This document shows, in pieces, positions 1 to 44,464 of a DNA stretch of 44,464 bases; the first letter of the stretch is position 1; the number at the start of each line of letters is the position of its first letter. This DNA comes from an uncultured Pelagibacteraceae bacterium (lineage in GTDB: Bacteria > Pseudomonadota > Alphaproteobacteria > Pelagibacterales > Pelagibacteraceae). A program made the position numbers and the translations under genes. The stretch spans positions 1 to 44,464 of the forward strand of contig CACHYG010000006.1 in NCBI GenBank assembly GCA_902584015.1, written 5' to 3'. The notes under the pieces were generated by a model. That model worked only from the letters and a program-made list of their open reading frames with translations. It did not search any database and was not told where the DNA came from.

Positions 1-2
1 CT

Positions 3-1094
3 AAATCTATCAATAATATAAAAAGCTTAAATATATTCAGTAATGTTGAATACAAACTAGAAACTATTGAAGAAAATAAGAAAATTTTAAATATTAATGT
101 TGAAGAAAAACCGACAGGCGAGATTTTTGCCTCTGCTGGTACTGGTACAACTGGAACGACTTTTGGCGGTGGCGTGAAAGAAAATAATTTTTTAGGGAAA
201 AACATAAAATTAAATACAAATTTAAGGGTAAGTGAAGAGACAATTAAAGGTGCTTTTAGTGTAGCAAACCCGAATTGGAATTATTCAAATAAAACTTTGG
301 TTGCTTCAATAGAAAGTAGTGTTACAGATAGAATGACAGACTATGGATATGAAACAGGTAAAACAGGCTTTACTTTTGGTTCAGCATGGGAGCAATACGA
401 CGATGTAATGTTTAGTCCAAAATTATCTTTATTTTATGAGAAGCTTGATACCAATCAAGATGCTTCTGCAAATTTAAAAAAACAAGAGGGCGAATATTTA
501 GATTCATCATTTGCATACGGTTTTGATTTAGATAAGAGAAATCAAAGATTTCAAACTTCAGATGGTTATAGAAGTAGATTTAATCAATCTATACCTATTA
601 TAACTGAGGACACTGCTTTATTTAATAGTTACGAATTTACAACATTTCATCAAATTGCTGATGTGGTTACAAGATTATCAATTCAAGGTTCCGCTATTAA
701 TGCATTAGGTGATGAAGATGTTAGAATTTCAAAAAGACTAACTATTCCCTCAAAGAAATTACGAGGTTTTGAGTCTGGAAAAATAGGCCCTATAGACTCA
801 GGAGATTTTATAGGTGGAAACTATACAGCAGTTTTAAATGCATCAACAACATTACCAGAATTTGGATCAAATCTTGAAACAATCGATTTTCAATTATTTT
901 TTGATGCAGCAAATGTTTGGGGTGTTGATTATGACAGCACATTAGATAATTCTCATTTAAGATCTTCGGTAGGTCTAGGTGTAGACTGGTACACATTAGT
1001 AGGACCACTTAATTTTTCAATTACGCAGACTTTATCAAAAGCTGACTCAGATAAAACTGAAAGTGTTAGATTTAATATTGGAACTACATTTTAA
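3..1094 (+). CDS. bamA: BamA outer-membrane assembly factor, 3' part (5' end outside window)
   Basis: This is the C-terminal part of BamA, the Omp85-family barrel that inserts beta-barrel proteins into the outer membrane. The ORF track starts it at an internal GTG (174), but the frame is open back to the window edge, so the gene is cut and not short. The upstream residues carry the family's INVEEKPTGEI and glycine/threonine-rich stretch that joins the last POTRA domain to the barrel. The rest looks like an Omp85 barrel, with the usual LRGFE motif (around residue 195 of the track ORF) and a terminal phenylalanine, the beta-signal position. The stop overlaps the start of the OmpH/Skp-like gene by one base (TAATG), so the two are probably co-transcribed. 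Confidence 0.93.
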   Translation, partial: KSINNIKSLNIFSNVEYKLETIEENKKILNINVEEKPTGEIFASAGTGTTGTTFGGGVKENNFLGKNIKLNTNLRVSEETIKGAFSVANPNWNYSNKTLVASIESSVTDRMTDYGYETGKTGFTFGSAWEQYDDVMFSPKLSLFYEKLDTNQDASANLKKQEGEYLDSSFAYGFDLDKRNQRFQTSDGYRSRFNQSIPIITEDTALFNSYEFTTFHQIADVVTRLSIQGSAINALGDEDVRISKRLTIPSKKLRGFESGKIGPIDSGDFIGGNYTAVLNASTTLPEFGSNLETIDFQLFFDAANVWGVDYDSTLDNSHLRSSVGLGVDWYTLVGPLNFSITQTLSKADSDKTESVRFNIGTTF

Positions 1095-1618
1095 TGAATA
1101 TAAGAAAAAATTTTTTATTTTATTTATCTCTAATTTTTTTTTTCACAAGTTTGTTAAGTGCTGAACAAATTGTCTACATAAATATAGAAAAGATTATGAA
1201 AGAGTCAAAAGCTGGCAAACAAATAATTGAAAAAATAACAAAATCTAATGAGATAAATATTAACAAGTTTAAAAAAATAGAAGAAAATTTAAGATCTCAG
1301 GAAAAAGATTTACTTGCAAAAAAAAATGTAATTAGCGAAGATGAATTTCAAAAAAAATATGAAAAATTAAAAAATGAAATTTCTGAATATAGAGCTAAGA
1401 GACAAAATATAATCAATGAAACAACAAAAAAAAGAATTGAAGCTAGCGCTGAATTTTCAAACAGAATTAAACCTATTTTAGGTGATTATGCGTCACAAAA
1501 TGATATTGCAATTATAGTACAAAAAAAAAATATAATTATGGGTAAAAAGGAACTTGATATAACAGATGATATTTTAAAAATTGTTGATAAGGAGATATCT
1601 AAAATAAAATTTGATTAA
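1094..1618 (+). CDS. OmpH/Skp-family periplasmic chaperone
   Basis: The 174-residue protein has an N-terminal signal peptide (basic start, long hydrophobic run ending near LLSAE). A lysine/glutamate-rich helical region at about residues 40-120 would form the long coiled-coil arms typical of Skp (OmpH). Skp is a periplasmic holdase that carries unfolded outer-membrane proteins to the Bam complex. The position directly after bamA, with a one-base overlap, and before the lipid A genes is the usual one for this family. Sequence conservation in the family is low, so the call rests on length, architecture and neighbours. The start is fixed by the TAATG overlap with bamA. Confidence 0.85.
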   Translation: MNIRKNFLFYLSLIFFFTSLLSAEQIVYINIEKIMKESKAGKQIIEKITKSNEININKFKKIEENLRSQEKDLLAKKNVISEDEFQKKYEKLKNEISEYRAKRQNIINETTKKRIEASAEFSNRIKPILGDYASQNDIAIIVQKKNIIMGKKELDITDDILKIVDKEISKIKFD

Positions 1619-1620
1619 GT

Positions 1621-2070
1621 ATGTCAGATAGTCTTTCGAAAAAACAAATAATTGATCTTTTACCACATCGAGAACCAATGCTTTTAATAGACGAATTATT
1701 AGATATTGTAAAACTAAAAAAAGCTAAAGCAATAGTAAACGTAAGAAAAGATAGTTTTTATGTTCAAGGACATTTTCCAGGTCAACCCGTTATGCCAGGA
1801 GTTTTAATTGTAGAAGCTTTTGGACAAGCTGCTGCTGCACTTACAGCTCATGGTATCGATAAATCTACATATGAAAACAAACTTGTGTTTTTAATGAGTG
1901 TGGAAAAAGCCAGATTTAGAAATCCTGTTATACCTGATTGTAAACTAGAATTAAATATTGAGGCTATTAGATCACACGGTAGAGTGTGGAAATATAAGGG
2001 TGAAGCTTTTGTAGAAGAAAAAAAAATGGCAGATGCACAATGGTCTGCAACTATTGTAGATAGGAAATAA
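1621..2070 (+). CDS. fabZ: 3-hydroxyacyl-ACP dehydratase FabZ
   Basis: FabZ removes water from 3-hydroxyacyl-ACP in cytoplasmic type II fatty-acid synthesis and competes with LpxA and LpxD for the hydroxyacyl-ACP pool. The 149 residues match the family length. The hot-dog fold active-site motif GHFPGQPVMPG contains the catalytic His, followed by the helix with the catalytic Glu (VEAFGQAAA). It starts 2 bp after the OmpH/Skp stop. In many alphaproteobacteria the order is lpxD-fabZ-lpxA, but here fabZ comes before lpxD. Confidence 0.96.
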   Translation: MSDSLSKKQIIDLLPHREPMLLIDELLDIVKLKKAKAIVNVRKDSFYVQGHFPGQPVMPGVLIVEAFGQAAAALTAHGIDKSTYENKLVFLMSVEKARFRNPVIPDCKLELNIEAIRSHGRVWKYKGEAFVEEKKMADAQWSATIVDRK

Positions 2071-2124
2071 TTAGCAATAAATCTTGATAAGCATTTAAAA
2101 TAAGTTTTGATATTAAACTTATTA

Positions 2125-3102
2125 ATGGTTAATCCTTTTTTTAAAAATACTGGTCCTCATAATATAAATTTTTTACTTAAGACAATTAATTTAAATAATT
2201 ACAATTTACCTGATGATAAAATTACTGATATTAAAGATTTGAATTCGTCTCAAAAAAATGAAATTACTTTTTTTCATTCAAAAAGATATGCTGATTTAGC
2301 GAAAAAAACTAAAGCTTCATATTGCCTTACATCTAAAAATTTTCAATCGTTTTTACCAAGTAATTGTAAGGCTATTATTTCTGACCAAGTTTTATTAGAT
2401 ACTGCTCAAATAACAAAAATTTTTTATCCAAACTCCATGACTGATGATTATGATAACACTGTAAAAAGCATAGATGAGACAAAATTTAAAGACAAAGTTA
2501 AATTTGGAAAAAATATTCTTATTGGTGAAAATGTGAAAATTGGTGCTAATTGTTTAATCGGTCATAATTCAATCATAGAAAAAAATGTAAACATAGGTGA
2601 TAATTGTTCTATAGGATCAAATGTAATTATTAGAAATTCATTAATTAAAAACAACGTTCATATTTTAGATGGTTGTGTGATTGGAAAAAAAGGATTTGGT
2701 TTTTTTCCAAATAAAAACTCCAATATTAGGTATCCCCAAATAGGTATTGTAATAATTGAAGATAATGTAGAAATTGGTTGTGGATCTACAATTGATAGAG
2801 GTTCTCTTTCGAACACAATCATAGGAAAAAATACATATTTAGATAATCAAATACATATAGCTCACAATGTAAAAATAGGTGAGAATTGCATTATTGCAGG
2901 ACAAGTAGGTTTTGCTGGAAGTTCTACTTTAGGAAACAATGTTATGATTGGAGGTCAGGCAGGTATTTCAGGTCATCTCAAGATCGGGAACAATGTACAA
3001 ATAGGTGGTGGTAGCGGTGTTATAAAGAATATTCCAGATAATTCTAAAGTAATGGGTTATCCAGCAAAAGATTTAAAAAATTTTATAAGAGAAAATAAAT
3101 GA
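2125..3102 (+). CDS. lpxD: UDP-3-O-acylglucosamine N-acyltransferase LpxD
   Basis: LpxD adds the second (N-linked) hydroxyacyl chain in lipid A synthesis in the cytoplasm. The ORF track begins at a TTG (2107). The ATG at 2125 (MVNPFFKN) is the more plausible start and gives 325 residues, close to the usual LpxD length. The N-terminal uridine-binding domain (about residues 1-100) includes FFHSKRYA. It is followed by a long left-handed parallel beta-helix of hexapeptide repeats (IGENVKIG and similar). The catalytic His lies in the IHIAHNVKIG stretch, and GQVGFAGSS follows. The stop overlaps the lpxA start (ATGA). Confidence 0.95.
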   Translation: MVNPFFKNTGPHNINFLLKTINLNNYNLPDDKITDIKDLNSSQKNEITFFHSKRYADLAKKTKASYCLTSKNFQSFLPSNCKAIISDQVLLDTAQITKIFYPNSMTDDYDNTVKSIDETKFKDKVKFGKNILIGENVKIGANCLIGHNSIIEKNVNIGDNCSIGSNVIIRNSLIKNNVHILDGCVIGKKGFGFFPNKNSNIRYPQIGIVIIEDNVEIGCGSTIDRGSLSNTIIGKNTYLDNQIHIAHNVKIGENCIIAGQVGFAGSSTLGNNVMIGGQAGISGHLKIGNNVQIGGGSGVIKNIPDNSKVMGYPAKDLKNFIRENK

Positions 3103-3875
3103 TAGATAAAACAGCCATAATTAATAAAGATGCCAAAGTGCATTCGAGTGTTAAAGTTGGACCATATTCTATCATCGGTCCAAATGTAGAAATTGGAGAG
3201 AATACAGAAATTCAATCACATGTAAGTATTACTGGAAATACTAAAATTGGAAAAGGGAATAAGATTTATCCATTTGTCTCAATAAATGATCCACAGGACT
3301 TAAAATATAAAGGTGAAGAAACAAGTTTAGTTATCGGAGATAATAATAAAATAAGAGAATATGTAACTATAAATCCTGGAACAATTGGTGGTGGAGGTAA
3401 AACAATAATTGGAAATAATTGTTTATTTATGATTTCATCTCATATTGCCCATGATTGCCATGTCGGTAATAATGTTATTATAGCTAACAATGTGCCTCTA
3501 GGAGGTCATGCTATAATTGAAGATAATGTAGTTATAGGTGGAAATTCTGCTGTTCAACAGTTTACAAGAATTGGTAAAATGGCAATGATTGGTGGAATGA
3601 CAGGCGTTCTACACGATGTTATCCCTTTTGGATTATCGACAGGAAATAGAAATTCATTACAAGGATTAAATTTAATAGGGTTGAGAAGAGCAAAATTTGA
3701 AAATAAAGATATTTTAGGTTTAAGTGAAGCGTATAAGAAGATTTTTGTTACAAAAAACGTCAATGATAATATAAGTAAATTAAATGGCTCATTTCACGAA
3801 AATCCATTGGTTAAAGAGGTAATAGAATTTATAACTAAGGACAAAAAAAGGTCTATTTGTACCCCATTTTCATAA
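3099..3875 (+). CDS. lpxA: UDP-N-acetylglucosamine O-acyltransferase LpxA
   Basis: LpxA catalyses the first step of lipid A synthesis, O-acylation of UDP-GlcNAc with hydroxyacyl-ACP. The 258 residues match the family. Hexapeptide repeats begin at about residue 10 (AKVHSSVKVGPYSIIG). The catalytic His is in HIAHDCHVGNN, and the typical GGHAIIED, QQFTRIG and GMTGVLHDVIPFG motifs follow. The C-terminal alpha-helical domain has FGLSTGNRNSLQGLNLIG. It overlaps lpxD by 4 bp and is followed after 1 bp by lpxI, so translational coupling is likely. Confidence 0.97.
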   Translation: MIDKTAIINKDAKVHSSVKVGPYSIIGPNVEIGENTEIQSHVSITGNTKIGKGNKIYPFVSINDPQDLKYKGEETSLVIGDNNKIREYVTINPGTIGGGGKTIIGNNCLFMISSHIAHDCHVGNNVIIANNVPLGGHAIIEDNVVIGGNSAVQQFTRIGKMAMIGGMTGVLHDVIPFGLSTGNRNSLQGLNLIGLRRAKFENKDILGLSEAYKKIFVTKNVNDNISKLNGSFHENPLVKEVIEFITKDKKRSICTPFS

Positions 3876-3876
3876 G

Positions 3877-4671
3877 ATGATAGGATTAATTTTTGGTGAT
3901 ACAGATTTTCCAAAAAAAATACTCAAAACAATTAAGAAAAGAAAGCTAAATTACTTGATAATTGATTTATCTAAATCAAAGAAATTTAAAAAAGATAGTA
4001 GATCTTATTCAGTATCTATTGGTCAATTTGGAAAAATAATTAAAATTCTTAATGAAAATAGTTGCAAAAAAGTATTATTTGCAGGCAAAGTTAACAAACC
4101 AAACTTTTCTAAGTTAAAGTTAGACATTAAAGGAATTTATTATATTCCTAGAATTATTAAAGCATCTAGGCTTGGAGATGCTGCAATATTGAAAGAAATC
4201 ATAAAAATACTAGCTCAAAATAAAATAAAAACTGAAAATTCACTTAAATTTAATCCAGAGCTAACCCTTAAAAAGGGTAATTATTCAAATATTAAGCCCA
4301 ACAATAAAGATCAATTAGACATTAAGAAGGCCATTAAAATTCTAAAAAGCTTAAAACAGTATAATTATAGTCAAGGTGTAGTAGTCAGAAATAAAAAAGT
4401 AGTCTTCATAGAAGGAAAAGGTGGAACAAAAAAATTACTCGAAAAAAGTAAAAATAAAAAATTTCAAAATGATGGTGTATTAGTAAAGTTTCCCAAAAAA
4501 AAGCAAGACCTTAGAGTTGATTTACCTACCATTGGATTAAAAACGTTTAAACAAAGTAAGTCAGCTGGTTTAAAAGGTATTGTTGTAAAAAGTAAACAAC
4601 ATATATTCTTAGACAAGACAAAATGTATTAGCTTTGCTAATAGAAATAAAATGTTTATCTCAGTCAAATGA
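3877..4671 (+). CDS. lpxI: UDP-2,3-diacylglucosamine pyrophosphatase LpxI
   Basis: LpxI (DUF1009 family) hydrolyses UDP-2,3-diacylglucosamine to lipid X. It replaces LpxH in most alphaproteobacteria. The 264-residue length, the N-terminal IGLIFG...FPKKI segment, the QFGKIIKIL and LFAGKVNKP stretches, and the C-terminal LPTIGLKTF...SAGLKGIVV segment all fit the family. Its place between lpxA and lpxB is the standard one. This matters for the reading of the LpxH-superfamily protein at 39608, since the lipid A step is already covered here. It overlaps lpxB by 4 bp. Confidence 0.93.
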   Translation: MIGLIFGDTDFPKKILKTIKKRKLNYLIIDLSKSKKFKKDSRSYSVSIGQFGKIIKILNENSCKKVLFAGKVNKPNFSKLKLDIKGIYYIPRIIKASRLGDAAILKEIIKILAQNKIKTENSLKFNPELTLKKGNYSNIKPNNKDQLDIKKAIKILKSLKQYNYSQGVVVRNKKVVFIEGKGGTKKLLEKSKNKKFQNDGVLVKFPKKKQDLRVDLPTIGLKTFKQSKSAGLKGIVVKSKQHIFLDKTKCISFANRNKMFISVK

Positions 4672-5804
4672 AAAAAATTTTTGTATTAACTGGTGAACCT
4701 TCAGGAGACAAATTAGCATCAACTGTAATTGATAAACTTCAACAAAATCATTCTGATATAGAATATTTAAGTGTTGGAGGATCTCATTTAAACAAACTTG
4801 GGGTGAAATCAATATATGATCTTAAAGAGATAACCTATATTGGATTTACGAGTGTTATCTTAAATTTGTTTAAAATCAGAAACAAAATAAATGAAACTGT
4901 AAGAAAGATAGTTGAATTTAATCCCGATATTCTATTTAGTGTAGATAGTCCAGATTTTACTTTAAGAGTTGCTGAAAAAGTAAAAAGTATCAATCCTAAT
5001 ATTAAAACAATACATTACGTTGCACCACAAGTATGGGTATGGAGAGAGGGTAGGGTTAAGAATTTTAAAAAGTTTTTAGACCATGTTTTATTATTATTTA
5101 ATTTTGAAAAAAAATATTTTGATAAAGAAAGTATCAAGAATACTTTTGTTGGTCATCCTTTACTCGAAAATAAAGAAAATGCTAAAACAAATTTATCAAA
5201 TATAATTGATGAAAATAAAAACATTATATCTTTATTTGCTGGAAGCCGAACATCTGAAACAAATATTCTTTTACCAATTTTAATAGATTTTATTAAATTA
5301 ATGAATAAAAAATTTAAAGAATATAATTTTATTTTTCATGCAACTGATCAAAATAAAGATTTGATAAAAGATAAGATTAAAAAAACAAACTTTAATAATA
5401 TTGAGGTAATATCAGACGAAAATATAAAATCAAAAATCTTATCAAACTCAGTATTTGCTGTGGCGAAATCTGGAACTGTTTCCCTTGAAATCTGTAATGC
5501 AAAAGTTCCATCTATCATAATTTATAAAATGAATTTTATTAATTTTGTTATTGTAAAATTTTTAGTTAAGACAAAATTTGCAAATATAATTAATATAATT
5601 AACCAAAAAGAAATAATTCCAGAATTAATTCAAAAGGAATGTAATTCAAAAGAAATTTTTAGATCTGTAGTGTATTTTTTAAAAAACCCTAAGCTTATGA
5701 AAAAACAAATATTTGATGTAAATAATACGTTGAATGAAATTAAATCTAAAACATCTTCATCTTCAGAAGCCTCAGCAGTAATTTCAAGCTATCTTAGCAC
5801 TTAG
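4668..5804 (+). CDS. lpxB: Lipid-A-disaccharide synthase LpxB
   Basis: LpxB is a GT19 glycosyltransferase that condenses lipid X with UDP-2,3-diacylglucosamine at the inner face of the cytoplasmic membrane. The 378 residues match the family. Visible motifs are FVLTGEPSGDKLAS at the N terminus, the HYVAPQVWVWREGR segment, FVGHPLLE, LFAGSRTSE and AVAKSGTVSLE, which lines the UDP-sugar site. It overlaps lpxI by 4 bp. Its 3' end runs 21 bp into the 3' end of the convergent gltX gene, with no visible terminator. Confidence 0.96.
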   Translation: MKKIFVLTGEPSGDKLASTVIDKLQQNHSDIEYLSVGGSHLNKLGVKSIYDLKEITYIGFTSVILNLFKIRNKINETVRKIVEFNPDILFSVDSPDFTLRVAEKVKSINPNIKTIHYVAPQVWVWREGRVKNFKKFLDHVLLLFNFEKKYFDKESIKNTFVGHPLLENKENAKTNLSNIIDENKNIISLFAGSRTSETNILLPILIDFIKLMNKKFKEYNFIFHATDQNKDLIKDKIKKTNFNNIEVISDENIKSKILSNSVFAVAKSGTVSLEICNAKVPSIIIYKMNFINFVIVKFLVKTKFANIINIINQKEIIPELIQKECNSKEIFRSVVYFLKNPKLMKKQIFDVNNTLNEIKSKTSSSSEASAVISSYLST

Positions 5805-7181
5805 TCGTTTTTGAACTACTTCTTTACCCAAGGATAAAATAATATCATATATGCCTGGTCCAAACTTCGACCCAGTTAGTGCAATCCTTAACGGTTGTCC
5901 AACCCCTTTAAAATTTGTGTCATGAGATTTTATAAGATCATTTACAATTGGCTCTAAAATTTCTCGAGAAGGTTGATCTATTTTTTCAAATTGAATCTTA
6001 AAATCAGAAATTACTCTTCTTGCTTTATCATCAATTAATTTAACATCATCTTTATTAAAATTAACCTCATCTCTAATAATATATTGGCCATTATTGAATA
6101 TATCTTCTAAAGTTTTTGCTTTATTTTTTAAGAAAGTTAATGATTTTTTGATTTTATCTTTTTTATCAGATTTAATTTCACCTTTATATAATTTACAATA
6201 ATCTGTTAATTGATTGAATAAATCATTCTCATCAATATTCTTAATATAGTGCTCATTCATTGATAAAATTCTACTCATATCAAGTTTAGAAGGCGATTTT
6301 CCAATACCATCTAAATTAAAAAATTTTATACTTTCATCTAATGAAAATATTTCCTTATCTTTATAAGACCATCCTAATCTTAAAAGATAATTTCTTAAAG
6401 CGTCTGGCATAATACCAATTTTGGAATAATCATCTAATGTAGAGGCTTGATCTCGCTTTGATAGTTTCTTTCCTTCAATTGTGTGTATCAATGGTATATG
6501 AGCAAATGACGGCAACTCCCATTTCATAGCTTCATAAATTTGTATTTGTTTAAAGGTGTTAATTTTATGATCATCACCTCTAATAATGTGTGTCATATTC
6601 ATTTGATGGTCATCTACAGATGCCGATAAATTATATGTTGGAGTTCCATCATTTCTTAAGATAACAAAGTCCTCAATGGTGTTATTTTCAATTTCAACAT
6701 CACCTTGAACTAAATCTTTTAATACCGATGTTCCATCTATCTTACTTTTAAACCTTATGACAGGCTTGATATCTTTAGGAGCATCAGATTCTTTTTTATC
6801 TCTCCACTTTCTATCATAAATATAAGGAATTTTCTTTTGTTTTGCTCTTTTTTTTTGTTCTTCTATTTCTTCACTTGAACAATAACATTTGTATGCATGA
6901 CCATTTTTAATAAGTTCATTTGCAACTTTTTTATGATCATTTACTTTTTTAGATTGAATATACTCTTCGCCATCATAGTCTATACCAATCCATTCAAGCG
7001 ATTGTATTATTTGATTTTTGTATTTGTCTTTAGATCTTTCTTTGTCTGTGTCTTCCACTCTTAAATAGAATTTACCATTTTGATTTTTTGAATATAACCA
7101 ATTAAATAAAGCTGTTCTAACCCCACCAATATGTAATGGACCAGTAGGAGATGGAGCAAATCTTGTTGCTACTTTAGACAT
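5784..7181 (-). CDS. gltX: Glutamate--tRNA ligase GltX
   Basis: This class Ib aminoacyl-tRNA synthetase charges tRNA-Glu in the cytoplasm. Many alphaproteobacteria also use such an enzyme to form Glu-tRNA-Gln. The 465 residues match the family. The HIGH signature appears as PSPTGPLHIGG (residues 9-19), followed by RTALFNWL, and the KMSKS signature as GKKLSKRDQ (around residue 240). The insert-domain motif IRGDDHK is present. It is the last gene of the minus-strand run and starts 22 bp after lexA. The pairing with lexA recurs in alphaproteobacteria. Confidence 0.96.
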   Translation of the reverse strand: MSKVATRFAPSPTGPLHIGGVRTALFNWLYSKNQNGKFYLRVEDTDKERSKDKYKNQIIQSLEWIGIDYDGEEYIQSKKVNDHKKVANELIKNGHAYKCYCSSEEIEEQKKRAKQKKIPYIYDRKWRDKKESDAPKDIKPVIRFKSKIDGTSVLKDLVQGDVEIENNTIEDFVILRNDGTPTYNLSASVDDHQMNMTHIIRGDDHKINTFKQIQIYEAMKWELPSFAHIPLIHTIEGKKLSKRDQASTLDDYSKIGIMPDALRNYLLRLGWSYKDKEIFSLDESIKFFNLDGIGKSPSKLDMSRILSMNEHYIKNIDENDLFNQLTDYCKLYKGEIKSDKKDKIKKSLTFLKNKAKTLEDIFNNGQYIIRDEVNFNKDDVKLIDDKARRVISDFKIQFEKIDQPSREILEPIVNDLIKSHDTNFKGVGQPLRIALTGSKFGPGIYDIILSLGKEVVQKRLSAKIA

Positions 7182-7203
7182 TTTAGATTTTTAGACTATT
7201 TAT

Positions 7204-7881
7204 TTAGAAACTTCTATATAAAGATACAAGCACACCTTGAACTTTTACTCTATCTGGGCCAAATATTTTAGTCTCATAATTTCTATTTGCACTTTCTAGA
7301 GCTATAGTTTTGCCTTTTCTTCTTATTCTCTTGAGCATTGCTTCATGATCATCTATTAAAGCAACAACAATTTTTCCATTATCTGCTGTATCTGTTTTTT
7401 TTATGACAACTGTATCTCCATCATTGATTCCAGCCTCAATCATAGAATCACCTTGAACTTTCAACCCAAAATATTCACCTTTTTTCTCTATATTTTCAGG
7501 TAAAGGAATTCTGGCCACTTCATTTTGAATTGCCTCAACAGGCGTTCCAGCTGCAATTTTACCTAAAACTGGGATTTCTCCTCCTTTTGTATTATCTCTA
7601 GATTCATCTAAACCACCTTTGATTACGCTAGGAGAAAAGCTGTTATAAATATCATTTGCAGATGCGGTTTCTGGCAATTTGACAACCTCTAAAGCTCTTG
7701 CTTTGTGAGCCAATCTTTTAATGAAACCTCTTTCCTCTAAAGCACTAATCAATCTATGTATTCCAGATTTAGACTTTAAATTTAACGACTCTTTCATTTC
7801 CTCATAAGACGGGGAAATTCCTGATGATCTCAACTTCTTGTTGATAAATAGAAGCAAATTTTTTTGTTTTTTGGTTAACAT
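7204..7881 (-). CDS. lexA: SOS repressor LexA
   Basis: LexA represses DNA-damage genes and cleaves itself when stimulated by RecA filaments. The 225 residues contain an N-terminal winged HTH (about 20-55, [15 protein letters not shown]), the Ala-Gly cleavage site at 111-112 (KIAAGTPVE), the catalytic Ser146 (GDSMIEAG) and Lys184 (AMLKRIR). All residues needed for repression and self-cleavage are therefore present. The gene follows trpC after 85 bp that carry an alphaproteobacterial SOS box, so it is probably autoregulated from its own promoter inside the trp-lexA-gltX run. Confidence 0.97.
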
Positions 7882-7905
7882 AAGAACAAATATCGTACAA
7901 AATCT

Positions 7906-7920
7906 GTTCTACAAAAGTTC
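7906..7920 (-). promoter_or_regulatory. LexA operator (SOS box) of lexA
   Basis: The plus strand reads GTTC-TACAAAA-GTTC, an exact match to the alphaproteobacterial SOS consensus GTTC-N7-GTTC. It lies 24 bp upstream of the lexA start codon. Further tetramers at the same 11-bp period, GTAC (7895-7898) and GAAC (7884-7887), extend it toward the gene. Autoregulation of lexA is inferred from this position. Confidence 0.88.
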
Positions 7921-7966
7921 TCTACAATTCACAATAGTAAAAAAGAGAGCAAAATAGGGGATAATT

Positions 7967-8761
7967 TCACTCAAGAACTGAAAAAATTGAATTATTATCC
8001 AAATTTTTTAAAAGTGATTCACCTATTAAAAAAGTTTTAATAGAAGTTTTGTTAGATAATTCCAAAAGCTCATCTTTTGTTTTAATTCCGCTTTCAGATA
8101 TTAGAGGAGCAGGGTGATTAGCTAAAACATCATGAATTTTAAAAGTTGTACTTAAGTTAGTTTTTAGAGTTTTTAAGTTTCTATTATTTATCCCTATTAA
8201 AGCATTTTTAAACTTAAGAGCTTCTTTTGCTTCATCAACCGTATGTACCTCGACTATAATTGACATATTAAATTTTAATGCCTCTTCATACAACTCATTT
8301 GCAAGGTTTGGATTAACACCTGCTAATATAATTAATATTGCATCAGCTCCATAACTCTTTGCTAATGGAACTTGAAATTTATCAACGAAAAAATCCTTAC
8401 AAAGAATTGGTAAATCAATTTCTTTTTTAATTTGGCTTATATGATTTAGATCTCCTAAAAAATAATCTTCTTCAGTTAAAACAGATAAACAAGTAGCTTT
8501 ATTAATTTTATATTTATCAGCTATTTTAACAGGATTATAATCTTTGATAATTACACCAGCAGAAGGGCTGGCTTTTTTAATCTCAGCAATAACTGAAAGT
8601 TTATTTTCCTTTATATTACTTTCAATTTTTTGTTTAAAATTAATAAATAATTTATTTGTATTTATTGTATCATTTAAGGAATCCAAAGAAATTGATTTTT
8701 TTAAACTTTTTATCCTCAAATTTTTCTTTTGAATTATTTTTTCAAGAACATTTTCAGCCAT
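7967..8761 (-). CDS. trpC: Indole-3-glycerol-phosphate synthase TrpC
   Basis: TrpC closes the indole ring in tryptophan synthesis, converting CdRP to indole-3-glycerol phosphate. The 264-residue TIM barrel shows VIAEIKKASPSAG (catalytic Lys, phosphate contact), LSVLTEEDYF, LCKDFFVDKFQ, GINNRNL and LISESGI, all typical of the family. It is monofunctional and not fused to TrpF. The start overlaps the trpD stop by 8 bp. The downstream neighbour is lexA. Many alphaproteobacteria carry moaC-moeA at this point, and these are absent here. Confidence 0.97.
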   Translation of the reverse strand: MAENVLEKIIQKKNLRIKSLKKSISLDSLNDTINTNKLFINFKQKIESNIKENKLSVIAEIKKASPSAGVIIKDYNPVKIADKYKINKATCLSVLTEEDYFLGDLNHISQIKKEIDLPILCKDFFVDKFQVPLAKSYGADAILIILAGVNPNLANELYEEALKFNMSIIVEVHTVDEAKEALKFKNALIGINNRNLKTLKTNLSTTFKIHDVLANHPAPLISESGIKTKDELLELSNKTSIKTFLIGESLLKNLDNNSIFSVLE

Positions 8762-9746
8762 TTTGAACTTTTTCTAAATGTTTAATTGCTTTCCTTGATA
8801 AAATATGTTCTCTAGCATTATTATATGCATCAGCGAAATATTTGTGATTTTCGTTAACAATTAGTCCTGCGGCTGCATTTAAACACACAGCTTTAGAAAA
8901 ATCATTGTCTTCACCTTTAAAAATATTTATAATTTTATCTGCATTAAATTTTGCATCATCACCAATTATATTTTCGAATTTATCTGCGCTTATGTTTAAC
9001 TTTTTTGGATCCACATGAATTTCAGAAATTTTATTATCTTTTAACTGAATAATATGAGTCTTAGCGTAAGGTGAAATTTCATCTAAACCATCTTCACTAT
9101 TTACAATCCATGCATATTTGATACCCAAATTTTTAAGCGCATTTGCAAATATTTTTAAAAGTTTCTTATCAAAAACACCAACTATCTGTCTCTTTACTAA
9201 AGCAGGACTACTTAATGGGCCAATCATATTAAATATAGTTCTTTTTCCAATTTTTTTTCTTGTTGGACCTACAAATTTCATTGCACTATGATAATTAGGT
9301 GCAAACATGAAACCAAAATTATTCTTACTTATTTGAGCTTCAATATCATTCGGCTCCAAATCAATTTTAATATTCAGGGCTTCTAAAACATCCCCAGAAC
9401 CACACTTTGAAGATACAGCCTTATTTCCATGCTTTGCCACTTTTACACCCATACTAGATAGCAGTAATGCTGATGCTGTAGATATATTAAGTGTATTCAT
9501 ACCATCTCCACCGGTTCCACATGTATCAATACAACCTTCTACACTTACTCTTTTAGACTTATCTCTAAGCACGAAAACTCCACCGGCTATTTCATCTGAA
9601 GCCTCACCCTTAACTGATAAAAGCGTTAAAAAATCAAATATTTCTTGGTCCTCTGCTTTTCCTTCCATTAATAATCTGAACGCTGTTTTACTTTCTTCAA
9701 ATGAAAGATTTTCTTTGTTCTTAATTTTTTGTATGTATTTTTTCAT
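8754..9746 (-). CDS. trpD: Anthranilate phosphoribosyltransferase TrpD
   Basis: TrpD transfers the phosphoribosyl group of PRPP to anthranilate. The 330 residues contain the PRPP-binding glycine-rich motif CGTGGDGMNTLNIST, the KHGNKAVSSKCGSGDVLE motif and NMIGPLSSPA, all characteristic. It lies 5 bp after trpG and overlaps trpC by 8 bp. The enzyme is not fused to TrpG, unlike in enteric bacteria. Confidence 0.97.
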   Translation of the reverse strand: MKKYIQKIKNKENLSFEESKTAFRLLMEGKAEDQEIFDFLTLLSVKGEASDEIAGGVFVLRDKSKRVSVEGCIDTCGTGGDGMNTLNISTASALLLSSMGVKVAKHGNKAVSSKCGSGDVLEALNIKIDLEPNDIEAQISKNNFGFMFAPNYHSAMKFVGPTRKKIGKRTIFNMIGPLSSPALVKRQIVGVFDKKLLKIFANALKNLGIKYAWIVNSEDGLDEISPYAKTHIIQLKDNKISEIHVDPKKLNISADKFENIIGDDAKFNADKIINIFKGEDNDFSKAVCLNAAAGLIVNENHKYFADAYNNAREHILSRKAIKHLEKVQNG

Positions 9747-9751
9747 TTATC

Positions 9752-10318
9752 TTAAAGTTTAATAAAATTTCTTAAAATTTTAATTCCTATCTTAGTTTTA
9801 ATACTTTCAGGGTGAAATTGCACTCCATGAACATGGTATTTTTTGTGTCTCACACCCATTATCAACCCATCTTCAGTTTCAGCAGTAATTTCAAGATTTT
9901 TATTTAGTGTTTTTTTATCAATAATTAAACTGTGATAACGAGTTGCCTCAAAAGTTTTTGGAAGATTGCTTAATATACCAGTTTTTTTTGATATTATTTT
10001 GCTAGTTTTCCCATGCATTAGTTTCTTTGCTTGAATAATTTTGGATCCAAATACCTGTCCAATTATTTGATGACCTAAACAAACTCCAAGGATTGGAATA
10101 TTTTTGTATAAAGACTTTACAATTTTTAGACAATTACCTGATTGATTTGGATTACCAGGTCCGGGTGATATTACAATTTTATTATATTTTTTTTTTATTA
10201 TTTCTTTTGAGGTAATTTTATCATTTCTTATTACATCAACATTTACCATCAAAGATGATAAATAATGATAAAGATTAAATGTAAAACTGTCGTAATTATC
10301 TATTAAAATTATTTTCAT
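9752..10318 (-). CDS. trpG: Anthranilate synthase glutaminase subunit TrpG
   Basis: TrpG is the amidotransferase subunit that supplies ammonia to TrpE. The 188 residues form a class I glutaminase with the oxyanion motif VISPGPGNP, the nucleophile Cys in GVCLGHQIIGQVFG and the His-Glu of VQFHPES. A stand-alone PabA role is possible in principle, since such subunits can serve both enzymes, but placement between trpE and trpD supports TrpG. Its ATG shares a base with the trpE stop (TAATG). Confidence 0.95.
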   Translation of the reverse strand: MKIILIDNYDSFTFNLYHYLSSLMVNVDVIRNDKITSKEIIKKKYNKIVISPGPGNPNQSGNCLKIVKSLYKNIPILGVCLGHQIIGQVFGSKIIQAKKLMHGKTSKIISKKTGILSNLPKTFEATRYHSLIIDKKTLNKNLEITAETEDGLIMGVRHKKYHVHGVQFHPESIKTKIGIKILRNFIKL

Positions 10319-11775
10319 TATTTAAGTGCATTAATTAAAGCTTTTGCTTTATTAACAGTTTCTTCGTACTCTTTATTTGGCTTGCTATCTGCAACAATTC
10401 CAGCACCAGCTTGTACATAAAATTTATTTTTTTTTGTAACAGCAGTTCTTAAAGCAATGCATGTATCAAAATCACCATTTGCAGAAAAATAACCAATACC
10501 TCCAGCATATACTTTTCTTTTTGATTTTTCTAACTCATCAATAATTTCCATAGCTCTTATTTTAGGTGCACCAGAAACTGTTCCAGCTGGAAATCCTGAT
10601 AAAAGAGAATTTAATTTGGAAAGATTTTTGTTGTGTATGCCTTCAACATTAGAAACAATATGCATTACATGGGAATACTTCTCAATCGAAAATTTTTCTG
10701 TAACTTTCACAGTATTTATATTTGAAACTTTTCCAACATCATTTCTACCTAAATCTAGCAGCATTAGGTGTTCAGCTAACTCTTTTTTGTCTTTCAATAG
10801 ATCTTTAGCGTAGAATTTATCTTGAACAATATTTTTACCTCGTGGTCGTGTACCAGCAATAGGTCTAATTGTAATGATATTATCACGTAATCTTACTAAT
10901 ATTTCTGGACTTGCACCTATAATTTGAAAATCATTAAAATTGAAAAAAAACATAAATGGTGAAGGATTTGTAATCCTTAATTTTTTATAAATTGCTAAAG
11001 GTTTTTTTGTAAGTTTTGCTTCAAATCTTTGACTTAAAACTACCTGAAATATGTCACCAATTTTAATATATTTTTTTGCAGCATTAACCATATTTATAAA
11101 TTGTTTTTTTGTTGTATTAGATTTTACAAAAATTTTTTTGTTTTGAGTCTGTCTACTATTGTTTTGTGTTTTTCTCTTTGATTGATAAATCAATGATCTA
11201 ATTTCATTTTTAATGTAATTATATTTTATTAAATAGTTCTTAATTTTTTCATCTTTAAATACGTTTACAATATAAAAAATTTTTTTCTTAAGATTATCGT
11301 GAATTATCAAAACTGTTGGTCTTAATAATCTTACATCAGGTATTATAAGGTCATTTTTACAACTATTTGGGATCTTTTCTAAATATCTAATTGTATCATA
11401 TGAAAAATACCCTGAAATTAATGAACAAATTGGTGGAAGATTCTTAGGTGTTTTAAATTTAAAATTTTCTAATATTTTTTCCATAATTTTCTTAGGTTTC
11501 CCTTTGATAAGAATTTTTTTATTAGATACAATTTTGTAAGATTTATTATTATTAAATTCCCAAATTTTATCTGGCTTTCTACCAAATATTGTATACCTAC
11601 CCTTAATAGTTCCTTTTTCTACCGACTCGAAAATAAAACTATTTTTATCTAACAAAAAATTATTTATTAAATTTAATATTTCTTCATCTTTATTTATTTT
11701 TTTTTCAACGAATAAAACTTGATTAGTTTTATTTTGATGTTGAAACTTAAATTTTTTAAAGTTTCTATTTAACAT
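10318..11775 (-). CDS. trpE: Anthranilate synthase component I TrpE
   Basis: TrpE converts chorismate to anthranilate, the committed step of tryptophan synthesis. In the 485 residues the chorismate-binding domain occupies roughly the second half, with FQVVLSQRFEA, PSPFMFFF, PIAGTRPRG, LMLLDLGRNDVG, SGFPAGTVSGAPKIRAMEII and YAGGIGYFSANGDFD. No Trp-rich leader peptide is visible upstream, because the gene starts on the last base of the ppiD-like stop (TAATG). Leader-peptide attenuation directly before trpE is therefore unlikely. TrpE is separate from TrpG, whereas some alphaproteobacteria have a fusion. Confidence 0.96.
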   Translation of the reverse strand: MLNRNFKKFKFQHQNKTNQVLFVEKKINKDEEILNLINNFLLDKNSFIFESVEKGTIKGRYTIFGRKPDKIWEFNNNKSYKIVSNKKILIKGKPKKIMEKILENFKFKTPKNLPPICSLISGYFSYDTIRYLEKIPNSCKNDLIIPDVRLLRPTVLIIHDNLKKKIFYIVNVFKDEKIKNYLIKYNYIKNEIRSLIYQSKRKTQNNSRQTQNKKIFVKSNTTKKQFINMVNAAKKYIKIGDIFQVVLSQRFEAKLTKKPLAIYKKLRITNPSPFMFFFNFNDFQIIGASPEILVRLRDNIITIRPIAGTRPRGKNIVQDKFYAKDLLKDKKELAEHLMLLDLGRNDVGKVSNINTVKVTEKFSIEKYSHVMHIVSNVEGIHNKNLSKLNSLLSGFPAGTVSGAPKIRAMEIIDELEKSKRKVYAGGIGYFSANGDFDTCIALRTAVTKKNKFYVQAGAGIVADSKPNKEYEETVNKAKALINALK

Positions 11776-13202
11776 TATCTAAAATAATTTTTAACTCTTT
11801 CTAGAGTTTTTTCATTAATTTTAATATCGTATTTATAATTTAAGTAAACGTCATAAGATTGAAAAATCTTATTTTTGATAAGGTTATTTGATTCAAAAGA
11901 ATAGATGTTTTTAAGTTCATTATCTTTTGAAATTTCATTTATATTATGACTTAAAATTTTAATTAAATATACATTTTTTTCATCATCTGTAACCAAAGTA
12001 AAAGTTTTTATTGGTAAAGAATAAATTAATTCTAAAGATTCTGAATTAAATACTTTTGTATCATTTCTTGATTCTAATAAAATTGTATTAACTTTTGTTT
12101 TTTCAGACGCAATTTTTTTAAAATTACTATCTAAAAATTTATCTTCATTTATTTGTTTTAATATTTTTGTATTAAATTCAAATTTTTTTTTATTATAAAT
12201 CAATTTTCTTATTTCCTTTTCGAACTCTTCATTATCTAAACTCGGTACTTTTGAAATAACATTTGTAATTTCATAAATGATGAAATGTTTATCTTCATCG
12301 ATTAAACCAGTTTTTTCATTATTTCTTAAATTGTAAATTTTTGATTCGATTGTCTCTTTTTGTGATGTTTGAGAATATTTTATTTTTGAAACACTTTTAA
12401 GATCATAAGATTTAATAATTTCATTGAAATTAGATTGATTTAAAAGATTTTCTTCAATCTCATCAATTTTATTAAAAAAATCGTTATTATATTCATCTAT
12501 TCCAATTAGGTTTTTTGGTGTTATTTTGCTATAAGAAAAATCTATAAAGTCTCTTTTTAATTCTTCTTTATTTTTTTCAACAAAATCTTGTAAATCTTCA
12601 GTTTTTATTTGTTTTTCTTTAATATAAATATTTTCAAGGTTAATATAATCAACTTTAATTTGCTTAGTATCATCTTTATAAATTGTATCGATTAAGAAAT
12701 CAGGGGATTTAATACCTCCACCAACAAAATTAAATAATTCTTCCTGAAATTCGTTTTCTTTAAAATTTTTTTCAAATTCATTTGCTGTCAAATTATTTAA
12801 AATTAAAAATTTTTCATATTTAGTTCTGGAAAATTTAGATTTATCATCTAAAAAATTTGTATTTGATTTTATTTTTTCTGCTAATATTTTATCTGAAATA
12901 ACTAAATCAATTTCTTTTATCTCTTGCTCTAAAAGTTTGGAAGATATTAATCTACTAAGTATTTCTTCCATGACATTCTGATCAATTTTATCTTTTATTA
13001 AACTTTCATTAATATTTAATTTATTAATATGATCAATAAAGTCTTGTGTAGAAATGTTTTTATTGTTTATTTTTGCTAGAGAATTTGTATTACCACTTGT
13101 AAACACATCACCCATGCCCCAAAACACAAAAGGTACTGCAACTATAAATAAGAATATTTTTGCTGTAATCGTTTTTGAAAAATTTCTTATATTATTTAAC
13201 AT
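11775..13202 (-). CDS. PpiD/SurA_N-like membrane-anchored periplasmic folding factor
   Basis: The 475-residue protein has one N-terminal membrane segment (about 14-32, IFLFIVAVPFVFWGMGDVF) of the kind that begins PpiD/SurA_N_3 proteins. A periplasmic helical chaperone region follows, starting AKINNKNISTQDFIDHI. The centre, where a parvulin domain would sit in PpiD, is poorly conserved to the eye and no parvulin signature could be recognised. It may act only as a chaperone. It lies directly upstream of trpE, overlapping by one base, and divergent from tpiA across 58 bp, an arrangement seen in other alphaproteobacteria. It heads the minus-strand transcript toward gltX. Confidence 0.8.
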   Translation of the reverse strand: MLNNIRNFSKTITAKIFLFIVAVPFVFWGMGDVFTSGNTNSLAKINNKNISTQDFIDHINKLNINESLIKDKIDQNVMEEILSRLISSKLLEQEIKEIDLVISDKILAEKIKSNTNFLDDKSKFSRTKYEKFLILNNLTANEFEKNFKENEFQEELFNFVGGGIKSPDFLIDTIYKDDTKQIKVDYINLENIYIKEKQIKTEDLQDFVEKNKEELKRDFIDFSYSKITPKNLIGIDEYNNDFFNKIDEIEENLLNQSNFNEIIKSYDLKSVSKIKYSQTSQKETIESKIYNLRNNEKTGLIDEDKHFIIYEITNVISKVPSLDNEEFEKEIRKLIYNKKKFEFNTKILKQINEDKFLDSNFKKIASEKTKVNTILLESRNDTKVFNSESLELIYSLPIKTFTLVTDDEKNVYLIKILSHNINEISKDNELKNIYSFESNNLIKNKIFQSYDVYLNYKYDIKINEKTLERVKNYFR

Positions 13203-13260
13203 GATTTATTTTTAAATTATTGATCTATAAAAGACAAACCTATAGATTAATTAACTAAAT

Positions 13261-14016
13261 ATGACAAATAAATTAATATATTTTATTGCTAACTGGAAAA
13301 TGTTTGGGCATTTAAATAGCCTAAAATCATTAGATAAAGTTATATATTTTCTTAAAAAAAATAAAAATGCGCAAAAATTGAAAATTATTTATTGTCCACC
13401 TTTTACACTTCTTGACGCCTTTGTTCAAAAGTTGAAAAAAACTAAAATTAAGACTGGAGCTCAAAACTGTAGCTTTCAATCAAATTATGGTCCACCAACA
13501 GGTTCAATTAATGCAATGATGATCAAATCTTTAAAATGTGAGTATGTTATTCTGGGCCATTCAGAAAAAAGATCTAAAGGTGAAAATGATAAAATAATAA
13601 ATAAAAAAATATTTTCAGCTTTAAAAAATAATTTAAAAGTTATTTTTTGTGTTGGTGAAACATCTACTCAAAAAAGAAAAAAATTAACAAAAAAGGTTTT
13701 ATTTGATCAATTAAATAATGGACTTAAAAATATTAAAAATAAAAAAAATATCATAATTGCGTATGAACCGGTATGGTCTATTGGCAGTGGCTTGATACCA
13801 AAAATTCAGGATTTGATTGATACTACTGAAATTATAAAAATATTTCTAACAAGTAAAATGAAGTTTAAAAATCCCAAAGTATTATACGGAGGGTCAGTAA
13901 ATCCAAAAAATATATCTTTGTTGAGAAAAGTCACTAATCTTGATGGATTTCTGATAGGTGGTTCTTCTCAAAATAGTAATAAATTTATTGATATAATAAA
14001 AAAAACGTTTAATTAA
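13261..14016 (+). CDS. tpiA: Triosephosphate isomerase TpiA
   Basis: TpiA interconverts dihydroxyacetone phosphate and glyceraldehyde-3-phosphate. The 251 residues show IANWKM (active-site Asn and Lys), VILGHSEKR (catalytic His), IIAYEPVWSIGSG (catalytic Glu) and VLYGGSVNPKN (phosphate binding). It is the first gene of a plus-strand series, divergent from the ppiD-like gene, and is followed 5 bp later by secG. The tpiA-secG-pyrG order is common in alphaproteobacteria. Confidence 0.96.
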   Translation: MTNKLIYFIANWKMFGHLNSLKSLDKVIYFLKKNKNAQKLKIIYCPPFTLLDAFVQKLKKTKIKTGAQNCSFQSNYGPPTGSINAMMIKSLKCEYVILGHSEKRSKGENDKIINKKIFSALKNNLKVIFCVGETSTQKRKKLTKKVLFDQLNNGLKNIKNKKNIIIAYEPVWSIGSGLIPKIQDLIDTTEIIKIFLTSKMKFKNPKVLYGGSVNPKNISLLRKVTNLDGFLIGGSSQNSNKFIDIIKKTFN

Positions 14017-14021
14017 ATTGC

Positions 14022-14324
14022 ATGGAAAATATTCTATTAGTGATTAATATTATATTAGCGATAATATTAGTAATAATTGTATTATTGCAAAAATCTGAAG
14101 GTGGAGCATTAGGTATAGGAGTATCACAAGAGAGTCTTATGTTTTCAAGAACAGCTGGTGATTTTTTCACCAAAGCAACCGCTTTTGTTGCTGCATTATT
14201 CATAATTTGTAGTCTTTCATTGACTATTATATCAAGGGGAGATCTGGTCACCGAGTCGTCAGTAATAGATAAAATAGAGGAAAATTCAGAGGAAGTTCCA
14301 AAAATACCAGAAAACAATAATTAA
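14022..14324 (+). CDS. secG: Preprotein translocase subunit SecG
   Basis: SecG is a small integral membrane subunit of the SecYEG export channel. The 100 residues have two hydrophobic segments (about 4-20 and 52-70) separated by the conserved loop LLQKSEGGALGIG and the FSRTAGDFFTK stretch. The hydrophilic acidic tail (EENSEEVPKIPENNN) is typical of alphaproteobacterial SecG. It is followed by a 40-bp gap and pyrG. The 102-residue minus-strand ORF over it is a shadow. Confidence 0.92.
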   Translation: MENILLVINIILAIILVIIVLLQKSEGGALGIGVSQESLMFSRTAGDFFTKATAFVAALFIICSLSLTIISRGDLVTESSVIDKIEENSEEVPKIPENNN

Positions 14325-14364
14325 CTATTTTCATTTCAAAAATTATTCGCTATAACATAATTCC

Positions 14365-15978
14365 ATGGCGCGATATATTTTTGTCACCGGCGGCGTGGTA
14401 TCATCACTTGGTAAAGGTTTATCATCAGCATCACTTGCGTATCTATTAAAATCTCAAGGATATAAAGTGAGACTCAGAAAGATGGACCCATATTTAAATG
14501 TAGACCCAGGAACAATGAGTCCATTCCAACATGGGGAAGTTTTCGTAACAGATGATGGAGCTGAAACTGATTTAGATTTAGGTCATTATGAAAGGTTCTC
14601 CAATATATCTGCAAAAAAATCAGATAATATTACTACAGGAAAAATTTATAGTGACATTATCAAAAAAGAACGTACAGGTAAGTATTTAGGTAAAACAGTT
14701 CAAGTCATACCTCATGTAACAGATAGAATAAAAGAATTTATAAAAGGTGATATTACAGACGAAGATTTTGTAATTTGCGAAATCGGTGGTACAGTTGGGG
14801 ATATAGAAAGTTTACCTTTCGTTGAAGCAATTAGACAATTTTCGAATGATGTAGGAAAAAAAAGAAGTTTGTTTATACACTTAACTTTAGTCCCTTTTTT
14901 AAAATCATCTGATGAAATTAAAACAAAACCTACGCAGCATTCTGTAAAAGAACTTAGAAGCTTAGGTATTCAACCAGATATAGTTATTTGTAGATCACAA
15001 AAATCTATACCATTTGATCAAAGAAAAAAAATATCTTTGTTTTGTAATGTTTCAATTGATAATGTTATTGAGACTGTTGATGTAAGAACTATTTATGAGG
15101 CTCCAATTAGTTTTTATAAAGAAAAACTAAATAAACAAGTATTAAAATATTTTAATATTAAGCCAAAAAAGAAAGCTAACTTATTACCATGGAAAAAAAT
15201 TACAAATACTGTTCTGAATTCAAAAAAAGAAGTAAATATTGCTATCATTGGAAAATATGTAAATTTAAAGGATGCTTATAAATCCTTAGATGAAGCTTTA
15301 ACACATGGAGGTATTTCCAATAAGGTAAAAGTAAATTTATTAAGATTGGAATCTGATAATTTAAAAATTAATCAAATTAAAAAACTACTTAAAAATGTAT
15401 CTGGGATACTAATACCTGGTGGTTTTGGAAAAAGAGGCACTGAGGGTAAAATAGCTGCTATTAATTATGCTAGAATTAATAAAATCCCTTTTTTTGGTAT
15501 ATGTTTTGGAATGCAAATGGCTGTTATCGAATTTGCTAGAAATAAGTTAAAAATAAAAAATGCTGGCTCAACAGAATTAGATAAAAAATGTTTTCCTGTT
15601 ATTGGATTAATGAATGAGTGGAATAAAGATGGAAAAATAATTAAAGGTACTAATATAGAATTAGGCGGAACTATGAGATTAGGTCTTTATAAAGCAAAAT
15701 TAAGACATAATTCTTTAGTAAAAAAAATTTATAAATCTAATTTTATAGATGAAAGACACAGACATAGATACGAAGTGAATAAATATTTACAAATCAAGTT
15801 TGAAAGCAAAGGTATGATCTTTTCCGGTATGTCCCCAAATAACAATTTACCTGAAATAATAGAATTGAAGAACCATCCTTGGTTTATAGGTGTACAGTTT
15901 CATCCGGAATTTAAATCTAGACCTTTAAACCCTCATCCTTTATTCTCTTCTTTTATTAAGGCTGCAAAATCAAAATAA
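14365..15978 (+). CDS. pyrG: CTP synthase PyrG
   Basis: PyrG aminates UTP to CTP with glutamine and ATP. The 537 residues start with the synthase domain ([43 protein letters not shown]). They end with the glutamine amidotransferase domain, which has the oxyanion loop PGGFGKRG, the nucleophile Cys380 (FGICFGMQ) and the His-Glu of VQFHPEF. The ATG at 14365 gives the conserved [10 protein letters not shown] start. The stop overlaps the kdsA start by one base. Confidence 0.98.
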
Positions 15979-16805
15979 TGGAAAATAAAATTATAAATTG
16001 TAATGGAATTAAAATATCAAATAAAAATCCATTAACATTAATTGCAGGACCCTGCCAATTAGAAAGTGAACAACATTCAATGGATATGGCTGGAAAAATA
16101 AAAGAAATAACTGATAAATTTAATATTGGTTTTGTTTATAAAACCTCTTTTGACAAAGCAAATAGAACAAGTTTAACCTCCAAAAGAGGAGCTGGATTAG
16201 AAAAATCCTTACCCGTGTTCGACAAAATAAAAAAAGAATTAAAAATACCTGTATTAACCGACATCCACAGCATTGAACAATGTTCTATTATATCTAAACA
16301 CGTTGATATTTTACAAATTCCAGCTTTTCTTTGCAGACAAACAGATCTCTTAATTGCTGCAGCAAAAACTAATAAAATTATAAATGTTAAGAAAGGACAA
16401 TTTTTAGCACCATGGGACATGAAGAACGTAACAAAAAAAATTTCTGAGTCCGGAAATAATAATATTCTTGTTACTGAAAGAGGTGCAAGCTTTGGTTATA
16501 ATACTTTAGTGTCAGATATGCGAGCACTACCAATTATGTCTGAACTAGGATATCCAGTAATATTTGATGCCACTCATTCAGTACAGCAACCAGGTGGGAT
16601 GGGTGATAAGAGCGGAGGACAAAGAGAATTTGTAGAGTATCTGGCAAGAGCAGCTGTTGCTGTTGGAGTTGCAGGTGTATTTATTGAAACACATCAGGAC
16701 CCTGATAATGCACCTTCAGATGGTCCAAATATGTTACCGATTGAAAAGTTAGAGCATTTATTAAATCAATTATTTGAGATTGATAAACTTGTTAAAACTA
16801 AATGA
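15978..16805 (+). CDS. kdsA: KDO-8-phosphate synthase KdsA
   Basis: KdsA condenses arabinose-5-phosphate with phosphoenolpyruvate to form KDO-8-phosphate for the LPS inner core. The 275 residues show [46 protein letters not shown] and [12 protein letters not shown], all diagnostic. The Cys in AGPCQLE matches the position that binds metal in metal-dependent KdsA forms. The PEP it uses is made by eno, the next gene, which overlaps it by 4 bp (ATGA). Confidence 0.97.
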
Positions 16806-18055
16806 GTAATATTACTAAAGTTATAGCAAGACAAGTATTTGATAGTAGAGGTAATCCAACAATTGAAGCAGAAGTATTTTGCAAGGAAATAAGTTCCAAA
16901 GCTATTTGTCCATCAGGTGCATCTACCGGAACATACGAAGCTCATGAAAAAAGAGATATTAAAAATAAAAAGTATCTCGGAAAAAGTGTTTTTTCACCTG
17001 TAAAAATTATTAATTTAAAAATATCGAAAAAATTAATAAATAAAAATATTCATAATCAAGAACTCATAGATAGTATTTTAATTAATTTAGATGGTACTAA
17101 AAATAAAGTAAATATAGGAGCCAACGCTATTTTAGCAGTATCAATGGCTGTTAAAAAACTCTCATCCAAAATAAAAAAAATTCCTTTATACAAAAATTTT
17201 CTAATTAAAAAAAACTTCAAGCTTCCTTATCCGTTGATGAATATTATTAATGGTGGAGCTCATTCTAATAACAAATTAAGAATACAAGAATTCATGATAC
17301 GTCCAGATGGAGCAAAAAGTTTCTCAGAAGCTATAAGAATGTGTTTTTTAGTAATAAGCAACCTTAAAAAAATAATATCTCAAAAAGGAATGTCTGTTTC
17401 AGTCGGTGATGAGGGTGGGTTTGCTCCAATGATATCAAGTAATGAAGAGGCGTTAAAATTAATTGTAAAATCAATTAAAAATGCAGGTTTTGTAAATGGT
17501 AAGCATATATCAATTTGTTTAGATGTTGCAGCTAATGAATTATTCAAAAATAAGAAGTATTCTATACATTCTAATAAATACATAAATGTAGATAGAACTA
17601 TTTATCAATATCTTAAATTAATAAAAAAATTTAAAATAAAATCTATAGAAGATCCTTTTTCTGAAAACGATTGGTCAGCTTGGAGTAAATTCAATAAAGC
17701 AACAAAAAAATTACAATTGGTTGGAGACGATTTATACGTTACAAATCTAGAAAGATTAAAAAAAGGTTTTTTATATGAATCCTCTAATTCAATTTTAATT
17801 AAATTAAATCAAATTGGCACAGTTTCTGAGACTTTAGAAGTAATCAAATTCGCAAATAATATAGGATATAAAACCATCATATCACACAGGTCAGGAGATA
17901 GTGAGGATACATTTATTGCAGATCTAGCAGTGGGCACTAACTCTAATCAAATAAAGACGGGTTCATTATCTAGATCTGAGAGAGTTTCTAAATATAACCA
18001 ATTAATTAGAATAGAAGAAGATTTACCATCTAAAGCAAATATGAATAAATTATGA
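16802..18055 (+). CDS. eno: Enolase
   Basis: Enolase converts 2-phosphoglycerate to phosphoenolpyruvate. The 417 residues contain [26 protein letters not shown], the catalytic-loop region [45 protein letters not shown] and [10 protein letters not shown]. The last four carry the Mg-binding acids and the catalytic Lys. It is flanked by 4-bp overlaps with kdsA and ftsB, so the three are probably one transcript. Confidence 0.98.
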
Positions 18056-18360
18056 GTATTCTTTTTAGATTAAAAGAAAATTTAAAAATTATTATACTTA
18101 CAATTTTATTTTTATATATCTTAATAAATTTGTTTGGGGGTCAAAGGGGGCTATTTTCATATATTGAAAAACGAGAAGTTTTGAAAAATTTACAATTTGA
18201 GGAAAGACAAATGTTAAAAAAAATTCAAGAGATTGAATTAAAAAATACTCTTCTAAGTGAGAAGCTAGATTATGATTATATTGATATGCTTATAAGGGAC
18301 AAATTGATGCTTGGTAAAAAAGGAGAAACAACATATATAATTAATGATAATGAAAGTTAG
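18052..18360 (+). CDS. ftsB: FtsB/DivIC-family septum formation initiator
   Basis: The 102-residue protein has a short cytoplasmic start, one membrane segment (about 14-28, [17 protein letters not shown]) and a periplasmic coiled coil (about 40-75, with leucine/isoleucine spacing), followed by [13 protein letters not shown]. This is the FtsB/DivIC layout, a bitopic divisome protein that works with FtsL and FtsQ. The position directly after eno is the standard one in proteobacteria. It overlaps eno by 4 bp and lipA by up to 17 bp. Confidence 0.88.
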
Positions 18361-19297
18361 ACATCCAGAAAAAGTTAATAAACCAGTAAATCCAATAAAG
18401 AGGAAACCAAATTGGATTAAATCTAAAATAATTAATAGTAAAGAGTTTTTTCTTACCAAAAGTTTAATTAATAAAAGTAAACTAGTTACTGTCTGTCAGG
18501 AAGCCAATTGCCCAAATATAACAGAGTGCTGGAGCAAAAAACATGCAACTTTTATGATTATGGGTGAAACCTGTACTAGAGCATGTGCCTTTTGTGATGT
18601 TAGTACGGGCAAACCTCAGCCATTGGACCCATTTGAACCATATAAAATTTCTAATGCTGTTCAAAAATTAAATTTAAACCATGTTGTTATCACATCAGTG
18701 GATAGGGATGATTTATTTGATGGAGGTTCAAAACATTTTCACGATGTAATATTAGCTACAAAAAAACTAAATCCAAAAACATCTATAGAAGTGCTAACCC
18801 CAGATTTTTTAAGAAAAGGAGATGCATATAAAAAAGTAATAGAAGCAAACCCAGATGTTTTTAATCATAATATTGAAACAGTTCCTAGCCTTTATAGAAA
18901 AGTCAGACCAGGTGCTAGATATTTTGCTTCTTTAGAACTTTTAAAAAACGCAAAAGAAATAAATAAAAATATATTTACTAAATCAGGGATAATGGTCGGC
19001 CTAGGAGAAAAAAAAGATGAAATTTATCAAGTGATGGATGATTTAATTTCTGCTAAAGTTGATTTTCTGACCATTGGTCAATATTTACAACCGTCCTCGA
19101 GGCACCATCCACTTGAAAAATACTATACTCCAGATGAATTTAAAGAATTTGGTGAAATTGCTAAATCAAAAGGATTTTTACTTGTATCTTCTACTCCGTT
19201 AACAAGGTCATCATATCATGCAGATGAAGATTTTAAAAAATTAAAAACCCAGAGATTAAATTTAAATGCCACAAGCATCAGTCAAAAGATTAATTGA
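18344..19297 (+). CDS. lipA: Lipoyl synthase LipA
   Basis: LipA is a radical-SAM enzyme that inserts two sulfurs into protein-bound octanoyl groups. Both Fe-S clusters are visible: the auxiliary-cluster cysteines C51, C56 and C62 ([12 protein letters not shown]) and the radical-SAM CX3CX2C at C77, C81 and C84 (CTRACAFC). [16 protein letters not shown] and GLGEKKDE are also typical. Two starts are possible, 18344 and 18350 (MKVRHPEK), and the second fits better. Many alphaproteobacteria place the pyruvate dehydrogenase genes between ftsB and lipA. Here the two genes overlap. Confidence 0.97.
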
Positions 19298-19715
19298 AAC
19301 TGAAAAAGAAAATTTAATTAATTTAGTACTTGATATAGATAATTACCCAAAATTTATTCCATACTGTATTGATTCAAAAGTTTATGAACGAAACGATAAA
19401 GGACATAGTATTTTTATAATTGCAGATTTGACTATAGGAAAAGGCATTTTTAAAGATACATACAAAAGTGATGTTAGATATGATAAAAAAAATGATACTA
19501 TATATGTAACTAATATTAAAGGACCGTTAAATTACCTAGAAAATACTTGGAATTTTAATCAAAAAAATAAAATCACAGAGGTTTCATTTGATGTGAATTT
19601 TGAACTCAAAAACAAATTTTTAAATATATTGATGACTAAATCATTTAACTATGGTCTTAATAAAATTGCAGATGCTTTTCAAAAAAGAGCAGAAGATTTA
19701 TTTGTTAATACTTAA
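19266..19715 (+). CDS. RatA/Coq10-type START-domain protein
   Basis: The 149-residue protein matches the polyketide-cyclase/START family that includes Coq10 and RatA. It begins with a [28 protein letters not shown] segment and has the FKDTYKSDV and [11 protein letters not shown]-like strands of a helix-grip fold. Coq10-type members bind ubiquinone or related lipids, and the RatA toxin role is known only in Escherichia coli. In alphaproteobacteria this gene commonly follows lipA. It overlaps lipA by 32 bp and overlaps the 3' end of the convergent cinA-like gene by 18 bp. Confidence 0.85.
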
Positions 19716-20171
19716 AACTAGATTTAAAGCTTTATTTACAGTCGCTCTTTGTATTTGTTGTCTATTTTTATTTTTAAAAAAATATTTTTTAACAAGCAAT
19801 TTATTGCCTTTTTTAATCCCAATATAAACTAATCCGACAGGCTTTTGTTTAGTTCCTCCATTAGGACCCGCAACACCAGTAATAGATACAGAAATATTTG
19901 TTTTACTTATTTTGTTTAAATTTTTGACCATGTGCGTACAAGTTTGATGACTTACAGCGCCGTGTCTAGATATTATATTTTTTTGTACCTTCAAAATATT
20001 AATTTTTGCATTATTTGAGTAAGTAACCAATCCTAATGTAAAAACTTTTGAGGATCCACTTATTGAGGTAATAGAGCTTGCAAGTAACCCTCCAGTACAT
20101 GACTCTGCAAATGAAATATTCATTTTTTTTTTTGTTAGTAAACTTACAATTTTCTTGGAAAGTTTCTTCAT
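19698..20171 (-). CDS. CinA C-terminal domain amidase (NMN amidohydrolase type)
   Basis: The ORF track starts this at 20225, but the ATG at 20171 (MKKLSKKIVSLL) is the better start. It gives 157 residues and a 4-bp ATGA overlap with pgpA. The protein is the stand-alone CinA C-terminal domain, with NISFAESCTGGLLASSITSISGSS, TYSNNAKI and SVSITGVAGPNGGT. Members such as PncC deamidate nicotinamide mononucleotide. No N-terminal MoaB-like domain is present. It lies at the end of the ispDF-pgpA-cinA run. Confidence 0.9.
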   Translation of the reverse strand: MKKLSKKIVSLLTKKKMNISFAESCTGGLLASSITSISGSSKVFTLGLVTYSNNAKINILKVQKNIISRHGAVSHQTCTHMVKNLNKISKTNISVSITGVAGPNGGTKQKPVGLVYIGIKKGNKLLVKKYFFKNKNRQQIQRATVNKALNLVLSINK

Positions 20172-20662
20172 GAAGTAAACACCATATAAAGGACAAGAAC
20201 ACCAACTACATATAATCCAGCACAAACATCATCCATAATAACACCAAAGCTATTTTTAAAATTTTTGTCATAGTAATTTACAGGATAAGGTTTTGTGATA
20301 TCAAATATTCTAAATAAAATAAACATTATAAAATAAAATGTTAAAATCTCACTTATTTCTTTTGGACCCTCGTGAGCTATTTCATAAAGACAAATAGGAA
20401 TTGATTGACCTATAAATTCGTCTATTACAATAACCTTAGGATCTTTATCATCTAAATTTTTTATATAAATATTGACTGAATAAAGAGATATAAAAAAAAC
20501 AATAATAACAAATACTAGAATAATATTGGGTGAAATTTTTAACAAATGAAATAAAAAAAATAAAAAAATTGTTGTCACTAAAGATGCAATACTACCAGGA
20601 ATCTTACTTAAACCCCCTATACCTAATAGAGATATAAATAAATAATTTATTTTTTTAATCAT
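20168..20662 (-). CDS. pgpA: Phosphatidylglycerophosphatase A (PgpA)
   Basis: PgpA dephosphorylates phosphatidylglycerophosphate in the last step of phosphatidylglycerol synthesis. The ATG at 20662 (MIKKINYLFIS) gives 164 residues and is preferred over the upstream 20680 ATG inside ispDF. The typical N-terminal GIGGLSKIPGSIAS segment is present, as are the IVIDEFIGQ acidic motif, FILFRIFDITKPYP and GVIMDDVCAG. Several hydrophobic segments indicate an inner-membrane protein. It overlaps ispDF by 8 bp and cinA by 4 bp. Confidence 0.93.
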   Translation of the reverse strand: MIKKINYLFISLLGIGGLSKIPGSIASLVTTIFLFFLFHLLKISPNIILVFVIIVFFISLYSVNIYIKNLDDKDPKVIVIDEFIGQSIPICLYEIAHEGPKEISEILTFYFIMFILFRIFDITKPYPVNYYDKNFKNSFGVIMDDVCAGLYVVGVLVLYMVFTS

Positions 20663-21761
20663 ATTTTGAGACCGACGCAATTACTTCACAGGCAATAGCT
20701 TTTTCTTTTCCTATTATTCCTAATTTTTCAGTTGTTTTCCCTTTTATGTTTACCTGATTGATTGAAATTTCACAAATATTTGAAATTGATTTAATTAATT
20801 TTTTTTTTAAATTGGATATTTTAGGTGTTTGGGTAATTATATTAATGTCAAGGTTATTTATATTATAATTATTTTCTTTAATTTCTTTTATCACTTTTCT
20901 CAAAAGAATTGTTGATCTGATGTTCTTAAATTTTTTATTTTTATTGGAAAATTTTTGTCCTATATCACCTTTTCTACAAGCTCCAAGTACAGCATCTGTA
21001 ATCGCATGTAAAACTGGATCACCGTCAGAATGACCCAATGTTCCAAGTGATGATTTTATTTTTAATCCTCCCAAGTAAAGTTTTCTATCTTTTACTAATC
21101 TATGTACATCAAAGCCTATACCAAAAAAAATTTTTGTATTTTTAATGTCTTTTTTATAAGTAATTTTCTTATTACTTAATTCACCTTTAATAAATTTTAT
21201 CTGATTATTTTTTTCGATGAATAGGCTAGCTTCATCTGGTACTTTATTTTTATTTGCAATTGAAATTTTATAAAGATCATTATATCTAAATCCTTGAGGG
21301 GTTTGAGTTAAAAAAGCACTATTTTTATTTAGATTAAAAATTAATTTTTTATGTCTATATTTTAAAGCATCTGTAGATAAAGTAAATGGAACTACGGCTT
21401 TATATTTCTTTAATTTCAGCAAAATTTTTTTTACTAATTTTATTGAAAAATCTGGTCTTGCCGCGTCATGAATAAGAACATTTTTTACTTTAAATCTCTT
21501 AATATACTTTAATGCTTTTAAGGAAGAATCGCTTCGCTCTTTGCCACCTTTTATAATTTTAATTTTTGAAAAATATTTATTTTGAATATGAGAGCTATTA
21601 TTTGTAACTAAAATTATATGCTTGAAAAGCTTTAATTTTAAAACTTTTTCTATTGAATGCTCGAAAACGTGTTTATTTTTATAAATTATATATTGTTTTT
21701 GCTCTTGAGATTTAAATCTTTTGCTTTGTCCTGCAGCTAGTATTATAAAACAATCATTCAT
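20655..21761 (-). CDS. ispDF: Bifunctional IspD/IspF (MEP pathway)
   Basis: A single 368-residue protein carries two MEP-pathway isoprenoid activities. The N-terminal half (about 1-210) is IspD, the MEP cytidylyltransferase, with ILAAGQSKRFKSQEQKQY, the ALKYIK...VLIHDAARP segment and TQTPQGFRY. The C-terminal half (about 211-368) is IspF, the cyclodiphosphate synthase, with GIGFDVHRL, LGHSDGDPVLHAITDAVLGA, INNLDINIITQTPKI and KGKTTEKLG. The fusion is usual in alphaproteobacteria. The start lies only 34 bp from the divergent ntrY start. Confidence 0.96.
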   Translation of the reverse strand: MNDCFIILAAGQSKRFKSQEQKQYIIYKNKHVFEHSIEKVLKLKLFKHIILVTNNSSHIQNKYFSKIKIIKGGKERSDSSLKALKYIKRFKVKNVLIHDAARPDFSIKLVKKILLKLKKYKAVVPFTLSTDALKYRHKKLIFNLNKNSAFLTQTPQGFRYNDLYKISIANKNKVPDEASLFIEKNNQIKFIKGELSNKKITYKKDIKNTKIFFGIGFDVHRLVKDRKLYLGGLKIKSSLGTLGHSDGDPVLHAITDAVLGACRKGDIGQKFSNKNKKFKNIRSTILLRKVIKEIKENNYNINNLDINIITQTPKISNLKKKLIKSISNICEISINQVNIKGKTTEKLGIIGKEKAIACEVIASVSKYD

Positions 21762-21795
21762 GCCGATATATATAAGATAATGAAATTATTACACA

Positions 21796-23577
21796 ATGAC
21801 TGAATTTATCAAAAAAAATATATTTATTATTTCAATATTTTTTGTAACGTTATTTGTTGGTTTTATTACGTTTTTGACATTTATTGACAAGGGCTTTATC
21901 AAGCTAAATGAGACAAATTTACAATATTTGTTGTTAAGTAATATAATCTTACTACTATTTTTTTTTGGGTTTGTTTTTTTAGAAATTAAAAAATCAATAA
22001 AAAATGAAATTGATGTTGAGGGATCTAAATCAAATAAAAAATATATAACTTTTTTTGCACTTTTTACGCTTATACCATCAATATTAATATCTGTATTTTC
22101 ACTCTTTTTATTCTCCTTTGCACTAGAAAAGTACTTTGACAAAAAAATTACTACAGCAGTAAATAATTCCTACGAACTTGCTAAAAACTATGTTCAAGAT
22201 GTTAGAAATAAGATTGAGAGTGATATTGTTATGATTGCCTTTGATATAAATAAAAGTGGAAATTTTTATCAAAGTGATCCTATTGAATTTAAAAAATTCT
22301 TAGTTAATCAGAAGATTTTACGCGGTGTCGATGAAATTCATATTATTAATAGTAAAAAACAAATTATAATGTCAACTCTAAATGATCTGAACAAGTTCAT
22401 TGCTCCCGCAGAAAAAGCTTTTAATTTAGTAATTAAAGATGAGAGACCTTTAAAAATAATCAATGCTTTTGAAAATAGGTCTGCGGCTATACTTAAATTA
22501 CCAAATTACAAAAATACTTATGTTTATGTTGTAAAATATTTAAAAGAGGATATTTCTAAATATCTAACAGAATCACAGGAAGCCTTAAATTTTTATTATA
22601 CTGTAGAAGACAAAAGAACAGGTATTCAGATATCTTTTATTTTAATTTATTTAATTGTCGTTTCATTAATGCTTTTTTTAAGCGTTACAATTGCTATAAA
22701 GTTTTCATCAAGATTTTTTAGATCAATTAATAATTTAATTAATGCGTCAATGACCATTGGTAGCGGTAATCTAGATACCAAAGTTCCAGAAATTAAAACT
22801 GATAAAGAACTTGAAATTTTAAATAAAAATTTCAATTTGATGATTGAACGACTAAAATCACAGCAAGATAAATTACTTATCTCTGAACGTCATGAAGCAT
22901 GGGAAAGTGTCGCTAGAAAATTAGCACATGAAATCAAAAATCCATTAACACCCATACAGCTAGTAATTGATAGATTAAATTCAAAATTTTCAAATTTATT
23001 AAATGATAATGATAAGTCTAATTTCAATGAAAATTTAAAAGTCATTAATAAGCAAATAAAACAAATAGAAAACCTTATTAATGAATTCTCTGATTTTGCA
23101 AGAATGCCAAAACCGATGTTTAAAAAACATGATATTGTAAATATTGTTAATGAAAATATTTTATTAATTAGTCAACTTGATAGTTCTGTAAATTTTAAAC
23201 TTAATACCTTTCAGAAAAGTATAAATGTAAATTGTGATCATGAGCAATTTAATAGAATTTTTACTAATCTCTTCAAAAATTCTATTGATAGTTTAAATGA
23301 AAAATTTTCAAAAAACCCTGATTTTCAAAAGAAAATTAATATAGAAATTTTGAAAAAAGATGATTATATACAAATTATCATTAAAGATAATGGAATTGGA
23401 TTTGGCACTAAAAAATTAGATGATCTACTTAAGCCTTATTATACAACAAAAAAAAAAGGTACTGGTTTAGGATTACCAATAGTAAACAAAATTATTAATG
23501 ATCATAATGGCACTCTAACACTTTTTGAAAACAAATCAGGAGCAGAAATAAAAATAAATTTACCTTTGCATAAATGA
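21796..23577 (+). CDS. ntrY: NtrY-like sensor histidine kinase (no PAS domain seen)
   Basis: NtrY is the membrane sensor partner of NtrX. The 593 residues have membrane segments near 9-30, 45-63 and 84-110, a periplasmic or sensor region to about 275, and a further segment near 279-301. A HAMP-like region follows (about 303-355, with SGNLDTKVPEI). The HisKA domain carries His378 (LAHEIKNPLTPIQL), and the HATPase domain has FKNSIDSL, DNGIGF and KKGTGLGLPIV. The HAMP passes almost directly into HisKA, whereas longer alphaproteobacterial NtrY proteins carry a PAS domain there. It overlaps ntrX by 4 bp. Confidence 0.9.
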   Translation: MTEFIKKNIFIISIFFVTLFVGFITFLTFIDKGFIKLNETNLQYLLLSNIILLLFFFGFVFLEIKKSIKNEIDVEGSKSNKKYITFFALFTLIPSILISVFSLFLFSFALEKYFDKKITTAVNNSYELAKNYVQDVRNKIESDIVMIAFDINKSGNFYQSDPIEFKKFLVNQKILRGVDEIHIINSKKQIIMSTLNDLNKFIAPAEKAFNLVIKDERPLKIINAFENRSAAILKLPNYKNTYVYVVKYLKEDISKYLTESQEALNFYYTVEDKRTGIQISFILIYLIVVSLMLFLSVTIAIKFSSRFFRSINNLINASMTIGSGNLDTKVPEIKTDKELEILNKNFNLMIERLKSQQDKLLISERHEAWESVARKLAHEIKNPLTPIQLVIDRLNSKFSNLLNDNDKSNFNENLKVINKQIKQIENLINEFSDFARMPKPMFKKHDIVNIVNENILLISQLDSSVNFKLNTFQKSINVNCDHEQFNRIFTNLFKNSIDSLNEKFSKNPDFQKKINIEILKKDDYIQIIIKDNGIGFGTKKLDDLLKPYYTTKKKGTGLGLPIVNKIINDHNGTLTLFENKSGAEIKINLPLHK

Positions 23578-24929
23578 CAACAGAAATTTTAATTATAGAC
23601 GATAATCCAGACATTAGAAATATCTTGAATGATTTAATATCTGATGCTGGTTACAAAACAAGATTAGCTGCAAATTATAATCAAGCTTTGACGGAAATAG
23701 ATAAGAAACTACCTGAGGTAGCAATAATTGATGTTAAATTAGATAAAGGCGACAACGATGGTATAGAGTTATTAAATCACATTAAGCAAAAAAATAAAGA
23801 TATTCCTGTTATAATTATTTCTGGTCACGCTAATATTGAGATGGCTGTTAAATCTCTTAAATCAGGTGCATTTGAATTTATACAAAAACCATTTGATAAA
23901 GAAAGATTAATGAATTTTATTAAAAGAGCATCTGAAAATTATGAATTAATAAAACAAAATAAATATTTACAAACTAAACTTTTCCACTCATTTGAGTTAA
24001 TAGGAACTAGCAATAATATTTTAAAAATCAATGATCAAATTCAAAAAGTTTCTCCTACAGAATCAAGAGTTTTTATATTTGGTCCTACAGGTTCAGGTAA
24101 AGAATTAATAGCTCGTAAAATTCATAAAATATCTAATAGAAAGGATAAACCTTTCATAATTTTAAATGGTGCTCTTTTAGATGTTAAAAAATATGAACAA
24201 GAATTGTTTGGCGAAGAAAAAGATGACGGTTCTATTTCTTATGGAGCCTTGGAAAAATCTAGTGGAGGAGTTTTACTTATTGATGAGGTTTCAGAAATAC
24301 CTCTTGAAACACAATCAAAAATTTTAAGAGTTTTAATTGACCAAAAATTTAAACGTATAAATGGAAATCATGATATTAAAGTGGACGTAAGAATTATTTG
24401 TGCTACTTCAAAAGATATAAACGAAGAAATTAAAAATGGAAATTTTAGAGAGGATTTATTTCATAGATTGAGTGTATTTCAAATAAATATTGATCCTCTT
24501 ATCAAAAGGGTTCAAGATATTCCCTTATTGATAAAATATTTTTCTGAAAAAATTGCTGAAAACTATAATCTAAAAAAATTTTTTATAGATCCAAACAACC
24601 ATCATTTAATCGATTATTCATGGCCTGGTAACGTAAGAGAGCTAAGGAATTTGATTGAAAGAATAGCTATTCTCTCACCGGATAGCCAAGATAAAATTTC
24701 GAATATTATTAAAGAGTCTTTAAAAATGGATGACATAAATGAATTAAGATTTGAAAAATCACTTTCTGTACCTTTAAAAGAGGCAAGAGAAAATTTTGAG
24801 AAAGAATATTTATCATCGCAACTGAAAAAATTTGGTGGAAATGTATCAAAAATGGCCAAGTTTATCGGTATGGAAAGATCAGCTCTTCACCGAAAACTTA
24901 AAGGTCTAAATATTAAAGATCTCAACTAA
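23574..24929 (+). CDS. ntrX: NtrX-like response regulator, AAA+ and Fis-type HTH
   Basis: The 451 residues have a receiver domain (1-120, phosphoacceptor Asp53, Ser83, Lys105), an AAA+ domain (Walker A GPTGSGK at 170-176, Walker B LLIDEV near 234-239) and a C-terminal Fis-type helix-turn-helix (GNVSKMAKFIGMERSALHRKL). The sigma54-contacting GAFTGA loop expected between Walker A and B is missing: the text reads ELFGEEKDDGSISYGALEKSS. This is known for alphaproteobacterial NtrX, which is thought to work without activating sigma54. It is co-transcribed with ntrY (4-bp overlap) and abuts trkA by one shared base. Confidence 0.92.
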   Translation: MTTEILIIDDNPDIRNILNDLISDAGYKTRLAANYNQALTEIDKKLPEVAIIDVKLDKGDNDGIELLNHIKQKNKDIPVIIISGHANIEMAVKSLKSGAFEFIQKPFDKERLMNFIKRASENYELIKQNKYLQTKLFHSFELIGTSNNILKINDQIQKVSPTESRVFIFGPTGSGKELIARKIHKISNRKDKPFIILNGALLDVKKYEQELFGEEKDDGSISYGALEKSSGGVLLIDEVSEIPLETQSKILRVLIDQKFKRINGNHDIKVDVRIICATSKDINEEIKNGNFREDLFHRLSVFQINIDPLIKRVQDIPLLIKYFSEKIAENYNLKKFFIDPNNHHLIDYSWPGNVRELRNLIERIAILSPDSQDKISNIIKESLKMDDINELRFEKSLSVPLKEARENFEKEYLSSQLKKFGGNVSKMAKFIGMERSALHRKLKGLNIKDLN

Positions 24930-26302
24930 TGAATATCATAATTTGTGGTGCTGGTAGAGTAGGGTTTACAATTGCTAAATTATTAAGTGAGCAAAAACAT
25001 TCCATTACTGTTGTAGATCAATCAAGTGAGGATATTCAAAGAATCAAAGAATCATTAGATGTCAACGCTATTGTTGGAAAAGCTACATATCCCTCAATTT
25101 TAGAAAAAGCAAATGGCAGTGAGGCCGATATGATTATAGCTGTAACAAGAAATGACGAAATTAATATGTTAATATGTCAAATTGCCCAAGCAACTTTCAA
25201 TATATCAAAAAAAATTGCTAGAATTAGATCACAAAACTACTTAGAGCCAAAATTTTCTAAAATTTATAATAAAGAAAATATACCGATTGATGTTATAATC
25301 TCCCCAGAGCGTGAAATAGCAAAATCTTTACAACGAAAATTAGAAGCCCCTGGTGCTTTAGATAATATACCATTTGCAGAAAACAAAATAAGATTACTTG
25401 AAATTTTAATTAATGAAAATTGTCCAATAAAAAAAATAAAATTAAATGAATTAACGAAAAAATTTCCTGAACTTGAAGCAAATATTCTTGGAGTAATTCG
25501 AAATGACAAATTTTTGCTCTTAAAAAAAAATGATGTAATGGAAAAAGGGGACAAGGCCCACGTAATAATAAACTCGTCCCAGATGGAAAAAACCTTAGCA
25601 GCTTTTGGTCATAATGAAAAAATATCAAGTAAAATCCTAATCATTGGTGGTGGTAATATCGGATTTAATTTAGCAAAGAATATTGAAGAAAGCTTCGAGT
25701 CCGCGAGAATAAAAATAATCGAAAAAAATAAAGAAAGAGCAGAATTCATAGCTAATGAACTTAATAATTCAATTATTATTAATGGAGATGCTTTAGATGA
25801 AGATGTTCTGAATGAAGCAAATCTTGAAGAAATAGAAACTGTTTTAGCTCTTACCAATGATGATGAAGATAATCTGATGATAAGTGTTTTAGTTGAAAAA
25901 TTTTCAAAAAATAAAAAAACAATGGCTTTAACGAATAAATCAAATTATTCATTATTACAATCCTCACTAAAAATTGATGATCTAATTGATCCACGTATGA
26001 GCACAGTATCAAGTATTTTAAAACATGTTCATAAAGGAACAATCGAAAGTGCTTATAGTATTTTGGATGGTGAGTATGAAGTTATAGAAGCTGAAATTAT
26101 TGAAACATCAGAACTAATTAATAAGGAATTAAAAAATTCAAATTTACCTGATGAAATTAGAATAGGTGCTATATTAAGAGGTGATGATATAATTATACCA
26201 AGATCTAATTTTATATTTCAAAAAGATGATAAAGTTGTATTTCTAGCTAGAAATGATCAAATTCAACTTGTTGAAAACATATTCCGTATCAGTTCGATTT
26301 AA
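24929..26302 (+). CDS. trkA: Trk potassium uptake peripheral protein TrkA
   Basis: TrkA is the cytoplasmic NAD-binding gating subunit of the Trk potassium transporter. The 457 residues contain two RCK units. The first begins NIIICGAGRVGFTIAKLLSEQ, with the GxGxxG dinucleotide motif. The second begins near residue 232 with ILIIGGGNIGFNLAKN. Each is followed by a TrkA_C domain. It shares a base with the end of ntrX and with the start of trkH, so ntrYX-trkAH is probably one transcript. In many alphaproteobacteria hfq and hflX follow trkA, but here trkH does. Confidence 0.95.
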   Translation: MNIIICGAGRVGFTIAKLLSEQKHSITVVDQSSEDIQRIKESLDVNAIVGKATYPSILEKANGSEADMIIAVTRNDEINMLICQIAQATFNISKKIARIRSQNYLEPKFSKIYNKENIPIDVIISPEREIAKSLQRKLEAPGALDNIPFAENKIRLLEILINENCPIKKIKLNELTKKFPELEANILGVIRNDKFLLLKKNDVMEKGDKAHVIINSSQMEKTLAAFGHNEKISSKILIIGGGNIGFNLAKNIEESFESARIKIIEKNKERAEFIANELNNSIIINGDALDEDVLNEANLEEIETVLALTNDDEDNLMISVLVEKFSKNKKTMALTNKSNYSLLQSSLKIDDLIDPRMSTVSSILKHVHKGTIESAYSILDGEYEVIEAEIIETSELINKELKNSNLPDEIRIGAILRGDDIIIPRSNFIFQKDDKVVFLARNDQIQLVENIFRISSI

Positions 26303-27708
26303 TGCTTAATTTTAATTTCTACTATCTTAGGTTTTTTCTAATAATAATAAGTGTACTTTGTTTTCTAAACATTCTTTATTCTTATTATTTTGATTTATAT
26401 TTAAATGTTGACAGTTATTATTATACACTTTTGATTTCTTTGTCACCATTAATTGGATTCATATTTTATAAAAAAAAAGAATTAAAAGTTAATATATATA
26501 CAAAAATAATAACTGTAATCGCAGGTTTTTTTTTATTACCAATTTTTATTTCATTACCTTATTTCTTTAGTATTTATAATATCTCTTTTTTTGATGCCTA
26601 TTTTGAAGCAGTGTCTGGTTTCACTTCTACAGGATTTACTATTTTTGAAAATATTAAGCATTTGGATGAGAGCTTGATTATTTGGAGATCATCATCTCAA
26701 TGGATTGGCGGTTTATATTTTTTATTTTCTATCATATTATTAATCGATATCTTTGATGAAAATCTCAAAAAAACATTGACTAACTTTTTGACAATTAATA
26801 CTACAGAATTTTATAGACAATCTATAAAAATATTCATTTTTTATAGTTTTCTAACTTTTTTAATTTTTTTAGCATTAAATATTTTTGAATTTAGATCCTT
26901 TATATCACTGAATTTAGCAATGAGTTTAATATCCTCAGGAGGTTTTTTACCAATAAATAATTTAGACACTATCTTAATTACGCAAAAACAACTTCTATCT
27001 TTTTCAACTTTGATGCTCGTATCTTTTTTTAGTTTATTTTTTCTATATAATTTGATGGTTTATAAAAAAAAAGGAATTAAATTTATTCAAGAAGATTTAT
27101 ATCTTATATTTTATCTAATTTTAGTAGTTTTTACCTTCTTCTTTTTTATTGATAAAGACATTAATTTTGGAATAATTTTTCTTGCTATATCAAGCAGTGT
27201 TTCAAATATTGGTATATCGTTAGATAATACTCCTGATAACCTTAGTTTTGTTTTCATTATATTAATAATTATTGGTGGTTCTTTTTTTTCTACAAGTTCT
27301 GGTCTTAGATTTTTGAAATTAGTAGCATTATTTAAATTTTCAATTAATCAAATTATTTCAAACGCTAAACCGAAAAATATATTTATTAATAAATTGTCGT
27401 TTTCAGAAAAAATTATGGATACTTCCGATTTTTACAAGTATTTTTTAACAATTTTAGTATTTATTATTTCATTAATATTACTCACCTCTGTATTATCTAT
27501 TTATGGTTTAAATCTTGAAGAGTCTTTTAAAATTTCAGTGTTAACACTCATGAACACTACAAATTCTTCCTTGACTGGTTTGTCCGTATTTAATTTTAGT
27601 GAACTTAATTATTTTGCTAAACAATCAATAATTTTATTCATGATTATCGGTAGAGTTGAATTATTATCAATCTTAATAATTTTTAAAAAATTCTTTTTTA
27701 AAAACTGA
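26302..27708 (+). CDS. trkH: Trk potassium uptake membrane protein TrkH
   Basis: TrkH is the channel-like membrane subunit partnering TrkA. The 468 residues are highly hydrophobic with about ten membrane segments. Filter-type P-loops are visible as AVSGFTSTGFT (about 107-117), SLISSGGFLP, the GGSFFSTSSGLR region and TLMNTTNSSLTGLS. IWRSSSQWIGGLYF is also typical of the family. It starts on the last base of trkA and ends 33 bp before tRNA-Arg. Confidence 0.92.
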   Translation: MLNFNFYYLRFFLIIISVLCFLNILYSYYFDLYLNVDSYYYTLLISLSPLIGFIFYKKKELKVNIYTKIITVIAGFFLLPIFISLPYFFSIYNISFFDAYFEAVSGFTSTGFTIFENIKHLDESLIIWRSSSQWIGGLYFLFSIILLIDIFDENLKKTLTNFLTINTTEFYRQSIKIFIFYSFLTFLIFLALNIFEFRSFISLNLAMSLISSGGFLPINNLDTILITQKQLLSFSTLMLVSFFSLFFLYNLMVYKKKGIKFIQEDLYLIFYLILVVFTFFFFIDKDINFGIIFLAISSSVSNIGISLDNTPDNLSFVFIILIIIGGSFFSTSSGLRFLKLVALFKFSINQIISNAKPKNIFINKLSFSEKIMDTSDFYKYFLTILVFIISLILLTSVLSIYGLNLEESFKISVLTLMNTTNSSLTGLSVFNFSELNYFAKQSIILFMIIGRVELLSILIIFKKFFFKN

Positions 27709-27741
27709 TTTATATATATAAACAGATATAAATTGTATTTT

Positions 27742-27818
27742 GCGCCCTTAGCTCAGTTGGATAGAGCAACGGTTTTCTAAACCGTGGGTCGGAGGTTCGA
27801 ATCCTTCAGGGCGCGCCA
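27742..27818 (+). tRNA. tRNA-Arg (anticodon TCT)
   Basis: The 77-nt sequence folds as a cloverleaf. The 7-bp acceptor stem is GCGCCCT/AGGGCGC with an encoded CCA end. The anticodon stem ACGGT/ACCGT holds the loop TTTCTAA, giving anticodon TCT at 27776-27778. The T-arm loop reads GGTTCGAATCC. It should read AGA and AGG, the codons favoured in this AT-rich genome. Confidence 0.96.
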
Positions 27819-27904
27819 ATTTGGGCTTAATTAGATAATTTTCACAATAAAACAGTCAATTTTTAATATTGATGACTTATATATATCATGCTTTACTTAT
27901 AGAT

Positions 27905-27941
27905 ATTCAAAAACAATTTTGAATTATTTGTTAACAAATAA
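27905..27941. promoter_or_regulatory. Two adjacent palindromes in the aapJ leader
   Basis: An 8-bp inverted repeat with a 4-nt loop (ATTCAAAA-ACAA-TTTTGAAT, 27905-27924) abuts a perfect 18-bp palindrome TTATTTGTTAACAAATAA (27924-27941). They lie in the 147-bp gap between tRNA-Arg and aapJ, ending 24 bp before the start codon. They could be an operator or mRNA hairpins. No function is established from the sequence. Confidence 0.45.
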
Positions 27942-27965
27942 ACTTAAAAATAAGAGGAAGAATAT

Positions 27966-29003
27966 ATGTTTAAAGTTATAAAAAAATTGACTTCTTTTAT
28001 GGCTATGTTTGCAGTGCTATTTGCATTTTCAACAGAAGCTATGGCAAAGAAATCAAAAACTCTTAAGAACACACAAAAGAAAGGTTTCGTAAGATGTGGT
28101 GTTTCTCAAGGTCTTCCAGGATTTTCAAATGCTGATGCGTCTGGAAATTGGACTGGTGTTGACGTTGATGTATGTAGAGCTGTTGCTGCTGCAGTACTTG
28201 GAGATGCGAACAAAGTTAAGTTCACTCCATTAAGTGCTAAAGAGAGATTTACTGCTCTAACTTCTGGTGAGATTGATATCTTATCAAGAAATACTACTTG
28301 GACACTTTCTAGAGATGCTGATATTGGTCTTACATTTGTTGGTGTTAATTTCTACGATGGACAAGGTTTCATGGTAAGAAAAAACTCTGGCATAACTTCA
28401 GTAAACCAATTTAAAAATGGTATTTCTGCTTGTACAAACATTGGTACTACAACAGAGCTTAATATGAGAGACTTCTTTAATTCAAGAGGAATTTCATATG
28501 AGCCAGTAGCTTTTGAGAAAGCTGATGAAGTTGTTGCTGCTTATGATGCAGGTAGATGTGATACTTACACAACTGATAAATCAGGATTAGCAGCTCAAAG
28601 AACAAAAATGAAAAATCCAGATGAACACATGGTATTACCAGAAACTATTTCTAAAGAGCCTTTAGGACCAGTTGTAAGACAAGGTGATGCCGTTTGGGAA
28701 GACATTGTTCGTTGGTCATTAAACACTATGATCGAAGCTGAAGAGTATGGAATTACTTCTTCAAATGCTGACTCTATGAAAACTTCAGATAACCCAGCAA
28801 TTAAAAGACTTGTTGGTGCTGAGGGTGAATTAGGTGCAGCTTTTGGTCTAGATAATGACTGGAGCTTAAGAATTATTAAGCAAGTAGGAAACTACGGAGA
28901 AAGCTATAAGAGAAATATTGCTGATCCAGGTATCTTACCTGACAGAGGTCCAAATCAACTTTGGACTAAAGGTGGAATATTATACGTACCACCAGCAAGA
29001 TAA
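27966..29003 (+). CDS. aapJ: General L-amino-acid ABC transporter substrate-binding protein AapJ
   Basis: This periplasmic binding protein captures amino acids for the AapQMP importer. The 345 residues begin with a signal peptide ending near TEAMAKK. The family 3 solute-binding domain follows, with FVRCGVSQGLPGFS, GNWTGVDVDVCRAVAAAVLG, LTSGEIDILSRNTTWTLSRD and ACTNIGTTTELNMRDFF. A good ribosome-binding site (AGAGGAAG) precedes the ATG. The gene uses more GC-containing codons than its neighbours, as expected for very high expression. A strong terminator follows it, probably keeping aapJ mRNA more abundant than aapQMP. Confidence 0.95.
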   Translation: MFKVIKKLTSFMAMFAVLFAFSTEAMAKKSKTLKNTQKKGFVRCGVSQGLPGFSNADASGNWTGVDVDVCRAVAAAVLGDANKVKFTPLSAKERFTALTSGEIDILSRNTTWTLSRDADIGLTFVGVNFYDGQGFMVRKNSGITSVNQFKNGISACTNIGTTTELNMRDFFNSRGISYEPVAFEKADEVVAAYDAGRCDTYTTDKSGLAAQRTKMKNPDEHMVLPETISKEPLGPVVRQGDAVWEDIVRWSLNTMIEAEEYGITSSNADSMKTSDNPAIKRLVGAEGELGAAFGLDNDWSLRIIKQVGNYGESYKRNIADPGILPDRGPNQLWTKGGILYVPPAR

Positions 29004-29021
29004 TTCTTGATTTAAATACTT

Positions 29022-29054
29022 AAAAAGGGCTAGATTTTTCTAGCCCTTTTTTTT
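29022..29054 (+). terminator. Intrinsic terminator between aapJ and aapQ
   Basis: GGGCTAGA-TTTT-TCTAGCCC forms a perfect 8-bp stem with a 4-nt loop (29027-29046), followed by eight T residues and preceded by five A residues. It sits between the binding-protein gene and the permease genes, where partial termination would give more AapJ than AapQMP. It ends 14 bp before the aapQ ATG. Confidence 0.9.
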
Positions 29055-29068
29055 ATATTCGCGATCTA

Positions 29069-30220
29069 ATGAACAACAAAATCAAAAAAATTCTACCCCA
29101 GATAATCACTGTTCTATTTGTTTTAGGTATATTTGGTTTTTTTACATTCAATGCTCAAATCAATATGGATAATAGAGGTATTGATTTTGGTTTTGGTTTT
29201 TTAAATCAAGAATCTTCGTTTGACGTACAATTTTCTCTTATTGAATATAGTGGTTCACATTCATACGCACGAGCCTATTTAGTTGGACTGCTAAATACCT
29301 TGCTTGTATCTTTTATAAGTATCATTTTTTGTACAATTTTAGGTGTAGTAATTGGTGTAGCAAGATTATCCTCTAATTTCTTAATAAGAAATTCTGCTGC
29401 TTGGTATGTTGAATTTTTTAGAAATATCCCTTTATTGTTACAAATATTTTTTTGGTACTATGCCGCCCTTAGAGCATTACCCCTACCTGAAAAGGCAGAA
29501 CCATGGTTTGGGGTTACATATATGACAATTAAAGGATATTATATTCCTGCATTTATTTGGAATAACCTTGATATTTTTTTATACTCAATTTTAGCAGTAA
29601 TAATAAGTATTATTTTTATAAACGCATACGCTAAAAAAATTCAAGAAAATCAAGGTAAACAAATACCAGTTTTTTTAATTTCATTAGGATTAATATTTAT
29701 TCTTCCAGGACTAACTTTTTTAATAGGTGGAGTTACTTTAGATTTTGGAATCCCAGTATTGAAAAAGTTATCAAAAACTTCTTATATTTATGAGGGTGGT
29801 ATTGGACTACCACCAGAGTTAATAGCTTTAGTTTTGGCTTTATCCTTATATACATCTACTTTTGTAGCAGAGTGTGTTAGGGCAGGTATTCAGGGTATTA
29901 GCAAAGGTCAAAAAGAAGCTGCAGCATCTGTAGGTTTAACACCAAATCAAATATTAAAGTTAGTTGTTATGCCACAAGCTTTAAGAATTATAATTCCACC
30001 AACTACCAATCAATATCTTAATTTAACAAAAAATTCATCTTTAGCAGCTGCCATAGCATATCCTGATCTAGTTTTAGTTTTTGCTGGCACTGCATTAATG
30101 CAGACTGGAAAGGCAATCGAAATAGTATCGATAACAATGCTTACTTATTTATCTATAAGTTTAGCAATTGCTGCGATAATGAATTGGTATAACAAAAAAA
30201 TTGAAATTAAGGAAAAATAA
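29069..30220 (+). CDS. aapQ: General L-amino-acid ABC transporter permease AapQ
   Basis: AapQ is one of two inner-membrane permeases of the Aap importer. The 383 residues have about eight hydrophobic segments, the EFFRNIPLLLQIFFWY segment typical of polar amino-acid permeases and the cytoplasmic EAA loop (GISKGQKEAAASVGLTPNQ...VMPQALR) that contacts the ATPase. A long insertion between the membrane segments distinguishes AapQ from small HisM-type permeases. It shares one base with the aapM start. Confidence 0.94.
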   Translation: MNNKIKKILPQIITVLFVLGIFGFFTFNAQINMDNRGIDFGFGFLNQESSFDVQFSLIEYSGSHSYARAYLVGLLNTLLVSFISIIFCTILGVVIGVARLSSNFLIRNSAAWYVEFFRNIPLLLQIFFWYYAALRALPLPEKAEPWFGVTYMTIKGYYIPAFIWNNLDIFLYSILAVIISIIFINAYAKKIQENQGKQIPVFLISLGLIFILPGLTFLIGGVTLDFGIPVLKKLSKTSYIYEGGIGLPPELIALVLALSLYTSTFVAECVRAGIQGISKGQKEAAASVGLTPNQILKLVVMPQALRIIIPPTTNQYLNLTKNSSLAAAIAYPDLVLVFAGTALMQTGKAIEIVSITMLTYLSISLAIAAIMNWYNKKIEIKEK

Positions 30221-31491
30221 TGAGTAGTCTACAATTAATTAAATCTAATAAACAAAACTTTTATTATTTTCTTTATTTGGGTCTTTTCCTGTTTTCTATA
30301 AGTATTTTAGATGTATCTTTAAATGCTTTTTTAAAATTAAACATTACGTCTTTTTTACCAGATATTTTAAGTATTTTTCTACCACTAATAATTGGTTTTA
30401 TTGGACTAAATTTTATAAGGACAGAGTATTCTGGGATAAAAAGTTTAGATTTAATTAATAAAAATATTAATACAAATAATTTTAATTCAATATTAACCTT
30501 GCTAATAATTTTTGCAATTATAAAGGCTACACCTCCATCATTAAGCTGGATGATATTTGATGCAAATATTTCTGGTGATACAAAAGAAGCTTGCACAGGT
30601 ACAGGCGCTTGTTGGACTTATGTTAAAGTTTGGTTAAGAAGATTTATGTATGGAATGTATCCTAATGATTTACACTGGAGAATTAATTTAGCATTCATTC
30701 TTGTAATTGCTCTAGGATTTTTTGGTTATTTCTTAAGAGATAACTTAAAAAAATACTTAGCATTATATTATGTAATTATTTATCCAATAATCGCATTTTT
30801 AGTTATATATTATTTAATCTCTGGCGGTTCTTTCGGATTGGTTTGGGTCGAAACAGGTGCATGGGGAGGTCTATCCTTAACATTTATTGTTTCTTTTTTC
30901 TGTTTAATTTTCTGTTTTCCTTTAGGAATGGTTTTAGCGTTAGGTAGGCGATCAAGTCTCCCAATGATACGATATATATCAATCGGCTATATTGAATTTT
31001 GGAGAGGTGTCCCTCTTATTACGGTTTTGTTTATGTCCTCAGTTATGTTTCCTATGTTTTTACCTGAAGATTTCTTTATGGATAAACTTGTAAGAGTAAT
31101 TATAGCTATTACACTTTTCGAAGGAGCTTATTGTGCCGAGGTTATAAGAGGAGGTTTACAAGCACTTCCAAGAGGTCAGTACGATGCTGCAAAATCCTTA
31201 GGAATGGGATATTGGAAGATGCATATATTTGTAATTTTACCTCAAGCTTTAAAATTAGTAATACCGGGAATTTGCAATACATTTTTAGCACTTGTTAAAG
31301 ATACTCCTTTAATTTTTGTTGTTGGATTAGCTGAATTAGCTGGAATGTTAGCTTTAGCAAAAACAAATCCTAAATGGTTAGGATTTGCTATGGAAGGGTA
31401 TGTATTTGCAGCTATAATTTTCTGGATAATTTGCTATGCTATGAGCAAATATAGTTATAACTTAGAAGCAAAATATAAAACTGAAAGATAA
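30220..31491 (+). CDS. aapM: General L-amino-acid ABC transporter permease AapM
   Basis: AapM is the second permease of the Aap importer and pairs with AapQ. The 423 residues carry several membrane segments, [23 protein letters not shown] and the EAA loop [18 protein letters not shown]...VILPQALKL. The N-terminal third is a poorly conserved hydrophobic region, and the middle contains a loop with [16 protein letters not shown]-like residues. It starts on the last base of aapQ and is followed 1 bp later by aapP. Confidence 0.94.
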
Positions 31492-31492
31492 A

Positions 31493-32227
31493 ATGTCTGA
31501 ACCAATAATTAAAATTGAAAATGTAAACAAATGGTTTGGAGATTTTCAAGTTTTAAAAGATATAAATTTAGATGTATCAGCTAAACAAAAAATTGTAGTT
31601 TGTGGTCCATCTGGATCTGGAAAATCAACTCTAATAAGATGCATTAATAGGTTAGAGGAACATCAAAAAGGCACTATAGTAGTTGATGGTACTGAACTTT
31701 CTGAAAATACAAAAAATATTGAGCAGGTTAGAGCAGAAGTAGGTATGGTTTTCCAACAATTTAACTTATTTCCACATTTATCTATTTTAGATAACTGTAC
31801 GTTAGCACCTATTTGGGTAAAAAAAATGCCTAAAAAAGAAGCACAAGATTTAGCAATGAAACAATTGGAACAAGTTCAAATTGCCGATCAAGCAAATAAG
31901 TTTCCAGGTCAATTATCTGGCGGCCAACAACAAAGATCTGCTATAGCACGTGCTTTATGTATGCAGCCCAAAATAATGCTTTTTGATGAACCAACATCAG
32001 CATTAGATCCAGAAATGATTAAAGAGGTTCTTGATGCTATGGTCAATTTAGCTAAGGGTGGTATGACAATGATCGTTGTCACTCATGAAATGGGTTTTGC
32101 AAAAGAGGTTGCTGATGAGGTTATTTTTATGGATGAGGGAATGATTGTAGAGAAAGCCGAGACTAAAGAATTTTTTGCAAATCCAAAAAGCGATAGAACT
32201 AAGCTATTTTTAAGTCAAATTTTATAA
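31493..32227 (+). CDS. aapP: General L-amino-acid ABC transporter ATPase AapP
   Basis: AapP is the ATP-hydrolysing subunit of the Aap importer. The 244 residues contain Walker A (GPSGSGKST), Q-loop ([10 protein letters not shown]), the signature LSGGQQQR, Walker B ([14 protein letters not shown]) and the switch His ([14 protein letters not shown]). Length and motifs match the polar amino-acid ATPase group (GlnQ/HisP/AapP). It ends the aap operon. No convincing T-rich terminator was found in the 149 bp before the next gene. Confidence 0.95.
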
Positions 32228-32324
32228 TCAGTCTAAAATAGTTTACTTTATTTATAAATCCCAATTAGTCTTTTTTACCCCCTGTCAAGCCAATAAATAG
32301 GCTAAAAAAAAAATATTTTAGGGC

Positions 32325-32353
32325 TTGCATAAACTCTCAGATTAGAGTTCAAT
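32325..32353 (+). promoter_or_regulatory. Putative promoter and autoregulatory operator of the XRE gene
   Basis: A TTGCAT (32325-32330) and a weak TTCAAT (32348-32353) are 17 bp apart, a possible -35/-10 pair. The inverted repeat AACTCT-N6-AGAGTT (32332-32349) lies between them. Such an arrangement is typical of HTH regulators that repress their own gene. The strong ribosome-binding site AGAGGGG (32365-32371) follows 5 nt before the ATG. Assignment is by inference. Confidence 0.45.
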
Positions 32354-32376
32354 CTTTATTTTTAAGAGGGGTCTTA

Positions 32377-32748
32377 ATGGAAGAAAATTTTAATAAACAC
32401 TTAGGTAATAAACTTAAGCTAAGAAGATTGGCACTTGGCTTAACACAAACTAAAGTAGCAAAAGCAATTAATGTTACATTTCAGCAAATACAAAAATACG
32501 AAAAGGGAACAAATGGAGTAAGTTCAATTAGACTGCTTCAATTATCAAACTATCTTAAAGTTCCAATAAACTATTTTTTCGAGGATTTTTCAGAATATGC
32601 GATTAATGCTGATAAAATAAAAGAAAATCATATGACAGTAAACTATAATTTTTTAATTAAGTTATACGCTGAATTAACACAAGATCAGAAAGTTAAATTT
32701 AGTAAAAATTTACAAGTTGCACAAATTGGTATTACAAAAACGGGGTAG
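32377..32748 (+). CDS. XRE-family (Cro/CI-type HTH) transcriptional regulator
   Basis: The 123-residue protein begins with a Cro/CI helix-turn-helix (about 10-66): LGNKLKLRRLALGLTQTKVAKAINVTFQQIQKYEKG and the following NGVSSIRLLQLSNYLKVPINYFF. This resembles the short XRE regulators that are common in alphaproteobacteria. The C-terminal 55 residues show no recognised sensor domain. Its target is unknown. An inverted repeat in its own promoter suggests autoregulation. Its stop lies 3 bp from the end of the convergent tRNA-Asn gene. Confidence 0.9.
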   Translation: MEENFNKHLGNKLKLRRLALGLTQTKVAKAINVTFQQIQKYEKGTNGVSSIRLLQLSNYLKVPINYFFEDFSEYAINADKIKENHMTVNYNFLIKLYAELTQDQKVKFSKNLQVAQIGITKTG

Positions 32749-32751
32749 TTT

Positions 32752-32827
32752 TGGCTCCTCGGGCAGGACTCGAACCTGCGACCAATTGATTAACAGTCAA
32801 CTGCTCTACCAACTGAGCTACCGAGGA
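32752..32827 (-). tRNA. tRNA-Asn (anticodon GTT)
   Basis: On the minus strand the 76-nt sequence has a TCCTCGG/CCGAGGA acceptor stem, the D-arm AGCTCAGTTGGTAGAGC, an anticodon stem GTTGA/TCAAT with loop CTGTTAA (anticodon GTT), a T-arm AGGTTCGAGTCCT and an encoded CCA. It lies 49 bp downstream of tRNA-Cys on the same strand. Confidence 0.96.
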
Positions 32828-32876
32828 ATATAAAATCAAAACTTACTTTTTTTTAAATTTAAAACAACTCTTTTTT

Positions 32877-32950
32877 TGGAGGTAACGCCCGGAATCGAAC
32901 CGGGATACAAGGATTTGCAATCCTCTGCGTAACCATTCCGCCACGTTACC
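32877..32950 (-). tRNA. tRNA-Cys (anticodon GCA)
   Basis: On the minus strand the 74-nt sequence has a GGTAACG/CGTTACC acceptor stem, an anticodon stem AGGAT/ATCCT with loop TTGCAAA (anticodon GCA), a T-arm CGGTTCGATTCCG and an encoded CCA. It is upstream of tRNA-Asn in what is probably a two-tRNA transcript. Confidence 0.96.
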
Positions 32951-32965
32951 GTTTAAAAGGATAAT

Positions 32966-32999
32966 AAATCAATTTAATATATGTTTATATAATTGATTT
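32966..32999. repeat. 9-bp inverted repeat between tRNA-Cys and valS
   Basis: AAATCAATT and AATTGATTT are separated by 16 very AT-rich bases, in the 126-bp gap that must hold the divergent promoters of the tRNA pair and valS. It could be an operator or chance in AT-rich DNA. Confidence 0.3.
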
Positions 33000-33076
33000 T
33001 TACAATTAGTCTATAAATTTCCACTTAAAATTGATTATTGTTTATTCGAACGATTAATTTATAAACAAAAAGGTAT

Positions 33077-35701
33077 ATGAGTTCAGATAAATATAATCAT
33101 AATGAAGTAGAAAATCGTATTTATTCATATTGGGTTAAAAACCAGTTATTTAAACCAAAAAAAAATAAGAAAAAATTCTCAATTGTAATACCTCCCCCAA
33201 ATGTAACTGGAAGTTTACATATGGGACACGCTTTAAATAATTCTATTCAAGACCTTTTAACCAGATTCCATAGAATGAACAATTATGAAACTTTATGGCA
33301 ACCAGGAACTGATCATGCAGGAATTGCCACTCAAGCCTTAGTAGAAAAAAAATTAGAAAAAGAGGGCATATTAAAAAACAATCTCGGGAGAGAAAATTTT
33401 ATAAACAAAGTCTGGGAATGGAAAAATCAATATGGGGATATTATTTTAAATCAATTAAAAAAATTGGGTTGCTCATGTGATTGGTCAAGGAATGCATTTA
33501 CTATGGATGATAATTTATCCGATAGTGTTATTCGAGTATTTGTAGAGCTTTATAAAAAAAAAATTATCTATAAATCCAAAAAATTGGTTAATTGGGATAC
33601 TGTATTAAAAACTGCTATTTCAGACCTAGAGGTTGACCAAAGAGAGGTAAACTCAAAATTATACTATATTAAATATCCTATTGATGACAGTAATGAATTT
33701 ATAACTATAGCCACAACTAGACCTGAAACAATGCTCGGAGATACTGCTGTCGCAGTAAATCCTAAAGATAAAAGGTTTAAAAAATATAAAAATAAAGATG
33801 TAAATTTACCTTTAACAGGAAGAAAAATAAAAATTATTTTTGATAATTATGCTGATCCAGAACAAGGTACAGGTGCTGTTAAAATAACCCCAGCTCACGA
33901 TTTCAATGATTACGATGTTGGCCAAAGAAATAAGCTTAAAACGATAAATATTTTTACAGATGACGGAAAAATTAACGATAATTGTCCTGAAAAATATCAA
34001 GGGCTAGATAGATTTGAGGCTAGAAAAATTATATTAGAGGATTTAAAAAATCTTAACTTATTTGTTAAAGAAGAAAGCATTAAAAATAAAGTTCCATATG
34101 GCGATAGATCAAATTCTATAATTGAACCTTACTTGACTGAACAATGGTTTGCTGATGCAAAAAAACTTTCTATAAAAGCAAAAAAAATTGTTAAATCAAA
34201 AAAAACAAATTTTTTTCCTGAAAATTGGTCGAAGACATATTTTCAATGGATGAATAATATCGAACCTTGGTGTATTTCAAGACAACTGTGGTGGGGTCAC
34301 CAAATACCAGCGTGGTATGGTCCTGATAAAAAAATCTTTGTTGCTCTTAATGAAAAAGAAGCAAAAAAAGATGCTAAAAAATTTTATAAAAAAGATGTTG
34401 AATTAAAAAGAGATCCTGATGTTTTAGATACTTGGTTTTCATCTGGTTTATGGCCATTTGCTACATTAGGCTGGAATACCAAAGATCCTTATCTTAAAAA
34501 ATTTTATCCAACGTCTGTGTTGGTTACTGGCTTTGATATTATATTTTTTTGGGTTGCGAGAATGATTATGTTTGGAATGGAATTTATTAAAAAAGAACCT
34601 TTTAAAGATATTTATGTTCACGCTTTAGTTAGAGATGAAAAAGGTCAAAAAATGTCGAAATCAAAAGGTAATGTCATTGATCCTTTAGATTTAATAGAAA
34701 AGTATAGCGCTGATGCACTGAGGTTTACTCTTTTATCCATGGCTTCCCCAGGAAGAGATGTGAAGTTATCAGAGGACAGAGTAAAAGGTAATAGGAATTT
34801 TCTTAATAAATTATGGAATGTAAATAATTTTTTAATTCATAATAAATGTAATATCAAAAATTCTAAAAAATCCCCCAAAGCAAAAATAAATATTAATAAA
34901 TGGATATATTCAGAATTGGTTCAAACAAAAATAGTTGTAGAAAAGAATATTAAAGACTATCGATTTGATGAAGCAGCTCGTAATATATACCAATTTGTAT
35001 GGCATTCGTATTGTGATTGGTATTTAGAATTAAGTAAAACAATTTTAAATTCAAATAATAAAAATGATATTAAAGAAACTAAAGAAATTGCTAGTTTTGT
35101 TTTTAAAGAAATTTTGGTTTTACTTCATCCATTCATACCTTTTATCACTGAAGAGATATGGCTTAAAAATAAATTGGACAATTTGAATAAAGATTATTTA
35201 ATGTATTCTAATTGGATTGCAGATAAGTCTAAAAAAGAAAAATTTACAGATGTTGAAAATATTATAGATTTTATCACAGCAGTTAGATCATTTAAGAATG
35301 AACTAAGCATTAGCCCAGGCTCATACGTTGATATTTCACTTGGTGGAATTAACAAAAAGAATAAAGCTTTTTTTACTAAGAACGACACGATAATTAAAAG
35401 GCTAGGAAGAATAACAAATTTTATTGATAAAGATAAGAATAAGCCATCTGCATCATTAGTAATAAAAGGAAATGTTTTTAAACTTTATTTTGAGGAAAAT
35501 GTTGATTTAAATGTAATTAAAGAAAACCTTCTAAGCAAACAGTCAAAATATCAAGCAGAAATGGATAAAATTTCCTCTAGATTAAAGAATAAAGATTTTG
35601 TAAAGCGTGCTCCAAAACATATTGTTGACCAAGAAAAAAGTAATTATAATAATTTAGGAAATGATATAAAAAAATTATCAGCTACAGTAAAAAGTTTATA
35701 A
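33077..35701 (+). CDS. valS: Valine--tRNA ligase ValS
   Basis: ValS charges tRNA-Val with valine. The 874 residues contain the class I HIGH motif ([17 protein letters not shown], near 40), the editing domain with [15 protein letters not shown] and [12 protein letters not shown], the catalytic-domain [14 protein letters not shown], and the KMSKS motif ([12 protein letters not shown]). The tRNA-binding helices come next, and a C-terminal coiled coil ends the protein. The stop overlaps the ilvD ATG by one base (TAATG), so a valine-synthesis enzyme and the valine synthetase are co-transcribed. Confidence 0.97.
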
Positions 35702-37419
35702 TGCCAAAATTTAATAAAAAAAAATTACCTAGTCGTCATACATCAGTAGGTCCCGACAAAGCACCACAAAGATCGTTTTATTATGCAATGGATTTAACCG
35801 AAAAAGATGTTGCAAAACCTTTTGTAGGTGTTGTTTCAACATGGAACGAGGCTGCTCCTTGTAACATTGCTTTGATGAGACAAGCACAGTCTGTTAAAAA
35901 AGGCGTTCATCAAGCAGGTGGAACACCAAGAGAATTTTGTACAATTACTGTAACAGACGGTATAGCAATGGGGCACGAAGGTATGAAGTCGTCGTTGATA
36001 TCTAGAGATGTAATCGCTGATTCTACTGAGTTAACTGTTAGAGGACATTGTTACGATGCACTAGTTGGTGTAGCTGGTTGTGATAAGTCATTACCAGGTT
36101 TGATGATGGCCATGGTTCGTTTGAACGTACCAAGTGTATTTATTTATGGTGGATCTATATTGCCAGGAAGATTTAATGGTAAAGATGTAACTGTAGTCGA
36201 TGTTTTTGAAGGTGTTGGAAAATACTCATCAGGAAAAATGTCTGCAAATGCATTAAGAAAATTAGAACTTAAAGCTTGTCCAAGTGCAGGTGCTTGCGGG
36301 GGTCAATTTACAGCAAATACTATGGCATGTGTTTCAGAGGCAATTGGTTTAGCTTTACCTTATTCTGCAGGAACTCCAGCACCATATACCCAAAGAGATT
36401 CTTACGCTTTAAAAAGTGGAAAAGCAGTAATGAGTTTATTAGAAAAAAAAATTAGACCAAGAGACATTGTTACAAAAAAATCTTTAGAAAATGCAGCCAC
36501 TATTGTTGCTGCAACAGGTGGATCTACTAATGCTGCATTACATTTACCAGCACTTGCAAATGAAGCTGGAATTAAATTTGATTTAATGGATGTTGCAAGA
36601 ATTTTTAAAAAAACACCTTATCTAGCTGATCTTAAACCTGGTGGAAAGTATGTAGCAAAAGATATGTGGAAGGCAGGTGGTGTTCCAATGTTATTGAAAA
36701 CACTTTTAGATGGTGGATACATCCATGGTGATTGCATGACTGTTACAGGTAAAACTATGAGACAGAATTTAAAAAATGTTAAATTTAACAAAAATCAAAA
36801 AGTTATGAGGACATACAATCAACCATTATCTCCTGATGGCGGTGTGGTCGGTTTAAAAGGAAATTTAGCACCCGATGGAGCTATTGTTAAAGTAGCTGGT
36901 TTAAAAAGATTACAATTTACTGGTAAGGCAAGATGTTTTGATACAGAAGAAGCTGCTTACAAAGCTGTTAAAAATAAAAAATATAAAGACGGCGATATCA
37001 TTATAATTAGATACGAAGGCCCTAAAGGTGGTCCAGGTATGAGAGAAATGCTTCAAACAACAGGAGCAATCTACGGACAAGGGAAGGGTGAAAAAGTTGC
37101 ACTAATCACAGATGGAAGATTTTCAGGAGCAACAAGAGGATTTTGCATCGGACATGTAGGACCAGAAGCATCAGTTGGAGGACCAATAGCTTTATTAAGG
37201 AATGGAGATATTATTGATCTAGATGCTAAGAAAGGAACAATAAATGTTCGTTTGTCTAAAAAAGAATTAGCAAAAAGAAGAAAAAAATGGAAACCAAAGA
37301 AGATTAATTTTGGTAATGGAACACTTTGGAAGTACGCACAAACTGTTGGACCTGCATACCTTGGGGCGCCTACACATCCAGGTGCAAAAGAAGAAGTCAG
37401 GACATACGCAGATATTTAA
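35701..37419 (+). CDS. ilvD: Dihydroxy-acid dehydratase IlvD
   Basis: IlvD dehydrates dihydroxy acids to the 2-oxo acid precursors of valine, leucine and isoleucine. The 572 residues show [70 protein letters not shown] and [21 protein letters not shown]. These include the conserved Fe-S ligand cysteines (in PCNIAL, GCDKS and GACGG). The sequence fits the dihydroxy-acid branch of the IlvD/Edd family, and the pairing with valS supports this over Edd. Confidence 0.96.
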
Positions 37420-38624
37420 TGAAAATAAGACCTGTTATTTTATGTGGTGGAGCTGGTACTAGGCTCTGGCCCAAAGGATCAAAGCATCAAGCAAAACAAT
37501 TTATCGATTTTGGTGGTTGGACACTAATTAACAAAACTTTTGAGAGAATTAAAAATAATATCTACGATTATCCCATCATCAGCACAAATGCTAAGTATAT
37601 TAAAGAAGTTAAAAAGGCTTTAAAAAAAAGTAAAATAAAAAAATTTAAGATTGTTTTAGAACCGGCAAAAAAAAATACAGCCCCAGCTATATTAACTTCG
37701 GCACTAATAAAAGACATCCCAAATAGTCAGCCTTTAATGTATTTTACTGCAGATCACTTAATTGAAAATCCAAATAAATTAAATAAAGAAATAAACAAAA
37801 ATAAATCTAATCTTGATAATAAAAATGTATTTATTTTTGGTATTAAACCAACTAACCCATCTAGCGAATACGGATATTTTTTAACCAAAAAAGATAAAAG
37901 AAATATCAATAAAGTCACAAGATTTATTGAAAAACCAAAGCCTACAAAAGCAAAGCAAGTTATTAAAAAAAAGGGATACTGGAATTCTGGCATGTTTTTT
38001 TTAAGAAAAGACTCAATCATTAATAATTTTAAAAAGTTTCAACCAAAAACTTACAAAAATTGTTTAGCATCAGTTCATAAGTCAAAATATCGAAATAACA
38101 TATATTATCTAAATAAATCTTCATTCATTAAGTCAATTGAAAAATCTTTTGATTATGCAATTTTAGAAAAAACAAAAAATATAAATGCGATTAAATTGGA
38201 TATTCCATGGTCTGATTTAGGTAGCTGGAAAGAAATCTGTAAAATGTATGGAAAAAACAAATCTAAATATTTTAAAAAGAAAAATGTTTTTTATAGACCA
38301 TGGGGTAGCTATACAAATTTATATAATGGTAAAAATTTTTTAATAAAGGAATTGTATGTTAAATCTAAAGGTATCTTAAGTCTTCAAAAGCATTTTCATA
38401 GATCAGAACACTGGCTAGTTACTCAAGGAAAACCTAAAATAACATTAAATAAAAAGGTATTTTATAAAAAAGTAAATGAAGCTACATTCATTCCACTAGG
38501 GGCCATTCATAGAATTGAAAATCCTTTTAAAAAGCCTGTTAAAATTATTGAAGCGCAACTTGGTTCAATATTAAAGGAAACCGATATTGTGAGATACCAA
38601 GATATTTATGGTAGAATAAAATAA
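37419..38624 (+). CDS. Mannose-1-phosphate guanylyltransferase with C-terminal cupin
   Basis: The ORF track starts at 37326 inside ilvD. The ATG at 37419, overlapping the ilvD stop by one base, gives the real N terminus [20 protein letters not shown] and 401 residues. The N-terminal nucleotidyltransferase domain has the GGAGTRLWP motif, AKQFIDF, FTADHLIE, FIEKPKP and GYWNSGMFF. The C-terminal cupin (about 310-400) has KHFHRSEHWLVTQG, resembling the isomerase half of AlgA/ManC. It makes GDP-mannose and may also bind mannose-6-phosphate. It is shorter than the usual bifunctional enzymes of about 470-480 residues, so isomerase activity is unsure. Confidence 0.88.
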   Translation: MKIRPVILCGGAGTRLWPKGSKHQAKQFIDFGGWTLINKTFERIKNNIYDYPIISTNAKYIKEVKKALKKSKIKKFKIVLEPAKKNTAPAILTSALIKDIPNSQPLMYFTADHLIENPNKLNKEINKNKSNLDNKNVFIFGIKPTNPSSEYGYFLTKKDKRNINKVTRFIEKPKPTKAKQVIKKKGYWNSGMFFLRKDSIINNFKKFQPKTYKNCLASVHKSKYRNNIYYLNKSSFIKSIEKSFDYAILEKTKNINAIKLDIPWSDLGSWKEICKMYGKNKSKYFKKKNVFYRPWGSYTNLYNGKNFLIKELYVKSKGILSLQKHFHRSEHWLVTQGKPKITLNKKVFYKKVNEATFIPLGAIHRIENPFKKPVKIIEAQLGSILKETDIVRYQDIYGRIK

Positions 38625-39509
38625 TTATTTTACAAGAAAATTCATTTTTTTATTTGACTGATTTAAATGAATTTTTTTATATGAACCAAAATTATCCCCG
38701 TCAATTTGAACAGGTATTAAATCATTTCCTTCAATAGTGATATTTTGAGAATAAGTAGTAATAACATTTTTGTTTTTACTTAAGTCGCCATTAAGGATTA
38801 TTAAAAATATGGAATATAATAAATTGATTCTAGTCAAATCCTTAAATATATAAGTAACTAATTTATCTTCAAAAATATTTGTTTTATTTATTTTATGATG
38901 GCCAGCGTAATATTTGGTATTTGAGGATAATATCCAGTCTGCTTGATAAAATTGTCCATCAAAAGTAACATTTAATTTTTTATTATTCATAAATAAGAAA
39001 TACTGAAAACCCTTGATGCCGAATATAATTTTACCAAGAATCTTTTTAATTTTTGAATTAATTGAATGAACAATTTTTGCATCCCATCCTATACCAGCCA
39101 TTAAAAAGAAATAACTTTCGTTAATTTTTACAAGATTAGAGGTTTTATAATTGTTTGAAATCAATACATTAACTATATCATCAACTTTTTTATTCATTGA
39201 TAATTCAGCTTGAAGTAAATTTGCTGTACCAGCGGGTATATAACCTATGGCAAAATCGTGTTTAAAGTTAAAATCATTTTTAATTAGTTCATTAATTGCA
39301 AAAGATACCGATCCATCGCCACCAGCTATTATTAGTCGATCGTATTTTTTTTGATTAAAATTTCTAAAAATTTCTTTAGCTTGATTTGTTGTTTTTGTCT
39401 CAAAGTAGTCTACAGAATTATTTTCTTTTAACTTAGATAAAACTCTATTTATGAATTGTGATTTTCTTCCTGAAGAAGAGTTTAGATTATAAATTAAACA
39501 ATATAACAT
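38625..39509 (-). CDS. Diacylglycerol-kinase-family (DagK/LCB5) lipid kinase
   Basis: The 294-residue soluble lipid kinase has the family's ATP-site motif IIAGGDGSVSFAINELI (around residues 60-76), GYIPAGTANLLQAELSM and a GIGWDAKIV segment, then a beta-rich C-terminal domain with VQIDGDNFG. The substrate may be diacylglycerol, giving phosphatidic acid, or another lipid. The gene is divergent from plcP. A Pho-box-like repeat in its own orientation lies 66 bp upstream of the ATG, so regulation by phosphate is likely. Its stop directly abuts the stop of the upstream mannosyl gene. Confidence 0.82.
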   Translation of the reverse strand: MLYCLIYNLNSSSGRKSQFINRVLSKLKENNSVDYFETKTTNQAKEIFRNFNQKKYDRLIIAGGDGSVSFAINELIKNDFNFKHDFAIGYIPAGTANLLQAELSMNKKVDDIVNVLISNNYKTSNLVKINESYFFLMAGIGWDAKIVHSINSKIKKILGKIIFGIKGFQYFLFMNNKKLNVTFDGQFYQADWILSSNTKYYAGHHKINKTNIFEDKLVTYIFKDLTRINLLYSIFLIILNGDLSKNKNVITTYSQNITIEGNDLIPVQIDGDNFGSYKKIHLNQSNKKMNFLVK

Positions 39510-39527
39510 AATTATTTCTTAAATAAT

Positions 39528-39546
39528 TTTTAACAAATTTGTAACA
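39528..39546 (+). promoter_or_regulatory. Pho-box-like repeat A, oriented toward plcP
   Basis: TTTTAACA-AAT-TTGTAACA is a direct repeat of an 8-mer with the 11-bp period of PhoB sites (classical CTGTCATA-N3-CTGTCATA). It ends 61 bp before the plcP ATG and is closely similar to the repeats at dagK-like and pstS. PhoB binding is inferred. Confidence 0.75.
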
Positions 39547-39575
39547 TTTGAATGAGATAAGAATTACATGATTCG

Positions 39576-39594
39576 TGTTACAGTTGTGTTAAAA
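39576..39594 (-). promoter_or_regulatory. Pho-box-like repeat B, oriented toward the DagK-like gene
   Basis: Read on the minus strand, TTTTAACA-CAA-CTGTAACA is the same period-11 direct repeat as box A but in the opposite direction. It ends 66 bp before the start codon of the minus-strand lipid kinase. It also lies within the presumed plcP leader. Confidence 0.72.
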
Positions 39595-39607
39595 AAAAGA
39601 TTTTTAA

Positions 39608-40420
39608 ATGCCTAATATATTAAAATATAAGAGTATATTTATTTCTGATTTGCATTTAGGTACCAAAGGTTGTCAGGCGAATAAAATTTTAGAGTTTTTT
39701 AAAAATTCAAGATCTGAAAATCTTTATCTTGTAGGAGACATTATTGATATCTGGGCAATGCAAAAAAGTTTTTTTTGGCCTCAAGAACATAATGATGTAA
39801 TCCAAAAAATTTTAAGAAAAGCAAGACATGGGACTAAAGTGTTCTACATAATGGGTAATCATGACGAGATGTTAAGGAAATTTATTCCAATGCATTTTGG
39901 TGACATTCATATGTTAAATAGAGTAATTCATGAAACAAATAATGGAAAAAAATATGTTGTTGTCCATGGTGATGCTTGGGATGGAGTAATGAAACATGCT
40001 AAATGGTTATCTAAAATTGGATCAATAGCATATAATTTATTGTTACAATTTAATGTAATAATTAACTTTTTTAGAAGGTTGAGAGGAAAAGAATATTGGT
40101 CCCTTGCAAAATTTTTAAAGTATAAAGTCAAAAACGCAGTCAAATATATTGGTGAATATGAAAAAACAGTTTCAGATTATGCAAAAAGAAAAAAGTTTGA
40201 TGGAATAATTTGTGGTCACATCCATCATGCTGAGGATAGAGATTTTAATGGTGTCAATTATTTAAATTGTGGAGACTGGGTTGAATCTTGTACTGCATTA
40301 GCTGAAAATTATGATGGTAGTTTTGAAATATTATATTGGGATAAAATAAGAGAACAATATTTAGACACTAAAGATATAATTAAACCTATTAAAACTGAAG
40401 ACTTAAAAAAAGCTTCATAG
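39608..40420 (+). CDS. plcP: PlcP-type phospholipase C (LpxH-superfamily metallophosphoesterase)
   Basis: The 270-residue calcineurin-like phosphoesterase has all metal-site motifs: ISDLHLG (Asp14, His16), VGDIIDIW (Asp44), MGNHDE (Asn84, His85), VHGDAWD (His120) and CGHIHHAED (His204, His206). By fold it belongs with LpxH. LpxI is encoded in this window, and the gene is followed 3 bp later by an Agt-type glycosyltransferase and lies in a phosphate-stress cluster. Together these point to PlcP, which removes the head group of phospholipids to leave diacylglycerol during phosphate starvation. A Pho-box-like repeat lies 61 bp upstream. No clear Shine-Dalgarno sequence is visible. The enzymatic role is inferred from context. 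Confidence 0.85.
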   Translation: MPNILKYKSIFISDLHLGTKGCQANKILEFFKNSRSENLYLVGDIIDIWAMQKSFFWPQEHNDVIQKILRKARHGTKVFYIMGNHDEMLRKFIPMHFGDIHMLNRVIHETNNGKKYVVVHGDAWDGVMKHAKWLSKIGSIAYNLLLQFNVIINFFRRLRGKEYWSLAKFLKYKVKNAVKYIGEYEKTVSDYAKRKKFDGIICGHIHHAEDRDFNGVNYLNCGDWVESCTALAENYDGSFEILYWDKIREQYLDTKDIIKPIKTEDLKKAS

Positions 40421-40423
40421 TTA

Positions 40424-41431
40424 ATGAAAATTTTAATTGCTACAGATGCATATTTTCCACAAGTAAATGGTGTCGTAAGAACCTTGCATGAAACAGGTAA
40501 TATCTTAAAAGAACAAGGTAATACTATAGAATATATTACTCCAAATTTATTTTTAACCTTTCCGATGCCTAAATATAATGAAATAAGGTTATCTATAAAT
40601 GTATGGCCAAGAGTTGGTAGTTTAATAAAGAAAATCAAACCTGATGCAATTCATATCGCTACCGAAGGTCCCATTGGGATTATGGCAAGAAGATATTGTT
40701 TAAAAAATAATCTAAAATTTACTACGAGTTTTCATACAAGGTTTGATAAATATCTTAAACTATACTTTCCAATTATACCTGCAAAATGGGCTGAAAAATT
40801 CTTAGCAAACTTTCATAATAAGGCTGAGAGAATTTTAGTAACAACAGAATCTATGAGAAAAGAATTAATCGATATAGGTATAGATAATAATAAAATGATT
40901 ACTTGGACCAGAGGAGGAAATCACGGAGCTTTTAAAAAACCTCAAAAAATTAATTTACCCCACAAAAGACCAATTTGGATTTATGTTGGAAGAGTTGCTG
41001 TTGAGAAAAATATAAGAGCTTTTTTAGAATGTGATTTAGAAGGTACAAAAATAATAATAGGAAAAGGACCCGATTTAAAAAAATTAAAAGAAGAATTCCC
41101 TAGAGATATATTTTTAGGAGAAAAAACAAATGGTGTACTTGCATCATATTTTGCATCTTCTGATGTTTTTGTATTCCCTAGTAAAACAGATACATTTGGA
41201 ATTGTAGTTACTGAGGCTTTAAATTGCGGTACGCCTGTTGCTGCGTATCCCGTTCCAGGTCCTAAAGATATTTTTGAAGGCTCCAAAATAGATTGTCTAG
41301 ATAATGATCTTAAAGTTTCAGCTTATAAAGCTTTAAAAGTTGATCGAAATGATTGTCTTGAATTTGCAAAAAAATTCACATGGGAAGAAACAGCAAAAAT
41401 ATTTTTTAATAATATTTCACCAAATCGTTAG
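40424..41431 (+). CDS. agt: Agt-type GT4 glycosyltransferase (glycolipid synthesis)
   Basis: The 335-residue GT4 glycosyltransferase has the GT-B N-terminal motif TDAYFPQVNGVVRTL, FHTRFDKYL, WTRGG and the donor-site region YVGRVAVEKNI. The acidic EX7E-like motif appears as FPSKTDTFGIVVTEALNCGTP. Such enzymes add glucose or glucuronate to diacylglycerol, giving phosphorus-free glycolipids. Being 3 bp from plcP, it would use the diacylglycerol that PlcP releases. The sugar donor cannot be told from the sequence. Less likely alternatives are a general mannosyltransferase or a sulfolipid-synthase-like enzyme. Confidence 0.85.
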   Translation: MKILIATDAYFPQVNGVVRTLHETGNILKEQGNTIEYITPNLFLTFPMPKYNEIRLSINVWPRVGSLIKKIKPDAIHIATEGPIGIMARRYCLKNNLKFTTSFHTRFDKYLKLYFPIIPAKWAEKFLANFHNKAERILVTTESMRKELIDIGIDNNKMITWTRGGNHGAFKKPQKINLPHKRPIWIYVGRVAVEKNIRAFLECDLEGTKIIIGKGPDLKKLKEEFPRDIFLGEKTNGVLASYFASSDVFVFPSKTDTFGIVVTEALNCGTPVAAYPVPGPKDIFEGSKIDCLDNDLKVSAYKALKVDRNDCLEFAKKFTWEETAKIFFNNISPNR

Positions 41432-41449
41432 CTAATTTTTCTTAATTTG

Positions 41450-41477
41450 TTTGCATTAAAAAGTGTAATGATGCAAA
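41450..41477. repeat. Inverted repeat upstream of phoR
   Basis: TTTGCAT (41450-41456) and ATGCAAA (41471-41477) flank a 14-bp spacer in the 64-bp gap between agt and the PhoR-like gene. No T-run follows, so it is not a normal terminator. An operator or chance are both possible. Confidence 0.3.
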
Positions 41478-41495
41478 ATTAACCTATCTAAATTT

Positions 41496-42641
41496 ATGGA
41501 ATATTTCGTCATTCTACTTATAGTTGTTATAATTTATCTTCTATATCTACTTAATCAAAAAAAAAACAAACCAATAAATACCGCCACAATAATTAACAAA
41601 AGAGAAGAAAAAACAAAAAGAGTAATTATCGATGAGCTTGAGGATCAGTTTTTTGCATTAAATAAATTTAACATAATTAAATATGCTAATCCAAGTGCAT
41701 TAAAAAGATTTGGTAGTAGTTTAATTGATAAAAACATATCATCTGTAATTCGAAAACCAGAATTAATAGAAAATATTGAAAAAGCTATAGTTGAAAATAA
41801 AACAAAAAATATTGATATTGAAATAGGCTTGCCATCATATCAATTTTATAAAATTTATATTATTCCTGGTCCAACTCATTTATTTACTGAACCAGATTCT
41901 GTTGTGTTATTTTTAAAAGACTTTACTGAAATTACAAAAGCACAAAAATTTAAAACTGATTTTGTCGCCAATGTAAGCCATGAATTAAGAACACCCTTGA
42001 TGGCTATCAAAGGATCTTTAGAAACTATTGAAGGTCCAGCGGCAGAAGACGATAAAGCAAAAAAAAAATTTATGAAAATAATGACTGATCAATCAAATAG
42101 AATGGAAAATTTAATTAATGATCTTTTAATACTCACAAGAATTGAATTAGAAGAACACATAAGGCCAAACTCTTTAGTTAATATAAATGATCTTTTCAAA
42201 ACAATCATCAGTAATTTTGAGATTGTTTTAAAAAAAAAGAAATTAAATATTAATTTATCTCTCACAAATCCAACAATTGTTATTGGAGATGAAAAAAAAT
42301 TACAAACTGTTTTTTCTAATCTTTTAGATAATGCAATTAAGTATTCAAAGGAAAATAAGTCTATTTTTATATCAAGTGAAATTAGTGATGGTAAATTGTT
42401 AGAAAAAAATTTTATGATCAGTGTTAAAGACGAAGGTGTTGGCATTCCTCAAAGATATATTTCTAGAATTACAGAAAGATTTTTTAGAGTAGATCTTGAA
42501 CAAAGTAATAAGGTTGGTGGAACTGGTTTAGGATTAGCTATTGTTAAACATATAGTTACTCAACATCGTGGACACTATGAGATTCTAAGTGAGGAAAACC
42601 AAGGAACTGAAATTCAAATTTATTTACCAGCGAAAACTTAA
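41496..42641 (+). CDS. phoR: PhoR-like phosphate-sensing histidine kinase
   Basis: The 381-residue kinase has one N-terminal membrane segment (about 4-19), a PAS-like region (about 45-145), a HisKA domain with His162 (FVANVSHELRTPL) and a HATPase domain with LLDNAIKYS, VKDEGVGIP and GGTGLGLAIVKH. This single-membrane-helix plus PAS layout is that of PhoR, which signals phosphate state through the Pst system to PhoB. The position before pstS supports it. No response regulator is inside the window. phoB would be expected beyond the right edge, after the pst genes. Confidence 0.88.
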   Translation: MEYFVILLIVVIIYLLYLLNQKKNKPINTATIINKREEKTKRVIIDELEDQFFALNKFNIIKYANPSALKRFGSSLIDKNISSVIRKPELIENIEKAIVENKTKNIDIEIGLPSYQFYKIYIIPGPTHLFTEPDSVVLFLKDFTEITKAQKFKTDFVANVSHELRTPLMAIKGSLETIEGPAAEDDKAKKKFMKIMTDQSNRMENLINDLLILTRIELEEHIRPNSLVNINDLFKTIISNFEIVLKKKKLNINLSLTNPTIVIGDEKKLQTVFSNLLDNAIKYSKENKSIFISSEISDGKLLEKNFMISVKDEGVGIPQRYISRITERFFRVDLEQSNKVGGTGLGLAIVKHIVTQHRGHYEILSEENQGTEIQIYLPAKT

Positions 42642-42680
42642 ATTTAAAAAGTATTATATTGTAATAGTTTTAGAAGGTTT

Positions 42681-42699
42681 TTTTAACAATTCTTTACTT
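42681..42699 (+). promoter_or_regulatory. Weak Pho-box-like candidate D before the secreted ORF
   Basis: TTTTAACA-ATT-CTTTACTT starts with an exact copy of the first unit of boxes A-C, but the second unit matches only about half the positions. It ends 32 bp before the ATG, closer than boxes A-C. It may be a low-affinity site or chance. Confidence 0.3.
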
Positions 42700-42731
42700 G
42701 ATTAATGTTAATCTTTTAATTAATTTTTTAT

Positions 42732-43340
42732 ATGGTTAAAATATTCAAAAATATTTTGATTTTTGCTTTTTTGTTAAGTTCTATAACAACAAGTGTTTTT
42801 TCTAAAGATATCACAACATTATTAAGAAATCAGCAACTTACAGTTTTTGATATTGGAATTTTTAGATTAGAAGCAGATTTAAAAACCTCATATCCTTCTA
42901 TAAAAGATCATTTAGAAGTTACTGAAGATGAATTTTATACAGACGTAGTTACCTCGTATTCTAAAAATTCAATTGATTTAATTGTTTCTGTTCCTATGAA
43001 TGAAAATCTCAAGAAGGAAAATTATTTTTCAGATTCTTTTAGATGTAAAAATATTTTTAATTCTGTAAGAGATTTTTTATTGAGGAATGAAAATTTGAGT
43101 AATTACAGATATACTATGGCTACAAGTTATTTAACCTCTATATTTTCAACCCCAAGTTCATGGCCAAGCTGGAGATATGATGAAGAAATTAGAGAAGAAT
43201 TAGTAAACTTAGTAAAACTAGAAATAACTTTACGTCCAAGCAATGAACTAGCTCTTAATGAACAGGTAAACCCTGTTTCATGTATTGGTGGCCTAGAAAG
43301 TGATATTGATCAGATAATTATATCAAAAAAATACAACTAA
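42732..43340 (+). CDS. Secreted protein of unknown function between phoR and pstS
   Basis: I do not recognise this 202-residue protein. It has a clear signal peptide (MVKIFKNILIFAFLL..., likely cut near Ser24-Lys25) and no other membrane segment, so it is probably periplasmic or secreted. The mature part has two Cys (105 and 184) that could form a disulfide, a tryptophan-containing stretch PSSWPSWRYDEEI and a helical acidic stretch before TLRPSNELALNEQ. Location between a phosphate sensor kinase and pstS suggests a link with phosphate acquisition or sensing. It may be transcribed from phoR or from its own weak Pho-like site. Confidence 0.75.
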   Translation: MVKIFKNILIFAFLLSSITTSVFSKDITTLLRNQQLTVFDIGIFRLEADLKTSYPSIKDHLEVTEDEFYTDVVTSYSKNSIDLIVSVPMNENLKKENYFSDSFRCKNIFNSVRDFLLRNENLSNYRYTMATSYLTSIFSTPSSWPSWRYDEEIREELVNLVKLEITLRPSNELALNEQVNPVSCIGGLESDIDQIIISKKYN

Positions 43341-43350
43341 AAAGTTACCT

Positions 43351-43404
43351 TTTTAACAAAAGTGTAACAATTCTGTAATATTAAAGATTCAATAAATTTA
43401 TACT
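43351..43404 (+). promoter_or_regulatory. Pho-box-like repeat C and -10 element of pstS
   Basis: Three 8-mers with an 11-bp period, TTTTAACA (43351-43358), GTGTAACA (43362-43369) and CTGTAATA (43373-43380), form the clearest Pho-box-like site of the window. A good -10 TATACT (43399-43404) follows 18 bp later, so the last unit could take the place of the -35. The array ends 69 bp before the pstS ATG. Confidence 0.82.
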
Positions 43405-43449
43405 TGTCAGCAATCTTTTAAATAAAAAATAAAGAAAGGATTAAAGATA

Positions 43450-44464
43450 ATGAAAAAACTAACTATAGTAATTGCTTCATTAGTTGCTTTATCAATAGCA
43501 ACTGTTGCTCAAGCAAGAGATCAAATTAAGATAGTTGGTTCTTCTACGGTATTCCCTTACGCAACAGTTGTTGCTGAAAGATTTGGTGGTTCAGGATTTA
43601 AAACTCCTGTAATCGAATCTACTGGTACTGGTGGTGGAGCTAAACTATTCTGTGCTGGTGTAGGTGAACAACATCCTGATATTACAAATGCATCAAGAGC
43701 TATGAAAGATAAAGAAAAAGCTCTTTGTAAGAAAAATGGTGTAAATGAAATCGTTGAGATCGTAATTGGTAACGATGGTATTACATTAGCTTACAGCAAA
43801 GATGCAAAACCAGTAAACTTTACTAAAGAACATTTGTATTTAGCACTAGCTGCTCATACAGTTGTTGACGGTAAATTAGTTCCAAATATTTATAAAACTT
43901 GGGACCAAATTGACCCTAGCTTACCAAAACAAAAAATTTCAGTGATGATCCCACCAGGAACATCAGGAACTAGAGATGCTTGGAATTCTTTAGTTATGAA
44001 AAAAGGTATGACCAAAGAAGCTAAAGCTCTTTATAAAGCTGGTTTTGAAGCTGGAAATAAAAAATACAAAAAACCTCAAAAACTTTACAGAGAAGATGGT
44101 GCTGCTATTGAAGTTGGAGAAAATGATAGTTTAATCATCCAAAAGTTAACTCAAGATAAAGATATGTTTGGTTTCTTTGGTTTCAGTTATTTCTTAGCTG
44201 CAAAAGATAAATTGCAAGCAGCAAGTATTGATGGTGGACAACCATCATTGAAGTCTATTCAAGACTACAGTTATGCTGTTGCTAGACCTTTATTCTTCTA
44301 CGTGAAAAAAGCTCACGTTGGAGTAATTCCAGGTTTACATGAGTTTGTGAAAGAATTCACAACGAAGAAAGCTATTGGAAAAGGTGGTTACCTAGCAGAC
44401 ATTGGTTTAGTGCCATTAGACTCTAAGTTGTATAAAACAACTAGAACTAATGCTACCAAACTAG
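43450..44464 (+). CDS. pstS: Phosphate ABC transporter substrate-binding protein PstS (3' end outside window)
   Basis: This gene is not in the ORF track because it has no stop before the window ends, but it is open for 338 codons from the ATG at 43450. A ribosome-binding site AAGGA (43436-43440) precedes it. A signal peptide ends near ATVAQARD. The phosphate-binding protein motifs follow: VGSSTVFPYATVVAERF, STGTGGGAKLFCAG, NASRAMK and GTSGTRDAWNSLV. PstS binds inorganic phosphate in the periplasm for PstCAB. The codons are richer in G and C than in neighbours, consistent with high expression. Only a few C-terminal residues are likely to be missing. Confidence 0.95.
   Translation, partial: MKKLTIVIASLVALSIATVAQARDQIKIVGSSTVFPYATVVAERFGGSGFKTPVIESTGTGGGAKLFCAGVGEQHPDITNASRAMKDKEKALCKKNGVNEIVEIVIGNDGITLAYSKDAKPVNFTKEHLYLALAAHTVVDGKLVPNIYKTWDQIDPSLPKQKISVMIPPGTSGTRDAWNSLVMKKGMTKEAKALYKAGFEAGNKKYKKPQKLYREDGAAIEVGENDSLIIQKLTQDKDMFGFFGFSYFLAAKDKLQAASIDGGQPSLKSIQDYSYAVARPLFFYVKKAHVGVIPGLHEFVKEFTTKKAIGKGGYLADIGLVPLDSKLYKTTRTNATKL

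Follow-up and report, generated by a model that had tools for sequence, protein, structure and literature searches.

Two opposed predicted Pho boxes in the divergent spacer between a dagK-like gene and plcP in one SAR11 lineage

In Pho-regulon promoters, Pho boxes are bound by PhoB in proteobacteria and by PhoP in Bacillus. The locus analyzed here lies in a 44,464-bp stretch of DNA (the window) from an uncultured member of the Pelagibacteraceae. It resembles such promoters in its 7-bp direct repeats with an 11-bp period, its phosphate-starvation genes and the vicinity of phoR and pstS, but its opposed boxes are interlocked in a short divergent gap and their unit is A+T-shifted from CTGTCAT. 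Putative Pho boxes have been reported for marine plcP clusters in a set of strains that includes SAR11 HTCC7211 (PMC4796936). The plcP-agt order of HTCC7211 and the presence of Pho boxes in plcP-cluster genes recur in the window, whereas neither dagK-side nor opposed boxes are described in the main text of that paper. SAR11 clusters of diacylglycerol kinase, metallophosphoesterase and glycosyltransferase genes known from HTCC7211 are unevenly represented between ocean sites (PMC3686209). The HIMB59 phosphate islands (PMC10734472) also contain a diacylglycerol kinase, LpxH (a PlcP-like name), RfaG, PhoR, PhoB and PstSCAB, but no promoter layout is described there and the likeness comes from the gene list only. 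Two PHO boxes likewise occupy a divergent Pho-system gap in the Streptomyces phoRP-phoU region (PMC6283541); both of these point in the phoU direction, however, and consist of C+G-rich PhoP units. In the bidirectional promoters of Escherichia coli, divergent promoters overlap, fire in one direction at a time and can repress each other (PMC12825309). Here, in contrast, one regulator would activate both sides from two opposed boxes, and a symmetric -10 element is not clear in the window. Our search of open-licence papers turned up no description of opposed Pho boxes in the dagK-plcP gap.

The 98-bp gap at 39510-39607 is the divergent spacer between the DagK-like gene (hereafter dagK) on the minus strand and plcP on the plus strand (Table 1). 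The plus-strand pair plcP-agt is followed by the phoR-like gene, a gene of unknown function and pstS. For the phoR-like gene, the best family was phoR_proteo, with a score of 283.9 bits that lies under the TIGR02966 cut-off of 334.2. PhoB is encoded on another contig of the same genome, downstream of pstB and phoU, and scored 331.3 bits, over its cut-off. By sequence, therefore, the locus has the marks of a Pho-regulon member: repeats of the lineage's own unit, a pstS-like box distance, a PhoB in the genome and a phoR-like gene. The genome has an A+T content of 70% and a completeness of 73%, which means that further Pho promoters may have escaped the count. Named records of uncultured Pelagibacteraceae single cells contain the DagK-like protein at 97-100% identity. 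The 202-aa protein encoded between phoR and pstS is kept across the family with 41-98% identity. In HTCC7211-type loci (L093, L095, L096, L098 and L099), about 1.6 kb of extra sequence separates agt from phoR.

Table 1. Features of the dagK-plcP locus; positions are those of the window.
Feature	Position	Strand	Description
DagK-like lipid kinase gene	38625-39509	minus	Start codon ends at 39509; Pfam DAGK_cat 7.6e-24
Pho box A (predicted)	39528-39545	plus	TTTTAAC-AAAT-TTGTAAC; directed at plcP; 62 bp before plcP ATG; 17.2 bits
Candidate plcP -10	39556-39561	plus	GATAAG; 10 bp after box A; 4/6 match to TATAAT
Candidate dagK -10	39563-39568	minus	TGTAAT; 8 bp after box B; 5/6 match to TATAAT
Pho box B (predicted)	39577-39594	minus	TTTTAAC-ACAA-CTGTAAC; directed at dagK; 67 bp before dagK ATG; 20.4 bits
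plcP, metallophosphoesterase	39608-40420	plus	Start codon at 39608; Pfam Metallophos 9.5e-13
agt-like glycosyltransferase	40424-41431	plus	3 bp downstream of plcP; Pfam Glyco_transf_4 and Glycos_transf_1
phoR-like sensor kinase	41496-42641	plus	TIGR02966 phoR_proteo 1.4e-84
202-aa protein between phoR and pstS	42732-43340		Likely signal peptide; no Pfam match
pstS three-repeat Pho box	43351-43379	plus	TTTTAACAAAAGTGTAACAATTCTGTAAT; 70 bp before pstS ATG at 43450

Boxes A and B each comprise two 7-bp direct repeats with an 11-bp period, and the SAR11 repeat unit is roughly [TCG]T[TG]TAA[CT]. A pattern built from the two boxes, TGTTAVNNNNNTGTTAM, had three exact matches in the 929-kb genome, namely the boxes themselves and one site upstream of pstS that was not used in building it. 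A looser pattern, TTWAYA-N5-TGTAAYA, gave counts near the control in four genomes and was replaced by a scoring matrix. The matrix was trained on 11 distinct pstS boxes from relatives only, with boxes A and B excluded; being built on related pstS promoters, it represents few independent sites. We scanned the window and 60 other stretches, amounting to 892 kb and 96% of the genome bases. Box B ranked second and box A seventh genome-wide. Among intergenic matches, the top four comprised box B, box A and a pair of overlapping pstS sites with 20.9 and 18.6 bits; the remaining high matches lay inside genes. At 1,781,986 other positions, which served as background, a score of at least 17.1 bits was reached only three times and one of at least 20.3 bits never. 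Dinucleotide shuffling of the 98 bp produced a site of at least 17.2 bits on both strands in none of 20,000 shuffles. The ranks and the shuffles together bear out the proposal of an earlier note on this DNA that two oppositely oriented Pho boxes share the 98-bp divergent gap. The classical CTGTCAT-N4-CTGTCAT was absent from the gap even at three mismatches and, over the window, matched no better than expected by chance. In the window-type clade, conservation of the two boxes did not significantly exceed that of sites placed at random in the spacer (0.21).

Since the repeat unit is nearly symmetric (TGTAACA versus TGTTACA), the direction of each box needed testing. Every distinct pstS promoter inspected carries the unit in a single orientation. 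Box B scored 20.4 bits in the forward and 6.2 bits in the reverse direction, and box A 17.2 and 3.3 bits. The forward reading places the boxes 62 bp (plcP) and 67 bp (dagK) from the ATG, and the pstS box lies at 70 bp. On the strength of pstS, the scores and the distances, box A points to plcP and box B to the DagK-like gene, as the note had it. A second family of the order, in which plcP is not adjacent to dagK, has weaker sites (5.7-8.0 bits) in the plcP promoter that run the same way; this lends the orientation mild support. The boxes are separated by 31 bp, and each occupies the end of the spacer farther from the gene it faces: box B separates box A from plcP, and box A separates box B from dagK. 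With this arrangement, a plcP transcript driven from box A should cross box B, and vice versa, unless it starts beyond that box. The note had held that each promoter must run through the other's site; the interlocked geometry was observed, while transcription across the boxes is what this geometry would predict. Its further suggestion, that occupancy at one box could help or block the other, becomes a reasonable expectation of mutual interference once the orientation is fixed by pstS.

A sigma-70 scan found no full promoter. The candidate -10 elements of plcP and dagK are adjacent, both weak, and lie within the 31 bp between the boxes. In 61 distinct promoters, the core ATAA of the plcP candidate was nearly invariant, and the 8-bp gap after box B was the best-scoring one for the dagK -10 (mean 4.39/6). 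Because the candidates are weak and a full sigma-70 consensus is lacking, the start sites used below are predicted ones. For pstS, the best fit of the -10-like hexamer is at another gap from the repeat (19), which makes the box-to-start spacing unsure.

Next, we followed the two boxes through related genomes. DagK homologues were present in 131 of 399 same-genus genomes, and plcP adjoined dagK divergently in 59 of the 60 same-genus loci fetched. Box A occurred in all 60 divergent same-genus loci, the window included, with scores of 5.4-20.4 bits. Box B, at a threshold of at least 15 bits, occurred in 40 of these 60, again with the window, and was missing from 20, where the best minus-strand score was 3.1. 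Its repeat-unit variants between lineages (TTTTAAC, TTTTAAT and TTGTAAC) keep the unit. In five other genera, all 14 dagK-plcP loci examined contained box A, with 1 to 23 bp between it and the dagK start; none contained box B (best minus-strand score 8.0). Box A remained plcP-directed in loci without box B, at 61-75 bp from plcP; the HTCC7211-type locus L096 has box A only. On the DagK tree, box B mapped to one clade with a single change and 96/99 support, nested among box-A-only lineages. A single supported clade fits one gain of box B, which looks like a later addition restricted to one SAR11 lineage. What appears new is that box A extends across the family, often right beside the dagK start, and that box B is limited to one supported DagK clade.

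The box B label needed two changes on the plcP tree, seven on the agt tree and four on the pstS tree, all of them quick trees with many weak forks. These changes suggest that lineages exchanged the dagK-plcP pair independently of the downstream genes. In L083-like loci, agt, phoR and pstS were 93-99% like those of the window, but plcP was 83% and dagK about 60% identical; from such identities across L060-L119, the pair seems to have been swapped by recombination. Locus L106 has a window-type dagK with boxes A and B, with transport genes in place of a missing plcP, a layout that reflects either a rearrangement or a join in the single-cell assembly. A near-palindrome around TATAAT was seen only in some box-A-only relatives, unlike the adjacent, weak -10 candidates of the window. 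In HTCC7211-type box-A-only loci (L093-L099; e.g., GATTCTACTTATAATAGAATCA), it occupies the box B columns, and may represent an earlier bidirectional -10 whose place box B took.

The products of the two divergent genes bear on what such a promoter pair would control. The DagK-like protein matched DAGK_cat with 84.1 bits, and its nearest solved structure was DgkB (2qv7, 2.2e-18). Its nucleotide loop, GGDGS at residues 63-67, was invariant in four aligned homologues. In the 2qv7 alignment, GGDGS and a DGD stand against GGDGT and, near the C-terminus, DGE of DgkB, and the protein scored under the TIGR00147 cut-off (103.6 versus 118.65 bits). Owing to this score and these deviations, we call the protein DagK-like only, with a substrate that is inferred. 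The gene was the only DAGK_cat gene in the four genomes searched, in which no DgkA was found; its product is a putative DAG kinase. The plcP product has a metallophosphoesterase domain and its gene is followed by agt in a Pho cluster, as expected of PlcP, and its matches to LpxH equivalog models were far below cut-off. Phospholipase C activity is known for homologues, from which it may be extended to this protein (PMC4796936). There, the HTCC7211 plcP homologue restored DGTS synthesis in a Phaeobacter plcP mutant, and the agt homologue expressed in E. coli yielded MGDG and GADG (PMC4796936).

On balance, and with reservations, we read the 98 bp as a pair of overlapping, PhoB-dependent promoters that face each other. 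With phosphorylated PhoB bound at box A, RNA polymerase would be recruited and plcP-agt would start near 39568; with PhoB at box B, it would be recruited to start dagK near 39556. As 31 bp between the boxes is too short for two polymerases, each DNA molecule would fire either toward plcP or toward dagK but not both at once, and the plcP:dagK ratio would be set by how strong sites A and B are relative to each other. Elsewhere in the family, the older form would persist, with box A alone near the dagK start and PhoB favoring plcP over dagK; the gain of box B in one lineage would have put dagK into the Pho regulon as well. Diacylglycerol released by PlcP in phosphate starvation would then be split between glycolipid synthesis and re-phosphorylation to phosphatidate. 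Most likely, a plcP-favoring promoter gave rise to two PhoB-activated ones that compete for the same stretch of DNA, and one PhoB-type regulator probably turns on the genes of both the DAG-making and the putative DAG-consuming enzyme. In E. coli bidirectional promoters, strong activation of one direction represses the other via polymerase competition, and in the cases studied a bound recruiting activator did not block a passing polymerase (PMC12825309), which makes competition more likely than a roadblock here. More tentatively, and short of what we would call probable, a single gain of an opposed box would have rewired a family-wide one-sided Pho promoter, and mutually exclusive promoters would set the ratio of breakdown to salvage through polymerase competition.

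The rival that survives best, though we think it unlikely, is that box B tunes plcP, as a downstream brake or through cooperative binding, while dagK starts independently of PhoB. The dagK -10 candidate is poor, box B would lie some 10 bp past the predicted plcP start, and relatives transcribe dagK without box B. Box B is, however, dagK-directed at 67 bp, much as the pstS and plcP boxes are placed, and its presence tracks the DagK clade (one change) better than agt (seven) or pstS (four), with two changes needed for plcP.

The earlier note also envisaged a phosphate-driven switch between making and consuming diacylglycerol. In a true switch, PhoB on one box would raise one gene and shut the other, with the direction set by the PhoB level through a difference in affinity. 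Sites A and B do overlap in space and their scores are unequal, but the differences are small and change sign between species (in L103-L105, box A has 20.4 and box B 15.3 bits). Moreover, a single regulator and a single signal act on both genes. If the same phosphorylated PhoB fills both boxes, then plcP and dagK should rise together, and phosphate alone cannot choose between them. Consistent with this, both PlcP and DagK are reported to be enriched on Pi depletion in a PHO-dependent manner in Pseudomonas putida BIRD-1 (PMC5082522). By this analogy, both genes should rise under phosphate starvation wherever both boxes are present. The switch is therefore not upheld for the window and, given also that a bound activator did not stop polymerase in E. 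coli (PMC12825309), we regard it as doubtful, slightly more so than the tuning of plcP by box B. A one-way arrangement, with plcP up and dagK down, fits the box-A-only relatives better.

A back-to-back layout, in which box A serves dagK, box B serves plcP and no transcript crosses the other box, is not absurd for a near-symmetric unit read as TGTTACA. It was nevertheless ruled out as highly improbable: the reverse scores are low, the unit runs the other way in all pstS promoters, only 18 bp (A) and 13 bp (B) would be left to the ATGs, and box A keeps its plcP direction and distance in lineages without box B. Chance resemblance is scarcely credible even in an A+T-rich spacer of a genome where short repeats are common, given the shuffles, the background counts and the conservation of box A throughout the family.

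When phosphate is scarce, SAR11 swaps phospholipids for glycolipids, and PlcP starts this route. If the same regulator does induce the DagK-like gene in one lineage only, then close relatives would recycle diacylglycerol in different ways. As a pair, the promoters also offer a compact natural test of one activator's two competing sites, for which the box-A-only relatives are a ready control.

A further short motif recurs in these spacers. GATTC, an instance of the CcrM-type methylation site GANTC, lies at 39570-39574 and is retained in almost every dagK-plcP gap. In other genera, two copies form GATTC-N13-GATTC upstream of dagK (L288-L304). In most relatives, GATTC-N13-GAGTC surrounds the likely -10 of the pstS promoter, with the window site at 43386-43390. 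As a general promoter element, GANTC-N13-GANTC was rejected, as the genome holds one pair, which is not intergenic, against about 1.8 expected. GANTC itself is depleted about twofold in the genome (1268 observed, 2417 expected), which also encodes a 358-aa CcrM-like methyltransferase.
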